From Prevotella sp. (GTDB lineage Bacteria; Bacteroidota; Bacteroidia; Bacteroidales; Bacteroidaceae), in the NCBI GenBank assembly GCA_017619445.1, contig JAFZSI010000060.1, positions 1 to 50,745 of the forward strand: a stretch of 50,745 nt of DNA, written 5' to 3'. Below the pieces are notes generated by a model, which was not told the origin of the DNA, made no database searches, and was given only the letters and a program-made list of their open reading frames with translations. The position numbers and the translations under genes are program-made. Below are positions 1-50,745 of the stretch, piece after piece (position 1 is the stretch's first letter; each line of letters begins with the position of its first letter).

Positions 1-1
1 C

Positions 2-268
2 AACATTGCCAGCTACGCGCTGCTCCTGATGATGATGGCACAGGTGACGGGACTAAAGGCCGGTGACTTTGTTCACACGACGGGCGACACCCACCTCTAT
101 CTGAACCACCTTGACCAGGCCCGCCTGCAGCTTACGCGCGAGCCCCGCCCACTTCCCACCATGCGCATCAATCCCGACGTGAAAGACATCTTCGGTTTCC
201 AATACGAGGACTTCCAGTTGGAAGGCTACGACCCGCACCCGCACATCAAGGCCGAGGTGAGTGTATAG
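2..268 (+). CDS. thyA: Thymidylate synthase, C-terminal part (cut by window start)
   Basis: The last 88 residues of thymidylate synthase, which methylates dUMP to dTMP using methylene-tetrahydrofolate in the cytoplasm. The frame is open from base 2. The segment holds the nucleotide-binding signature [12 protein letters not shown] (E. coli has GDCHLYSNHLEQ) and ends with the usual [23 protein letters not shown]-type tail in which the last residue is Val instead of the common Ala-Val/Ile ending. It lies 3 bases upstream of the dihydrofolate reductase gene on the same strand. The two products work together: ThyA oxidises the folate cofactor to dihydrofolate and FolA reduces it again. The identification is secure; start and promoter lie outside the window. 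Confidence 0.96.
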
Positions 269-271
269 CAC

Positions 272-826
272 ATGAAGAAAGAACAAAGTAAACAAAGCAC
301 AGAAATGATCAGCATCATTGCCGCCGTGGCAAAAAACCGCGCCATCGGCTTACAGAACAAACTCTTGTACTGGTTGCCCAACGACCTGAAACGGTTCAAG
401 CAGCTCACCACCGGCCACACCATCATCATGGGGCGGCGCACCTTCGAGTCGCTGCCCAAGGGAGCATTGCCCAACAGGCGCAATGTGGTGCTCAGCCGCT
501 CAACAACCGACTTTCCGGGCTGCGAACGCTTTGCTTCGCTCCGCGAGGCATTAGAACACTGCTCGCCAGACGAGGAAGTGTTCATCATCGGAGGGGCTTC
601 TGTCTATAAGCAAGCCTTGCCGTTGGCCGACCGTCTTTGCCTTACAGAAATTGACGACACACCCCAGGAGGCCGATGCATTCTTTCCGCCCTACGACGAC
701 TGGACTTTGCAACAGGCAGAGCACCATGAGCCCGACGAGCGACACGCTTTTGCCTACACCTTTGCCGACTATGTGAGGCCACAGCAGGAGGATGCGGAAA
801 TGTCACCCGCCCCGGAGTGCCAATGA
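272..826 (+). CDS. folA: Dihydrofolate reductase
   Basis: NADPH-dependent reduction of dihydrofolate to tetrahydrofolate. Seen in the sequence: the N-terminal strand MISIIAAVAKNRAIG, the active-site segment LLYWLPNDLKRFK with the catalytic acid (Asp of PNDL), the NADPH-binding IIMGRRTFESLP, and FIIGGASVYKQAL. Two starts are possible: ATG 272 (184 aa) or ATG 305 (173 aa). The family usually begins at MISxIAA, so the second start matches homologues better, while the first gives a 3-base gap to thyA that fits translational coupling. The position equal to E. coli Trp22 appears to be Tyr, with Trp next to it. The tail after residue 165 is longer than in E. coli and has no recognisable domain. Followed by a rho-independent terminator. 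Confidence 0.95.
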   Translation: MKKEQSKQSTEMISIIAAVAKNRAIGLQNKLLYWLPNDLKRFKQLTTGHTIIMGRRTFESLPKGALPNRRNVVLSRSTTDFPGCERFASLREALEHCSPDEEVFIIGGASVYKQALPLADRLCLTEIDDTPQEADAFFPPYDDWTLQQAEHHEPDERHAFAYTFADYVRPQQEDAEMSPAPECQ

Positions 827-856
827 ACGCCAAACACGAGCAGGCAAACCACGCAG

Positions 857-903
857 AAACCCGGAAACTGAAGAATTTGTAACTTCTGTTTCCGGGTTTT
901 ATG
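857..903. terminator. Rho-independent terminator between folA and the Lrp gene
   Basis: Perfect 12-bp inverted repeat: AAACCCGGAAAC at 857-868 pairs with GTTTCCGGGTTT at 888-899, followed by TTTT. It sits between the end of folA (plus) and the end of the convergent Lrp-type gene (minus, stop at 930), and A/T flanks on both sides mean it could serve both. Confidence 0.85.
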
Positions 904-929
904 TTGCTGAATCAATGATGATGCGCGGC

Positions 930-1433
930 TCAGGCCTCAAGTTCGGTCTCGTCAATCACCTCGTCGGCAGGAATATCTATGACGGGCAGTTGGCGGTCGA
1001 TGGCCACATTGAACGAGATGACGGTCTCTGTCCGCTGAAGTCCGAGCGGCTGCAGTTTGTCGTGGATAATGTTGAGCAGGTGGTGATTGTTGAGGGCATA
1101 GATTTTGATGAACATATCGAATCCGCCCGTGGTGTAATGACATTCCACCACCTCGGGGATTTTCTTGAGAGCCTCAACCACTTTGTCGAAGTCACCGGGA
1201 TCTTTCAGGTAAAGACCAATGTATGCACACGTCTCATAGCCGATTTTCTCCGGGTCGATAATGAACTGCGAGCCTTTGATGACTCCGAGATGGGTGAGTT
1301 TCTGAATGCGCTGATGAATGGCGGCTCCGCTGACGCCACAAGAACGGGCCACTTCTAAGAACGCTATTCTTGCGTCCTGAGAAATAAGTCGAAGGATTTT
1401 TTTGTCTAAAGCATCTAAATTGTGATGTGCCAT
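930..1433 (-). CDS. Lrp/AsnC family transcriptional regulator
   Basis: A 167-residue DNA-binding regulator of the feast/famine family. An N-terminal winged helix-turn-helix (about residues 8-60: LDKKILRLISQDARIAFLEVARSCGVSGAAIHQRIQKLTHLGVI) is followed by the RAM/AsnC effector-binding domain (about 70-150), which usually binds an amino acid and builds octamers. The C-terminal tail (IPADEVIDETELEA) is acidic. It is transcribed alone on the minus strand, with a -7 box about 120 bases upstream. The target and ligand cannot be read from sequence; neighbours give no clear hint. Confidence 0.9.
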   Translation of the reverse strand: MAHHNLDALDKKILRLISQDARIAFLEVARSCGVSGAAIHQRIQKLTHLGVIKGSQFIIDPEKIGYETCAYIGLYLKDPGDFDKVVEALKKIPEVVECHYTTGGFDMFIKIYALNNHHLLNIIHDKLQPLGLQRTETVISFNVAIDRQLPVIDIPADEVIDETELEA

Positions 1434-1553
1434 ACCAATAAATAATAATAAGTAATATAATTAGGAATAAAACTCTTGTTTATCTTCTTCCTGCACCCAT
1501 CCTCCCTGTTGCCAAGTGCTTACTATTTTACACCCTTCCCTTTATCGATTATG

Positions 1554-1588
1554 CAAAGATAAACAAAAACTCCCAATTTAGCAACAAA
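1554..1588 (-). promoter_or_regulatory. Likely promoter of the Lrp/AsnC gene
   Basis: On the minus strand TATCTTTG (1554-1561) matches the Bacteroidetes -7 box TAnnTTTG. A TTTG (1585-1588) lies 23 bases upstream, longer than the usual 19-21. Expected start of transcription is near 1547, giving a leader of about 115 bases before the Lrp start at 1433. The spacing lowers confidence. Confidence 0.5.
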
Positions 1589-1621
1589 TTGAAAGTATTT
1601 TTTCTGTTTTCGGGCGTTTTT

Positions 1622-2074
1622 TTATTTTTTTGCTGATTTGTTCACCGCGGAATAATTCACGGTGAGCGCATTTGCCTTGCGCAGCGACTGCTTCACATCG
1701 TTCACCACGCCCATGGGTGTGTGGCGGTCGACCTTCAGCGAGACAGTCATTTGCTGGCGGTCTTCCTCCGACATCCGTTCGCGCTCAGAAGACACATAGT
1801 TGGCCACCTCGCCTGCATCGGCAAACTTGTCGTTCAGCTGGATGGCAGTCTGGCGGTTGTCTGCGCGCGTTCCTATATAAATATAGCTCACCGACGACTT
1901 TTTGGTCAGCCGCTGCAACTCAGTACCCGCAGGCACCTGATACTCCACCTTGGGTGTCACCTTACGCATGTGGGTGACAATCATGAAGAAAAACAGCACG
2001 GTGAAAATCAAATCGGGCAGCGAGGCCGTATTGAGCGTAGGCACTGTGCGGCGCCGACGGCGGAACATGCTCAT
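1622..2074 (-). CDS. ExbD/TolR family biopolymer transport protein (second copy)
   Basis: 150 residues with the ExbD/TolR plan: short cytoplasmic N-terminus rich in Arg (MSMFRRRRRTVPTLNTASL), one transmembrane helix (about 20-38) starting with LPDLIFTVLFFF in which the Asp is the conserved proton-carrying residue, and a periplasmic domain. With ExbB it would form the proton-driven motor that energises TonB or a Tol-like partner. It overlaps the preceding exbD by 4 bases (ATGA type), so both are translated from one message. Its periplasmic part is shorter than that of the first copy. Paired ExbD genes are common in Bacteroidetes. Confidence 0.9.
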   Translation of the reverse strand: MSMFRRRRRTVPTLNTASLPDLIFTVLFFFMIVTHMRKVTPKVEYQVPAGTELQRLTKKSSVSYIYIGTRADNRQTAIQLNDKFADAGEVANYVSSERERMSEEDRQQMTVSLKVDRHTPMGVVNDVKQSLRKANALTVNYSAVNKSAKK

Positions 2075-2607
2075 GGCAGGCCTCCTTCCTCCAAGGCATT
2101 GTTCACCTCGGCTATGCGCTGCGGATAATAGGCGCGCAGCTCGTTCTTCTGCTCAGTAGTGCACTGTGCCAAGCCGTGACCAAAGCGCTTTCGGGCCAAC
2201 TGGTCGCGCAGCGTGTTGTAGGCAGCCACAATCTCGTTCTGAATGTCGAAATACACTTCGTAGTCGGCATTGCGGTCGGTTTCCAACTGAATGATGTGCT
2301 TGTCGCGGTCGGCAGTCTTGCCCACAAACTCCACGACGCGCTCCCTCAACAGGCCAATTTTCATCGGCTCGTCGTTGCAGGTGAACGTACCGTCGGCAGC
2401 CACTTGCAGGCTCAGCAGGTTGCGCTCTTCCACGTCGGTCTGCTCCACGCGCTGCTCGTCGGGTGTAATCGGTGGCAGCTGACGGGTGAGTCCCTTGTCG
2501 ATGTCCATTGACGACGTGACGAGGAACAGAATCAGCAGCATGAACGAAATATCGGCTGTTGACGTGGTATTCAGCGACGGAACCTCGCGTTTCTTACGTT
2601 TGAACAT
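2071..2607 (-). CDS. ExbD/TolR family biopolymer transport protein (first copy)
   Basis: 178 residues. Basic N-terminus (MFKRKKREVPSLN), single transmembrane helix about 18-36 with the conserved motor Asp in TADISFMLLILFLV, then a periplasmic domain that includes a long charged helix-like region (EAVEFVGKTAD.. to ..AYNTLRDQLARKRFG). It overlaps the 3' end of the upstream membrane-protein gene by 37 bases and the next exbD by 4, evidence of a tight operon with ExbB (3116-3991). Which TonB it serves cannot be told; a TonB-family gene lies at 7405-8109. Confidence 0.9.
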   Translation of the reverse strand: MFKRKKREVPSLNTTSTADISFMLLILFLVTSSMDIDKGLTRQLPPITPDEQRVEQTDVEERNLLSLQVAADGTFTCNDEPMKIGLLRERVVEFVGKTADRDKHIIQLETDRNADYEVYFDIQNEIVAAYNTLRDQLARKRFGHGLAQCTTEQKNELRAYYPQRIAEVNNALEEGGLP

Positions 2608-3086
2608 ACTACTGCGATGACGGCCACGAGCAATAGCACAATGGCTGTATTGATAAACATATCTGCTGTCTTAAGCCATGCAGCGTCGGCATAACGAAGA
2701 CCATTGATAAGCATGGGCCGAGAGGAGCCCAGAACAAAAGTGAGCAACAGGCACACGGCCAGGCCGCAGCCCGTTCCCACGGCAATGCGCGCAAAGGGAA
2801 TGCCGTTCTGACGCGACTGCTGTTTGTCGCGCACACGCAACGAGCGCACCACCGACACAACGGCCATCACCAATGCCAATCCCAGCATCACCCACAGAAA
2901 AACAAGGAGCAACGAGGTGAGGCGCGGCTCAGTGAAGTTGGGATCCTCGGCAGAAAGGCGACTGAACCCAACCAGATAGAACAACACGAACACCACCGCG
3001 GCTACGCCAAGCAGCACGTAGAGCACTGCCGCCGACAAACGGGCAGCAGGCCAACGGGTAATATCTTTCCAACGGGGTACGCGCAT
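2571..3086 (-). CDS. Small integral membrane protein of the exbB-exbD operon, unknown function
   Basis: 171 residues, no family that I recognise. Four hydrophobic segments are visible: about 18-42, 58-81, 103-122 and 145-164, with a basic N-terminus (MRVPRWKDITRWPAARLS) and basic C-terminus (NVRNARFRR), predicting a four-helix inner membrane protein with both ends in the cytoplasm. It sits between exbB (30-base gap) and the first exbD (37-base overlap), so it is probably made with the motor subunits. Inference: an accessory or scaffold part of this ExbBD complex. The N-terminal part could contact the motor, but nothing proves that. Confidence 0.75.
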   Translation of the reverse strand: MRVPRWKDITRWPAARLSAAVLYVLLGVAAVVFVLFYLVGFSRLSAEDPNFTEPRLTSLLLVFLWVMLGLALVMAVVSVVRSLRVRDKQQSRQNGIPFARIAVGTGCGLAVCLLLTFVLGSSRPMLINGLRYADAAWLKTADMFINTAIVLLLVAVIAVVCSNVRNARFRR

Positions 3087-3089
3087 GAA

Positions 3090-3140
3090 AACTCCTAACT
3101 CCTAACTCCCAACTCTTAACTCCTAACTCCTAACTCTTTC
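3090..3140. repeat. Heptanucleotide tandem repeat at the 3' end of exbB
   Basis: About seven tandem copies of a 7-base unit CTCCTAA (variants CTCCCAA, CTCTTAA). It fills the gap between exbB and the next gene and also encodes the last residues of ExbB, ELGVRS and stop. Because 7 is not a multiple of 3, gain or loss of a unit would alter the ExbB C-terminus. The same word AGGAGTTA recurs at 20300-20420 and 20590-20660. Confidence 0.8.
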
Positions 3141-3991
3141 CCCTCCTTCATCTTCGCCAGCACGTCCATCAAAGTGATGGCCGACTCCTCCATCTGCGAC
3201 ACGAGATGCTCGATTTTCGAAAGAATATAATTGTAGAAAATCTGCAATACCACAGCCACGATGATACCGAAGATAGTGGTGATGAGCGCCACTTTCATAC
3301 CTGCGGCAACAATGGTGGGACTGATGTCGCCCGCGTCCTGAATGCGGTCGAAAGCCATCACCATGCCAATCACCGTGCCAAGGAATCCTAAAGACGGGGC
3401 CAGCGCAATGAACAGCGTAATCCACGAACAACCCTTCTCTAAGTTGGCCGTCTGCACACTGCCATAACTGCTCACCGAGCGCTCAATGTCCTCCAAGCTC
3501 TCGTCAGCATGAAGAATGCCCTGATAGCACACCGATGCCACCGGGCCGCGCGTATCACGGCAAAGCTGCTTCGCGCCCTCCGTGTCGCCGTCCATGAGTT
3601 TCTGCTCCACATCGGCCATGAACCGTTTGGCATTGATTTCCGAAAGGCTCAGGTAGATGATACGCTCAATGCAGAACGCCAACCCCAGCACCAACGCCAG
3701 TGCCACCAACGACATGAAGCCCGCGTTGCCCTCAATAAACTTGCGCTTCAGCGCATGGTGAAAGCCACCCTCGTCGGCAGCCACCACCTCAGCCAAATCA
3801 ATGCTGTCGGTAGAGGCCGCGGCCAGCTCGGCAAGACTCATCGAGTCGGCGGCAGCAACAGCCGTGTCGGCAACTGTTGTGGTGGATTTGTCATCCGCCC
3901 CATTGAAGTCAGCCTTCTGGGCCATGGCCACCTGCAACGAAACAAATATCAGGAAACAAGCTATTGCAAACCGTGCAATCAGATTTCTCAT
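3116..3991 (-). CDS. MotA/TolQ/ExbB proton channel family protein
   Basis: 291 residues from the chosen ATG at 3991. A signal-like N-terminus (MRNLIARFAIACFLIFVSLQ, cut near AMA) precedes a low-complexity Ala/Ser/Asp stretch and three transmembrane helices typical of ExbB: one at about 93-117 (FMSLVALALVLGLAFCIERII), then the pair about 198-222 (ITLFIALAPSLGFLGTVIGMVMAF) and 240-262 (VALITTIFGIIVAVVLQIF). The frame is open upstream to 4111, but that part is tRNA-Ser sequence, so 3991 is the true start. First protein gene of the operon with a membrane protein and two ExbD genes. It would form the pentameric stator channel of the proton-driven motor. Its C-terminus is written by a heptamer repeat. 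Confidence 0.92.
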   Translation of the reverse strand: MRNLIARFAIACFLIFVSLQVAMAQKADFNGADDKSTTTVADTAVAAADSMSLAELAAASTDSIDLAEVVAADEGGFHHALKRKFIEGNAGFMSLVALALVLGLAFCIERIIYLSLSEINAKRFMADVEQKLMDGDTEGAKQLCRDTRGPVASVCYQGILHADESLEDIERSVSSYGSVQTANLEKGCSWITLFIALAPSLGFLGTVIGMVMAFDRIQDAGDISPTIVAAGMKVALITTIFGIIVAVVLQIFYNYILSKIEHLVSQMEESAITLMDVLAKMKEGKELGVRS

Positions 3992-4014
3992 ACTCAAAAA
4001 ACAAAAAGAAAAAG

Positions 4015-4102
4015 CGGAGAGACGGGGATTCGAACCCCGGATACGCTTTTGACGTATACACGCTTTCCAGGCGTGCCTCTTCAGCCACTCGAGCATCTCT
4101 CC
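4015..4102 (-). tRNA. tRNA-Ser (anticodon GGA)
   Basis: 88 bases on the minus strand including the discriminator G; CCA is not encoded. Acceptor stem GGAGAGA/TCTCTCC closes perfectly. The T arm GGGGTTCGAATCCCC is canonical, the anticodon loop CTGGAAA places GGA at 4066-4068, and a long class II variable arm (TATACGTCAAAAGCGTATC region) is present as expected for serine. A -7 box at 4116-4123 lies just upstream. The exbB start codon is only 23 bases downstream on the same strand, so the tRNA is probably cut out of a longer transcript. Confidence 0.96.
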
Positions 4103-4115
4103 TTGATTCAAGCTG

Positions 4116-4123
4116 CAAAATTA
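4116..4123 (-). promoter_or_regulatory. -7 promoter box for tRNA-Ser and the exbB operon
   Basis: Minus-strand TAATTTTG (4116-4123) matches TAnnTTTG and would start transcription at about 4109, seven bases before the tRNA. The -33 region is only T-rich (no clean TTTG). No other promoter is visible between the tRNA and exbB, so the operon probably uses it too. Confidence 0.65.
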
Positions 4124-4199
4124 TCCTTTTTTCGGATAAAAACCGCACCTTTCACCTCCTTTTTTTTCATTTCCACTTCTTTTTAAAGTTCTTTATGAC

Positions 4200-4450
4200 T
4201 TAGCGCACGCAAAACACGCTTTACAAACGCAAAGCACCACTTTATGTTCGCCAAACATCAAACTACAAATACAAACCTATGCTTTACGTGCAAATTCTCT
4301 AGAAAATTTAAACGTAACTCACCGCTTTGTGCTCGCAGGGCCAAAAGCTGCTATTCCAAAGCAATACTTTACGCCCACATTCTCTACAAAATTTGAACGT
4401 AACTCACCGCTTTGTGCTCGCAGTATTAAAAGTGGTGATTCCAAAGTCCA
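4200..4450. repeat. Intergenic repeats with two copies of a TCTAGA-type module
   Basis: No gene seen between the tRNA promoter and the antitoxin stop at 4500. Two near-identical direct repeats of about 45 bases start at 4290 and 4377. The first core is AAATTCTCTAGAAAATTT (4292-4309) and the second ATTCTCTACAAAATTTG (about 4379-4395); both run on into AACGTAACTCACCGCTTTG and TGCTCGCAG. The flanks contain AAAGCACCACTTTATG-like words. Members of the same family occur near 29285, 29393, 43410 and 49008. Confidence 0.75.
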
Positions 4451-4499
4451 TCGCGAGGGAGTTGCAAGAAGTAAATAAAAAGAACAACCGCCAACAATT

Positions 4500-4799
4500 C
4501 TAAAACATCGCAGCACAGGCTCTTTTGATATCAACCAACCTGTCAAGCAGCGTTTTCTTCTGCCGTGCCACCGACATATTGTAGCGTGCCTGCATGTTGA
4601 CGAGCAGTTCGGGATTGATGCCGAGAGCGGCCTCCATCATGAGCGCGAAATCTGTTGTCACAGGACGTTTGCCGTTCAGAATCTCATTCAACTGCGTATA
4701 GGGCACAGACAGCACCTCAGAGAATTTCTTCTGAGAAATGCCCCTTGCCTCCAGTTCTTCCTTCAGTATTTCTCCTGGATGTGTTGTCGTTCTGTTCAT
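4500..4799 (-). CDS. higA: HigA-type antitoxin (XRE helix-turn-helix)
   Basis: 99 residues. MNRTTTHPGEILKEELEARG is the hallmark N-terminus of HigA/VapI addiction antidotes, followed by a helix-turn-helix (about 20-55: ISQKKFSEVLSVPYTQLNEILNGKRPVTTDFA). It should bind and neutralise the toxin encoded just upstream (7-base gap) and repress their common promoter. Toxin-first order is normal for higBA. A palindrome over the -33 box (5156-5174) is a candidate binding site. Confidence 0.92.
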   Translation of the reverse strand: MNRTTTHPGEILKEELEARGISQKKFSEVLSVPYTQLNEILNGKRPVTTDFALMMEAALGINPELLVNMQARYNMSVARQKKTLLDRLVDIKRACAAMF

Positions 4800-4806
4800 A
4801 ATGCCG

Positions 4807-5115
4807 TTATCGATAATGGTTTGTAATGTCTGTTACGGTGCAAATGGTTACCACGGGTTCAGTACTCTCCTGCCTAATCTTGAATTCCAGCCGATAATGG
4901 TAGTCAATACGGATAGAGTAATAGTCATTTCCCAATGCCTCGAAATTAAGAGAGTTGAACACAAACAAGTCTTCTATACGAGTAGCTGCCATCAGCGTAT
5001 CTATACGCCTTTGGTACTTCGCTACTACAGGCTTCTGAAAACGGTACTTCTTGTTCTTGCAGCGTCCGTCGTTGTAGAGTTCCTCAAGATAGTCTTTTTC
5101 GTATTCAATAACCAT
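4807..5115 (-). CDS. higB: HigB/RelE-type toxin
   Basis: 102 residues with the RelE/ParE fold pattern: N-terminal helices rich in Lys and Tyr, an A-K-Y-x-R-R-I helix, then NFEALGNDYYSIRIDYHYRLEFKI, in which the Tyr-Arg strand is the typical active-site face, and a final strand VVTICTVTDITNHY. Members of this group are ribosome-dependent mRNA endonucleases. It is translated first from a good promoter at 5133-5164, directly followed by the antitoxin. Whether it is active cannot be said from sequence; nothing looks truncated. Confidence 0.88.
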   Translation of the reverse strand: MVIEYEKDYLEELYNDGRCKNKKYRFQKPVVAKYQRRIDTLMAATRIEDLFVFNSLNFEALGNDYYSIRIDYHYRLEFKIRQESTEPVVTICTVTDITNHYR

Positions 5116-5132
5116 TGCACTCCTTTTGGCTG

Positions 5133-5164
5133 CAAAGATAAATAATTAATTCATAATTCACAAA
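5133..5164 (-). promoter_or_regulatory. Promoter of the higBA operon
   Basis: Textbook Bacteroidetes promoter on the minus strand: TTTG (5161-5164), exactly 20 bases, TATCTTTG (5133-5140). Expected start near 5126, about 11 bases before the toxin ATG at 5115. Confidence 0.82.
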
Positions 5165-5174
5165 TTTAGTGAAT
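5156..5174. promoter_or_regulatory. Candidate operator overlapping the higBA -33 box
   Basis: Inverted repeat ATTCAC (5156-5161), 7 bases, GTGAAT (5169-5174). It covers the TTTG of the promoter, where a dimeric HigA repressor would block transcription. Role is inferred from position and symmetry. Confidence 0.55.
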
Positions 5175-5239
5175 ACTTTTTTGAGGGCAAAGCCAAAAGA
5201 ATTTCTTCATTTGGCTTGATTTGCAAATCCGAACGAACA

Positions 5240-5515
5240 GGGCTCGCGGCACGGGGTGCGCAACAACTGGAAGCATGCAGCCTATCGACGCTGAAAGCGT
5301 CGCCTACCAATAACCGGGGGTGCGCCTGTCGGCGTACCCCCGGACAGACGACAGCCATGCACGGCCTCGACCCTGACGGGGTCGCCCATCTTCATAGTTG
5401 GGGCACTCCGCCAGAGTGCTTACCTGCCGTCAGTACCAACTCCGAGGGTGCTCGCTGCGCTCGTACCCTCGGTTACTGATAGGAGACCGCTCCGCGGTCT
5501 TTCTCCATCAGTGAT
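5240..5515. repeat. Cluster of six short GC-rich hairpins (REP-like)
   Basis: A 270-base GC-rich island in an AT-rich spacer made of consecutive perfect or near-perfect inverted repeats: GACGCT-gaa-AGCGTC (5287-5301); CCGGGGGTGCGCC with GGCGTACCCCCGG (5314-5343); GACCC-tgacg-GGGTC (5369-5383); GCACTC-cgcca-GAGTGC (5403-5419); CCGAGGGT with ACCCTCGG (5442-5472); GACCGC-tcc-GCGGTC (5485-5499), the last nested in ACTGA..TCAGT. No convincing gene lies inside: the open frames on either strand simply follow the repeats. It lies between the higBA promoter and the 3' end of tatD, and the last hairpin could stop tatD transcription. Confidence 0.8.
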
Positions 5516-5542
5516 ATTAAAAAAACAAAGGAAAGAATGGTG

Positions 5543-6352
5543 CTAAACGCCGAAGATGCGGCGGACATTGGCATCGGTGATGTCGGACAACTGCTGCTCG
5601 CTGACGCCGTAGCTTTGTGCGAGACGTTGCAAGACGAAACGCACGTAAGCACTTTCGTTGCGTTTGCCCCGCATGGGAACGGGTGCCATGTAGGGGCTGT
5701 CGGTTTCCAGCACGATACGGTCGAGCGGCACATTGGGAACGGAGGCCGTGGTGTCCTGCGCATCTATAGCAACGCCAGCCAAGGTCTCGGGCAGGTGGCT
5801 TTTCTTGAAAGTGAGCACACCGCCGATGCCCAGCACGAAGCGGTCGAACTGCAACAGTTCCTCGGCCTCGTGGGCATTGCCTGTGAAACAATGGAACACA
5901 CCACCGGGCAGGTCGTCGGCATAGCGTCGCAGCAGGCGCACCATTTCGTTCTGCGCCTTGCGGCAGTGAATCATCAGGGGCAGGCGCGTTTCCACGGACC
6001 ATTGCACCTGCTGCTCGAAAGCTAAAAGTTGCTCATGCTCGAACTCGCGGCTCCAATAGTAGTCGAGCCCCACCTCGCCAATGGCAATGACCGCGGGGTT
6101 CTGATAGACCGCGGGTTTCATTGTGTCGAGCACGTCGCGCCAGCCGGCCTTCACTTCCTCGGGATGGAGGCCAATCATGGGATAGGCGTAGCCCGGATAG
6201 CGGTTGCAGGTGGCAAGAACGCTATCCACAGACGGCAAGTCGATGGCGGGGATGAAGATTTTGGTGACGCCTGCCTCACGGGCGCGCTTCACCACTTCGT
6301 CGCGGTCGGCATTGAACTCTTCGCCGTCAAGATGGGCATGGGTGTCAATCAT
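5543..6352 (-). CDS. tatD: TatD family metal-dependent hydrolase (DNase)
   Basis: 269 residues, full-length for the TatD family of TIM-barrel nucleases, which remove nucleotides from DNA 3' ends and need divalent metal. Metal-ligand motifs are all visible: MIDTHAHLD at the start, EVGLDYYW (about 92-99), MIHCRKA (about 127-133), FHCFTG (about 153-158) and LETDSPYMAP (about 215-224). Third gene of a minus-strand cluster behind the TonB-family gene and the polyprenyl synthase, 26 bases after the latter. The spacer between them carries the repeat word AAGTTCAAAGTTCAAAG. Confidence 0.93.
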   Translation of the reverse strand: MIDTHAHLDGEEFNADRDEVVKRAREAGVTKIFIPAIDLPSVDSVLATCNRYPGYAYPMIGLHPEEVKAGWRDVLDTMKPAVYQNPAVIAIGEVGLDYYWSREFEHEQLLAFEQQVQWSVETRLPLMIHCRKAQNEMVRLLRRYADDLPGGVFHCFTGNAHEAEELLQFDRFVLGIGGVLTFKKSHLPETLAGVAIDAQDTTASVPNVPLDRIVLETDSPYMAPVPMRGKRNESAYVRFVLQRLAQSYGVSEQQLSDITDANVRRIFGV

Positions 6353-6378
6353 GTACTTTGAACTTTGAACTTCGTCGA

Positions 6379-7353
6379 TTATTTCTCGCGTTTCATCATT
6401 TCATCGGCGTAGGCACGGAGCTGCGTTTTGCGTTCTTCGGGCAGGGCAACGGCATCGAGATATTTGCTGGCCTCGGCAAAATAATACTCTATGCGCTCCA
6501 ATGCCATGCGGTCGATGCCGATGGTGTTGTAGAGCGAGGTGACGGCCTCGATTTTCTGCTGACGGTCGAAATCCTTGGCGGTTATCCATTGCATCAGCTC
6601 GGTGCGTTGCGCGTCATCGGCACGGTTGAAAGCATTGATGAGCATGTAGGTTTTCTTGTTCGAGGTGATGTCGCCACCGATGGCCTTTCCAAAGACCTCC
6701 GGGTCGCCATAGACATCCAAGAAATCGTCCTGTAACTGGAAGGCAAGACCTATTTGCTCGCCGAATTTGTAGAGATTGCGGGCGTCGGACTCAGGAGCAT
6801 CGGCCAGAATGGCACCCATTTGGGTGGCACAGGCGAGCAGCACACTGGTCTTGAGCCGAATCATCTCGATATACTCCTCTTCGCGCACGTCGGTACGCGT
6901 CTCGAAATCCATGTCATACTGCTGTCCTTCGCCAATCTCGAGGGCCGTCTCGGTGAACAGTTCGAGAATGGGCTTCAGTTTGTCAGGCTGACACTTCATC
7001 ATGCGCTGGAAGGCGAGCACGAGCATGGAATCACCCGAGAGTATGGCCGTGTTGGCATCCCACTTCTTGTGTACGGTCTGGTGGCCACGGCGCAGGTCGG
7101 CGTTGTCCATGAGGTCGTCGTGGAGCAAGGTGTAGTTGTGGTAGGTTTCCAATGCACATGCCGGTGCGAGAATGTCCTCGGGATGTTCCTTGTAGAGGTT
7201 GTAGGACAGGAGCATGAGCGTGGGCCTGATGCGCTTGCCGCCGAGCGAGAGCACGTAGCGTATGGGGGCATAGAGACTGGCAGGCTGGCGGTCGTAGGGC
7301 ATATTGTCGAGATATTGATTGACAAGATGCAGTATTTCTGTGGATGTTAGCAT
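6379..7353 (-). CDS. Polyprenyl (isoprenyl) diphosphate synthase
   Basis: 324 residues; trans-prenyltransferase that condenses isopentenyl diphosphate with an allylic diphosphate. First Asp-rich motif DDLMD in YTLLHDDLMDNADLRRG (about 84-100), second in QLQDDFLDVYGD (about 212-223), plus GGKRIRP near the start and GGDITSNKKTY. The two residues before DDLMD are Leu-His, without the bulky aromatic pair that limits products to C15, so product length (C15-C20 or longer) is open. Situated between a TonB-family gene and tatD on the same strand. The ispH gene for making the C5 units lies at 9932-10795. Confidence 0.92.
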   Translation of the reverse strand: MLTSTEILHLVNQYLDNMPYDRQPASLYAPIRYVLSLGGKRIRPTLMLLSYNLYKEHPEDILAPACALETYHNYTLLHDDLMDNADLRRGHQTVHKKWDANTAILSGDSMLVLAFQRMMKCQPDKLKPILELFTETALEIGEGQQYDMDFETRTDVREEEYIEMIRLKTSVLLACATQMGAILADAPESDARNLYKFGEQIGLAFQLQDDFLDVYGDPEVFGKAIGGDITSNKKTYMLINAFNRADDAQRTELMQWITAKDFDRQQKIEAVTSLYNTIGIDRMALERIEYYFAEASKYLDAVALPEERKTQLRAYADEMMKREK

Positions 7354-7404
7354 GTTTGTTTTATAAATGAGAAATGGGAAATGAGAAATGGGTATGGCCA
7401 GTTA

Positions 7405-8109
7405 TCAGAGTTTGAACTCTACGGGGATGCAGACAAGGGTGCGGCAGGGTTTGCCGTGGTCCTGACCGGGTTTCCATGCGGGCATTGTGCTGATGACTCG
7501 TATTACCTCGCGGTCGAGCAGCACGTGCTTGGGTTTCACCAGTTTGACATTGCCGTAGGAACCATCAGTATTGATGACAAACGAGACGATGACAGTGCCC
7601 TGCTGCTTCTGCGTCTTTGCTTCGGGCGGGTATTTCAGGTTTTTTGTGAGCCATTTCATGAAGGCAGTCATGCCGCCAGGAAACTCGGGCATCTCCTCTA
7701 CCACGCGGAAGTGAAGCACCTCGCCTTCGGCATCGGCAGGAATCAGTGCCTCGGGTGTTTCTTCCTGCACAACGGCCTCTTCAACAAGTCCTTCGGTTTC
7801 TATCTGTGGAGAAGGAGCCAGTTCTGCAGCTTTTTCCTCCACGGTTTCCTTCACCACATTGAGCTTTTCGGCAACCGCAGGCTCGCGATGAATTTGCTCA
7901 ACAATCATGGTGGGTTCTTCGCGACGGGCAGGCATGGCCTCGAAGTCCTGGTCAAGGTCTTCGAGCAAAGCCTCGTCAATGCTGGTGCCGGGACTGAAGT
8001 TGTATTCCAATGCCACCAACAACAAAGCCGATGCGGCCACCAGCCCCAGGAAAAACCTCACGGGGCGCCGGCGTTCCAAATCGGCCTGATATGACTTTTT
8101 TACCTCCAT
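7405..8109 (-). CDS. TonB family energy-transducing protein
   Basis: 234 residues. One transmembrane helix near the N-terminus (about 18-34, RFFLGLVAASALLLVALEY), preceded by a basic cytoplasmic start; a Glu/Ala/Pro-rich linker that would span the periplasm (about 40-140); and a C-terminal TonB domain (about 145-234: FPGGMTAFMKWLTKNLKYPP, then GTVIVSFVINTDGSYGNVKLVKP and MPAWKPG). It would pass motor energy from ExbBD to outer-membrane receptors. The exbBD operon lies 3.4 kb away on the same strand. Divergent from porQ; 137 bases separate them, with a minus-strand -7 box TAATTTTG at 8159-8166. Confidence 0.92.
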   Translation of the reverse strand: MEVKKSYQADLERRRPVRFFLGLVAASALLLVALEYNFSPGTSIDEALLEDLDQDFEAMPARREEPTMIVEQIHREPAVAEKLNVVKETVEEKAAELAPSPQIETEGLVEEAVVQEETPEALIPADAEGEVLHFRVVEEMPEFPGGMTAFMKWLTKNLKYPPEAKTQKQQGTVIVSFVINTDGSYGNVKLVKPKHVLLDREVIRVISTMPAWKPGQDHGKPCRTLVCIPVEFKL

Positions 8110-8158
8110 GCTGACACACTAAATGCGTCTTTTGAGCGTTATAACACAAAAGACGGGG

Positions 8159-8166
8159 CAAAATTA
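8159..8166 (-). promoter_or_regulatory. -7 box for the tonB-polyprenyl synthase-tatD cluster
   Basis: Minus-strand TAATTTTG matches TAnnTTTG, about 50 bases upstream of the TonB-family ATG at 8109. No clear TTTG at the -33 distance, so moderate support only. Confidence 0.45.
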
Positions 8167-8246
8167 CATAAAAACTCTCTAACAAGAGGGTTTTGCAGTG
8201 TGTTTTTTTGTTTCCAAAAGCGAAAAAACAATAAAACAGACCACCC

Positions 8247-9194
8247 ATGAGAAAATTCATCCTCGCCATGGTGCTGACTCTCAACGCTACACTCGCTCTG
8301 GCACAGGACAGCCAAACGGCTTACAACTTCCTGCGCTTGCCGGTGGGTGCACATGCCACGGCTCTTGGCGGCGACAACATCACACTCATAGAGGACGACC
8401 CCACACTGATGTTCAACAATCCGGCTCTGCTGAGTTCGGTGAGCGACAAGACCATCGGACTGAACTTCATGACCTATATGCAAGGCTCAAAGACAGCCAG
8501 CGCATCGTTCAGCCGCGTGGCAGGCGACAAAGCTTCGTGGGGCGTGACGGCACAATATGTTGACTACGGCTCCATGAAGGAGACCGATATGTTCAACACT
8601 GAAAAAGGCGAGTTCTCTGCCAAGGATATCGCTGTTTCTGGCGTGTTTTCCTACGAGCTGGCTGAACGCATTGTGGGCGGCATCAGCGCCAAGTTCATCA
8701 CGTCGTACATAGGGGAATACAACTCAATAGCAGTAGGCGTGGATTTGGGAGTCAACTACTATCATCCCGACAAAGAACTGTCGCTCTCGGTGGCTGCGCG
8801 CAACCTTGGCGGACAACTCAGTGCCTATCACGAGGACTTTGAGCGCATGCCCATCGATGTGCAAATTGGCGCGACGAAACGTCTCAAAGGCTCTCCGCTG
8901 AGGTTCTCGGCCTCGCTGGTTGACATGACCCACCTGAACTACAAATTCATCAACCACCTGGTTGTAGGAGCCGACCTATTGCTCGGGCAGAACATCTGGG
9001 TGGGCGGCGGCTACAACTTCCGCCGTGCCAAGGAAATGACCCTCAACAGCGGCGACGACAACGAAAGTAGCCACGGTGCGGGCCTGTCATTGGGAGCCGG
9101 AATTAACTTGGAACGCTTCAAACTGAACCTTGCCTACGCAAAATATCATGTATCATCGAGTTCAATAGTCATTAACTTAGCCTTAAGTATATGA
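8247..9194 (+). CDS. porQ: Type IX secretion system protein PorQ
   Basis: 315 residues with signal peptide ([20 protein letters not shown], cut after about 20). The mature start [25 protein letters not shown] and [10 protein letters not shown] are typical of the PorQ/PorV (OmpP1-FadL-like) outer-membrane barrels; the remainder is strands with alternating pattern and a final strand ending in LALSI. In Porphyromonas PorQ belongs to the surface attachment machinery of the type IX system. It overlaps cmk by 4 bases (ATGA), the gene order also seen in other Bacteroidetes. Implies that the organism has a type IX secretion system, whose other genes lie outside the window. Confidence 0.9.
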
Positions 9195-9889
9195 AAAAAA
9201 TAACAATAGCTATCGACGGTCTTTCCTCGTGTGGGAAAAGCACCATGGCCAAAGACCTGGCCCGTGAAATTGGTTATGTGTATGTGGATACGGGTGCCAT
9301 GTATCGCGCCGTGACGCTCTATGCGTTGCGCAACGAGCTGTTCACCGACGACGGACAAGTGATGCTCGACGCACTGCAGGAGCGCATGGACGACATTTGC
9401 ATCAGTTTTCAGTTCAACCCCGAAACCAGCCGTCCCGACACTTACCTCAACGGTGAGCTCGTGGAGAAAGAAATCCGCGGCATGGAAGTGTCTGACCGCG
9501 TGAGCCTCGTTGCAGCCATCCCGTTTGTGCGCGAGGCCATGGTGGCACAGCAGCAGCGCATGGGCGACGAGAAAGGCATCGTGATGGACGGACGTGACAT
9601 TGGCACCACCGTATTCCCCGATGCTGAGCTGAAAATTTTCGTCACCGCAAGTGCAGAAGTGCGTGCTGAACGCCGCTACAAAGAGCTGATTGGCAAAGGA
9701 ATGGAGGCCGACTACGACGAAATTCTGAGAAACGTGCAAGAGCGCGACTATGCAGACTCGCACCGCGAAGTGTCGCCGCTAAGAAAAGCTGACGATGCCC
9801 TGGAGTTAGACAACAGCAACATGACCATACCCGAGCAGAACGCATGGGTAATGGAGCAGTATCTGCGCGTGGTGAACGAGGAGAATTGA
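9191..9889 (+). CDS. cmk: (d)CMP kinase
   Basis: 232 residues, normal for the family. Phosphorylates CMP and dCMP with ATP. The P-loop [15 protein letters not shown] (about 10-24) follows the strand [64 protein letters not shown] and the lid region [13 protein letters not shown] are all typical. Overlaps porQ by 4 bases. Its stop codon lies in the first bases of an ATTGATAATTG repeat. Confidence 0.95.
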
Positions 9890-9950
9890 TAATTGATAGT
9901 TGATAATTGACAATTGGTAGTTCTGAAAGAATCAATTGTCAATTATCAAT
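9890..9950. repeat. Long AT-rich inverted repeat between cmk and ispH
   Basis: TTGATAATTGACAATTG at 9900-9916 and its exact reverse complement at 9933-9949: 17 perfect pairs around a 16-base loop, between convergent genes. It encodes the last residues of IspH (QLIIDN) and may act as a bidirectional transcription end. The word ATAATTGACAATTG recurs in spacers at about 11960, 18680, 23300, 34710, 43735 and 46260. Confidence 0.75.
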
Positions 9951-10795
9951 TGCATAATATAGTCGCGGCACTCTTCCATGAGCCATTTGGGGGTGCTTGT
10001 TGCACCGCAAATACCCACGGTCTGCACATCCTGAAGCCATTCTAAACGTATCTCAGCTGCACTTTCTATCTGATGGCTGTTGGGGTTGACCCGGCGGCAC
10101 TCGTTGAAAAGCACCTTGCCGTTGCTACTCTTGCGGCCACTGACAAAAAGCACGAGGTCGTGGCGGGCGGCAAAAGTGCTAATGTTAGGCATACGGTTGG
10201 CCACCTGTCGGCAGATGGTATCGAAACTGCGGAACGTTGCCCCTTCCGCTATGTGCTGCTGAATATAGGCTATGATGCGCTGAAACTCTTCAAGCGACTT
10301 GGTGGTCTGCGAGTAGAGGAAAATATCACGTGAAAGGTCAAGCCGTCTTACGTCTTCAAACTTCTCCAGAACGATGGCTTTGTTTGCCGTCTGCCCCACA
10401 AGACCGAGCACCTCGGCGTGTCCGTTTTTTCCGAATATCACTATCTGTGCATCAGGATTGGCATCAAACTGGCGCTTGATGCGACGCTGAAGCTGGAGAA
10501 CAACGGGACAGGTGGCATCAATAATCTCTATGCCGTTCTTGGAGGCCAACTCGTAGGTTTCAGGCGGTTCGCCATGGGCGCGCAACAGCACCTTCACATT
10601 GCGGAGATGCCGCAGGTCATCGTGGTTGATGGTGACGAGGCCCATCTTGTGAAGCCGCTCGCATTCCATGCTGTTGTGCACAATGTCACCCAGGCAATAG
10701 AGCGTTGCGCCCTTTGCCAGTTCTTCTTCGGCTTTCTGAATGGCGGTTGTTACTCCGAAGCAGAATCCGCTGCCATCATCAATCTCAATAAGCAT
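9932..10795 (-). CDS. ispH: 4-hydroxy-3-methylbut-2-enyl diphosphate reductase
   Basis: 287 residues. Last step of the non-mevalonate isoprenoid pathway: HMBPP to IPP and DMAPP by a [4Fe-4S] enzyme. The three cluster cysteines are visible in GFCFGV (about residue 12), IDATCPVV (about 95) and VGICGATSTPKWLMEE (about 265-280), along with the substrate motifs VHNSMECERL, LRAHGEPPET and GKNGHAEVLGL. The protein ends in QLIIDN, which comes from an intergenic repeat, so the natural C-terminus may be nearer EECRDYIM. It lies 51 bases downstream of meaB and may be cotranscribed. Confidence 0.95.
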   Translation of the reverse strand: MLIEIDDGSGFCFGVTTAIQKAEEELAKGATLYCLGDIVHNSMECERLHKMGLVTINHDDLRHLRNVKVLLRAHGEPPETYELASKNGIEIIDATCPVVLQLQRRIKRQFDANPDAQIVIFGKNGHAEVLGLVGQTANKAIVLEKFEDVRRLDLSRDIFLYSQTTKSLEEFQRIIAYIQQHIAEGATFRSFDTICRQVANRMPNISTFAARHDLVLFVSGRKSSNGKVLFNECRRVNPNSHQIESAAEIRLEWLQDVQTVGICGATSTPKWLMEECRDYIMQLIIDN

Positions 10796-10846
10796 AAACG
10801 GTTGAGGGATTTACAATTTAAAACCTCATTTCTCATTTCACATTTC

Positions 10847-11950
10847 TCACTTCTCGTTTCTTTTCAGCATCGTGAAGTAATTGTCGAGCAGGTCGAATGC
10901 GGCTGTGAACGAAGTCTTGCCACCACTGAGCACGGTGCTTTCAGCCTCTTTGAGCATTTGTTCCATGTTCGGGCTGTTGTAGAACGAGTTGCGCAGCTGC
11001 TCGTTGATGGTCTCATACATCCACCACTTGCTCTGTTCGTTGCGGCGGTACTGGAAATAACCGTTGGCCTTCACGAAGTCAATGTAGTCGTAAATCATGT
11101 CCCAGATTTCCTTGATGCCAGTGCCATAGAAACCGCTGTAACAGAGCACTTTGGGCAGCCAGCCGCTCTCGGGCTTGGGGAAGAAGTGTAGGGCGTTGCG
11201 GAAATTGGTGGCAGCCATGTGGCACTTATCCACGTTCGAACCGTCGCATTTGTTGATGACAATGCCATCGCTGATTTCCATAATGCCGCGCTTAATGCCC
11301 TGCAGCTCGTCGCCAGTGCCCGCAAGCTGAATGAGCAAGAAGAAGTCAACCATGGAATGACAGGCGGTCTCGCTCTGCCCTACTCCAACGGTTTCCACAA
11401 AAACCTTGTCGAAACCTGCGGCCTCACAAAGAATGATACTTTCGCGCGTCTTACGGGCAACACCGCCCAACGAACCCGCCGTCGGACTGGGGCGAATGAA
11501 GGCATCAAGCCGCTGCGACAGTTTCTCCATGCGCGTCTTGTCACCCAATATGCTGCCCTTCGAACGCTCAGAACTGGGGTCGATGGCCAAGACAGCCAAC
11601 TTTCCACCATGCTTGTTGAGCACATGCTGGCCAAACTCGTCAATTGACGTACTCTTGCCCGCGCCGGGAACACCACTGATGCCCACACGAATAGAGTTGC
11701 CACTGTAAGGCAGGCATTTCTCTATCACCTCCTGTGCCTTGGCCTGGTGTTGCTGATTGACACTTTCCACCAGCGTCACCGCCCGGCTCAGGATGGTAAT
11801 ATCGCCTTTCACGATACCTTCAACCATTTCCGCAGCCGTCAGTTCTTTCTTGCGGCGACGGCTAAGGTAAGGATTGATGATGGGCGGCTGTTTCACACCC
11901 TCGTTAACGGTTAGTCCCTGATATTCTTCGCTATTTTCTGGATGTTCCAT
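10847..11950 (-). CDS. meaB: Methylmalonyl-CoA mutase-associated GTPase MeaB
   Basis: G3E-type P-loop GTPase that protects and loads adenosylcobalamin into methylmalonyl-CoA mutase. From the ATG at 11950 it has 367 residues; an upstream TTG at 11956 is unlikely. Seen: Walker A GVPGAGKSTSIDEFG, switch-like region LAIDPSSERSKGSILGDKTRM, FVETVGVGQSE, GIMEISDGIVINKCDG (NKxD base-specificity motif) and an extended C-terminal dimerisation helix ending in FDLLDNYFTMLKRNEK. The mutase genes are not in the window; in Bacteroidales they serve propionate formation from succinate, and fumarase (41642) is part of that route. Confidence 0.93.
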   Translation of the reverse strand: MEHPENSEEYQGLTVNEGVKQPPIINPYLSRRRKKELTAAEMVEGIVKGDITILSRAVTLVESVNQQHQAKAQEVIEKCLPYSGNSIRVGISGVPGAGKSTSIDEFGQHVLNKHGGKLAVLAIDPSSERSKGSILGDKTRMEKLSQRLDAFIRPSPTAGSLGGVARKTRESIILCEAAGFDKVFVETVGVGQSETACHSMVDFFLLIQLAGTGDELQGIKRGIMEISDGIVINKCDGSNVDKCHMAATNFRNALHFFPKPESGWLPKVLCYSGFYGTGIKEIWDMIYDYIDFVKANGYFQYRRNEQSKWWMYETINEQLRNSFYNSPNMEQMLKEAESTVLSGGKTSFTAAFDLLDNYFTMLKRNEK

Positions 11951-12001
11951 GTTCAAATTGAGAATTGAGAAATTGTCAATTGTAAATTGTCAAATTGTAA
12001 A

Positions 12002-13069
12002 TTATTTCACGTTCAGTGTGATGACGGCCTTAGCGTTATCGGGGTCATTGGTAATCATCAGGATACGCGGCTGCGAACGCACGTTCCGCAAATCCTTGGC
12101 TTTGGCGGTGATTCTCATTTTCACCTCTTCGCCTGGAACAAGTTGTCTTTTGGGCATCGTCAACTCAATGCCACTGGTGAACACCTGCACCGACTGTATC
12201 TCAAGCGTGCTTTTGCCCACATTCCTCACCAGGATGGTTTCCTGTTGCTTCTGTTTGCCCTGGAAATCGATGTCAAGTTTGTGTGCCGACAGTTCAAGCA
12301 CCGGTGCATTGGCCCGCTGGAAATCGGTCAAGGTGCTGAATCCCGGCAGCAACACGGCAGACACTTCAATCACCTTCTCAGGACTGACCTTATCGCCAGG
12401 GAACATGCCCAGATAGATGGATGTTTGCGTCAATCCGAAGTTGCGCAGTTTCTTGGAAAGCAGCGTGACCGTTGCCTCGCCCTCATGTCCCGGAGCTATG
12501 CGCGTGGGCGAAACATACCCCTTCAGATAGTCAGGCAGGTGCATCAGCACCGGCGACACCGTCTTCGTGGAGTTGTTTTTGATGTGAATCTTCTGCACAG
12601 GCATGTCGCCGCTGCCCACGTCGTCAAACTCAATGTTGTTGATATCCACCAGCACATCAGCAATCCTGTAAGGATACTCACCCGAGAAGTCAACAATTTT
12701 CTCCACCACAACCCCCTTCAAGCCCAGCACCACAGGCCTGTCAGAAGCGTTGCTGTAAATGCCAATCTGCTTGTTGAAATGGCCCAACTGACGGGCATCA
12801 TACGTGGCCGAAACGGTAAAGGCGCCATCGGCGGGAATGGGATCCCTTGGGAAAGAAACCGTGGTGCATCCGCAACTGGTTTTCACATCGCTGATGATGA
12901 GTTGTGAGCCACCTTTGTTCTTCAATTCATAACTGACGGTGACGGGGTGCTCAAACATCACCTTGCCACAATCGATGACCTCGCGGTCGGCAACAATTCG
13001 CTGACCCATCGCAGGCAAAACTGCGAGGGTCAGCAATGAGAATATTACTGTTTTTCTGTTCATAATCAA
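12002..13069 (-). CDS. DUF1573 family exported protein
   Basis: 355 residues with signal peptide (MNRKTVIFSLLTLAVLPAMGQ; the ATG at 13063 is as good as that at 13069). The first domain is DUF1573: VIDCGKVMFEHPVTVSYELKNKGGSQLIISDVKTSCGCTTVSFPRDPI, with the family's Cys-x-Cys pair (SCGCT). Two further immunoglobulin-like segments follow (about 125-235 and 240-355), the last again resembling DUF1573 (ILVRNVGKSTLEIQSVQVFTSG). Function of these Ig-like proteins is unknown. It follows the alpha-2-macroglobulin gene by 16 bases, so both are probably made together and located in the envelope. Confidence 0.85.
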   Translation of the reverse strand: MIMNRKTVIFSLLTLAVLPAMGQRIVADREVIDCGKVMFEHPVTVSYELKNKGGSQLIISDVKTSCGCTTVSFPRDPIPADGAFTVSATYDARQLGHFNKQIGIYSNASDRPVVLGLKGVVVEKIVDFSGEYPYRIADVLVDINNIEFDDVGSGDMPVQKIHIKNNSTKTVSPVLMHLPDYLKGYVSPTRIAPGHEGEATVTLLSKKLRNFGLTQTSIYLGMFPGDKVSPEKVIEVSAVLLPGFSTLTDFQRANAPVLELSAHKLDIDFQGKQKQQETILVRNVGKSTLEIQSVQVFTSGIELTMPKRQLVPGEEVKMRITAKAKDLRNVRSQPRILMITNDPDNAKAVITLNVK

Positions 13070-13085
13070 TGTTTAGTGACGTAAA

Positions 13086-16000
13086 CTATTTTACTTCAAG
13101 GGTTATTGAAGCGTCGCGGGCAGTGTATTCGGGCGAGTAAGCGCACTGCACGGTGCATACGCCTGTCTCGTATTTACCGCTGCGGTCAACATAATACTCG
13201 GTTTCCACCTCATGCTCACCTTTGCTCATGCAGTCGAAATAATAGTTGGTGGAGTAGTCCTTGGGTGAGCAATAGTAGCCCCAATGGTAGCCGCTAAGCT
13301 GGTTGACGGGCTCCATACAAGCTGCACGTTTGTCGAGCACCTGCACGAAGTCGTAATCGCGGTCGGCCTTGATGGTGATACGGATGCGGATTTTGTCACC
13401 GACTTTCAGCGGAATGGCCTGTTGAGCATTCTGGTCAACTTTTGTTCCGTTCACAGAGACAATCCTGCGCGAGACGGTAAGGCCAGCCGAACTGGTAGTC
13501 ACATTCTTGGTGCGCTGCTTGAACTGTGCATATAGCGCGCCCCACGATATGCCTTGTGAGGTTTTCTTTGCTGTGAATGTGCGCATGTCGCTGCCTGTGA
13601 CAGAGGTCTTGACATATCCTAATCCTGCGGTTCCGTTAGGCAAATCCAACGGTTTTCCATTGACGGAAAGCACCGTAGGCTCTTGCTCGTTAAGTATCGA
13701 CGTACGTCCATTGAGGAAAGCATAGACGGCATTGACACTGTTGATGGGGGTGTCCCAAGCCTGGGTGCGCTTGGACTGGAGGAGCCATCGCTGCAATTCA
13801 TAAACCGTTTTCAAATCGTCGGGCTCAATCATTTGTAGTGCCTCGATGACGGATACTTGGGTTGGTATGCGATAGTCAAACCAACTGTAGCCTGCTTTGC
13901 TGGTATCATAATAACGGCCCTTCTCTTCATCATACACCGAATACTGACGCATACTTTCGAGATAAAGTTTGGCCTTGTCTGTAAGATTGTTCTTGGCAAA
14001 GATAACAGCGGCCACAGCTTTACCGTAGATAGAGAAGGCGGCGGTCTGTTTTTCCATCTTCTTCAGGAAATAGTCGCGTGCCTCCTTTACCTCACCACTG
14101 AGCTGACGTCCGTCGAGACTTGCTACGTACAGATAGCGTATGTCGCTCTCCGAGGGCCGGAGGTCGGTCTTGTGCTCTTTGTCGTACTTCTTGGTGTCTT
14201 TCATGCTTTTGACAATCTCATAACCAAGGAAGTCCATCGCCTTGTCGAGCATCTGACGGGTGGCTTTTTGTTCACCAGTCATCACATTGAGACGGGTAAG
14301 TATTTCTGCCACTTGCAATGTCATGTACTTGCTACCGGTCATGCCTGGCCACCAGCTCCACGAGCCGTCGCTGTTTTGCAGTTTCCGCATTTGCTCAATG
14401 TTGCTTTCCATCTTCTGTGCAAGCACGTCGCTGTCGAAGAAGTTGATGAGCTGAGCTTTTTGGTCGGCTTCCTTCTTAGCATCCATCACCCAGGGCGTCT
14501 CGTCAATGAGGATGTTCTTCAGCTCCTGGTTTTTGTTAAGGTTGCTCAAAAGTGAAGTCTCATTGCCTTTTTCCTGCCCCCAAAGTTCTATGGTTTTCTT
14601 CATGGCTTCCGACTGGCTGAGAATGAACGAGCCAAGTTTGTTGGCATAAAAGGCTGAGGCCTGACTAATGACATTCTCGCTGGTAGTGTTGCTTACCGTT
14701 GGCAATGCCTGAACCATGAGCCATGCGGGATTGTTTGTGTATTCCACCGTCAGTTTGTTAGACTTGTCTGTAACGGCAAAGAGCTTCTTCAGATTAACGT
14801 TCACTGTGCCGGGGTTGTTCTGCGTGAATGGATAGGTGTTGGTCACCATTTCATAGTTGGGAAGAATGGGCAGGTAGTGTTGCTCTCCATCGCTAAAGCC
14901 TTTTCCTGAAGCCACTATGCGGCAAATATAGAGCGTTGCGTCTTCGTAGGGAATGTAGCTGAATGTTGCTGGCACGGTGCTGTTGGCCTCGGCATCAAAC
15001 GATTTTACCTGTGAGAACACGATGCGGTCGGTTTCTGGGTCAATAAGTTCTAAACGCACCTTACCCGACACTTTCTTCTCGCTGCTGTTTATCAGCCGTG
15101 CCACAATTTGTGCCTCGTCACCCACACGCACAAAACGTGGCATGTTGGGCTGCACCATGATGACTTTCTTTGCCACTGCCTCGCCTTCCAGCAGGCCGTG
15201 GTTCATCTGTTTGTCATGGGCCATGCCGATAAAACGCCAAGTAGTGACACTTTCGGGCAGTGTGAACCTGATGCTCACATTTCCTTGCTCATCGGACACA
15301 AGTTCTGGTGCGAACATGGCGGTCACATCCAGATTCTCGCGCACCTGATCTGATGACTTGGCAGGTTTGCCTGCTTCCTCAACGCTATCCATGTCAGCTG
15401 AGGCATTCTTGGCCATCGCCCGCATTGGATGACTTCCACGAACACGCACAGAAGACTCTTCCATCATAACAGGTGCAGCAGCGCCCAAAGCCATTCTCTC
15501 CTTCATGATTCGTGAGTTGCTGAATGCGCCATAGCCATCCATGCGGTTATTGATGATAGCCCAAGAGTTCAAGACCAACAACCGGGAATCCCAATGGCTA
15601 AACTCCAACTCATACTCCGTAAGTTCCTTGTAGTCGGCACTGCCACTCAGGCTGTAATCTCTGAACGAGACACGGCTCCAACTGGTGGAAGGCAGATTCT
15701 GCAAGAGCGTCAGTCCGCTTGTCCAGCCGTTGGACACAATCTGGTCGAGCGACTTGTCGTAGAGTGTGGCAATGAGATGTGCCTTGGCTGGAGTGCCGTC
15801 CGGATACTCCATGCGCGCTGTCCATTCCTCCTTCTGTCCGGGTGTCAGCCGGTCGCGGAACGTTTGCCATGTAACCATGAGTCGTTTGTCGGGCAATGGC
15901 TTGGCTATGGTTGTGCTGTGTGTGTAGAATACTCCTTCTTTCACCCATGCCCATGTCAGCCGCAGTCCACTTCCGTATTCCTGACGATAGGCAAACTCTC

Positions 16001-18656
16001 GGGTACAAAGAGCGTTGCTTTGGTCTATCACACCACTCTCTATCAGCTTGTTGCCTGCCATAATGGAATACAGGATGTGCGTGTCGGCATCGCTTGAGCC
16101 CACCTGAATGGTGACGGGACTACCATCTGTTGGGAACTCCTCGGCTGTCTGATAGAACCAGTCATGTGTCTCCACACAAGGATGCTTGTCGTCAAGGCTG
16201 AACAAAATGAAGTCGTGTTTGATGGTGTCGCCCTCGCAGATAGCTTCCAGATGGTGTTTGCCCGAAGCGCGCTGCCGCTCGTCTAAGGCCAGTGTGACTG
16301 GCACATTGGTGGGTGCCGTTCCCATGTCCTTGCCATCAATGGTATAATGCACAGTACCATCGATGTTTATGCCCGAGCCATTTTTCAGTGTAAAGGTTAT
16401 GGGCTTGAGCTTCACGGTCTCCGACTTATTGGGTATGTCGCAGCTGAAGAGCGTGGGGCGTGTACCAAGCGGCAGTCGTAATTCGCCCTCATGCGTTTCA
16501 CCGCCAACATCGGTAACCGTCGCATGGGCAATGATGTTGTAGAACACGCTACGTTTAGAGGCCAAGTCGCTCTCAGGCAACGTCATAGGCATTTCCACAT
16601 CAAACTGGCCGTTGGCATCAGTAGTGGCCTCACCCTTCGTGAGTTCCGTGCCCGAACTGCTGTCCGAACGCCACCACCATGCGTAGCTGCGACTCACGGT
16701 GTAGGTAACCTTGGCACCCTGCACAGGAACACCCGCATAGCTTTTGGCTATTCCTTTCACCACAACAGTGTCGCCGGGAAAGTATTTCTGGTTGACTTCA
16801 GGAAACTCCACGAAAAACGTGGGCCGTTTGTATTCTTCCACCCGGATAACCTCCGAGGCCCGCTCGCCAACACCCTGCACCTCAATGATATAAGTGCCGT
16901 TTAGTCCTTTCTGTGGCAATGTGAATGTGGTCTGCGCCACACCGAACTCATCGGTTTCCAGCTCCTTCTGCTCCACATCCTGACCATTGCTGTCAATGAG
17001 CGTCAAGACAATCTTTCTTCCATCGGCAACACTCACATCCGTTCCCTTCTGGTTGTGGTATGTGACGGTTGCCACATGCACATTCTGCCCAGGGCGATAG
17101 ATACGCCTGTCGGTAAAAATGTCTGTACGCGTATAGTCGTTCGGATCGCCATTATAGAAGTATCGCGCCGAAATATCCGACGTTGGAAGATACTTGTCCT
17201 CCTCCGTAAAAGGCACCACCACGTCGGCAATGTCTTTGTCTCGTTTCTCGTACTGGTAGATTATCTCACCGTGCTCATCGCAGTCCAGCACCTTGGTCCA
17301 TCCTTCATCCTTATACCGTTTGTTGCGTATCAGTTTCAGCTTGGCATTGGCCACTCCCTGGCCAGTGGTGGCGTTCACCACGGCATAGCGTATTTTCTGC
17401 TGCGGCTGTTCCTGACAAATCACGGTAAGGTCGCTCACATTCAGGATAGCGCGCATGGGGTCAATCTTTTTGTTGTCGGTTGTTATCTCCACAAGATAAG
17501 CGCCCACGCCACGGCCTGGCAGCACCACGGTGTCCTTGTGCTCATAGTACGGCGCAAAGCCTGGATACTGGCGCGTGTAGGTTTCTGTGGAGCCTTTCAC
17601 AATCAGTTTCTTCAGGGCATTCAGTTCTTTCTTGTCGTTCAGGTTATACCTGTCGTGCTCCAGCGGATTCCAGTTCAGTCGCGACACCTGCACCTTCAGC
17701 AGGCTCACATTACGTAGGTAATGGAATACAAGCTTGCGCTCAACATTGGGACGTAGCACGCTGTTGCCGAAATTCATCCTCACCGTGGGCTGCGTCATGC
17801 TCTTTTGCTCGTTGCGCAGCTTGTTGACGCCAGGCCAGCTGCCCCATCGTTTCAGGGCAACGTTGATGAAGCTGTAGCGCACATCGTCATCCACATCGTA
17901 GTCGTCCATCAGCTCATACTTCTTTAGGGCAACCTCACCGGCCAGCTGCAGGTCACCATAGCGTTCAATGAGCGAGTCGAGCTTTGTGACATACTCCGAC
18001 TTGTTGAAATCCTTCACCCGCCAGTGCTCGTATTTGTATTCACCCTCCAACAGTTTCAGGGCCGTCACGAGCGCACCCTTGCGGTTTCCCGCCTTGTCGT
18101 AATAGTCGTGCAGCAGTTTGTAGTTCTCTGCCTCATACCCCATCACGCTCAGCAGGTCGTTATTGAAAATCTTCGCATCGCGGCCAGCCACCACCAAGGG
18201 CTCCCACAGCGGAGCCTTCTGCGCTGCCAGCAGCTCAGGGTTGGCCAATGACCGTGCGAAATACTCCCGCGCCTTGTCGGGCTTGTTCTTCGACAGCGAG
18301 TAATGGTCGGCATACAGCTTGCCCAACACCGACGCATACACCATGCCCAGCACCTCGTCAGTCCGTGTCGCCTGCTCGTACTCCCTTTCCAGCCCGGCCA
18401 CCACACTTTCCAGCGAGTCGCTCGACAGCAGCACCTCAGCCTGCGCCTTCATCAGCTGAGCCTTCAGCACATGTCCGTAAGCCTTTTCCTCCTTCGCCTG
18501 CCTGACGATGCGTTCCAGAATGCCAATCTCCGTCTTTGGCAAGTCGTTCTTCATCGCCTCCGTCAGTTCATTCCACAACCCCTGCAGCGAGTCGCCGCGC
18601 ATGGGCAGCGGCAGCAGAGCCGCCAATGTTATCAATGTCATCATCACCTTTTTCAT
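13086..18656 (-). CDS. Alpha-2-macroglobulin family protein (MG2 domains), no thioester
   Basis: 1856 residues with signal peptide (MKKVMMTLITLAALLPLPMRG). An N-terminal helical region (about 22-290) precedes macroglobulin-like beta domains: the MG2-type segment with DRRIYRPGQNVHVATVTYHNQKG (about 510-530), the A2M domain with FTLPESVTTWRFIGMAHDKQMNHGL (about 1130-1160) and VQPNMPRFVRVGDEAQIVARLIN, then an alpha-helical terpenoid-cyclase-like domain (about 1300-1620) and a C-terminal receptor-like domain. Where thioester members have CGEQ this protein reads TSENVISQASAFY (about 1318-1332), so it cannot trap proteases covalently. Bacterial members are periplasmic or surface protease inhibitors; here a structural or non-covalent role is inferred. 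Promoter at 18822-18852. Confidence 0.9.
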   Translation of the reverse strand: MKKVMMTLITLAALLPLPMRGDSLQGLWNELTEAMKNDLPKTEIGILERIVRQAKEEKAYGHVLKAQLMKAQAEVLLSSDSLESVVAGLEREYEQATRTDEVLGMVYASVLGKLYADHYSLSKNKPDKAREYFARSLANPELLAAQKAPLWEPLVVAGRDAKIFNNDLLSVMGYEAENYKLLHDYYDKAGNRKGALVTALKLLEGEYKYEHWRVKDFNKSEYVTKLDSLIERYGDLQLAGEVALKKYELMDDYDVDDDVRYSFINVALKRWGSWPGVNKLRNEQKSMTQPTVRMNFGNSVLRPNVERKLVFHYLRNVSLLKVQVSRLNWNPLEHDRYNLNDKKELNALKKLIVKGSTETYTRQYPGFAPYYEHKDTVVLPGRGVGAYLVEITTDNKKIDPMRAILNVSDLTVICQEQPQQKIRYAVVNATTGQGVANAKLKLIRNKRYKDEGWTKVLDCDEHGEIIYQYEKRDKDIADVVVPFTEEDKYLPTSDISARYFYNGDPNDYTRTDIFTDRRIYRPGQNVHVATVTYHNQKGTDVSVADGRKIVLTLIDSNGQDVEQKELETDEFGVAQTTFTLPQKGLNGTYIIEVQGVGERASEVIRVEEYKRPTFFVEFPEVNQKYFPGDTVVVKGIAKSYAGVPVQGAKVTYTVSRSYAWWWRSDSSSGTELTKGEATTDANGQFDVEMPMTLPESDLASKRSVFYNIIAHATVTDVGGETHEGELRLPLGTRPTLFSCDIPNKSETVKLKPITFTLKNGSGINIDGTVHYTIDGKDMGTAPTNVPVTLALDERQRASGKHHLEAICEGDTIKHDFILFSLDDKHPCVETHDWFYQTAEEFPTDGSPVTIQVGSSDADTHILYSIMAGNKLIESGVIDQSNALCTREFAYRQEYGSGLRLTWAWVKEGVFYTHSTTIAKPLPDKRLMVTWQTFRDRLTPGQKEEWTARMEYPDGTPAKAHLIATLYDKSLDQIVSNGWTSGLTLLQNLPSTSWSRVSFRDYSLSGSADYKELTEYELEFSHWDSRLLVLNSWAIINNRMDGYGAFSNSRIMKERMALGAAAPVMMEESSVRVRGSHPMRAMAKNASADMDSVEEAGKPAKSSDQVRENLDVTAMFAPELVSDEQGNVSIRFTLPESVTTWRFIGMAHDKQMNHGLLEGEAVAKKVIMVQPNMPRFVRVGDEAQIVARLINSSEKKVSGKVRLELIDPETDRIVFSQVKSFDAEANSTVPATFSYIPYEDATLYICRIVASGKGFSDGEQHYLPILPNYEMVTNTYPFTQNNPGTVNVNLKKLFAVTDKSNKLTVEYTNNPAWLMVQALPTVSNTTSENVISQASAFYANKLGSFILSQSEAMKKTIELWGQEKGNETSLLSNLNKNQELKNILIDETPWVMDAKKEADQKAQLINFFDSDVLAQKMESNIEQMRKLQNSDGSWSWWPGMTGSKYMTLQVAEILTRLNVMTGEQKATRQMLDKAMDFLGYEIVKSMKDTKKYDKEHKTDLRPSESDIRYLYVASLDGRQLSGEVKEARDYFLKKMEKQTAAFSIYGKAVAAVIFAKNNLTDKAKLYLESMRQYSVYDEEKGRYYDTSKAGYSWFDYRIPTQVSVIEALQMIEPDDLKTVYELQRWLLQSKRTQAWDTPINSVNAVYAFLNGRTSILNEQEPTVLSVNGKPLDLPNGTAGLGYVKTSVTGSDMRTFTAKKTSQGISWGALYAQFKQRTKNVTTSSAGLTVSRRIVSVNGTKVDQNAQQAIPLKVGDKIRIRITIKADRDYDFVQVLDKRAACMEPVNQLSGYHWGYYCSPKDYSTNYYFDCMSKGEHEVETEYYVDRSGKYETGVCTVQCAYSPEYTARDASITLEVK

Positions 18657-18696
18657 ATTTCACAATTCTACTATTTTACTATTTGACAATTTATAA

Positions 18697-18760
18697 TTTT
18701 TTCGCAGAGCTCAAGGAACTCCAATTTCTCCTTTTTTCGCTTTGCTCAAGGAACTCCTCC
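18697..18760. repeat. Dispersed element TTTTTTCGCAGAGCTCAAGG family
   Basis: A full copy at about 18697-18730 (TTTTTTCGCAGAGCTCAAGG then AACTCCAATTT) and a partial second copy at 18735-18756. The same sequence stands at 46278-46312 and in inverse orientation at 47866-47897; a relative with a changed hairpin is at 20440-20465. The rest of 18657-18970 holds ATTGTAAATTG-like repeats, CTCCTTTACT-type simple repeats and the promoter of the alpha-2-macroglobulin operon; no gene seen. Confidence 0.7.
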
Positions 18761-18821
18761 TCTACTCCTTTACTTCTTTACTCCTTCTCTCCTCATGTAG
18801 TTGTCTCCCTTTTCCTCTCCG

Positions 18822-18852
18822 CAAAGGTAAAAAAAATATCCCGTCGCACAAA
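18822..18852 (-). promoter_or_regulatory. Promoter of the alpha-2-macroglobulin/DUF1573 operon
   Basis: Minus strand: TTTG (18849-18852), 19 bases, TACCTTTG (18822-18829). Start of transcription near 18815, leaving a leader of about 160 bases that contains the dispersed GAGTTCCTTGAGC element. Confidence 0.78.
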
Positions 18853-18970
18853 ATAAATTGATTTTTTGATGCAAATATAAAGACTTATTAATGATTGCGA
18901 CTCACTTCAGGCCCCGTCCAGTCCTTCATATACTCTTGCCATTCCCATTACTGCAACCCGATGCGCAGGA

Positions 18971-20293
18971 TTATTGACGAAGTGCCCGGCTGCTGCTTCG
19001 AAACAGCAGCGTCTGCATGAGTCCGCGCAACAGGAGCCAGAGGATGAAGGCGAGCCAGAGGGCATGGTTGCCAAGCAACGGGCGCAGCAGGAAGAAGGCT
19101 ACGAAGAACAGGGCGGTGGCCGCGGCCGCGGAGATGAGCATGGCGCGCGTGGCGGTGATGCCGATGTAGATGCCGTCCCATACAAATGCGGTCAAGCCCG
19201 CCACAGGTATGAGCACTGCCCAGGGGTAATAGTCGGTGGTGGCTGCAATGACGGTGGCGTTGTCGGTGAGCAGACGGAGGAAACGGCTGCCGCCGACACT
19301 ATAGGCAGCTGTGAAAAGGAGCGCGACGGCCGCGCCCCAGAGAAAGACTCGACGCACCACAAGGGCAAAGGCCTGGCGGTTGCGCGCTCCATAGTAGCGT
19401 CCGCCTATGGCCTCGCCCGCAAAGGCGAAACCGTCGAGCACATAAGAATACAGAATGTAGAGCTGCATGAGCAAAGTGTTGACGGAGAGCACAACTGCTC
19501 CCTGACGTGCTCCTGCAGAGGTAAAAAACAAATTGACGGCCACTAAGCATAGGGTGCGCAGAAAGATGTCGCGGTTGACAGTGAAGAAAGAGGAGAGTGA
19601 AAACCCACCCCAACCCTCCCAAAGGGAGGGAGAAGAATTGTCAAATTGAAAATATAGATAGAGCCTTCGCCCGTAATAATGATGCCAGAGCAAGAGCGCG
19701 GCCACGAATCCTGTCCACTGGGCAAGAACGGTGCCGAAGGCCACGCCTTCTATTTTCATCCCGAAGCCAAAGACAAACATCGTGCTCAGCAGAATGTTGA
19801 CCACATTCTGCATGATGGAAATGAACATGGGGATACGGCTGTTCTGCATGCCGATGAACCACCCGTTCAGGCTGTTCATGCCCATCACGGCGGGTGCTCC
19901 CCAAATGCAAATGCTGAAATAGAGGGCAGCCAGAGGAAGGATGTCGGCCGTAGGGTGCATCAGATAAAGGGCCAGCCAGCGTAGTGGCACCTGCAACAAC
20001 AGAAACGCCATGGCGATGCCCACGCCCAGTCCCACGGCAATCAGAAACAGGCGCATCACCTCGGCCAAGTCGCGCCGCCCAAGAGCCTGCGAGGTCATGC
20101 CGCTGGTGCCCATACGCAAGAAACCGAACAGCCAGTAAATGAGGTTGAATATCATTGACCCAACAGCGATGGCCCCGATATACACGGCACTGCCCATGTG
20201 ACCTACTATGGCCACATCAACAAGTCCGAGCAAGGGAACTGTGATGTTAGAAACAATGCTCGGTACAGCAATGCGAAGAATTTTGCGGTTCAT
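18971..20293 (-). CDS. MATE family efflux transporter with a repeat-derived insertion
   Basis: 440 residues, about 12 transmembrane helices in two halves, DinF-like subgroup: MNRKILRIAVPSIVSNITVPLLGLVDVAIVGHMG at the start and EAIGGRYYGARNRQAF in the second half. Members export drugs or cationic compounds in exchange for H+ or Na+. Odd point: residues about 213-234 (FDNSSPSLWEGWGGFSLSS) do not look like MATE sequence. They are encoded by 19590-19655, which contains the hairpin CCCTCCC-aaa-GGGAGGG and an AATTGTCAAATTG repeat, i.e. intergenic-type DNA inserted in frame in the loop between the two halves. The reading frame stays intact, so the protein may still work. Confidence 0.9.
   Translation of the reverse strand: MNRKILRIAVPSIVSNITVPLLGLVDVAIVGHMGSAVYIGAIAVGSMIFNLIYWLFGFLRMGTSGMTSQALGRRDLAEVMRLFLIAVGLGVGIAMAFLLLQVPLRWLALYLMHPTADILPLAALYFSICIWGAPAVMGMNSLNGWFIGMQNSRIPMFISIMQNVVNILLSTMFVFGFGMKIEGVAFGTVLAQWTGFVAALLLWHHYYGRRLYLYFQFDNSSPSLWEGWGGFSLSSFFTVNRDIFLRTLCLVAVNLFFTSAGARQGAVVLSVNTLLMQLYILYSYVLDGFAFAGEAIGGRYYGARNRQAFALVVRRVFLWGAAVALLFTAAYSVGGSRFLRLLTDNATVIAATTDYYPWAVLIPVAGLTAFVWDGIYIGITATRAMLISAAAATALFFVAFFLLRPLLGNHALWLAFILWLLLRGLMQTLLFRSSSRALRQ
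19590..19655. repeat. Intergenic-type repeat inserted inside the MATE gene
   Basis: Contains the perfect hairpin CCCTCCC (19614-19620), loop AAA, GGGAGGG (19624-19630), flanked by ACCCACCCCAA and by AATTGTCAAATTG. Read on the minus strand it yields SPSLWEGWGGF. A multiple of three in length would explain the unbroken frame. Confidence 0.7.
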
Positions 20294-20670
20294 TCGGAGA
20301 AAAGGAGTAAAGGAGTTAAGGAGTAAAGGAGAAAAGGAGTTAGCAGGAGTTAACTGAAGTTTCGGAAGTTATGGAGTTAACTGTAGTTATCGGAAGTTAA
20401 GAGGTCTTCGACCTCTGGAGTTATCGGACAAATGCTTTAATTTCGCAAAGTTCTGGGAACTCCATGGTGTGGGTTTCACCATAACGTTAACTATTACATA
20501 ATCCGTTCCCGCTCAGCCAATTCCAAGCAAGCTTGGTTGACTTTCGCTTACCCACGGATTTGTCCGTTAACTTCAACCGACGGAGTCGGTTTAACTCCCC
20601 TTAACTCCCGATAACTCCTGAGAATAGCTCCAGATAACTCCTGAGAATAACTCCCAAGAATCATGTAAGT
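20294..20670. repeat. Repeat-filled spacer with trinucleotide-loop hairpins
   Basis: No gene seen. 20296-20400 and 20590-20665 hold variants of AGGAGTTA and its complement. Between them lie hairpins: GAGGTC-ttc-GACCTC (20401-20415), ATGGTG with CACCAT (20464-20482), CCAAGC-aa-GCTTGG (20523-20536), AACCGAC-gga-GTCGGTT (20575-20591). Same architecture as the cluster at 5240-5515. One of them probably ends the gene at 20671-22956. Confidence 0.75.
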
Positions 20671-22956
20671 TTAACTTCCCATCAGCAGCCTGCTAACGGC
20701 AGCCGTGTCCTTTGCCCACTCCATGGTGTAGGCCTCGTCGGCATCTTCGGGATTCTCAACCATCTGCAAATGCTGCACCTCGGCCTTCATGCGCAGCACT
20801 TCGCCAATGGTGGTTTTTGACGCAAGGCGCTTGAGATAGGCTTGTACGGTTTCGATGTTAAGCGTCAGGATGGTTTGTCCGCCGAAGGGAATCTCCAACC
20901 AGATAATTTCGCGCTTGGCCACATCAAGCACACCAAACACCAGTCCCTTGGCCAGATTCGACTCACCCACACGCACCTGATGCTGCACCGTGGAGGGGTC
21001 GTAGGCCACACCGGTCTCGTCGGAAACAGTCATAGGATTCTCGCTGCTCATCCATCCCACCACGAGGTTTACCGACAGGTTGCCAGCACTGTAGGCATTG
21101 CTACAGAATGCGACGTAGCGGGCATTGAGACGGGTGAGCGTGGGCAGGTCGAGCTCCACGTATTCAGCCGTTCCTATCTGGTCGGGAATCGCACGTATAT
21201 CGCCAGAATGCTTTGCACCGGCTGGCGCAAGATTGAAATAGGCACATTCCTCCACGCGGTTGTCATAAATGATACGGCAACTCAAATCCATGTCCAAATG
21301 CTGCGCAGGCAGTCCCTTGCCCCATTGCATGAACAGCCTGACGGCATCACCCTCCACCGCGAAACGGGTGCCTTGAAGGGCTGCAGAAGCGTCTTGAACG
21401 GTGGTGCTGCGGTCTCCTATGGCCAGCGGTATGTGATTCAGCTGCGGCTCGATGTAAATGGAGTTGGGGTGTTGGGTGATGGGGTGTTGGGTGTTGAGAA
21501 TTTCGAAATGTCGGCGGAGGGCATCGGTATAGAGTTTGCGCACCCGCCGTTTCATGTTGTCAAGCTGTGCGGGTGTGTAGAGTTTCAGCATACTATTGGC
21601 GGGAATGGTCTTCATGATGCCGCCAAGCGGTCGTGCCACGCGTTCGACGGAGGGGTCGAACCATGTCTCGGCATACATGCCAAGGGTGAACAGCAGCCTC
21701 AGGGGTACTTTCTGTTCATCAGGACTCTGTAACAGCCTTTCGAACGACTCCAAAACCGCGTCGGGACCGAACCATAGCATATTGCTGAACAGGCTGCGGG
21801 CAAAAATGCCGGGCCGCTGGCTGAGCAGGCTCAGCGTTTCGATGGGTTTGCGCGCAAGGCGCGCCTTGTTGACACGTCCCTGCCAAACATCGTAGTCTTG
21901 TCGGTAGTAACGGTCCAGCAGCTCGCTGAGTTTATCAAAGCCGTCTTGCTTGGCAAATTCGGAGAGCCTCAATGCACGAATCATGCGTACCCACATATCG
22001 CGCTTGGCGTGCATCACCTCGCAATCCTTCTCAGGTGTAATGGGCAGTTCGTTGAGCCACGAGGCCACACGGCGGCACCACTTGCGGCTGTATTTCAGTT
22101 TCAGCTTCTCGCGTTTCTGCTCCGCACCGCGCTCGCTTCGGTCGAGCGGTGCAAAGATATGGGCATTGGCATAGCGGGCGTTATTGATGAGCACACGCGG
22201 CTCCACCAACTGCAGTTGGCCCGTATGCTTGTACCACAGATAGCGCAGCACATCGGTGGCTGAGCGGAAAAGGCGATTCGTCTCTTCCTCTTTCCCCAGC
22301 TCTATCAGCGCATCAACGGCCAACACAAGTGTTTCCTTAACGCCAATCTCAACGTCTGCTGGCAGCGGCAAGTGCTTGAGCAATAATTTTAGCGAATCGG
22401 CCTGTGTGGCATCAAGGGCTACAGGTGATGCCAGCAAGTTTTCCAAACACTTTTCCACGTCGGCGCACCGCCAGAGGGTGAGCGTCTTGAGCTTGCTGCC
22501 CTGCCCGCGATATATCTTGGTGGAAGTCTGGAACGGAGCACCGCAGAACGGGCAGCCATTATAGCGCTCCAGGGGGAAAGTCCCGTCGGGAATCAAGTGT
22601 CCGCACGGCAGCCGTGGACCCTGAAAGCCAGCTTCTTCACCGAAGTAGTTGGCAACGAAGGTAATGATATGGTCGATGAACGATTCGCCCGTGGGAACCT
22701 GCCAGCCTTTGACCAACGGTGCCCAGTTGAGGCCTACGCCCATCACCTCGTTCACCACGCCAATTACCTCGGCCTGCAGCGTGGGTGTCATGCCGTTGAG
22801 CGCATGCAGCAGCGGCTCGTTCACCGCATAGCCAACAGAGCGCAGCAGCGACACAAGCTGAAGGGTGGGCTGCGTAATGGTATCTGAGGATTGGAATTCG
22901 TCGGGAACGAAAATTGCGTTTTGTCTAAGCGCGACACGCAAGAAGTCTTTTTCCAT
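20671..22956 (-). CDS. RING-like zinc finger and TerD-like domain protein
   Basis: 761 residues, no signal peptide. A RING-like zinc site lies at about 115-170: LPCGH (Cys118, His120), CPFCGAPF (Cys135, Cys138) and later Cys164 and Cys170. The middle is helical. At about 505-650 a TerD-like beta-sandwich is suggested by VRLFMQWGKGLPAQHLDMDLSC, YFNLAPAGAKHSGDI and YVAFCSNAYSAGNLSVNLVVGWM, which mirror the acidic DxD and SGD calcium-site motifs of tellurium-resistance TerD proteins. This combination resembles the MXAN_6230/SCO0854 RING-domain family linked to Ter-type stress systems. Function unknown; no TerA/B/C/E gene is adjacent. It has a strong promoter and a terminator-like structure in its leader. 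Confidence 0.72.
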   Translation of the reverse strand: MEKDFLRVALRQNAIFVPDEFQSSDTITQPTLQLVSLLRSVGYAVNEPLLHALNGMTPTLQAEVIGVVNEVMGVGLNWAPLVKGWQVPTGESFIDHIITFVANYFGEEAGFQGPRLPCGHLIPDGTFPLERYNGCPFCGAPFQTSTKIYRGQGSKLKTLTLWRCADVEKCLENLLASPVALDATQADSLKLLLKHLPLPADVEIGVKETLVLAVDALIELGKEEETNRLFRSATDVLRYLWYKHTGQLQLVEPRVLINNARYANAHIFAPLDRSERGAEQKREKLKLKYSRKWCRRVASWLNELPITPEKDCEVMHAKRDMWVRMIRALRLSEFAKQDGFDKLSELLDRYYRQDYDVWQGRVNKARLARKPIETLSLLSQRPGIFARSLFSNMLWFGPDAVLESFERLLQSPDEQKVPLRLLFTLGMYAETWFDPSVERVARPLGGIMKTIPANSMLKLYTPAQLDNMKRRVRKLYTDALRRHFEILNTQHPITQHPNSIYIEPQLNHIPLAIGDRSTTVQDASAALQGTRFAVEGDAVRLFMQWGKGLPAQHLDMDLSCRIIYDNRVEECAYFNLAPAGAKHSGDIRAIPDQIGTAEYVELDLPTLTRLNARYVAFCSNAYSAGNLSVNLVVGWMSSENPMTVSDETGVAYDPSTVQHQVRVGESNLAKGLVFGVLDVAKREIIWLEIPFGGQTILTLNIETVQAYLKRLASKTTIGEVLRMKAEVQHLQMVENPEDADEAYTMEWAKDTAAVSRLLMGS

Positions 22957-22973
22957 AGTCGTAAATTGGGTTA

Positions 22974-23060
22974 AAAAGAAAAAAAGGCAATTGGGGAACT
23001 AAAAAGCTGGTCCTACGGACCACCTGAAACATTGAAGTAAGTTCCCCTTGGCCTTTTTAT
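22974..23060 (-). promoter_or_regulatory. Structured leader with terminator-like hairpin before the RING/TerD gene
   Basis: On the minus strand AAAAAGGC pairs with GCCTTTTT (23051-23058 with 22981-22988) and GGGGAAC with GTTCCCC (23041-23047 with 22993-22999), separated by a small internal loop. An inner hairpin TGGTCC-tac-GGACCA sits at 23008-23022. A run of T follows (22974-22988). The structure ends about 18 bases before the start codon at 22956, within the transcript that begins near 23084. It can be an attenuator, or the end of a short RNA. Confidence 0.65.
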
Positions 23061-23090
23061 GAAAAAGAATTACTGTTTTGTTTATCGATG

Positions 23091-23122
23091 CAAAGGTACG
23101 AATAAGTGAGCAAAAATGCAAA
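23091..23122 (-). promoter_or_regulatory. Promoter of the RING/TerD gene
   Basis: Minus strand: TTTG (23119-23122), 20 bases containing TTGCTCACTTATTCG, TACCTTTG (23091-23098). The region 23091-23175 matches the promoter region before the TPP riboswitch (43540-43640) almost base by base. Confidence 0.82.
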
Positions 23123-23331
23123 TTTTTTTGCATTTTTTCGAACGTGAGTACCTTCGACAGGGTCAAAAGTATGAAATAATTTGTTACCTGCAAAATAATT
23201 CCGCACTTTTTTGCTTTTCCTCTTCATCACACAGAGGTACAGAGTTATCAGAGTGCCGTTAGTTCTCTTTAACCTCCGTTCCTCTGTATGAGGAAATAGT
23301 AAATTGTAAATTGTCAAATTGTCAATTATCA

Positions 23332-24510
23332 TCACCGCGCCATGTAGTAGATGGCCTTCATGTCGGCAGAGTGAATCTTCTCTATGGAGCCGAGCACAAT
23401 GGTGTCGTCGCGGCTGCACTTGCGCACCATGATGTCTATCTCCTCTTCAGAAATCTCACGACCAATGAGCTCGCGGATATTGGTAGGCATTCCTATCTGG
23501 CGATAGAAAGTCTCGATGGCCTCAATGCCTCTCAAGGCTGTGCCCTCGGGGTCACTGAAATCGTTGGTTACTCCCATTACATTCACGGCAAACTGCACAA
23601 AACGGCTCACATGCTTTGGCATGACATAACGCGCCCAGCTGCCCCAAATGGCAGCAAGTCCGGCACCGTGGGTAACGCCAAACAGCGCACTCAACTCATG
23701 CTCCAGACGATGGGTGGCAAAATCTTTCTCACCGCCACACTCTGTCAGGTTATTGTGCGACAGCGAACCGGCCCACATTATCTGAGCACGGTTGCGGTAG
23801 TCCTCGGGATTCTTCAGCACGGCCAGGGCACTGTCCTTGACGGTGCGCATCAGAGCCTCGCTAATGGCGTCGGTGAGGGTCATGTCGTCGATACGGCAGA
23901 AATAGCGCTCCATGGTGTGCATCATGATGTCGGTTGCACCAGCGGCCGTCTGGTAGGGCGGCAGGGTGAACGTGCGCTCAGGGTTCATGATGGCAAATTT
24001 GCAACGGCATAGGTTGCTGTTGCAGCCGCGTTTATTCAGGTCCTCGTCACGGGTGATGACACACGAGTCGCTCATCTCGCTGCCAGCCGCAGGAATGGTC
24101 AGGATACAGCCTATAGGAACACAGGCCAGCGGCACCTTGCCGCACCAGAAATCCCACACGTCGCCATCGTAGGGGATGCCGTAGCCGATGGCCTTCGACG
24201 AGTCGATGACGCTGCCGCCGCCAACAGCCAGGATGAAGTCAACACCCTCGTCGCGGCACAGTTTTATGCCCTCGTTCACTTTTGACAGCAACGGGTTGGG
24301 CACCACGCCGCCAAGTTCCACGTAAGCGATCTCGGCCTCCTTGAGCATCTTCTCCACTTTGTCAAGCAAGCCTGAGCGGCGCGCACTACCGCCTCCATAA
24401 TGGACCAGCACCTTCGTACCGCCATATTTCTTTATCAACTGAGCCAGCTGTTCTTCCGACTGCCGGCCAAATACCACTTCCGTAGGTGAATAGAAATTGA
24501 AGTCTTTCAT
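23332..24510 (-). CDS. Iron-containing alcohol dehydrogenase (BdhA/YqhD type)
   Basis: 392 residues from ATG 24510; the open frame extends to 24579, but the promoter -7 box at 24546-24553 lies inside that extension, so 24510 is the start. NAD(P)H-dependent reduction of aldehydes to alcohols. Visible: MKDFNFYSPTEVVFG, VLVHYGGGSARRSGLLDKV, the cofactor segment FILAVGGGSVIDSSKAIG, metal ligands in AGATDIMMHTMERYF (Asp and His) and in THRLEHELSALFGVTHGAGLAAIWG (two His). Similar to butanol dehydrogenases and YqhD. Stands alone in its transcription unit. Confidence 0.93.
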   Translation of the reverse strand: MKDFNFYSPTEVVFGRQSEEQLAQLIKKYGGTKVLVHYGGGSARRSGLLDKVEKMLKEAEIAYVELGGVVPNPLLSKVNEGIKLCRDEGVDFILAVGGGSVIDSSKAIGYGIPYDGDVWDFWCGKVPLACVPIGCILTIPAAGSEMSDSCVITRDEDLNKRGCNSNLCRCKFAIMNPERTFTLPPYQTAAGATDIMMHTMERYFCRIDDMTLTDAISEALMRTVKDSALAVLKNPEDYRNRAQIMWAGSLSHNNLTECGGEKDFATHRLEHELSALFGVTHGAGLAAIWGSWARYVMPKHVSRFVQFAVNVMGVTNDFSDPEGTALRGIEAIETFYRQIGMPTNIRELIGREISEEEIDIMVRKCSRDDTIVLGSIEKIHSADMKAIYYMAR

Positions 24511-24545
24511 AATAATTGTTTCGGTTGGTTTTTCTTTGATGGTGA

Positions 24546-24553
24546 CAAAGGTA
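24546..24553 (-). promoter_or_regulatory. -7 box of the alcohol dehydrogenase gene
   Basis: Minus-strand TACCTTTG. The -33 region is TATG at 24577-24580 with 23-base spacing, not canonical. Start of transcription near 24539, about 29 bases before ATG 24510. Confidence 0.6.
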
Positions 24554-24555
24554 CG

Positions 24556-24753
24556 AAAAATCTGATTAAGTGAGAGCATAGAAAACTTGTTTTCTTTGCC
24601 GAACGTGAAGATTTTATCTAAAAATCTGATTAAGCGAGGGCAAAGAATGCTAGTTTTCTTTGCCGAACGTGAAGATTTTTATCAAAAAATCTGATTAAGC
24701 GAGGGCAAAGAATGCTAGTTTTCTTTGCCGAACGTGAAGATTTTATCTAAAAA
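24556..24753. repeat. Minisatellite of 64-65 bp units, three copies
   Basis: The word AATCTGATTAAG starts at 24559, 24623 and 24688 (spacings 64 and 65). Each unit continues with CGAGGGCAAAGAATGC, TAGTTTTCTTTGCCG and AACGTGAAGATTTT; the first unit is the most diverged. A partial fourth unit runs into the PIG-L gene end. On the minus strand each unit carries TTTGCCCTCGCTTAATCAG, which resembles the -33 half of the promoter cassette at 23091 and 43608. No gene seen in 24511-24742. Confidence 0.85.
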
Positions 24754-26182
24754 GTGAGCGAAAAGCCAAAAGGAAAACGTGTTTTTCTTCTGTGAAATCG
24801 GTGAAATCTGTGGTTTGGCTGTTTCGTTTTACCATTCTGACAAATGCCTTAAAACTGTACTCTGTGAGGAATGCAAACAGTTTGTTGCGAGTGGTGGCGT
24901 GATTTTCATATTTTGTGAAGGGCACATCATCCCACGGGAAAACATTGCCTGATTCATAACACTCAATCTCATTGATGGTGAGATTGCTGAATGAAGCGAT
25001 TTGCATTGTCAGCCTTTCTGCAGGAACAGGAGGCAACTGGATTATCACAACATTGTTTTGAGGACATTGGAACTCTGTTTCAAAACCATTGTTCAATCTG
25101 ATTGTGAGAGAGCCCAAAGTTGAATTGCAATTCTGGTATATCACAATTCGTGATAGGGATACTGGTTTTGGAAACTGAAGGGCAATGGTTGGCTGCTTGT
25201 CGTGCAGAGCAGGACACCACCCTTTTGAGCAGTTGCACAAATCATCGGCAATTGTTTTTTCAGGAACAGCCAGCATGAAGTCGTTTAGATAGTGTGCGTC
25301 TCCCGATGATACTTCCATTTGGGCCGACAAAGCCAGGTTGAAAGGGCTTCTATACCAGTAACAGGAATCGGGATTTGCAAGTCTGGGGAAATGATTCAGT
25401 GCACAATAACCATATTTGTAATCGTTCTGTGTTTTCTGCGCACACAACGCTTTGAATATTGGATTGTTCCACAGTTTCAGCGTCTGTGTTTTTTCTCCGT
25501 TTTTTATCTGAATGCGCTGATTCCAGTCGTGGGGAAAACATTTTTCCCTGATGGTTTCCCCTTTCTTTAGCAATATTCTTGTGGGTTTTATCGGCGTATC
25601 GAAGAAATCGTATGGGCCAAGCCAAACTCCATTATACGCAAAACCCTTGAGGATGACGGGGCGGTAACTGCTGTTGCTTTTCAGAATCTCGCCCATACAC
25701 TCATCAAACAGCAGCGAGATGCACCTGTGGTCAGGATGTTTGTCTAAGTCAACACAAACCACAAGGTCGGCCTGCTTTGTCAATATTACGTCGCGGATGT
25801 CATTCTTGAAACTCTCTCGTGTATAAGGATTATGTCTTCCCGTGCGGATAAAGCAAAACTCATTTTCATCTCCCGCACAATATGTTTCCTTGTATCCAGC
25901 CCGTGACTCAACAACTACGTTGCTGACAGCATCATAAATATGGGTGCCAACATAACCATCGCCATACCCTAAGAAAACCAACTCGTCATATTTAAAAATC
26001 TTTTGTGTCCGCTTAGCTTCATAATACCGTTTGGTTGTCTTCTCATTTAAAAAATCGCCGTTGGTGCAAATCACAACAGTCGTATATACTCCGTTTTCAC
26101 GAAGTATGTCAAACAAACCTCCTGCCAGATTTATCTCGTCATCAGGATGGGGCACAATGATTAAAGCACTCTTACAACGCAT
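24743..26182 (-). CDS. PIG-L family deacetylase with C-terminal beta-sandwich domain
   Basis: 479 residues. The LmbE/PIG-L zinc amidase domain (about 1-230) has the motif PHPDDE at 11-16 and the second site VDLDKHPDHRCISLLFDE (about 145-162). Such enzymes remove N-acetyl groups from sugars such as GlcNAc conjugates. Residues about 260-420 look like a galactose-binding/discoidin-type sandwich (IALQFPKPVSLSRIVIYQNCNSTLGSLTIRLNN). The last 20 or so residues (QTTDFTDFTEEKHVFLLAF) are read from an intergenic repeat. No signal peptide. Base composition is clearly more A+T-rich than in the flanking core genes, suggesting acquisition. Promoter at 26194-26225 leaves almost no leader. Confidence 0.87.
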   Translation of the reverse strand: MRCKSALIIVPHPDDEINLAGGLFDILRENGVYTTVVICTNGDFLNEKTTKRYYEAKRTQKIFKYDELVFLGYGDGYVGTHIYDAVSNVVVESRAGYKETYCAGDENEFCFIRTGRHNPYTRESFKNDIRDVILTKQADLVVCVDLDKHPDHRCISLLFDECMGEILKSNSSYRPVILKGFAYNGVWLGPYDFFDTPIKPTRILLKKGETIREKCFPHDWNQRIQIKNGEKTQTLKLWNNPIFKALCAQKTQNDYKYGYCALNHFPRLANPDSCYWYRSPFNLALSAQMEVSSGDAHYLNDFMLAVPEKTIADDLCNCSKGWCPALHDKQPTIALQFPKPVSLSRIVIYQNCNSTLGSLTIRLNNGFETEFQCPQNNVVIIQLPPVPAERLTMQIASFSNLTINEIECYESGNVFPWDDVPFTKYENHATTRNKLFAFLTEYSFKAFVRMVKRNSQTTDFTDFTEEKHVFLLAFRSLFR

Positions 26183-26193
26183 AATTCACAGGG

Positions 26194-26225
26194 CAAAGAT
26201 ACAACTATGCGAGCAAAAAACCAAA
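26194..26225 (-). promoter_or_regulatory. Promoter of the PIG-L gene
   Basis: Minus strand: TTTG (26222-26225), 20 bases including TTGCTCGCATAGTTG, TATCTTTG (26194-26201). Transcription should start near 26187, only about 5 bases before the ATG at 26182, so the message would be nearly leaderless. Confidence 0.78.
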
Positions 26226-26296
26226 AGAAAAAAGCCAATGGTGCATTTTACTCAAAAAAAACCAGGAAATTTGATGGTAATATCGGCATTTATTCT

Positions 26297-26304
26297 TATT
26301 TTTG
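26297..26304 (+). promoter_or_regulatory. -7 box of the AAA+ gene
   Basis: TATTTTTG matches TAnnTTTG; TTTG at 26270-26273 is 23 bases upstream. Start near 26311, leader about 49 bases to the ATG at 26360. Confidence 0.5.
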
Positions 26305-26359
26305 CCGCCACGTAGGCTCTTTTAAATTTAGATAATAACAACATTAATAGTTTTGAAAT

Positions 26360-28591
26360 ATGGATGCAATTTTGATTGGCTTTATGGCTGGTGTTTTGTT
26401 CTTAGTGATATATTCTAAAATGGAGAAGAGAAAGAAGAAGGAGTTGGAAATGAAGAAGATCAAGGAATATAATGAATTCAAGAAGTGGGCAGATAAGTAT
26501 TATGAAGAACATTTAGAAAGTGAGCACACAAATGAGAAAAAGAAGCTCAACAGAATGATTTCTGAGAGGGATGACTTGATAGAAAAAATGGAAGAATTAG
26601 AAGACGACGACGATTCCATTGATGACAACACGATGCTTATTTCCGAGAATGCTTTTGAAGATATGTATCGTCAGTTGTCGGAAACTTACAATTTGATTAG
26701 GGATATTTGCAGGAAGAGCGATTTTCAAAACTTTATTCTTGGGATAAGTAAGGAGGGTAATGATAAAATGGATGACAGCAAAAAAATGTTTGAAGGTCTG
26801 AAGTTTTTCATTGGCCAGGATATTCTAAGGAACTATGAGCGTCTGGGCCACAAATACTACATCAATGATGAAAGAGGGAAAAAGTGTTGCGACATAGACT
26901 TCGACACCCCTGAAGGACAACTGTTGTCCTGCATCGTTTTGCAATTTTTGAGATTAGACGACAACCAACGTTACACATGGGAAGAATTTAAAACGATTAT
27001 TGTCAGAAAAGAAGAGTGTTGCAAGAAAATACGAAGCCTATCCGTAGAGGCATTGAACTCATTGGCCAACGCTGAAGTGAAAGCAACTGCAAGTGATGGC
27101 CTGGATGATTTTGCTTTTTGCATGATTTTTCATGATTACAATCAGGAGTACGAGACCAATTATAGAAAGAAGATGCTCCGCATCGCAACCATTATTGCGA
27201 ATGCAGACAATAAATTGACCGATACGGAGAGCCAATGGCTGGACAGCATTATGAATGTTGGTGTGACGAAAGATTCAAAAGAAAATGAGCATGAAGTAGA
27301 AAGCCCTGACGTTGAGTTGAACAGCATGATTGGGCTTAGCAGGGTGAAGAACGAGATTAATACCCTGTGCAACTTTGTTATCATGAAGAAAAAGCGCGAG
27401 AAAGAAGGGCTGAAATTGCCCAATATTTCTTTTCATTGCGTGTTCACAGGCAATCCGGGTACAGGAAAGACAACTGTCGCCAGGCTGTTAGCCGGCATAT
27501 ATAAAGATTTAGGAGTACTGAAAAAAGGGCATCTCGTGGAAACCGACCGTTCTGGACTTGTGGCAGAATATGTGGGACAAACGGCAATCAAGACAAACAA
27601 AATCATTGATAGTGCATTAGACGGTGTCTTGTTTATTGACGAAGCCTATACTTTGGCTAATGGTGGAACGAACGACTATGGTCCGGAAGCTATTGCTACT
27701 CTGCTGAAACGCATGGAAGACGACCGTGACCGTCTGGTGGTGATACTGGCTGGCTATACCGTGGAAATAGAACAGTTCATCAATTCTAATCCGGGCTTGC
27801 GCTCGCGGTTCAATCGTTATATTCACTTTGACGACTATACGGCAGAAGAACTATACGAGATATTTTGCCTTCAGGTGAAGAAAAGCGATTACACATTGGC
27901 AGAAGATGCATCGGAATCCCTGAAGGAGCATTTGAAGAATGTCGTGGAAAACAAGCCAAAAGATTTTGGCAATGCCCGATATGTGCGTAATCTGTTTGAG
28001 AAGGCCATTGAAGCACAATGCAACCGTTTGGCTTTAAAGGAAGAACTGACAAAACAAGACCTGACGCTGATTACGAAGGATGACATTTTTTCGCTTACAC
28101 TCAACAACACGTCTCAAGAATCTTGGAACCAGCAGGACAAGAAACAGAGCGTTACTCTCAATCACCTATCATATATAGTAGCAAAACGGGAAACTGAAAC
28201 AAACCAAGAGGCTGACGAAAAAGACAACACTATTCAAACTCTAAGCAAAGAAGTAAAAGATTTGGAGAAGTATAACAACAGAATTGACAAACCCACGCCC
28301 AGCTCTTACTCAACTTATGACGAAGAAACTATTGAAATATCCTACACCATATTATGCCGGGAGGATTTAGGTGAGAACACTTTTGACATGGATGTCAAGG
28401 AACGCGACTATGACTGGTTGACAGATAAGGAAGAAGAAGGAGAATATCTGGATTCCGACTTTATATCTGAGAACCGCCGAGGTTTGCACAAACGCATCGT
28501 GAAGGCCATTCGCCAGAACATGGAAGAAGAATTGTTTGAAGAGACATACTCTTTGGTTGACGATGAGATAGAATACACAATAACGGTCTGA
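26360..28591 (+). CDS. Membrane-anchored CbbX/SpoVK-like AAA+ ATPase
   Basis: 743 residues. One N-terminal membrane helix (about 3-21, AILIGFMAGVLFLVIYS), then a charged coiled-coil (22-85). Residues about 95-300 are helical; KMLRIATIIANADNKLTDTESQWLDSIM resembles the end of a TerB-like fold. The AAA+ module (about 322-580) is of the CbbX/SpoVK/EccA group: VELNSMIGLSRVKNEINTL, Walker A GNPGTGKTT (about 363-371), Walker B GVLFIDEAYTL (about 421-431), sensor and arginine-finger region LAGYTVEIEQFINSNPGLRSRFNRYIHF. The final 150 residues are acidic with alternating Glu/Asp and Tyr and no known domain. Likely remodels a partner at the inner membrane; partner unknown. A+T-rich like the divergent PIG-L gene. 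Confidence 0.85.
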   Translation: MDAILIGFMAGVLFLVIYSKMEKRKKKELEMKKIKEYNEFKKWADKYYEEHLESEHTNEKKKLNRMISERDDLIEKMEELEDDDDSIDDNTMLISENAFEDMYRQLSETYNLIRDICRKSDFQNFILGISKEGNDKMDDSKKMFEGLKFFIGQDILRNYERLGHKYYINDERGKKCCDIDFDTPEGQLLSCIVLQFLRLDDNQRYTWEEFKTIIVRKEECCKKIRSLSVEALNSLANAEVKATASDGLDDFAFCMIFHDYNQEYETNYRKKMLRIATIIANADNKLTDTESQWLDSIMNVGVTKDSKENEHEVESPDVELNSMIGLSRVKNEINTLCNFVIMKKKREKEGLKLPNISFHCVFTGNPGTGKTTVARLLAGIYKDLGVLKKGHLVETDRSGLVAEYVGQTAIKTNKIIDSALDGVLFIDEAYTLANGGTNDYGPEAIATLLKRMEDDRDRLVVILAGYTVEIEQFINSNPGLRSRFNRYIHFDDYTAEELYEIFCLQVKKSDYTLAEDASESLKEHLKNVVENKPKDFGNARYVRNLFEKAIEAQCNRLALKEELTKQDLTLITKDDIFSLTLNNTSQESWNQQDKKQSVTLNHLSYIVAKRETETNQEADEKDNTIQTLSKEVKDLEKYNNRIDKPTPSSYSTYDEETIEISYTILCREDLGENTFDMDVKERDYDWLTDKEEEGEYLDSDFISENRRGLHKRIVKAIRQNMEEELFEETYSLVDDEIEYTITV

Positions 28592-28625
28592 AGTGTGGCA
28601 GAGATCAGACTTAATAAATAATGTG

Positions 28626-28666
28626 AAAAGAGATTTGTTGATTTCATACGAATCTCTTTTCTTTTG
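28626..28666 (+). terminator. Terminator after the AAA+ gene
   Basis: AAAAGAGATT (28626-28635) pairs perfectly with AATCTCTTTT (28651-28660), followed by CTTTTGCTTTT. Confidence 0.8.
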
Positions 28667-28761
28667 CTTTTCAAATAGTCATAGTGATAACATGTTTACG
28701 TTTTTATTCTGTTGAAGAAAAAAAAACTGCATTTTGCAACCGACGTAAGAAAAAAAACACG

Positions 28762-28769
28762 TAAATTTG
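28762..28769 (+). promoter_or_regulatory. -7 box of the bcp gene
   Basis: TAAATTTG (TAnnTTTG) in the segment CACGTAAATTTGCAGC, about 33 bases before the chosen ATG 28802. TTTTG about 25 bases upstream gives non-standard spacing. It supports ATG 28802 over the in-frame ATG at 28712. Confidence 0.5.
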
Positions 28770-28801
28770 CAGCAAATATCACAAAAAAACAACATAGGAC
28801 T

Positions 28802-29254
28802 ATGAACATCGGAGACAAAGCGCCCGAAATACTCGGCAAGGACGAGCAGGGCCGGGAAATCAAACTGAGCGACTTCAAGGGCCGCAAGCTGGTATTGTAT
28901 TTCTATCCCAAGGATTCAACGCCCGGATGCACCAACGAGGCCTGCAACCTGCGCGACAACTACGAGCGGATGCTCAGCAAGGGCTATGCCGTGGTGGGCG
29001 TGAGCGTGCAGGACGCTAAGTCGCACCAGCGTTTCATCGAAAAATACCAGCTGCCGTTCCCGCTGATAGCCGACACCGAGCTGCAACTGGTGCAGCAGTT
29101 TGGCGTGTGGGGCGAGAAAAAGATGGCCGGGCGCACCTATATGGGCACACTGCGCACCACCTTCGTCATCAACGAGGAAGGCATCATCGAGGAAGTGTTC
29201 ACGCCAAAGCAGATAAAGGTGAAAGAACATGCGGCGCAAATTTTGCGTGATTAA
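28802..29254 (+). CDS. bcp: Thioredoxin-dependent thiol peroxidase (Bcp/PrxQ)
   Basis: 150 residues, standard Bcp size. Reduces hydrogen and organic peroxides using thioredoxin. MNIGDKAPEILGKDEQGREIKLSDFKGRKLVLYFYPKDSTPGCTNEACNLRD contains the peroxidatic Cys (PGCT) and the PrxQ resolving Cys five residues later (EAC). The open frame extends to 28712, but that part (MKKKKLHFATDVRKK...) is low complexity and contains the promoter box, so it is left out. Single-gene unit. Confidence 0.95.
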   Translation: MNIGDKAPEILGKDEQGREIKLSDFKGRKLVLYFYPKDSTPGCTNEACNLRDNYERMLSKGYAVVGVSVQDAKSHQRFIEKYQLPFPLIADTELQLVQQFGVWGEKKMAGRTYMGTLRTTFVINEEGIIEEVFTPKQIKVKEHAAQILRD

Positions 29255-29443
29255 GCACTGCTTTTACAAAGGGGCACTTTAACCGCAAATTTTCTAAAGA
29301 ATTTCGTAGTAAAGCTGTGAGTTATTCTCGCAACGTCGGAAGATAATTTCATGACGCTGAGAGTTATTTTCATAAAGCATAGGTTTACGTTTAAATTTTC
29401 TAGAGAATTTTGCGCTAAAGCATAGGTTACGAACTGCAAACAA
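29255..29443. repeat. Spacer with two TCTAGA-type repeat modules
   Basis: No gene seen. AAATTTTCTAAAGAATTT at about 29287-29304 and AAATTTTCTAGAGAATTT at 29393-29410, with GGGGCACTTTAAC and repeated AAAGCATAGGTTTACG between them. Same family as 4290, 43410 and 49008. Confidence 0.7.
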
Positions 29444-30379
29444 ATGAGACAAAAAATCAGCATACTGCTCTGCGCCATCTGTGTGCTCGTTGGCTGCCAC
29501 CGGAACAGCGTTACGGATGGACTGCCTGCGGATGGCAACGCCATGTATTACTGGCGCACGGTGCTGAAGCTCGACGATGCGGAGCGGCAGTTTGTGAAGA
29601 AGCACGGCATCAGTCGCCTCTACGTGAAATTCTTCGACGTGGTGAACGACAACAGGAGGGGCGTGTCGCCCGTGGCCACGCTGCAGTTCAACGACACGCT
29701 GCCCGAAGGCGTTGAGGTGGTGCCCACGGTGTTCATTGTGGAGAACTGCCTGCGCGACATGCCCGCCGACCTGGCCGAAAAGGTGGTGAAACGTGTGCTG
29801 GCGATGTGCGAGACGAACGGCATTGCCAATGTTCGGGAATTGCAGGTGGACTGCGACTGGACGCTAAATTCGCGCGAGAAATACTTCGCCCTGCTTGCCG
29901 ACATGAGGCAACTGTTGGCGCAACACGGTATGAGGCTCTCGGCAACCATACGCCTGCATCAGCTCAGCCAGCCTGCCCCACCAGTGGACTACGGCGCGCT
30001 AATGGTCTATAACACGGCCGACCCCAGAAAACTGACCGACCACAATCCGATACTCGACATCCGCGACGTGGAACCCTACATGAAGCATCTGGCCGGTTAC
30101 AAGCTGCCCTTAGCCACGGCCTACCCGCTGTTTGAGTGGCAACTGCTGTTCAACGGCAGCCAGTTCAACAGGTTCATCTACGGCAAGCCGCCCGTGCTGA
30201 AGCTTACCACCGACACCTTGGTGCGATGGCAAAGCGACATGCGCGAGATTACTCGCGCCAAAAGCGCCATCAGCAAGCAACGTGCCGATGCCTCACACCT
30301 TATTATATTATATCACTTAGACAAACAATTCATTTCCAACTATACCGACGAAGACTATGAGAAGATTTTTAGCCGTTAG
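29444..30379 (+). CDS. Putative lipoprotein, possible TIM-barrel (DUF3142-like)
   Basis: 311 residues. Lipoprotein signal MRQKISILLCAICVLVGC with lipobox LVGC (Cys18). Strand-helix alternation suggests a barrel: GISRLYVKFFDVV, VVPTVFIVENCL, VRELQVDCDWTLNSREKYFALLADMRQLL, MRLSATIRLHQL, ALMVYNT. The pattern of an Asp-rich strand followed by Tyr-x-x-Leu-Leu-x-x-hR resembles DUF3142, a glycoside-hydrolase-like fold, but I am not certain. It overlaps the next gene by 23 bases, so the two are translated as a pair; the partner is also exported. Confidence 0.72.
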   Translation: MRQKISILLCAICVLVGCHRNSVTDGLPADGNAMYYWRTVLKLDDAERQFVKKHGISRLYVKFFDVVNDNRRGVSPVATLQFNDTLPEGVEVVPTVFIVENCLRDMPADLAEKVVKRVLAMCETNGIANVRELQVDCDWTLNSREKYFALLADMRQLLAQHGMRLSATIRLHQLSQPAPPVDYGALMVYNTADPRKLTDHNPILDIRDVEPYMKHLAGYKLPLATAYPLFEWQLLFNGSQFNRFIYGKPPVLKLTTDTLVRWQSDMREITRAKSAISKQRADASHLIILYHLDKQFISNYTDEDYEKIFSR

Positions 30380-32489
30380 CCTGTTGCTCGCCCTGAGTGG
30401 GGCAGCCATGGCATGTGGTTATCCAAGAATCCACAACTACTACGTGTTCAGCGTTTTCAACCGCAACTTGCTTTCCAACCGTTTCGAAGAAATCACCAAC
30501 AAAAACTGGGAAGCCTACACCGAAGGCAAGGTCAAGGAGTATGATGCCGACAAGGTGATGGCCTATGCCAAGTCGAAAAACGACACGGAGATGATGGCCT
30601 ACCTGCGGTTGCTCAACCAGTATCTGAGCATCTGCGGATGGGACAGCAACTCCTGGGAATACCCTTCGAAAGAACAGATAAAGACGCAGGGGGCCAAGCT
30701 GCGCAACATCAGACAGCAGGCACAGGCCAAGGTGCGCTCAAAACTGCGCAGTCAGAACGCGCTGCTCGTCATGCGCTGCAACATGCAATTGGACGACTAT
30801 GCAGCAAATATAAAATTCTGGAACGAAACGGGGCAAGGCATGCGCGAGTCGGTATATCGCGACATGATGCAGGACCTCTACGCACAGGCTTTGCTGAAAA
30901 CTGGAAACAAACCCGAGGCTCTGGAACAATACGCCCAGCTTGGCGACATGCTGAGCATTAAGTGGTGTTTAGAGGAAGACATCAGCCTCAACGCCATCAA
31001 ACAGCTCTACAATCAGGCTCCCAACTCGGCAGGACTGCAGTTTCTGGTGCAGCGGTTCGTCAACGACTCTCAGGACGTGCTCGACGGCAGTCCGTGGGAA
31101 GTGAATTATTTTGAAGATGCTTCAGGCAAGCGCAACCGCGTGAAGCCCGAATACTTGAACCAAGTGAGGCAGTTCATAGACTTTGCCCAGCAAGTGGCAA
31201 AAGAAGGCAAGACCCAGAGCCCAGTGCTCTGGCAGTCGGCTGCAGGATGGCTGGAATATCTTTTCTTCAGCCCGCAGACAGCCAAGCGCATTACCGACAA
31301 GAGCGAGGGTATGGAGGGCACCGAGCGTATGCAGGACAACGCCCGCGTGATTCGCTTCTTCGTGAACGTGAGCAATGCAAAGAACTCGAAGAAAACCGAC
31401 AAGTATGTGGCCGAAGAACTGCAATGGCTGGAAGAAAGAGCTCAGGCCGACCGCGGTGAGACCGACGAATATGGTAACCACTACACCGAAATGCTCGACC
31501 GCGCAGTATATGAGTTCCTCAGCCACCGCTATGACGAATGGAAGCGGCCCGAGGTGGGCACCGCTCTGGCTGGTGTCATCAGCGAGAACCCCGTGGCTTT
31601 CAGCGAATGGTACTACCGCAGCCCCAAAAAGACCGGGGAGGGTGGTTATAACGGTGACTACAGCAACGACTTCACTATGCGCACCGACTCGCTGAACGCA
31701 AAACACATGGCCGACTACGCGGAATACATCAACGGCAACTCATCGGAACCGCTGCAACAGTGGCTCAGCAAGCGCAACTACCGCGACGCAGACTATCTGT
31801 ACGACCTTATTGGCACCAAATACCTGGCAGAGGGAAACCTGGCCAAGGCGGTGGAATACTTGGAAAAGGTGTCGCTGAAATTCCTCAGCTCGCAGAACAT
31901 CTGCCGCTACATGGCCGAGCGTTCGCTCACGGCCGAGCCGTGGATTGAAGACCAGCGCGAGAACCTGGACGACGGGCCCTATGCGGCACAACCAAAATCC
32001 AACATGAAACTACTGTTTGCCAAGCAAATGATTGACTTGCAGAACAAATTGACCGTGGGCAACGAAAAAATGAGACAGGAGACGGCCTACCAGCTGGCAG
32101 TCATCAGCTATCAGGCAAGCTATCTTGGCGACTGCTGGTTCATCACCCACTACGGAAAGAGTGTCATGGACACGGTGAAAGTGGGCGAGTATGACTATGT
32201 GAGCAAGGCCGTTGAATACCTCAACGTGGCCAAGGAAAGCAAAGACATAAAGCTGAAAGAGAAAGCTCTGTATGGACTGGCCTTCATTCCGCTCGACCCG
32301 TGGTATGAACACAAGTGGGATGACAAGGTCATGGAGTATGTTGATGTGGTGCGCCGTGACAGCAAGCAGTACCAGGCAATGATGGAGCTGTGCAACTTCT
32401 ACCGCAAGAATCCCAAAAGCCAGTATGCCTCGAAATGCGACGTGCTGAAACAGTTTGAGAAAGGCAACCCAGAGGAATTTACAATTTAA
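30357..32489 (+). CDS. Exported helical-repeat protein of unknown function
   Basis: 710 residues. Signal peptide MRRFLAVSLLLALSGAAMA, with Cys20 directly after, so either a lipoprotein or a secreted protein (the residue three before Cys is Ala, weak for a lipobox). The rest is almost wholly helical, with TPR-like pairs, for example ALLKTGNKPEALEQYAQLGDML (about 175-197) and YLAEGNLAKAVEYLEKVSLKFL (about 485-505). No catalytic motif seen. It overlaps the upstream lipoprotein gene by 23 bases. I infer that the two form an envelope complex. Its stop codon lies at the start of an AATTTACAATTT repeat. Confidence 0.75.
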   Translation: MRRFLAVSLLLALSGAAMACGYPRIHNYYVFSVFNRNLLSNRFEEITNKNWEAYTEGKVKEYDADKVMAYAKSKNDTEMMAYLRLLNQYLSICGWDSNSWEYPSKEQIKTQGAKLRNIRQQAQAKVRSKLRSQNALLVMRCNMQLDDYAANIKFWNETGQGMRESVYRDMMQDLYAQALLKTGNKPEALEQYAQLGDMLSIKWCLEEDISLNAIKQLYNQAPNSAGLQFLVQRFVNDSQDVLDGSPWEVNYFEDASGKRNRVKPEYLNQVRQFIDFAQQVAKEGKTQSPVLWQSAAGWLEYLFFSPQTAKRITDKSEGMEGTERMQDNARVIRFFVNVSNAKNSKKTDKYVAEELQWLEERAQADRGETDEYGNHYTEMLDRAVYEFLSHRYDEWKRPEVGTALAGVISENPVAFSEWYYRSPKKTGEGGYNGDYSNDFTMRTDSLNAKHMADYAEYINGNSSEPLQQWLSKRNYRDADYLYDLIGTKYLAEGNLAKAVEYLEKVSLKFLSSQNICRYMAERSLTAEPWIEDQRENLDDGPYAAQPKSNMKLLFAKQMIDLQNKLTVGNEKMRQETAYQLAVISYQASYLGDCWFITHYGKSVMDTVKVGEYDYVSKAVEYLNVAKESKDIKLKEKALYGLAFIPLDPWYEHKWDDKVMEYVDVVRRDSKQYQAMMELCNFYRKNPKSQYASKCDVLKQFEKGNPEEFTI

Positions 32490-32613
32490 CAATTTACAAT
32501 TTAGAATATAGGAGTATGGAGTATAGGAGTATAGGAAATGTGTTAGTATGTCACTATGTCTAAACTCCTGTTACTATGTCAAACTCCTCAATCCTCAAAT
32601 CTCAAAATATACT

Positions 32614-34707
32614 ATGATTAACCAACAATTATTGCAACCCAAGAGCATCGTCATTATCGGCGGCTCAAACAACGTGCACAAGCCCGGAGGTGCCATTGTG
32701 CGCAACATCATCAGCGGCGGGTATGAAGGCACACTGCGCATTGTGAACCCCAAGGAAGACGAGGTGCAGGGCATCAAAGCTTTCCACGACGTGAAGGAAG
32801 TGCCCCCGACAGAAATGGCCGTACTTGTGGTGGCCGCACGGTTCTGCCCCGACTATGTGGAGTATCTGGCAGCCGAGAAACAAGTAAGGGCGTTTATCAT
32901 CATCTCAGCGGGCTTCGGAGAGGAAACAGCCGAAGGCGCAGCACTTGAGCAACGCATTCTTGACTCGTGCCAACGCCATGGAGCTGCACTCATAGGTCCC
33001 AACTGCATCGGACTGCTCAACCGCCACCACCACAGCGTATTCACCAAGCCCATTCCCGACCTGAATCCGCAGGGTGTTGACTTCATCAGTGGCTCGGGAG
33101 CCACGGCGGTGTTCATCCTGGAGTCGGCCGTCATCAAGGGACTGCAGTTCAACAGCGTGTGGTCTATCGGCAATGGCAAGCAAATTGGCATTGAAGACGT
33201 GCTGCAATACATGGACGAGCATTTCGACCCCGAACGCGACTCACATGTCAAACTGCTCTATATTGAGAACATCAGCAACCCCGACAAACTGCTCTTCCAT
33301 GCCGGAAACCTCATACGCAAAGGCTGCCGCATTGCTGCCATCAAGGCGGGAAGCAGTGAGAGCGGAAGCCGCGCGGCCAGCAGCCACACGGGTGCCATCG
33401 CCTCAAGCGACAGTGCCGTCGAGGCTTTGTTCCGCAAGGCTGGCATCGTGCGTTGCTTCTCGCGAGAGGAACTGACCACCGTAGGCTGCATCTTCACGCT
33501 GCCGCCACTCAAGGGCAAGAATTTCGCCATCGTCACCCATGCCGGAGGCCCTGGTGTGATGCTCACCGACGCTCTGTCAAAAGGCGGACTGAAAGTGCCA
33601 AGCCTCAACGCACCCGACGAATCGGCCGATGCCTCAAACCTCAAAGAAGCAGCCGAAGAACTAAAACAGCAACTGTTCCCCGGCTCTTCAGTGGCCAATC
33701 CCATCGACATTCTGGCCACAGGAAATGCCCAGCAGCTGGGCGTGGCCATCGACTACTGTGAGCACCGCTTCAAGAACATCGACGCCATCGCCGTGATATT
33801 CGGAACACCTGGCCTCATTCAAATCTACGAGGTCTATGACATGCTCGACAAGAAAATAAAGGAGTGTAAAAAGCCCATCTTCCCCGTCCTGCCGAGCCTG
33901 CATACGGCCGGTCCCGAAGTGGCGGAGTTCCTGAAGAAAGGCCACGTGAACTTCAGCGACGAGGTGACTCTGGCCACGGCTCTGTCGCAAATCATGCGCA
34001 CACCAAAGCCCGCACCTCCCGAGTTGGAGCTCTACGGCGTTGATGTACCACGCATTCGCGAAATCATAGGCAACATAAAAGAGAATGGATACATTGAGCC
34101 TGACCTGGTCAGACAACTGCTTTCGTGCGCAGGCATTCCATTGGTGCCCGAAATGGTGAGCACCTCAAAAGAGGAACTCGCCACATTCGCGGCAAAAGCC
34201 GGCTACCCTGTGGTGGCAAAAGTGGTAGGCCCGCTGCACAAAAGCGATGTGGGAGGCGTGACGCTCAACATACGCACGGAAAAACACCTCATGCTTGAGT
34301 TCGACCGCATGATGGCCATACCCGATGCCAAGGCTGTGATGGTGCAGAAAATGCTGCAAGGCACAGAACTGTTCATCGGCGCGAAATATGAGCCGCGGTT
34401 CGGGCACGTGGTACTCTGCGGACTGGGAGGAATCTTCGTGGAAGTGCTGAAAGACGTTTCGAGCGGCCTCGCCCCGCTGTCTTACGCTGAAGCCTACTCC
34501 ATGATTCACTCGCTGCGAGGCTACAAAATCATCAAAGGCACGCGCGGCCAACAGGGACTCAACGAACAAAAGTATGCAGAAATCATTGTACGGCTGTCAA
34601 CCCTCCTTCGATTTGCAACAGAAATCAAGGAAATGGACATCAACCCACTGCTGGCAGACAAAGACAATGTAGTGGCTGTTGACGCACGCATACGGGTAGA
34701 GAAATAA
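32614..34707 (+). CDS. Acetate--CoA ligase (ADP-forming), fused alpha-beta type
   Basis: 697 residues from ATG 32614; the frame is open to 32548 but only through repeats. Domains in order: CoA-binding Rossmann domain (about 8-130: KSIVIIGGSNNVHKPGGAIVRNI), flavodoxin-like succinyl-CoA-ligase domains (about 150-455) with the phospho-histidine loop AASSHTGAIASSD, and an ATP-grasp domain (about 480-697: GYPVVAKVVGPLHKSDVGGVTLNI, then FGHVVLCGLGGIFVEVLKDVS and KEMDINPLLADKDNVVAVDARI). It turns acetyl- or other acyl-CoA plus ADP and phosphate into acid plus ATP. Substrate not readable. Single-gene unit ending in repeats and a terminator. Confidence 0.92.
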   Translation: MINQQLLQPKSIVIIGGSNNVHKPGGAIVRNIISGGYEGTLRIVNPKEDEVQGIKAFHDVKEVPPTEMAVLVVAARFCPDYVEYLAAEKQVRAFIIISAGFGEETAEGAALEQRILDSCQRHGAALIGPNCIGLLNRHHHSVFTKPIPDLNPQGVDFISGSGATAVFILESAVIKGLQFNSVWSIGNGKQIGIEDVLQYMDEHFDPERDSHVKLLYIENISNPDKLLFHAGNLIRKGCRIAAIKAGSSESGSRAASSHTGAIASSDSAVEALFRKAGIVRCFSREELTTVGCIFTLPPLKGKNFAIVTHAGGPGVMLTDALSKGGLKVPSLNAPDESADASNLKEAAEELKQQLFPGSSVANPIDILATGNAQQLGVAIDYCEHRFKNIDAIAVIFGTPGLIQIYEVYDMLDKKIKECKKPIFPVLPSLHTAGPEVAEFLKKGHVNFSDEVTLATALSQIMRTPKPAPPELELYGVDVPRIREIIGNIKENGYIEPDLVRQLLSCAGIPLVPEMVSTSKEELATFAAKAGYPVVAKVVGPLHKSDVGGVTLNIRTEKHLMLEFDRMMAIPDAKAVMVQKMLQGTELFIGAKYEPRFGHVVLCGLGGIFVEVLKDVSSGLAPLSYAEAYSMIHSLRGYKIIKGTRGQQGLNEQKYAEIIVRLSTLLRFATEIKEMDINPLLADKDNVVAVDARIRVEK

Positions 34708-34804
34708 TTGATAATGAATAATGCATATTTTTTCACTGTCGTTCAACAATTCGTCTCAATTCTCAACTCTCAATTCTCAACTCTATTGACATAACAATAA
34801 AAAT

Positions 34805-34833
34805 GCCCCGATGTCACATCGGGGCTATTTTTT
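34805..34833. terminator. Bidirectional terminator between acyl-CoA ligase and the orphan transcript
   Basis: GCCCCGATG (34805-34813), loop TCA, CATCGGGGC (34817-34825), with TATTTTTT on the plus side and, on the minus side, ATTTTTATTG. It can end the ligase message (plus) and the short transcript from 34977 (minus). Confidence 0.88.
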
Positions 34834-34859
34834 CATTTTGTGTACATACCTTGAATGTT

Positions 34860-34922
34860 TTAGCAGTCTTTTCTTTTATGTAGCATGAAATCTTGGAAAT
34901 TCTGAGCAGCGTATGCAGGCAT
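34860..34922 (-). CDS. Possible 20-residue peptide in an orphan short transcript
   Basis: An ATG frame of 20 residues starting MPAYAAQNFQDFMLHKRKDC and ending in TAA, lying between a strong minus-strand promoter (34984-35015) and a strong terminator (34805-34825). The frame is also open upstream to the transcript start, so a GTG start near 34964 is possible. The transcript of about 170 bases is well supported by its signals; that it is translated is only a guess, and a non-coding RNA is equally likely. Confidence 0.4.
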   Translation of the reverse strand: MPAYAAQNFQDFMLHKRKDC

Positions 34923-34983
34923 GGTATCAATTTTAGTCTGCAAAATCGCAAAAGAATTATTAACCACGGTTTGTTTTCGTGTG

Positions 34984-35015
34984 CAAAGATAGGAACGAAA
35001 TTGACATAAATCAAA
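34984..35015 (-). promoter_or_regulatory. Strong orphan promoter
   Basis: Minus strand: TTTG (35012-35015), exactly 20 bases, TATCTTTG (34984-34991). Nothing recognisable is encoded downstream except the 20-residue frame, then the terminator. Confidence 0.8.
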
Positions 35016-35393
35016 AAAATAACGCTTTTTTGTCGAAAAAACTACGTAAACGTTTTCAAGGAAAACAGCCACAAAACAGGATAAATGATACAAATACAAA
35101 AGAAAATGAAACACAAGAAAAAGTTTTCTGCCATATTTTCATGGTCTGATGTTGCAATATTTTACTCTTTTCTCCCGATTCTACCACTTTCATGTCTCAA
35201 ACCGAAAACGTGTCTGGTTATTAAAGGAAAGGAAAGATGTCGTGAAAGGATAAAAAGCGGGTTACGCGTGGAAGAATGTTCTACATGGTGCGAAGAAACC
35301 ATAAAGCGTGAGAAATTTGCTTAACAATCTGTAAAAATACTTTCAGATGATTCTTTGTTTTATAAAACATCTACATTTTTCAAAAATAATCAT
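35016..35393. other. Spacer without recognised gene
   Basis: AT-rich. A 79-codon plus-strand frame at 35085-35324 has no recognisable family, no promoter box and poor codon character; I do not call it a gene. Nothing else seen before the hflX promoter. Confidence 0.5.
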
Positions 35394-35401
35394 TAACTTT
35401 G
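35394..35401 (+). promoter_or_regulatory. -7 box of the hflX operon
   Basis: TAACTTTG matches TAnnTTTG; upstream region is T-rich without clean TTTG. Leader of about 95 bases, purine-rich (GGAGGTAAAGGAGATGAGGA), before ATG 35502. Confidence 0.5.
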
Positions 35402-35501
35402 CACTAATATTTTTGGTAGAGAAGGAGGTAAAGGAGATGAGGAGGGAAGGAAAAAGAACAAGGGAGGGAATTATTACGAAAAACATTGAACTGAACAAAG
35501 A

Positions 35502-36788
35502 ATGAAAGAATTTGTACTGTCGGAGGTGAAGGCTGAAACTGCGATATTGGTGGGTCTGATTACTCCCCAGCAGAACGAGGCTAAAACCAAAGAGTATCTT
35601 GACGAGCTGGAATTCCTGGCCGACACAGCGGGGGCTGTCACCGTAAAGCGTTTCACGCAGCGGCTGAACGGTCCGAGTCAGGTGTCGTATGTTGGCAAAG
35701 GCAAGCTTCAGGAAATAAAACAATTTATCAAGGACGAGGAGGATGCTGAGCGCGAGATTGGCATGGTGATATTTGACGATGAGCTGTCAGCAAAGCAAAT
35801 CAGAAACATCGAGAATGAGCTGCGGGTGAAGATTTTGGACCGCACAAGTCTTATTCTCGACATATTTGCTATGCGGGCGCAGACGGCCAATGCCAAGACA
35901 CAGGTGGAGCTGGCGCAGTATCGGTACATGCTGCCGCGCCTGCAGCGCCTGTGGACCCACTTAGAGCGTCAGGGCGGCGGCTCGGGCTCGGGAGGTGGTA
36001 AAGGCAGCGTAGGCCTGCGCGGTCCAGGTGAGACACAGTTGGAGATGGACCAGCGCATCATTCGCCAGCGCATTACCTTGCTTAAGGAGCGGCTCGTGGA
36101 GATTGACAAGCAGAAAACCACGCAACGTAAGAACCGCGGACGGCTCATACGCGTGGCATTGGTTGGTTACACCAACGTGGGTAAATCTACTATTATGAAC
36201 CTGCTGGCAAAGAGCGACGTGTTTGCAGAGAACAAACTGTTTGCCACGCTTGACACAACGGTGCGGAAGGTGGTCATCGACAACCTGCCCTTCTTGTTGG
36301 CAGACACGGTAGGCTTCATCCGCAAATTGCCCACCGACCTAGTGGATTCTTTCAAGAGCACGCTCGACGAAACGCGAGAGGCTGATCTGCTGCTGCATAT
36401 TGTCGATATATCGCATCCCGACTTCGAAGAACAGATCAGCGTGGTGGAAAAGACTTTGGGCGACCTCGGCTGTTCTGACAAGCCCTCCATCATTGTCTTC
36501 AACAAGATTGATGCTTATAAATGGGTGGAAAAGGATGCTGACGACCTGACACCCGCCACAAAAGAGAACATCACGCTCAACGAACTGAAAAACACATGGA
36601 TGGCAAGAATTGCTCGGCCCGACTATAAGTCGGCTGAGAGTTGCCTATTCATCTCGGCAAAAGAACGGCAGAACATCGACGAGTTTCGCGACGTAATCTA
36701 CAAGAAAGTGCGTGAGCTGCACGTGCAGAAGTATCCTTACAACGATTTCCTCTACGACGTGGTGGAAGACGAAGAAACCGACAACTGA
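35502..36788 (+). CDS. hflX: GTPase HflX
   Basis: 428 residues. Ribosome-associated GTPase that splits stalled or heat-damaged ribosomes. N-terminal domain (about 1-195) with SQVSYVGKGKLQEIKQFI, DRTSLILDIFAMRAQTANAKTQVELAQYRYMLPRLQRLW and the Gly-rich loop GGGSGSGGGKGSVGLRGPGETQLEMDQR; G domain from about 220: G1 GYTNVGKST, G2 LDTTVRKV, G3 DTVGFIRKLP, G4 FNKID, G5 ISAKE. First gene of a run with DUF4954 (20-base gap), an M16 protease and fumarase. Confidence 0.95.
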   Translation: MKEFVLSEVKAETAILVGLITPQQNEAKTKEYLDELEFLADTAGAVTVKRFTQRLNGPSQVSYVGKGKLQEIKQFIKDEEDAEREIGMVIFDDELSAKQIRNIENELRVKILDRTSLILDIFAMRAQTANAKTQVELAQYRYMLPRLQRLWTHLERQGGGSGSGGGKGSVGLRGPGETQLEMDQRIIRQRITLLKERLVEIDKQKTTQRKNRGRLIRVALVGYTNVGKSTIMNLLAKSDVFAENKLFATLDTTVRKVVIDNLPFLLADTVGFIRKLPTDLVDSFKSTLDETREADLLLHIVDISHPDFEEQISVVEKTLGDLGCSDKPSIIVFNKIDAYKWVEKDADDLTPATKENITLNELKNTWMARIARPDYKSAESCLFISAKERQNIDEFRDVIYKKVRELHVQKYPYNDFLYDVVEDEETDN

Positions 36789-36808
36789 AAAACAAAAACA
36801 GATATAAT

Positions 36809-38662
36809 ATGAACGATTACAGACCATTGACCCTGGACGAGATTGACGTCCTCGAGAGAAACAATTGCTGGGCCGAAGACTGGACCCGCATCAGAGTAGC
36901 AGAAACATTCAAGCCCTATTCATTCCACCGCGTGATGTTCTACGGCGACATCTATCTTGGCTCGTTTGACAAGCAGGTGGAAGTGAGCAAAGGCTTCTTC
37001 AAACACTCGGGCATCAACGATGCCACACTGCGCAACGTTACCGTGGGCAACGACTGTCTCATTGAGAAGGTTGGCAACTACATCAACAACTACTCTATCG
37101 GCAACGACTGCTACATTTCTAACATCTGCACACTGGAAACCACCGACGATGCCACCTACGGCGAAGGCTCGGTCATCAGTGTGCTCAACGAGATGGGCGA
37201 CGGCAACGTCACCCTGTTCCGCGAACTGAACAGCCAGGTGGCAGACTTCATGGTGAAGCACTATCAGGACAAGGCGCTCAGACAAACGCTGCATCAGCTG
37301 ATTGAAGACGAACTGCGGGTGAGCCGCCCTGACCGCGGACAAATAGGCAACAACGTGAAAATCATCAACGCGAAGGACATTACCAACACCATCATCAAAG
37401 GCGACTGCGAAATAAGCGGCGCAGCAAGACTGAGCGAGTGCACCATCATGAGTTCGAAAGACGCTTCGGTGTTCATTGGCACGGGTGTCATCTGCGAAAA
37501 CTCTATCATCTGCGATGGCTGCAGCATCAACAACTCGGTAAAGATGCAGGACTGTTTCGTGGGCGAGGCTTGTCAGATTACTAACGGATTTACGGCAGAA
37601 GCCAGTCTGTTTTTTGCCAATTCGTTCATGGCAAATGGTGAGGCGTGCGCCGCATTCTGCGGTCCGTTCTCGGCCAGCCACCACAAGTCGAGCCTGCTTA
37701 TTGGCGGTGAATTCTCGTTCTACAATGCCGGCTCGAACACCAATTTCTCTAACCACGCTTACAAAATGGGGCCTATGCACTATGGTATCTTGGAACGCGG
37801 TACAAAAACCGCCAGCGGAGCTTACGTGCTAATGCCCGCCACCATAGGAGCGTTCTCGGTGTGCTTCGGCAAACTGATGCACCACCCCGACACCCGTCGT
37901 CTGCCGTTCAGCTATCTCATAGCCTATGGTGAGACCATGTACCTGTCTCCTGGCCGCAACATTACCACCGTGGGACTCTACCGCGATATCAAGAAATGGC
38001 CCAAACGCGATAAACGCTCAAAGCAGTCGCGCAAGTCCATCATCAATTTCGACTGGCTGTCACCTTTCACCGTTGGCGAGATTCTCGAAGGCCGCAAGAT
38101 TCTTGAAGCACTCCGCCAAGCCAGTGGCGACAACGTTTCGACCTACAATTTCCATGAGTATGTCATCAACGCCTCTTCGCTGCGAAAAGGCTTGAAATAC
38201 TATGACATCGCCCTGCGAATCTATATGGGTGCCGTGCTCAAACGCGCACAAAAGGAAGGATTCTTCGGCAAACCTACCAGTAAGGTGGGTGAAGGCAAAT
38301 GGAACGACCTTTCTGGACTTTTGCTGCCCGAAAGCGAGGAACTGCGCATCATCGATGATATTAAGGATGGAACCATTGACAACATTCAGCAACTGCTCGA
38401 CCGGTTCTCAGACATCAACGACCACTACCGCGACTACCGTTGGGTTTGGTCATACCAGCTGATTCTCGACTATTATGGACTGGAGGAAATCACCGAAGAG
38501 GACGCAGACCGCATCCATGAGGATTATGTGCGTGCACGTCGTGCATGGATCGCAGAAATCCGCAAAGATGCTGAGAAGGAGTTTGCCATGGGCGATGTGG
38601 AACAGGAAGTATTTGAAGATTTCCTGTGCAAACTGGACCACGAGGTTGATTTTGAAAACTAA
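36809..38662 (+). CDS. DUF4954 family protein (left-handed beta-helix)
   Basis: 617 residues, matching the Bacteroidetes-specific DUF4954 family. N-terminus MNDYRPLTLDEIDVLERNNCWAEDW; the part from about 60 to 300 shows hexapeptide-like repeats (VTVGNDCLIEKVGNYINNYSIGNDCYISN, IKGDCEISGAARLSECTIM, VICENSIICDGCSINNSVKMQDCFVGEACQITNG), which indicates a left-handed beta-helix as in acyl- and nucleotidyl-transferases. The C-terminal third is helical and charged. No experimental role known to me; a sugar-phosphate or acyl transferase-like activity is inferred from the fold. Between hflX and the M16 protease on one strand. Confidence 0.88.
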   Translation: MNDYRPLTLDEIDVLERNNCWAEDWTRIRVAETFKPYSFHRVMFYGDIYLGSFDKQVEVSKGFFKHSGINDATLRNVTVGNDCLIEKVGNYINNYSIGNDCYISNICTLETTDDATYGEGSVISVLNEMGDGNVTLFRELNSQVADFMVKHYQDKALRQTLHQLIEDELRVSRPDRGQIGNNVKIINAKDITNTIIKGDCEISGAARLSECTIMSSKDASVFIGTGVICENSIICDGCSINNSVKMQDCFVGEACQITNGFTAEASLFFANSFMANGEACAAFCGPFSASHHKSSLLIGGEFSFYNAGSNTNFSNHAYKMGPMHYGILERGTKTASGAYVLMPATIGAFSVCFGKLMHHPDTRRLPFSYLIAYGETMYLSPGRNITTVGLYRDIKKWPKRDKRSKQSRKSIINFDWLSPFTVGEILEGRKILEALRQASGDNVSTYNFHEYVINASSLRKGLKYYDIALRIYMGAVLKRAQKEGFFGKPTSKVGEGKWNDLSGLLLPESEELRIIDDIKDGTIDNIQQLLDRFSDINDHYRDYRWVWSYQLILDYYGLEEITEEDADRIHEDYVRARRAWIAEIRKDAEKEFAMGDVEQEVFEDFLCKLDHEVDFEN

Positions 38663-38698
38663 AGAAAAAGCATAAAAAAAAACTAAAATGAAATAATT

Positions 38699-41605
38699 AT
38701 GTTGAAACTGAAAACAATTATCACAGCAGGCTTACTGCTGCTCACCATTGGAGCACAAGCCAAGGACTACAAGTATCAGAGTGTGCAGGGAGATCTCCTG
38801 CAAACTCGCATCTACACACTTGACAACGGGCTGAAAGTCTATCTCTCCGTCAACAAGGAGAAGCCCCGCATCCAGACGTATATCGCCGTGAGAACGGGTA
38901 GCAAAAACGACCCTGCCGAAACCACTGGTCTTGCTCACTATCTGGAGCACCTGATGTTCAAGGGCACAAACAAGTTCGGCACTAACAACATACAGGCCGA
39001 AACTCCTTTCCTCAACGACATTGAACAGCGTTACGAGGCATACCGCAAACTGACCGACCCTGAGCAGCGCCGTCAGGCTTACCATGAGATTGATAGTATT
39101 TCGCAGCTGGCTGCCCAGTATTTCATTCCCAACGAGTACGACAAACTGATGGCCGCCATCGGCGCACAAGGCACCAACGCTTTTACTTCAAACGATGTGA
39201 CATGCTACACCGAAGACATTCCCTCAAACGAGATTGAGAACTGGGCAAAAATCCAATCCGACCGTTTCCAGAATATGGTCATCCGCGGATTCCACACTGA
39301 ATTGGAAGCTGTCTATGAGGAGTATAACATCTATCTCACCGACGATGGCGACAAGCTATGGAAAGCTCTTGGCGAGAAACTCACCCCCACTCACCCTTAC
39401 GGCACGCAGACCACCATCGGCACGCAGGAACACCTGAAGAATCCGAGCATCACCAATATCAAGAACTACTTCAAACATTGGTATGTGCCCAACAATGTGG
39501 CCATCTGCATGGCAGGCGACTTCGACCCCGACAAAACTATCGCAATTATTGACCAGTATTTCGGCGGTTGGAAACGTGGTGGCGATGTCAGCCAGCCCGT
39601 GTTCCCAGCACAGCGCAAGCTCACCGCACCGTCTGACACCACCGTCATTGGCCAACAGGCCGAGAACGTAGTTGTTGGATGGCTCGCAAAGAAAGCATCC
39701 GACTTACAGTGCGACACGCTCGATGTCATCAGCGACATGCTGAGCAACGGCAAAGCCGGTATCTTCGACCTCAACCTCAACCAAACCATGCGTGTGCAGG
39801 TAGCACAGGCAGGTATTCAGCCACAGCAAGACTATTCGGCTTTCTTACTGATTGGTATGCCGAAACCCGGACAGTCTTTACAGGAGGTGAAAGACCTGAT
39901 GATTGGTGAAATCAACACCTTGAAGAGCGGCAACTTCTCCGAAGACCTGCTGCCTTCGGTGGTCAACAACATGAAACTGCAGTACCAGCAGGCACTCGAC
40001 AACAACCAGTGGCGTGTGCGCCAGCACATGAACTCGTTCATCAATGGAGACTCTTGGGAGCAGCATGTGGGCAAGATGAACCGCGTGGCAGGCATGACCA
40101 AGCAGCAGATTGTTGATTTTGCCAACAGATTCTTCACCGATGGCTACGCAATAGTCTATAAGAAACAGGGTGTGGATACACTCCAGAAGAAAATTGACAA
40201 GCCCGCCATCACCGCCATTCCCACCAACCGCGACCAGGTGAGCCAGTTTGTAAAGGACATTCAGAATTCAAAGGTTGACCCCATTCAGCCCGTTTTTGTT
40301 GATTTCAGCAAAGACCTGACCGTTACAAAGACCAAGAAGAAACTTCCGCTCATCTACAAGCAAAACACTGAAAACGACCTGTTCACACTTGTGTTCCGCT
40401 ACGAGTTCGGCCATGAGGACGACAACCGTTACGACATTGCAAGCGGCTTGCTCAATTTCCTCGGAACCGACAAGATGAGTGCGGCTCAAATCAAACAGGA
40501 GTTCTACAAACTGGCCTGCAACTACAGCATTAACCCTGGGCCAGACGCACTGAATATTTCTCTTAGTGGACTCAGCGAGAACATGGCCGAAGCTCTGCAC
40601 CTGCTCGAAGACGTTCTCCACAACGTGAAGGCCGAGAAAGACGTTTATGACACCTTTGTTGACCTGACTTTGAAAGAGCGCGACGACGCGAAGAAAGACC
40701 AGCGTACCTGCTTCGATTATCTTTACTACTACGCCGTCTATGGCCCGCACAACATGCGCCGCGACGACATGACAGCAAAGCAACTGCGCGAGGCCGACCC
40801 GCAAGAGCTCATTAACCTTTTGGGCAATCTCTGCAACATGGAGCACACCGTGCTCTACTACGGTCCCATGAACGAAAAGGAACTCAACGACGTACTTACC
40901 AAGGAGCACAAGACTCCCAAGAAGTTGCAGCCAGTGCCCGAAGGAAAACCGTTTGAAATGACACAGACACCTACAACAGAAATCTTGCTCGCTCCCTACG
41001 ATGCCAAGAACATCTACATGCGCATGTATCACAATGAGGGCCGTCAGTTCAACGTCAACGAGACAGGCACCATCGGTGTGTTCAACGAGTACTACGGTGG
41101 TGGCATGAACGGCATTGTGTTCCAGGAACTGCGCGAGGCCCGCGGACTGGCCTACAACGCCTACGCCTACTATCAGCTTCCTTCAAAGAAAGAGCAGACC
41201 GAGAGCTACTTCACCCACATCATTTCGCAGAACGACAAGATGATGGATTGTGTGCGCCAGTTCCACGAAATCCTTGACAACATGCCTCAAAGCGAGGCTG
41301 CCTTCAAAATCGCTAAGGAAGGCGTAACCAAACAATTGGCAAGCCAGCGCACCACCAAGTTCGGTGTCATCAATGCTTGGCTCACGGCACAGCGCAGAGG
41401 ATTCGACTACGACCTCAACAAGAAAATCTATGAGCAACTGCCCAACGTGAAACTGAGCGACATCGTCAACTTCGAGAAGCAGAACATGGCCAAAAAGAGC
41501 TACCGCTACATTATCCTCGGCGATGAAAAGGAACTCGACATGAAGTCCCTTGAGAAGATTGGCCCCATCAAGCGGCTCACACTCGAAGAGGTCTTCGGCT
41601 ATTAA
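38699..41605 (+). CDS. M16 family (pitrilysin-like) zinc metalloprotease
   Basis: 968 residues with signal peptide (MLKLKTIITAGLLLLTIGAQA). Two M16 halves: the active N-terminal half has the inverted zinc motif HYLEH (HxxEH, about 80-84) in ETTGLAHYLEHLMFKGTNKFG and the third ligand Glu in ELEAVYEEYN (about 202-209); the inactive C-terminal half starts near 555 and has the Arg-Tyr type motif region REARGLAYNAYAYY (about 828-841). Periplasmic or surface peptidase probably degrading peptides. 36 bases after the DUF4954 gene, 36 before fumarase. Confidence 0.93.
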   Translation: MLKLKTIITAGLLLLTIGAQAKDYKYQSVQGDLLQTRIYTLDNGLKVYLSVNKEKPRIQTYIAVRTGSKNDPAETTGLAHYLEHLMFKGTNKFGTNNIQAETPFLNDIEQRYEAYRKLTDPEQRRQAYHEIDSISQLAAQYFIPNEYDKLMAAIGAQGTNAFTSNDVTCYTEDIPSNEIENWAKIQSDRFQNMVIRGFHTELEAVYEEYNIYLTDDGDKLWKALGEKLTPTHPYGTQTTIGTQEHLKNPSITNIKNYFKHWYVPNNVAICMAGDFDPDKTIAIIDQYFGGWKRGGDVSQPVFPAQRKLTAPSDTTVIGQQAENVVVGWLAKKASDLQCDTLDVISDMLSNGKAGIFDLNLNQTMRVQVAQAGIQPQQDYSAFLLIGMPKPGQSLQEVKDLMIGEINTLKSGNFSEDLLPSVVNNMKLQYQQALDNNQWRVRQHMNSFINGDSWEQHVGKMNRVAGMTKQQIVDFANRFFTDGYAIVYKKQGVDTLQKKIDKPAITAIPTNRDQVSQFVKDIQNSKVDPIQPVFVDFSKDLTVTKTKKKLPLIYKQNTENDLFTLVFRYEFGHEDDNRYDIASGLLNFLGTDKMSAAQIKQEFYKLACNYSINPGPDALNISLSGLSENMAEALHLLEDVLHNVKAEKDVYDTFVDLTLKERDDAKKDQRTCFDYLYYYAVYGPHNMRRDDMTAKQLREADPQELINLLGNLCNMEHTVLYYGPMNEKELNDVLTKEHKTPKKLQPVPEGKPFEMTQTPTTEILLAPYDAKNIYMRMYHNEGRQFNVNETGTIGVFNEYYGGGMNGIVFQELREARGLAYNAYAYYQLPSKKEQTESYFTHIISQNDKMMDCVRQFHEILDNMPQSEAAFKIAKEGVTKQLASQRTTKFGVINAWLTAQRRGFDYDLNKKIYEQLPNVKLSDIVNFEKQNMAKKSYRYIILGDEKELDMKSLEKIGPIKRLTLEEVFGY

Positions 41606-41641
41606 AACTCATCAACTAAAAATCTTATAAACTGAAACACT

Positions 41642-43288
41642 ATGGCTAAAACACCCGATTTTAAGTACGCCCCCATGTTCCAGCTGGGCGAGGACACCAC
41701 TGAGTATCGTCTGCTCACCAAGGAAGGCGTGACAACAACAGAATTCGAAGGCAAGGAAATCGTGAAAATCAGCCCCGAAGCCCTCACCTTGCTGGCCCAG
41801 GAGGCATTCCACGACTGCGAGTTCATGCTCCGACGCGAGCACAACCTGCAGGTGGCAAAGATTCTCACCGACCCTGAAGCATCGGAAAACGACAAGTACG
41901 TTGCCCTGCAGTTCCTCCGCAATGCCGAGGTGGCCTGCAAGGGCATACTGCCCTTCTGCCAGGACACTGGCACCGCCATCATCCACGGCGAAAAAGGCCA
42001 GCAAATCTGGACTGGATTTGAAGACGAGGAAGCCCTCTCACGGGGTGTCTTCAACACCTTCACACAAGAGAACCTGCGCTATTCGCAGAATGCTCCCCTG
42101 AACATGTACGACGAGGTGAACACCCGCTGCAACCTGCCCGCACAAATCGACATCGAGGCCGTGGAAGGTGCAGAGTACCGCTTCATCATGGTAGCCAAGG
42201 GCGGTGGCTCGGCCAATAAGACCTACTTCTACCCCATGACCAAGGCCACCATTCAGAACGAGAGCACCCTCATCCCCTTCCTCGTGGAGAAGATGAAGAG
42301 CCTCGGCACAGCAGCCTGCCCGCCCTACCACATCGCATTTGTCATCGGCGGCACATCGGCAGAGAAAAACCTGCTCACCGTGAAGCTCGCTTCTATCAAG
42401 TATTACGACTCGCTGCCCACCACAGGCGATGAGACAGGCCGTGCTTTCCGCGACGTTGACCTTGAACAGAAACTGCTGCTCGAAGCCCACCGCATCGGTC
42501 TCGGAGCACAGTTTGGCGGCAAACACATGGCACACGACATCCGCGTCGTCCGCCTGCCCCGCCACGGAGCCTCCTGCCCCATCGGCATGGGCGTCAGCTG
42601 CTCTGCCGACCGCAACATCAAGGCAAAAATCAACCGCGACGGTGTGTGGCTCGAAAAGATGGACAACAACCCGGCCGAACTCATTCCCGCTGAATACGCC
42701 AAGGCTGGCGAAGGTGCCAACCAGATTGTCATCGACCTCAACGAGGGCATCGACGCCGTTCGCCGTGAGCTCACCAAGTATCCCGTCAGCACCCGTGTCA
42801 ACCTCAAGGGCACCATCATCGTGGCCCGCGACATTGCCCACGCCAAGCTGAAAGCACGTCTGGATGCCGGTGAACCCATGCCACAATACTTCAAGGACTA
42901 TCCCGTGCTCTATGCCGGACCCGCCAAGACGCCCGAGGGCTATCCCTGCGGCTCCATGGGCCCCACCACGGCAAACCGTATGGACCCATACGTGGATGAG
43001 TTCCAGGACCATGGCGGTTCACTCGTCATGATTGCCAAGGGCAACCGCTCGCAAGTGGTCACCGACGCTTGTAAGAAGCACGGCGGATTCTATCTGGGCA
43101 GCATCGGAGGCGTGGCAGCCGTACTCTCGCAGTCGAGCATCAAGAGCATCGAGTGCGTAGAATATCCCGAGCTCGGCATGGAGGCCATCTGGAAAATCGA
43201 GGTCGAAGACTTCCCCGCCTTCATCCTCGTCGATGACAAGGGCAACGATTTCTTCAAGACCCTCAAGCCTTGGCCAGCAACCTGCTAA
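41642..43288 (+). CDS. fumB: Fumarate hydratase, class I (iron-sulfur)
   Basis: 548 residues, the size of E. coli FumA/FumB. Interconverts fumarate and malate with an oxygen-sensitive [4Fe-4S] cluster. The N-terminal alpha part includes [24 protein letters not shown] (first cluster Cys), [64 protein letters not shown]; the C-terminal beta part has the [30 protein letters not shown] signature and [10 protein letters not shown]. In Bacteroidales it works in the reductive branch to succinate and propionate. Last gene of the hflX run; terminator 40 bases later. Confidence 0.95.
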
Positions 43289-43327
43289 CCATCTGTGCTT
43301 AGCACGTCTGCAAGAGTCATATTTTGA

Positions 43328-43362
43328 AAGCGCCAGGAAATATTTTCCTGACGCTTTTTTGT
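43328..43362 (+). terminator. Terminator after fumarase
   Basis: AAGCGCCAGGAAA (43328-43340) pairs with TTTCCTGACGCTT (43344-43356) with one mismatch, followed by T-rich sequence. Confidence 0.88.
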
Positions 43363-43408
43363 GATTGCATTCTGCAAACCTCGCGTTCGCTATCAACTCT
43401 TTATTCCA

Positions 43409-43516
43409 ACATTTTCTAGATAATTTAGTTCCAAAGTGCCGGTTTACGGTTGTAAAGTGCCTGTTTATGATCCCAAAGTGCCATTTTATGATTTCAAAGT
43501 GGCGGCTCGTGAAAGC
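43409..43516. repeat. 21-bp period repeat array with TCTAGA module
   Basis: Begins with ATTTTCTAGATAATTT (43411-43426), then four units of exactly 21 bases starting at 43433, 43454, 43475 and 43496, each opening with AAAGTG and most continuing CC..TTTA(C/T)G. The best units contain the palindrome AAAGTG-C-CACTTT in other copies of the family (48946-49023). Confidence 0.85.
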
Positions 43517-43533
43517 AAAAAAACTCAAATAAA

Positions 43534-43565
43534 TTTGTATTCTCGCTCACTTATGCGTACTTTTG
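43534..43565 (+). promoter_or_regulatory. Upstream promoter P1 of the thiamine operon
   Basis: TTTG (43534-43537), 20 bases containing TCTCGCTCACTTATGCG, TACTTTTG (43558-43565). Confidence 0.7.
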
Positions 43566-43607
43566 ACTGTCGTCGAAGGTACTATCGTTCGGAAAATTGC
43601 AAATAAA

Positions 43608-43639
43608 TTTGCATTTTCGCTCACTTAATCGTACCTTTG
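43608..43639 (+). promoter_or_regulatory. Main promoter P2 of the thiamine operon
   Basis: TTTG (43608-43611), 20 bases containing TTCGCTCACTTAATCG, TACCTTTG (43632-43639). Transcription would start near 43646, ten bases before the riboswitch. The spacer of P1 and P2 is nearly the same sequence. Confidence 0.82.
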
Positions 43640-43655
43640 CAGCGGTTTACAGAAT

Positions 43656-43735
43656 GTAGGCTAAGGGGTGCCCGATGGTTCGGGCTGAGATTATACCCTC
43701 AAACCTGATCCGGGTAATGCCGGCGTAGGGATTTG
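43656..43735 (+). promoter_or_regulatory. TPP riboswitch (THI element)
   Basis: The conserved core is clear: AAGGGGTGCCCGATGG, GGGCTGAGATTATACCC, AACCTGATCCGGGTAATG and CCGGCGTAGGGA. Thiamine diphosphate binding is expected to turn down the downstream TonB receptor-pnuT-thiN genes. The expression platform is not obvious; repeats of the ATTGACAATT type follow, and the ATG is about 90 bases further. Confidence 0.95.
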
Positions 43736-43824
43736 ACAATTGATAATTGACGATTGACAATTTGAGATTCACAAGTTTTCTCTTTCCCCTTCATTAGCAA
43801 CAAAATGACAATTGAGAATTGAGA

Positions 43825-46224
43825 ATGAAGAAAATGAAAAGTTCAATGTTCAAAGTTCAATGTTCAAAGTTTTTTGCATTGGGCTGCATGATGGTTTTCG
43901 GCTGGCATCAGCAGGCTGTGGCACAAAGCAGCGACGTGGATTCGCTGCGCATGGAGCAGCTGCAGGAGGTTGTAGTTCAAGGCGTGCGTGTGCAGAAGGA
44001 TGCGCCGTTTGCCGTGACGAACGTCAACAAGGCCACGCTCAATGAGTTTTCGACGACTGGCCAGGAACTGCCGGTGTTGTTCGCCCGCACGCCTGGAGTG
44101 CTGATGTGGAGCGAGAACGGCGTGGGCACGGGAACGGTGTACATGCGCATCCGTGGCGGTGGCGACCCCCGCATCAACGTGACCTTAGACGGCGTTCCCT
44201 TGAATTCGCCCGAGGACCAGTGTGTGTTCTGGGCCAACATGAACAGCTACGGCTCTTTATTAGGCTCGGCGCAGGTGCAGCGCGGTGTAGGAACAACGAC
44301 CAACGGCGACGGCAACTTTGCCGGTGCGGTGGTGCTGCAGTCGAAGACACCATCCACTCTGCCTTCGGCTGAGGTGAGCGCCTTGTTTGGCAGCTACAAC
44401 ACCCTGAACGTAGGCGGTTCGTTCTCTACCGGCCTATTGTGGAACCACTTCATCTTCGACGGTGCCTACCACGAGACGCGTACCGACGGCTATGTGCATG
44501 GCACGGGTGGCCGCTCGGGCAGTTACTATGGCGGACTGAGCTGGGTGGCAGACAAAGTGATTGTCAGATACAAGAACTTTGGCAACTTCGAGAAAACCGG
44601 TCAGGCATGGAACGGCGTCACTGCCGGCGATAACGACATGAGTCTGATGGACGGCATCTACGGCACGCAGACGGGCATCAAGACCTACAAGGACATGTAC
44701 GAGCGCGGCTTGGGCAAATACAATTCGCTTTACGAAAGTCTTGCCTACAACGATGACGGTTCCTTTGCCCGCGATGCGCAGGGCAACTACACCACCAAGC
44801 GCTACGAATGGAGCGACGGCACATTCTGGGACAAGACCACCGACAACTTCTGGCAGAACCACAACCTGCTGACCGCCGTCATGGACTTGGGCGAGCACTG
44901 GAAGGCCACGGCCACCCTGCACTACACCCACGGCTACGGCTACTACAAGGAGTTCCGCCCGCAGAACAAACCAAAGAAATTCGGACTGGTGGCCGATGTC
45001 AAGAGAACTGACTTCGTGCGCAAAAAGGGACTGGACCAGGATGCCTACGGAGTAGTGGGCAACGTGAACTACACCAACGACCGATGGAACATTGTCGGCG
45101 GCGTGGCTGTGCAGAATTTCAGTGGCAACCACTTTGGCTACCTTACTTATATTGCCGACCCGAAGCTGAGCGCGGCTACGCTGAACAAAGGTGACTACAA
45201 ATACTATGACAGCGACGCCAAGAAGCTTGATGCCAGCGCCTATGTAAAGGCCAACTATCGTATGGACGACTACTGGAATGCTTTTGCCGACGTGCAGTTC
45301 CGTCATGTAGGCTACAAGACCGACGGCATCAACGACAAGTTCTACGAGGAAGGCGGGCGGTGGCTCAACCAACGGCTCGACATTGACGAGAAATACAATT
45401 TCCTGAACCCGAAAGTGGGTATGAGCTGGAGCAACGGTCCTCACCACGTCTATGCCTCGGCGGCCATGAGCCATCGCGAACCCCAACGCGACAATTTCAC
45501 CGACAACTACAAATATCCCTTCCCCAAGGCCGAGCGGCTGATAGACTATGAGATTGGCTACAACTACAGCACACGCAATGTGCGCCTGGGTGCAAACTTC
45601 TATTACATGGACTACACCGACCAATTTGTGCAGACGGGCGAGCTGAGCGAAATTGGCGAGGCGCTGACCACCAACATCAAGGACTCCTACCGCATGGGCG
45701 TGGAGCTGACTGCCGCATGGGACGTATGCCCGCTGCTGACACTTGAGGGCAATGCCGCGCTGAGCCAGAACAAACTGAAGGACTTCACCGAAATAGCCAG
45801 TGTGAACTGGGAAGAGAGCTTCCGCCCCATCCACTACGACGACTGCACTTTGGCTTTCTCGCCTTCGGCCATTCTCAACGGATTCATCGACTTCCACTGG
45901 AAGAAGTTTACTGCGGTTTGGCACACGAACTTCGTAAGCCGTCAGTATTTAGACAATACCGAGAACGCTGACCGCTCGCTGCCCTGCTACTCCGCATCCG
46001 ATGCCAGCGTCAGCTACACCATAAAAAGCTCAAAAACTTTTAAGGAGTGCATTCTCGGACTGAACTTCGGCAACATCTTCAACCGCCATTATGCCGCCAG
46101 CGGATGGGTGTATTCGAGCATTGTGGAAGACTATGGCCATCCCAACGACAACCGCTACTACCAGATTGGCTTCATTCCCATGGCAGGCTTCACGATGTCG
46201 GGAAGCGTAACGCTGAGATTCTGA
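43825..46224 (+). CDS. TonB-dependent outer-membrane receptor, probably for thiamine (omr1 type)
   Basis: 799 residues. Start at ATG 43825; an in-frame TTG lies two codons before. Signal region MKKMKSSMFKVQCSKFFALGCMMVFGWHQQAVAQ. Plug domain (about 40-170): LQEVVVQGVRVQKDAPFAVTNVNKATL, ARTPGVLMW, YMRIRGGGDPRINVTLDGVPLNSPED; then a 22-strand barrel with final strand GFTMSGSVTLRF. The TPP riboswitch in front, and pnuT and thiN behind, point to thiamine or a derivative as ligand; this arrangement is known as omr1-pnuT-thiN in Bacteroidetes. Oddly the first codons are formed by the repeat AAAGTTCAATGTTC, repeated twice, also found near the nitroreductase start and before tatD. Confidence 0.92.
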   Translation: MKKMKSSMFKVQCSKFFALGCMMVFGWHQQAVAQSSDVDSLRMEQLQEVVVQGVRVQKDAPFAVTNVNKATLNEFSTTGQELPVLFARTPGVLMWSENGVGTGTVYMRIRGGGDPRINVTLDGVPLNSPEDQCVFWANMNSYGSLLGSAQVQRGVGTTTNGDGNFAGAVVLQSKTPSTLPSAEVSALFGSYNTLNVGGSFSTGLLWNHFIFDGAYHETRTDGYVHGTGGRSGSYYGGLSWVADKVIVRYKNFGNFEKTGQAWNGVTAGDNDMSLMDGIYGTQTGIKTYKDMYERGLGKYNSLYESLAYNDDGSFARDAQGNYTTKRYEWSDGTFWDKTTDNFWQNHNLLTAVMDLGEHWKATATLHYTHGYGYYKEFRPQNKPKKFGLVADVKRTDFVRKKGLDQDAYGVVGNVNYTNDRWNIVGGVAVQNFSGNHFGYLTYIADPKLSAATLNKGDYKYYDSDAKKLDASAYVKANYRMDDYWNAFADVQFRHVGYKTDGINDKFYEEGGRWLNQRLDIDEKYNFLNPKVGMSWSNGPHHVYASAAMSHREPQRDNFTDNYKYPFPKAERLIDYEIGYNYSTRNVRLGANFYYMDYTDQFVQTGELSEIGEALTTNIKDSYRMGVELTAAWDVCPLLTLEGNAALSQNKLKDFTEIASVNWEESFRPIHYDDCTLAFSPSAILNGFIDFHWKKFTAVWHTNFVSRQYLDNTENADRSLPCYSASDASVSYTIKSSKTFKECILGLNFGNIFNRHYAASGWVYSSIVEDYGHPNDNRYYQIGFIPMAGFTMSGSVTLRF

Positions 46225-46277
46225 CGAAAGAGGAGAGAGGAAAGAGGAGAGAGGAAATTTACAATTTGACAATTTAC

Positions 46278-46312
46278 AATTTTTTCGCAGAGCTCAAGGA
46301 ACTCCAATTTCT
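46278..46312. repeat. Copy of the TTTTTTCGCAGAGCTCAAGG element
   Basis: Same sequence as 18697-18730, here between the TonB receptor and pnuT, followed by CAACACC-type short repeats up to 46370. It lies inside the operon transcript. Confidence 0.75.
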
Positions 46313-46379
46313 CATTTGTCCAATAACCAACACCAAACACCCAACACCAAACACCCAACACCTCAAACCTCAAAAGGAA

Positions 46380-46991
46380 ATGACTGATTTCATAGCAATT
46401 CACTGGCTCGACATACTGACAACGGTGCTCGGCCTGCTCTACATCTGGCTGGAGTACCGGGCAAGCATTGCCCTGTGGATTGTAGGCATAGTGATGCCGG
46501 CGCTCGACATCTGGCTCTACTGGCAGCACGGCCTTTATGGCGATGCGGGCATGGCAGCCTATTACACACTCGCAGCCGTCTATGGCTACACAGCATGGAA
46601 ATGGGGGAAGGGCGATAAAGAGGAGTTGCCCATCACCCACATGCCAATGAAGAAGTATCTGCCCGCTGCCGTGTTTTTCTTCGTTGCCTGGGCCGCCACC
46701 TATTATATATTAATAAGGTGGACCAACTCAACGGTTCCCCTACTCGACTCGTTTACCAACGCCCTGTCGTTTGTCGGCCTGTGGGCACTGGCCAAGAAAT
46801 ACCTCGAACAGTGGTTTTTCTGGATAGTGGTCGATGTGGTGTGCACGGTGCTCTACATCCAGAAAGGCATTCCCTTCAAAGCCTGTCTCTACGGCCTCTA
46901 TGTGGTGATTGCCGTCATGGGATGGATGAAATGGAAACGGATGATGAACGAACAAAAAACATCTGAAGCCGATGCTTTATCCGCTAATTGA
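46380..46991 (+). CDS. pnuT: PnuT-type thiamine transporter (PnuC family)
   Basis: 203 residues from ATG 46380 (the open frame upstream is repeat). Inner-membrane facilitator with about seven helices: DILTTVLGLLYIWLEYRASIALWIVGIVMPALDIWLYW, GMAAYYTLAAVYGYTAWKWG (the W-x-x-W region that binds the vitamin ring in PnuC relatives), YLPAAVFFFVAWAATYYIL, then FTNALSFVGLWALAKKYLEQWFFWIVVDVVCTVLYI, which is the family signature. PnuC homologues behind TPP riboswitches carry thiamine. It overlaps thiN by 20 bases; ThiN phosphorylates the imported vitamin and so traps it. Confidence 0.92.
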   Translation: MTDFIAIHWLDILTTVLGLLYIWLEYRASIALWIVGIVMPALDIWLYWQHGLYGDAGMAAYYTLAAVYGYTAWKWGKGDKEELPITHMPMKKYLPAAVFFFVAWAATYYILIRWTNSTVPLLDSFTNALSFVGLWALAKKYLEQWFFWIVVDVVCTVLYIQKGIPFKACLYGLYVVIAVMGWMKWKRMMNEQKTSEADALSAN

Positions 46992-47619
46992 CACCAACTA
47001 CAAACCCGATGCCGTTATCCTGGCCAACGGCGACTACCCCACGCACCCAATACCTGCGGGGGTGCTGCAACGTGCGCCCTACATCTGTTGTTGCGACGGA
47101 GCAGCCATGCAACTTGCTGCGCACGGGCTTCAGCCCGATGCCATCGTTGGCGACGGCGATTCGCTAAGCAATGAACAGAAGCAACGTTTCCAGCATATTC
47201 TGCACCTTGAAAGCGAGCAGGACGACAACGACCTGACTAAGGCAACGCGCCACTGCAAGGCTCTGGGATTCAACACCATTGCCTACCTCGGCGCAACAGG
47301 CAAGCGCGAGGACCATACACTGGGAAACATAAGCCTCATGGCTCGCTACATGGACGAAATGGGCATCAACGCCACCCTGTTTACCGACTACGGATGGTTT
47401 ACATCCGCAAAAGGGGAAGCACAATATGAGAGTTTTGAAGGTCAGCAGGTGAGCATCTTCAACCTCACATGCACCAAAATTGAGGCCGAAGGGCTGAAAT
47501 GGCAGCCCTACGCCTACCAGCAATGGTGGCAGGGCACACTAAACGAAGCGATGGGTTGCTCTTTCAGCCTTCACACAGACGGTTTATTCATGGTATTCCG
47601 TACCTACAACCGTAAATAA
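46972..47619 (+). CDS. thiN: Thiamine diphosphokinase
   Basis: 215 residues. Transfers diphosphate from ATP to thiamine, producing TPP, the ligand of the operon's riboswitch. DAVILANGDYPTHPIP, YICCCDGAAMQLAAHGLQPDAIVGDGDSLS (the conserved GDxDS) and QDDNDLTKATRHC (DxTDL-like) belong to the TPK catalytic domain (about 10-130); LGATGKREDHTLGNISL follows; the C-terminal beta domain (about 150-215) with FNLTCTKIEAEGLKWQ binds thiamine. Third and last gene of the operon. Confidence 0.94.
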   Translation: MLYPLIDTNYKPDAVILANGDYPTHPIPAGVLQRAPYICCCDGAAMQLAAHGLQPDAIVGDGDSLSNEQKQRFQHILHLESEQDDNDLTKATRHCKALGFNTIAYLGATGKREDHTLGNISLMARYMDEMGINATLFTDYGWFTSAKGEAQYESFEGQQVSIFNLTCTKIEAEGLKWQPYAYQQWWQGTLNEAMGCSFSLHTDGLFMVFRTYNRK

Positions 47620-47685
47620 ACGTTAAAATCAACTCGCGATTCGCATTTTTTTACACAAAAAACTTGTCAATTGAAAGATTATGAC

Positions 47686-47693
47686 TACTTTTG
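47686..47693 (+). promoter_or_regulatory. -7 box of the candidate small RNA
   Basis: TACTTTTG; CTTG (47663-47666) stands 19 bases upstream as a 3-of-4 match to the -33 box. Confidence 0.6.
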
Positions 47694-47698
47694 TGCGC

Positions 47699-47811
47699 AG
47701 CAAGGTAAGTTTTTATCTTACCTCTGCTCGCGAGAGTAGTTTTTTTCATAAAGTTAATTTAGTTTAATTAAAGTCTCGGCGCTGTATCTGTGAAGACACA
47801 GCGCTTTTTTG
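47699..47811 (+). ncRNA. Candidate structured small RNA, about 112 bases
   Basis: Starts from the promoter at 47663-47693. First hairpin: GCAG..GGTAAG (47697-47709) with CTTACC..CTGC (47717-47727). Then a T-rich single-stranded middle. It ends in an intrinsic terminator: GCGCTGT (47779-47785), mismatch, TCT-gtga-AGA, ACAGCGC (47798-47804), TTTTTT. No credible open frame. It stands between thiN and a convergent nitroreductase. The Bacteroidales-1/6S-like RNA is one possible identity, but I cannot confirm it by eye. Confidence 0.55.
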
Positions 47812-47865
47812 TGCGCACCTCCTTCCCTCCTTCCCTCCTTTTAAATTGTAAATTGTAAATTGTCA

Positions 47866-47897
47866 AATTGGAGTTCCTTGAGCTCCGCGAAAAAATG
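47866..47897. repeat. Inverse copy of the TTTTTTCGCAGAGCTCAAGG element
   Basis: GGAGTTCCTTGAGCTCCGCG AAAAAA, i.e. the reverse complement of the copies at 18697 and 46278 with one or two changes, adjacent to the stop of the nitroreductase gene. Confidence 0.7.
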
Positions 47898-47914
47898 ACT
47901 TCCCTCCTTCTCTC

Positions 47915-48682
47915 CTATAAAAACCCTTGATTCTTCAGAGCCTCTATCAGTGTGGCCGACAGGGCCTCGTTGTCCTTGCGCGTGTATCGGCAGTCGGTGA
48001 ACACCTGCGCCAAAGTCTGCTTGTTGTTGATGCTGACAAATTGCCGGTTTTCGGGCAGTTGCTCCTTGTAACCATAAAAAGCGTCTATGTCCGAGGGTGC
48101 AGGGTCGTGATAAGTCTCGTTGTGCACGATGGCCTCCAACGGCAGGCGGTCGGTGAGCTGCGGTTGCTCGTCGGGCCATCCAAGCGTGATGGTTGCCACG
48201 GGCATCACCAACTTTGGCAACTGCAAGGTGTCTATAATCATCTGTGGCATATAGACGGTGGTGCCGAGGAAGCAGAGGCCAAGCCCCTCAGCTTCGGCCA
48301 GGTTGCAGAACGTCTGGCAGTAGAGCAGCGCATCAGTGGCGGCATTGATGAACGACAGGAAATTGTCATAACCCGGATTGGCCTGGCGCTGCTCACACCA
48401 AGTGGTGGTACGGCGGAAGTCGGCGCAGAACGTGAGCACCACGGGAGCCTCGGTCACCATAGGTTGGTTGAAGTGTGCCGGTGCCAGACGTTGCTTCATC
48501 TCCGGCGAGCGGGTGACAACCACGCTGTATAATTGCAGGTTACCCATGGTCTGCGTGCGGCTCGCCGTTGCCAATAATGTGTTGACCAATTCGCCACTAA
48601 CTTCGCGCTTCGCGTATTTGCGGACGGTTCGGCGCGTTTCAATAAACATTGCATTTTGATTTGTGAACATTGAACTTTCCAT
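47915..48682 (-). CDS. Nitroreductase family protein
   Basis: 255 residues; FMN-dependent oxidoreductase that reduces nitro compounds, quinones or similar. MFIETRRTVRKYAKREVSGELVNTLLATASRTQTMGNLQLYSVVVTRSPE has the Arg-Arg-x-x-Arg FMN phosphate site; FINAATDALLYCQTFCNLAEAEGLGLCFLGT is the central helix segment; VMPVATITLGWPDEQP is the usual late motif. The ATG at 48649 matches family starts better than 48682; the extra 11 residues (MESSMFTNQNA) come from the repeat AAAGTTCAATGTTCA also seen at the TonB receptor start. Alone on its strand with a promoter at 48809-48840. Confidence 0.9.
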   Translation of the reverse strand: MESSMFTNQNAMFIETRRTVRKYAKREVSGELVNTLLATASRTQTMGNLQLYSVVVTRSPEMKQRLAPAHFNQPMVTEAPVVLTFCADFRRTTTWCEQRQANPGYDNFLSFINAATDALLYCQTFCNLAEAEGLGLCFLGTTVYMPQMIIDTLQLPKLVMPVATITLGWPDEQPQLTDRLPLEAIVHNETYHDPAPSDIDAFYGYKEQLPENRQFVSINNKQTLAQVFTDCRYTRKDNEALSATLIEALKNQGFL

Positions 48683-48689
48683 TTCTACT

Positions 48690-48800
48690 TTACTACTTTA
48701 CTACTATTACTCCATTACTACTTTACTACTATTACTCCTTCTCTCCTTTTCTCCTTTATTACTATTACTCCTTTACTCCTTCTCTCCTTCCCTCCCCTTT
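48690..48800. repeat. Simple-sequence tract of TTACTACTA and CTCCTTTACT words
   Basis: Pyrimidine-rich imperfect repeats of ACTACTTTACTACTATTACTC and CTTCTCTCC over about 110 bases in the leader of the nitroreductase message. On the message it reads as a run of GGAGAAAGGAG-like words. Confidence 0.75.
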
Positions 48801-48808
48801 TGCCCCTG

Positions 48809-48840
48809 CAAAATTAACAAACTTTTCTGTGATTGTGAAA
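48809..48840 (-). promoter_or_regulatory. Probable promoter of the nitroreductase gene
   Basis: Minus strand: TTTC (48837-48840), 20 bases, TAATTTTG (48809-48816). Leader of about 120-150 bases through the simple-sequence tract. Confidence 0.55.
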
Positions 48841-48945
48841 CAATTCAGCTTTATATTTCGTATCTGTGCACACCTTATTCTATATATGTGTAAAAAACTC
48901 CCTACAACTCCATGAATAATTATGGCTAAGGATTTTCCAAGTCCT

Positions 48946-49110
48946 AAAGTGCCACTCTACGGATGCAAAGTGCCACTTTACGAGCACAAAGTGCCACTTT
49001 ACGGATGAATTTTCTAGAGAATCTGCATATACACCTACGCTGTGCTTCCGTAACGCGTATGTTCAGGAAAACAAAGCATAAGTATAGAAACGTAAAGTGC
49101 GGGCTCGCAC
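48946..49110. repeat. 21-bp period repeat array with TCTAGA module (best copy)
   Basis: Three units of 21 bases starting at 48946, 48967 and 48988, each with AAAGTGCCACT(C/T)TACG, the palindrome AAAGTG-C-CACTTT being perfect in two. Then AATTTTCTAGAGAATC at 49009-49024, and further on a single AAAGTGCGGGCTCGC at about 49094. No gene seen in 48841-49276. Confidence 0.82.
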
Positions 49111-49276
49111 TCCACTGCTTCGGTATTCTTTTCACAAAAAAAATCTGCAAAAATGGTTTAAAAGATGTAAAAATATTATATTTTTTATCTCTTTTGATGC
49201 AAGGATTTGCAACCCCGATTGTTTTATAATAAAAGAATTGACGCAAATATAGTATAAACATATAAAAAAGAATAAG

Positions 49277-49792
49277 ATGATGAAGAAAAGTTTTTTATCA
49301 GTATTATCCATGTTCCTGATGATAGCTGGAATTTGCATAACAGCATCATGTGGTAACGATTCTGATGATTATCTCTTGAATGATTTTCCTCCTCTACCAG
49401 ACTCCTGCTATATTTCTATAGTTGGTGATTATCTGAAAGATGTTAACGGGGAAACAGGCATAGCCCGATTGGACCACGAAAGGTTTCCTATCGCCGCAGA
49501 AAGGTATCATAACATAGAGTACATAGAAACAGCCAATGGCGACAGATATTACCTCTTCCCACAGACACCTCCAGATCCAGGAGCAGGCGAAAACGACTTT
49601 CTTGGTGGAGATATCAGAGAAGAATTCTATAAAGAGTTTGTTATAGGTGAAAAAATGGAATTCAGCGGCAAGGTGTACAAAATTAACCCTAAGTACGTTG
49701 CTCTTGACGCACTTTTCGCAGAAATACTCAAAACAACCAATGTCTATATAATGCGCGCTCCTGAGTTCTCCGTCAAGCGCATCTCAGAATGA
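49277..49792 (+). CDS. Small lipoprotein, unknown function
   Basis: 171 residues (MKK start at 49280 also possible). Lipoprotein signal MMKKSFLSVLSMFLMIAGICITASC with Cys25 after ITAS. The mature part is short and acidic, with strand-like segments (CYISIVGDYLKDVNGETGIARL, IEYIETANGDRYYLFPQTPPDPG, EFVIGEKMEFSGKVYKINP). No family recognised. First of three consecutive lipoprotein genes on the plus strand. Confidence 0.78.
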   Translation: MMKKSFLSVLSMFLMIAGICITASCGNDSDDYLLNDFPPLPDSCYISIVGDYLKDVNGETGIARLDHERFPIAAERYHNIEYIETANGDRYYLFPQTPPDPGAGENDFLGGDIREEFYKEFVIGEKMEFSGKVYKINPKYVALDALFAEILKTTNVYIMRAPEFSVKRISE

Positions 49793-49919
49793 GAAATTCA
49801 TAAGGAAGTGACATGTATTGCAAAGTTGTTTAACAAGATTTAACCCCAAAACTGACTGAAACATCATTTCTAAATCGTTTATATTAATAGGAAGTTTAAC
49901 TCATAAAATTTTTTGAACA

Positions 49920-50423
49920 ATGAAAAAGTTTAAGATTCTATGTTTCGTAGTAACCGCACTGCTCGCCTTTGCAGCGTGCAGCAATGATGGAGACGAGATT
50001 ACTGTACCGCGCAATCTGGACCCCTATGAGGGAAACAGCAATGATGAAGGTTCTACTGAATCCAGTGGCTTGGATGCATCTTTATTGCCCGGTTACTGGA
50101 TTATGGTCAAGGATGGTGTCAGACAGAAAACGGGTGTATGGTTTTCTGATGGAACCGACCCACTAAGCTATGAAGGAGCCAAGACGGTTAAGTTTTTCTC
50201 TTTCTCTGATAATAAGGACGAATCTGCGCATTGCTTACGGAGTTGTTATTGGTTTGTTGGAGAGAATGGCGGCATTGGCTTGAGAATTAGTAACGAAGAA
50301 GTAACGGGTGTTACCAAATTGACAATGGACAAATTGACAATAAGGTATTATCAGTTAATCTATGACCGTGAGGTAATAGAAGAATATGAACGTCTGTCCG
50401 AACCCGTCAAGATTGAGGATTAA
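49920..50423 (+). CDS. Small lipoprotein, unknown function
   Basis: 167 residues. Signal MKKFKILCFVVTALLAFAAC with lipobox FAAC (Cys20), followed by the Ser/Asp-rich tether usual for surface lipoproteins of Bacteroidetes (SNDGDEITVP). The mature part LLPGYWIMVKDGVRQKTGVWFSDGTDPLSYEGAKTVKFFSF suggests a small beta-sandwich or lipocalin-like fold, which is not certain. 127 bases after the preceding lipoprotein; 54 before the next. Confidence 0.78.
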   Translation: MKKFKILCFVVTALLAFAACSNDGDEITVPRNLDPYEGNSNDEGSTESSGLDASLLPGYWIMVKDGVRQKTGVWFSDGTDPLSYEGAKTVKFFSFSDNKDESAHCLRSCYWFVGENGGIGLRISNEEVTGVTKLTMDKLTIRYYQLIYDREVIEEYERLSEPVKIED

Positions 50424-50477
50424 CCTTTGCGCTGCTTATAGATAAGACCAATATGAATAATTAAAAACCAAGAAACA

Positions 50478-50745
50478 ATGAAAAAAGGAAGACTCACAAA
50501 ATGGATGCTCATGTTCATGCTGGTAGCAGGAACGGGCGTAATGATGACCGCATGCAGCAGCGACGATGATGGTACAACCATCACGAACAGCGGAGATGAA
50601 AAGAATAATGACAAAAGCGGTGCCGGAAACCTGGAGCCGAATGCCCTGGCTGCTCAGAACATTGTGGGCAAATGGGCAATGCAGAAGCATGGTGCTATTG
50701 ACACTTCGAAAGAAGGCACTACTTTAGAGTTTCTGTCCGACGGGA
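50478..50745 (+). CDS. Lipoprotein, N-terminal part (cut by window end)
   Basis: The first 89 residues: MKKGRLTKWMLMFMLVAGTG then VMMTAC with lipobox MTAC (Cys26), followed by an Asp/Ser/Gly/Asn-rich tether (SSDDDGTTITNSGDEKNNDKSG) and then NIVGKWAMQKHGAI, EGTTLEFLSDG. The xxGxW..... pattern is the start seen in lipocalin-like lipoproteins, and it echoes LLPGYWIM in the gene before; the two may be paralogues. The frame is open to the window end. Confidence 0.8.
   Translation, partial: MKKGRLTKWMLMFMLVAGTGVMMTACSSDDDGTTITNSGDEKNNDKSGAGNLEPNALAAQNIVGKWAMQKHGAIDTSKEGTTLEFLSDG

Follow-up and report, generated by a model that had tools for sequence, protein, structure and literature searches.

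Organization of the locus

The window, the whole stretch of 50,745 bases analyzed here, carries on its minus strand an RNA element upstream of a gene whose product combines RING, helical-repeat and TerD-like parts (the RING-TerD gene), as read from the sequence (Table 1). Its promoter has the layout TTTG-20-TACCTTTG, which we take to be the usual Bacteroidota promoter type. Both this promoter and the ATG of the gene (22956-22954), which a preliminary description of this DNA had pointed out, are present on the minus strand. The window transcript probably extends from approximately 23085 to 22974, and we infer both of these ends. When model R2 was run over the 50,745 bases up to E 10, the RNA upstream of the RING-TerD gene was the sole match.

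Table 1 Features of the RING-TerD locus in the window
Feature	Position	Strand	Basis
RING, helical-repeat, TerD-like protein, 761 aa	20671..22956	-	profile and structure model
Promoter, Bacteroidota-type TTTG-20-TACCTTTG	23091..23122	-	sequence read
-33 box TTTG	23122-23119	-	sequence read
-7 box TACCTTTG, 20 nt after the -33 box	23098-23091	-	sequence read
Structured RNA module, stand-alone hairpin form	22981..23058	-	R1 63.7 bits, E 9.2e-15; R2 67.4 bits, E 1.4e-14
P1 5' strand AAAAAGGC	23051..23058	-	fold; covarying pairs
P1 3' strand GCCTTTTT, runs into the T tract	22981..22988	-	fold
Internal loop 5' side, conserved (CAA here, CCAA in most seed relatives)	23048..23050	-	alignments
Internal loop 3' side AATT, conserved	22989..22992	-	alignments
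P2 5' strand GGGGAACT, 8 bp	23040..23047	-	covariation, 143 distinct copies
P2 3' strand AGTTCCCC	22993..23000	-	covariation, 143 distinct copies
Fixed loop TACTTC (TTACTTC with the last T of the P2 5' strand)	23034..23039	-	alignment A2
Apical hairpin TGGTCC-GTA-GGACCA, variable	23008..23022	-	sequence, predicted fold
T tract with one C, possible terminator	22973..22985	-	sequence read

RNAfold on positions 22974-23060 reproduces a two-part stem at -31.7 kcal/mol (z -4.44), an energy equaled by none of 200 shuffled sequences; the longer segment 22970-23085 gives z -3.95, again with 0/200 shuffles equal. The two-part stem proposed in the preliminary description is therefore present, with 8 + 8 pairs instead of the 8 + 7 given there: P1 joins 23058-23051 with 22988-22981 (AAAAAGGC/GCCTTTTT) and P2 joins 23047-23040 with 23000-22993 (GGGGAACT/AGTTCCCC). 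The inner 6-bp hairpin that it listed also appears in the predicted fold, pairing 23022-23017 with 23013-23008, together with two outer pairs. It had further called the structure a full intrinsic terminator. A stem and a T tract do exist, but a consensus terminator scan of 18000-27000 was not above chance (11 seen versus 10.3 ± 3.8 expected), finding as many terminators as shuffles do, and the T tract is inconstant in the family. A terminator-only reading was rejected on these grounds, and because the scan is at chance level, the case rests on folding energy and conservation, not on likeness to a terminator. No antiterminator partner was noticed by eye.

The RING-TerD protein

The 761-aa neighbor protein matches NCBIfam NF041916 (MXAN_6230/SCO0854 family) at E 5.2e-39 and 134 bits, compared to a cut-off of 600. 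Scores for this profile range from 134 to 161 bits in four proteins, all below the cut-off, and by sequence comparison the protein is a distant relative, not a member, of this RING family. The Prok-RING_4 profile scores 23 bits (E 7.7e-5), below its cut-off of 27, and none of five proteins searched matches Pfam TerD at a threshold of E 5. An AlphaFold2 model, built on an alignment of the window protein with the proteins of 29 of the 80 homologous loci described below, has a mean pLDDT of 78.8 and comprises a long helical stretch and a C-terminal β domain. In a Foldseek search of the PDB with this model, TerD structure 3ibz ranks first (E 1.5e-3) and 2qz7 third (E 0.03), both with a Foldseek probability of 1.00, while no fold match reaches E ≤ 0.001. 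In the open-licence literature searched, no RNA partner was found for the NF041916 family.

A covarying RNA family

A search of 60 relatives gave, besides the genome of the window, four that carry the gene. Three of these display the pattern AAGGnCCAAG-P2-TTACTTC ... AATTnCC upstream of it, with three tandem occurrences in one genome (G001), and the fourth (G009) does not. Searching 398 genus genomes with the RNA pattern returned 12 sites in 10 genomes, all 10 of which carry the gene; the backward pattern returned none. The family module consists of P1, a fixed internal loop CCAA/AATT, an 8-bp P2, a fixed TTACTTC and a variable cap. The TTACTTC loop is invariant across the 11 rows of alignment A2, among which the window copy is not included, whereas the apical hairpin differs among copies and is not conserved.

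A seed alignment of 11 copies was made without reference to structure. In this alignment, 93.3% of the cells are paired, compared to 37-48% when one strand is slid, and 45 cells have changed on both sides versus 14.5 ± 2.8 in shuffled alignments. For 143 distinct copies the corresponding count is 584 versus 148, a comparison to be read in light of the fact that this larger alignment was fitted to the covariance model itself. Within it, P2 has 95.7% of its cells paired and 8/8 pairs with changes on both sides. Conservation and covariation of the stem, which the preliminary description had proposed as a check, are thus borne out.

Model R1 was applied to 80 homologous loci, the best 80 of 402 relatives, so that the frequencies given here describe the closer homologs. 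These loci derive from Prevotellaceae, Bacteroides, Dysgonomonas, Flavobacterium, Aquimarina, Hymenobacter, Chitinophaga, Niastella, Microscilla and others, and yielded 145 matches up to E 10, of which 135 at E ≤ 0.01. Assignment to a known RNA family was also considered and rejected. Rfam (15) has no match over the window RNA at gathering score, nor up to E 1 over the RNA in L001 and L010-L013, a set that covers the copies of L010, L012 and L013. The gathering-score matches obtained were TPP, tRNA, tmRNA and permuted tmRNA, those up to E 1 were microRNA families and one archaeal sRNA family, and none of either set lies over a stand-alone copy.

Co-occurrence with the gene, arrays and orphan copies

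A gene search of 60 relatives found the RING-TerD gene in five, the genome of the window included. Among 36 genus genomes, the RNA is present in 5/5 with the gene and in 0/31 without it (Fisher 2.7e-6); in a set of gene-bearing genomes tested for the RNA, 13/13 have it. In an order-level sample the gene occurs in 4/295 genomes, three of which are matched by R1 with strict filters, and the fourth (G583) gave three R1 matches once its locus was searched. Two genomes depart from this association: G597 has a weak RNA match (E 8.6e-4) and no gene, and G695 has the gene with no RNA copy found.

At least one RNA copy lies upstream of the gene in 74/80 homologous loci, and two or more do so in 40/80 (39 at E ≤ 0.01), with arrays of up to five matches per locus. 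All R1 matches but one (144/145) are on the strand of the gene and at most 1.4 kb upstream of it, the exception being the weakest match (E 9.1). Of the 74 loci with a match, 66 have a last copy that ends at most 60 nt from the start of the gene's match. Two copies each precede the gene in Bacteroides xylanisolvens XB1A and B. cellulosilyticus DSM 14838. In several loci the array stands behind one promoter; the 120 nt preceding the first array copy contain TANNTTTG in 36/73 loci versus 188/3700 random windows, which were drawn from all DNA and not from intergenic DNA alone.

Copies also occur away from the gene. In four genomes (G009, G692, G693 and G694), neither R1 nor R2 matches the gene locus, and one match lies elsewhere. 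G262 likewise has an orphan copy, but its contig extends only 215 bases upstream, and G094 has one copy upstream of the gene and another 79 kb away. The orphan of G009 has a -7 box of its own, 6 bases ahead of the match. As a separate observation, the orphans of G692 and G693 (L155 273-460; L156 1501-1687, minus strand) lie 42-43 bases behind a tRNA-Met gene.

The preliminary description had offered two readings of the window structure: control of the gene by premature termination, in the manner of a new leader or riboswitch type, or release of a small RNA of approximately 100 bases. Under the first, a cis attenuator or riboswitch, the stem would stop transcription before the gene is reached, except when the RNA adopts an alternative fold. 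Like known attenuators and riboswitches, the RING-TerD RNA is structured, includes a T tract and lies between a promoter and a start codon. The order of promoter, stem and T tract in the window, the short distance between last copy and gene, and the T-rich end of 34/66 gene-proximal copies all agree with this reading. The RNA differs from such elements by its arrays, its orphan copies and its tRNA-embedded copies (see below). Members do not always lie in cis upstream, given the orphans and the copies that follow the gene in phage Weasels2 and in Vibrio and Niallia. The T-rich end is inconstant, being present in 34/66 gene-proximal and 25/78 other copies, and covariation is strong in copies of every array position. 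The orphan copies argue against a cis switch and for a trans-acting RNA. We consider a cis attenuator very unlikely, and the evidence favors the small RNA; the earlier interpretation is partly supported but mostly wrong.

Given the spacing of at most 60 nt in 66/74 loci, the gene-proximal copy may still influence in cis the mRNA that contains it. The RNA could have a dual role, acting in trans while its proximal copy allows the protein to dock on the mRNA that encodes it and thereby repress its own production. Such a role would reconcile the position of the proximal copy with the orphans and arrays, but several genomes have no detected proximal copy, and in Vibrio, Niallia and Weasels2 copies follow the gene; we rate it as rather improbable. 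The preferred reading is that of a small RNA which would be transcribed from its own promoter, rather than a leader.

Distant homologs and phages

Using tblastn on plasmids and phages, relatives of the protein were detected in Streptomyces, Vibrio, Variovorax, Niallia, Deinococcus and phages. Several of these distant homologs are adjoined by a TTCCTTC version of the module, with TCCTTC in place of TACTTC. Under a fixed rule, both Vibrio loci read have two TTCCTTC copies after the gene. Niallia also has two, located behind the matched portion of a gene that is not annotated. Copies before the gene were found in three of the four Streptomyces plasmids (one each) and in phage MT835874 (two). The module is present at 11/25 TCCTTC sites near the gene versus 0/51 elsewhere in the same 12 loci (Fisher 7.8e-7), a comparison in which the sites are not independent (the two Vibrio loci are related, as are the Streptomyces plasmids) and for which the rule was composed after examples had been viewed. 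The other 14 of the 25 near-gene sites fail the rule; these include both Variovorax sites, one of the four Streptomyces, and all those in phages RpAliso and RcXuper. In MT835874, two of four TTCCTTC sites fail. In this phage (L169, 710-2100), we also observed a tRNA cluster with tmRNA, followed by the four TTCCTTC sites and the RING-TerD relative.

For phage RpAliso, an R2 match at E 0.036 and two further copies picked by eye, with 5/8 and 6/7 P2 pairs, are only suggestive of the module. Rhodococcus phage Weasels2 has four tandem R2 matches immediately after the gene (E 7.8e-7, 1.1e-6, 1.1e-4 and 0.089). One Weasels2 copy (L176 4839-4969), read by eye, has the hairpin form with a circularly permuted tRNA body inside its cap: the T arm and 3' acceptor strand come first, followed by the 5' strand and D arm, with 8/8 P2 pairs and 7/7 acceptor pairs. 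A scan of viral contigs with A6 gave 12 pattern matches, none of which was confirmed.

tRNA-like members

Many arrays contain, between hairpin copies, RNAs of approximately 120 nt in which an acceptor stem of 6-7 bp is combined with the D arm of a tRNA and a T arm. The anticodon arm of these tRNA-like RNAs is replaced by a circularly permuted module, in the order P2 5' strand, AATTnCC, loop, GGnCAA, P2 3' strand, TACTTC, with a P2 of 8 bp. Four tRNA-like RNAs in scanned loci have Rfam tRNA scores of 34-52 bits over 112-123 nt, and three array members of 112-123 nt score 43-52 bits. A search rule for tRNA-like RNAs gave 33 candidates of at least 100 nt in 25 loci; four were unparsable and 27 distinct modules were left. 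Counting molecules of 100-135 nt only, there are 23 tRNA-like RNAs in 19/80 loci.

Within the tRNA-like molecules, P2 pairing is 82% over the 27 modules, 15 of which have 7 or 8 pairs. When strands were swapped between molecules and the best partner was chosen anew, pairing was 59.6 ± 2.8% with a maximum of 68% in 2000 shuffles; keeping the partner of the true strand gave 58.8%. The window copy has no tRNA-like part, its genome has no tRNA-like member near the RING-TerD gene, and the tRNA-like pattern was absent from G695, G597 and G009. In Bacteroides xylanisolvens XB1A (L092, 5501-5990), a short tRNA-like RNA that lacks an anticodon arm was noted by eye between two copies.

RNA repair genes near the arrays

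Genes for RNA repair or processing adjoin a minority of the loci. Of 139 selected neighbor proteins, 93 were scanned with Pfam (70/72 downstream, 23/67 upstream), and 3 of 142 were left out for exceeding 900 aa. RtcB was found in 4 of the 93 (L074, L082, L101 and L104), an RNase T/Rv2179c-like exonuclease in 4 and RlaP in 2, counts that come from an uneven sample since the scanned upstream neighbors are nearly all on the strand of the gene. The repair genes in L074, L089 and L088 were matched by name, the others via BLAST clusters and the Pfam-scan count. Each of the four RtcB genes is the next ORF upstream of the array, on the strand of the gene. In L022 (approximately 1300-1400, reverse strand; G095), the DNA just before the array was seen by eye to resemble the C-terminal end of the RtcB of L074.

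Similar genes are located near the distant homologs. In Variovorax, rtcR is three genes away on the opposite strand, and in Vibrio a gene of an RNA ligase family is found approximately 3 kb downstream. Phages RpAliso and RcXuper have a tRNA nucleotidyltransferase or nucleotidyl transferase as the next or next-but-one gene, and Weasels2 has RtcB approximately 3 kb downstream, as well as tRNAs. RtcB is absent from 36/36 genus genomes tested, the genome of the window included, and is therefore not a required partner. A conserved protein operon was considered and rejected, as the strands of the neighbors are near random (42/72 downstream and 40/67 upstream on the strand of the gene).

The location of the module at the tRNA anticodon arm, the permuted tRNA order in Weasels2 and the RtcB genes beside the array (4 of 93 scanned neighbor proteins) would suit a splicing or processing element, in which the module serves as a cut-and-join signal in a tRNA precursor whose ends are joined by RtcB or another ligase. 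We find this improbable to a high degree: the window copy and other hairpin copies are without recognized tRNA parts, RtcB is missing from the 36 genus genomes, and the single 4x4 internal loop is unlike the bulge-helix-bulge motif.

Relation to known systems and proposed function

To our knowledge, Ro60 and its Y RNAs are the one well-studied case in bacteria of a protein that has tRNA-mimicking RNAs dedicated to it. In Y RNAs, the tRNA-like part is joined to the module by a different stem anatomy than in the RING-TerD RNAs. The Ro60 (Rsr)/Y RNA system, rsr-yrlBA-rtcBA, has a similar cast, with RtcB and a tRNA-like RNA beside a protein gene as in some RING-TerD loci. The Salmonella operon is reported to comprise RtcB together with Rsr and a Y RNA bearing a tRNA-like domain (PMC7790460). 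The tRNA-like module of bacterial Y RNAs has a counterpart in 19/80 RING-TerD loci, though not in the window copy. In contrast to Y RNAs, the RING-TerD RNA module takes the place of the anticodon arm within a full tRNA-like body and forms arrays, and the Y RNA families of Rfam give no match at the RING-TerD RNA. Unlike the Ro60 operon, the genus sample of the window has no RtcB.

The possibility that the neighbor protein is itself Ro60-like found no support in the tests made: it has RING and TerD-like domains and no Pfam match to the TROVE domain, and Ro60 is not among the best 50 of 661 PDB fold matches of its model. TROVE genes were found in 3/13 gene-bearing genomes (G094, G262 and G379 only) and not in that of the window. 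By analogy, a RING-TerD ribonucleoprotein may work like a Ro-Y RNA particle, yet it fails the tests that define that family.

We conclude that the hairpin is probably one copy of a small structured RNA that works together with the RING-TerD protein. The core module (P1, CCAA/AATT, 8-bp P2 and TTACTTC) is probably where the adjacent protein binds, with a cap that varies from a plain or branched loop to a whole tRNA-like body. Together, the two would make up a trans-acting ribonucleoprotein. A type III-like toxin-antitoxin pair, with the RNA as antitoxin and the protein as toxin, would likewise place RNA repeats ahead of the gene and behind one promoter, as in several loci. No toxin family is matched by the protein in Pfam, NCBIfam or PADLOC, orphan copies exist and some repeats are tRNA-like, and we give such a pair hardly any credence.

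The tRNA-like arrays, together with neighbors such as RtcB, RlaP, RtcR, RNA ligase, tRNA nucleotidyltransferase or exonuclease, point to the sensing, decoying or repair of tRNAs. The proposed trans-acting ribonucleoprotein might sense, decoy or repair tRNAs that have been cut, much as Ro60 does with tRNA-like Y RNAs; that its purpose lies in tRNA damage or repair is a tentative proposal, for which the chances are slightly below even. A further step, which we put forward as speculative and rather doubtful as a whole, is a new RNA-based stress or defense system in which arrays of tRNA-mimicking guard RNAs operate with RING-TerD proteins. The fixed docking module would stand where a tRNA has its anticodon arm, and anticodon cleavage or tRNA loss would alter the RNA-protein complex, resulting in TerD/RING signaling. 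RtcB-type repair would be attached in some lineages, and phages would carry their own version.

As far as the open-licence literature shows, the RNA family that goes with the RING-TerD proteins is undescribed. The RNA occurs in many Bacteroidota, and a variant form is found by distant homologs in Pseudomonadota, Bacillota, Actinomycetota and phages. If the proposal holds, Ro60 would be joined by another protein family, apparently unrelated to it, that has tRNA-mimicking RNAs of its own. This would provide a molecular handle on the RING-TerD family, and it would become possible to test directly why cells maintain tRNA look-alikes by repair enzymes.

Repeated promoter element

A query including the promoter stretch (window 23089-23130, minus strand) gave 46 matches genome-wide in the window's genome (G000) at E ≤ 0.001, the query itself included. 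Nearly all lie over the promoter part, and several are in tandem, ahead of unrelated genes. The sequences of seven copies were read and reveal a repeated long promoter element, for example AAATAAATTTGCATTTTCGCTCACTTAATCGTACCTTTGCA. One copy is located directly ahead of a TPP riboswitch (window 43600-43749, plus strand, 71.5 bits).
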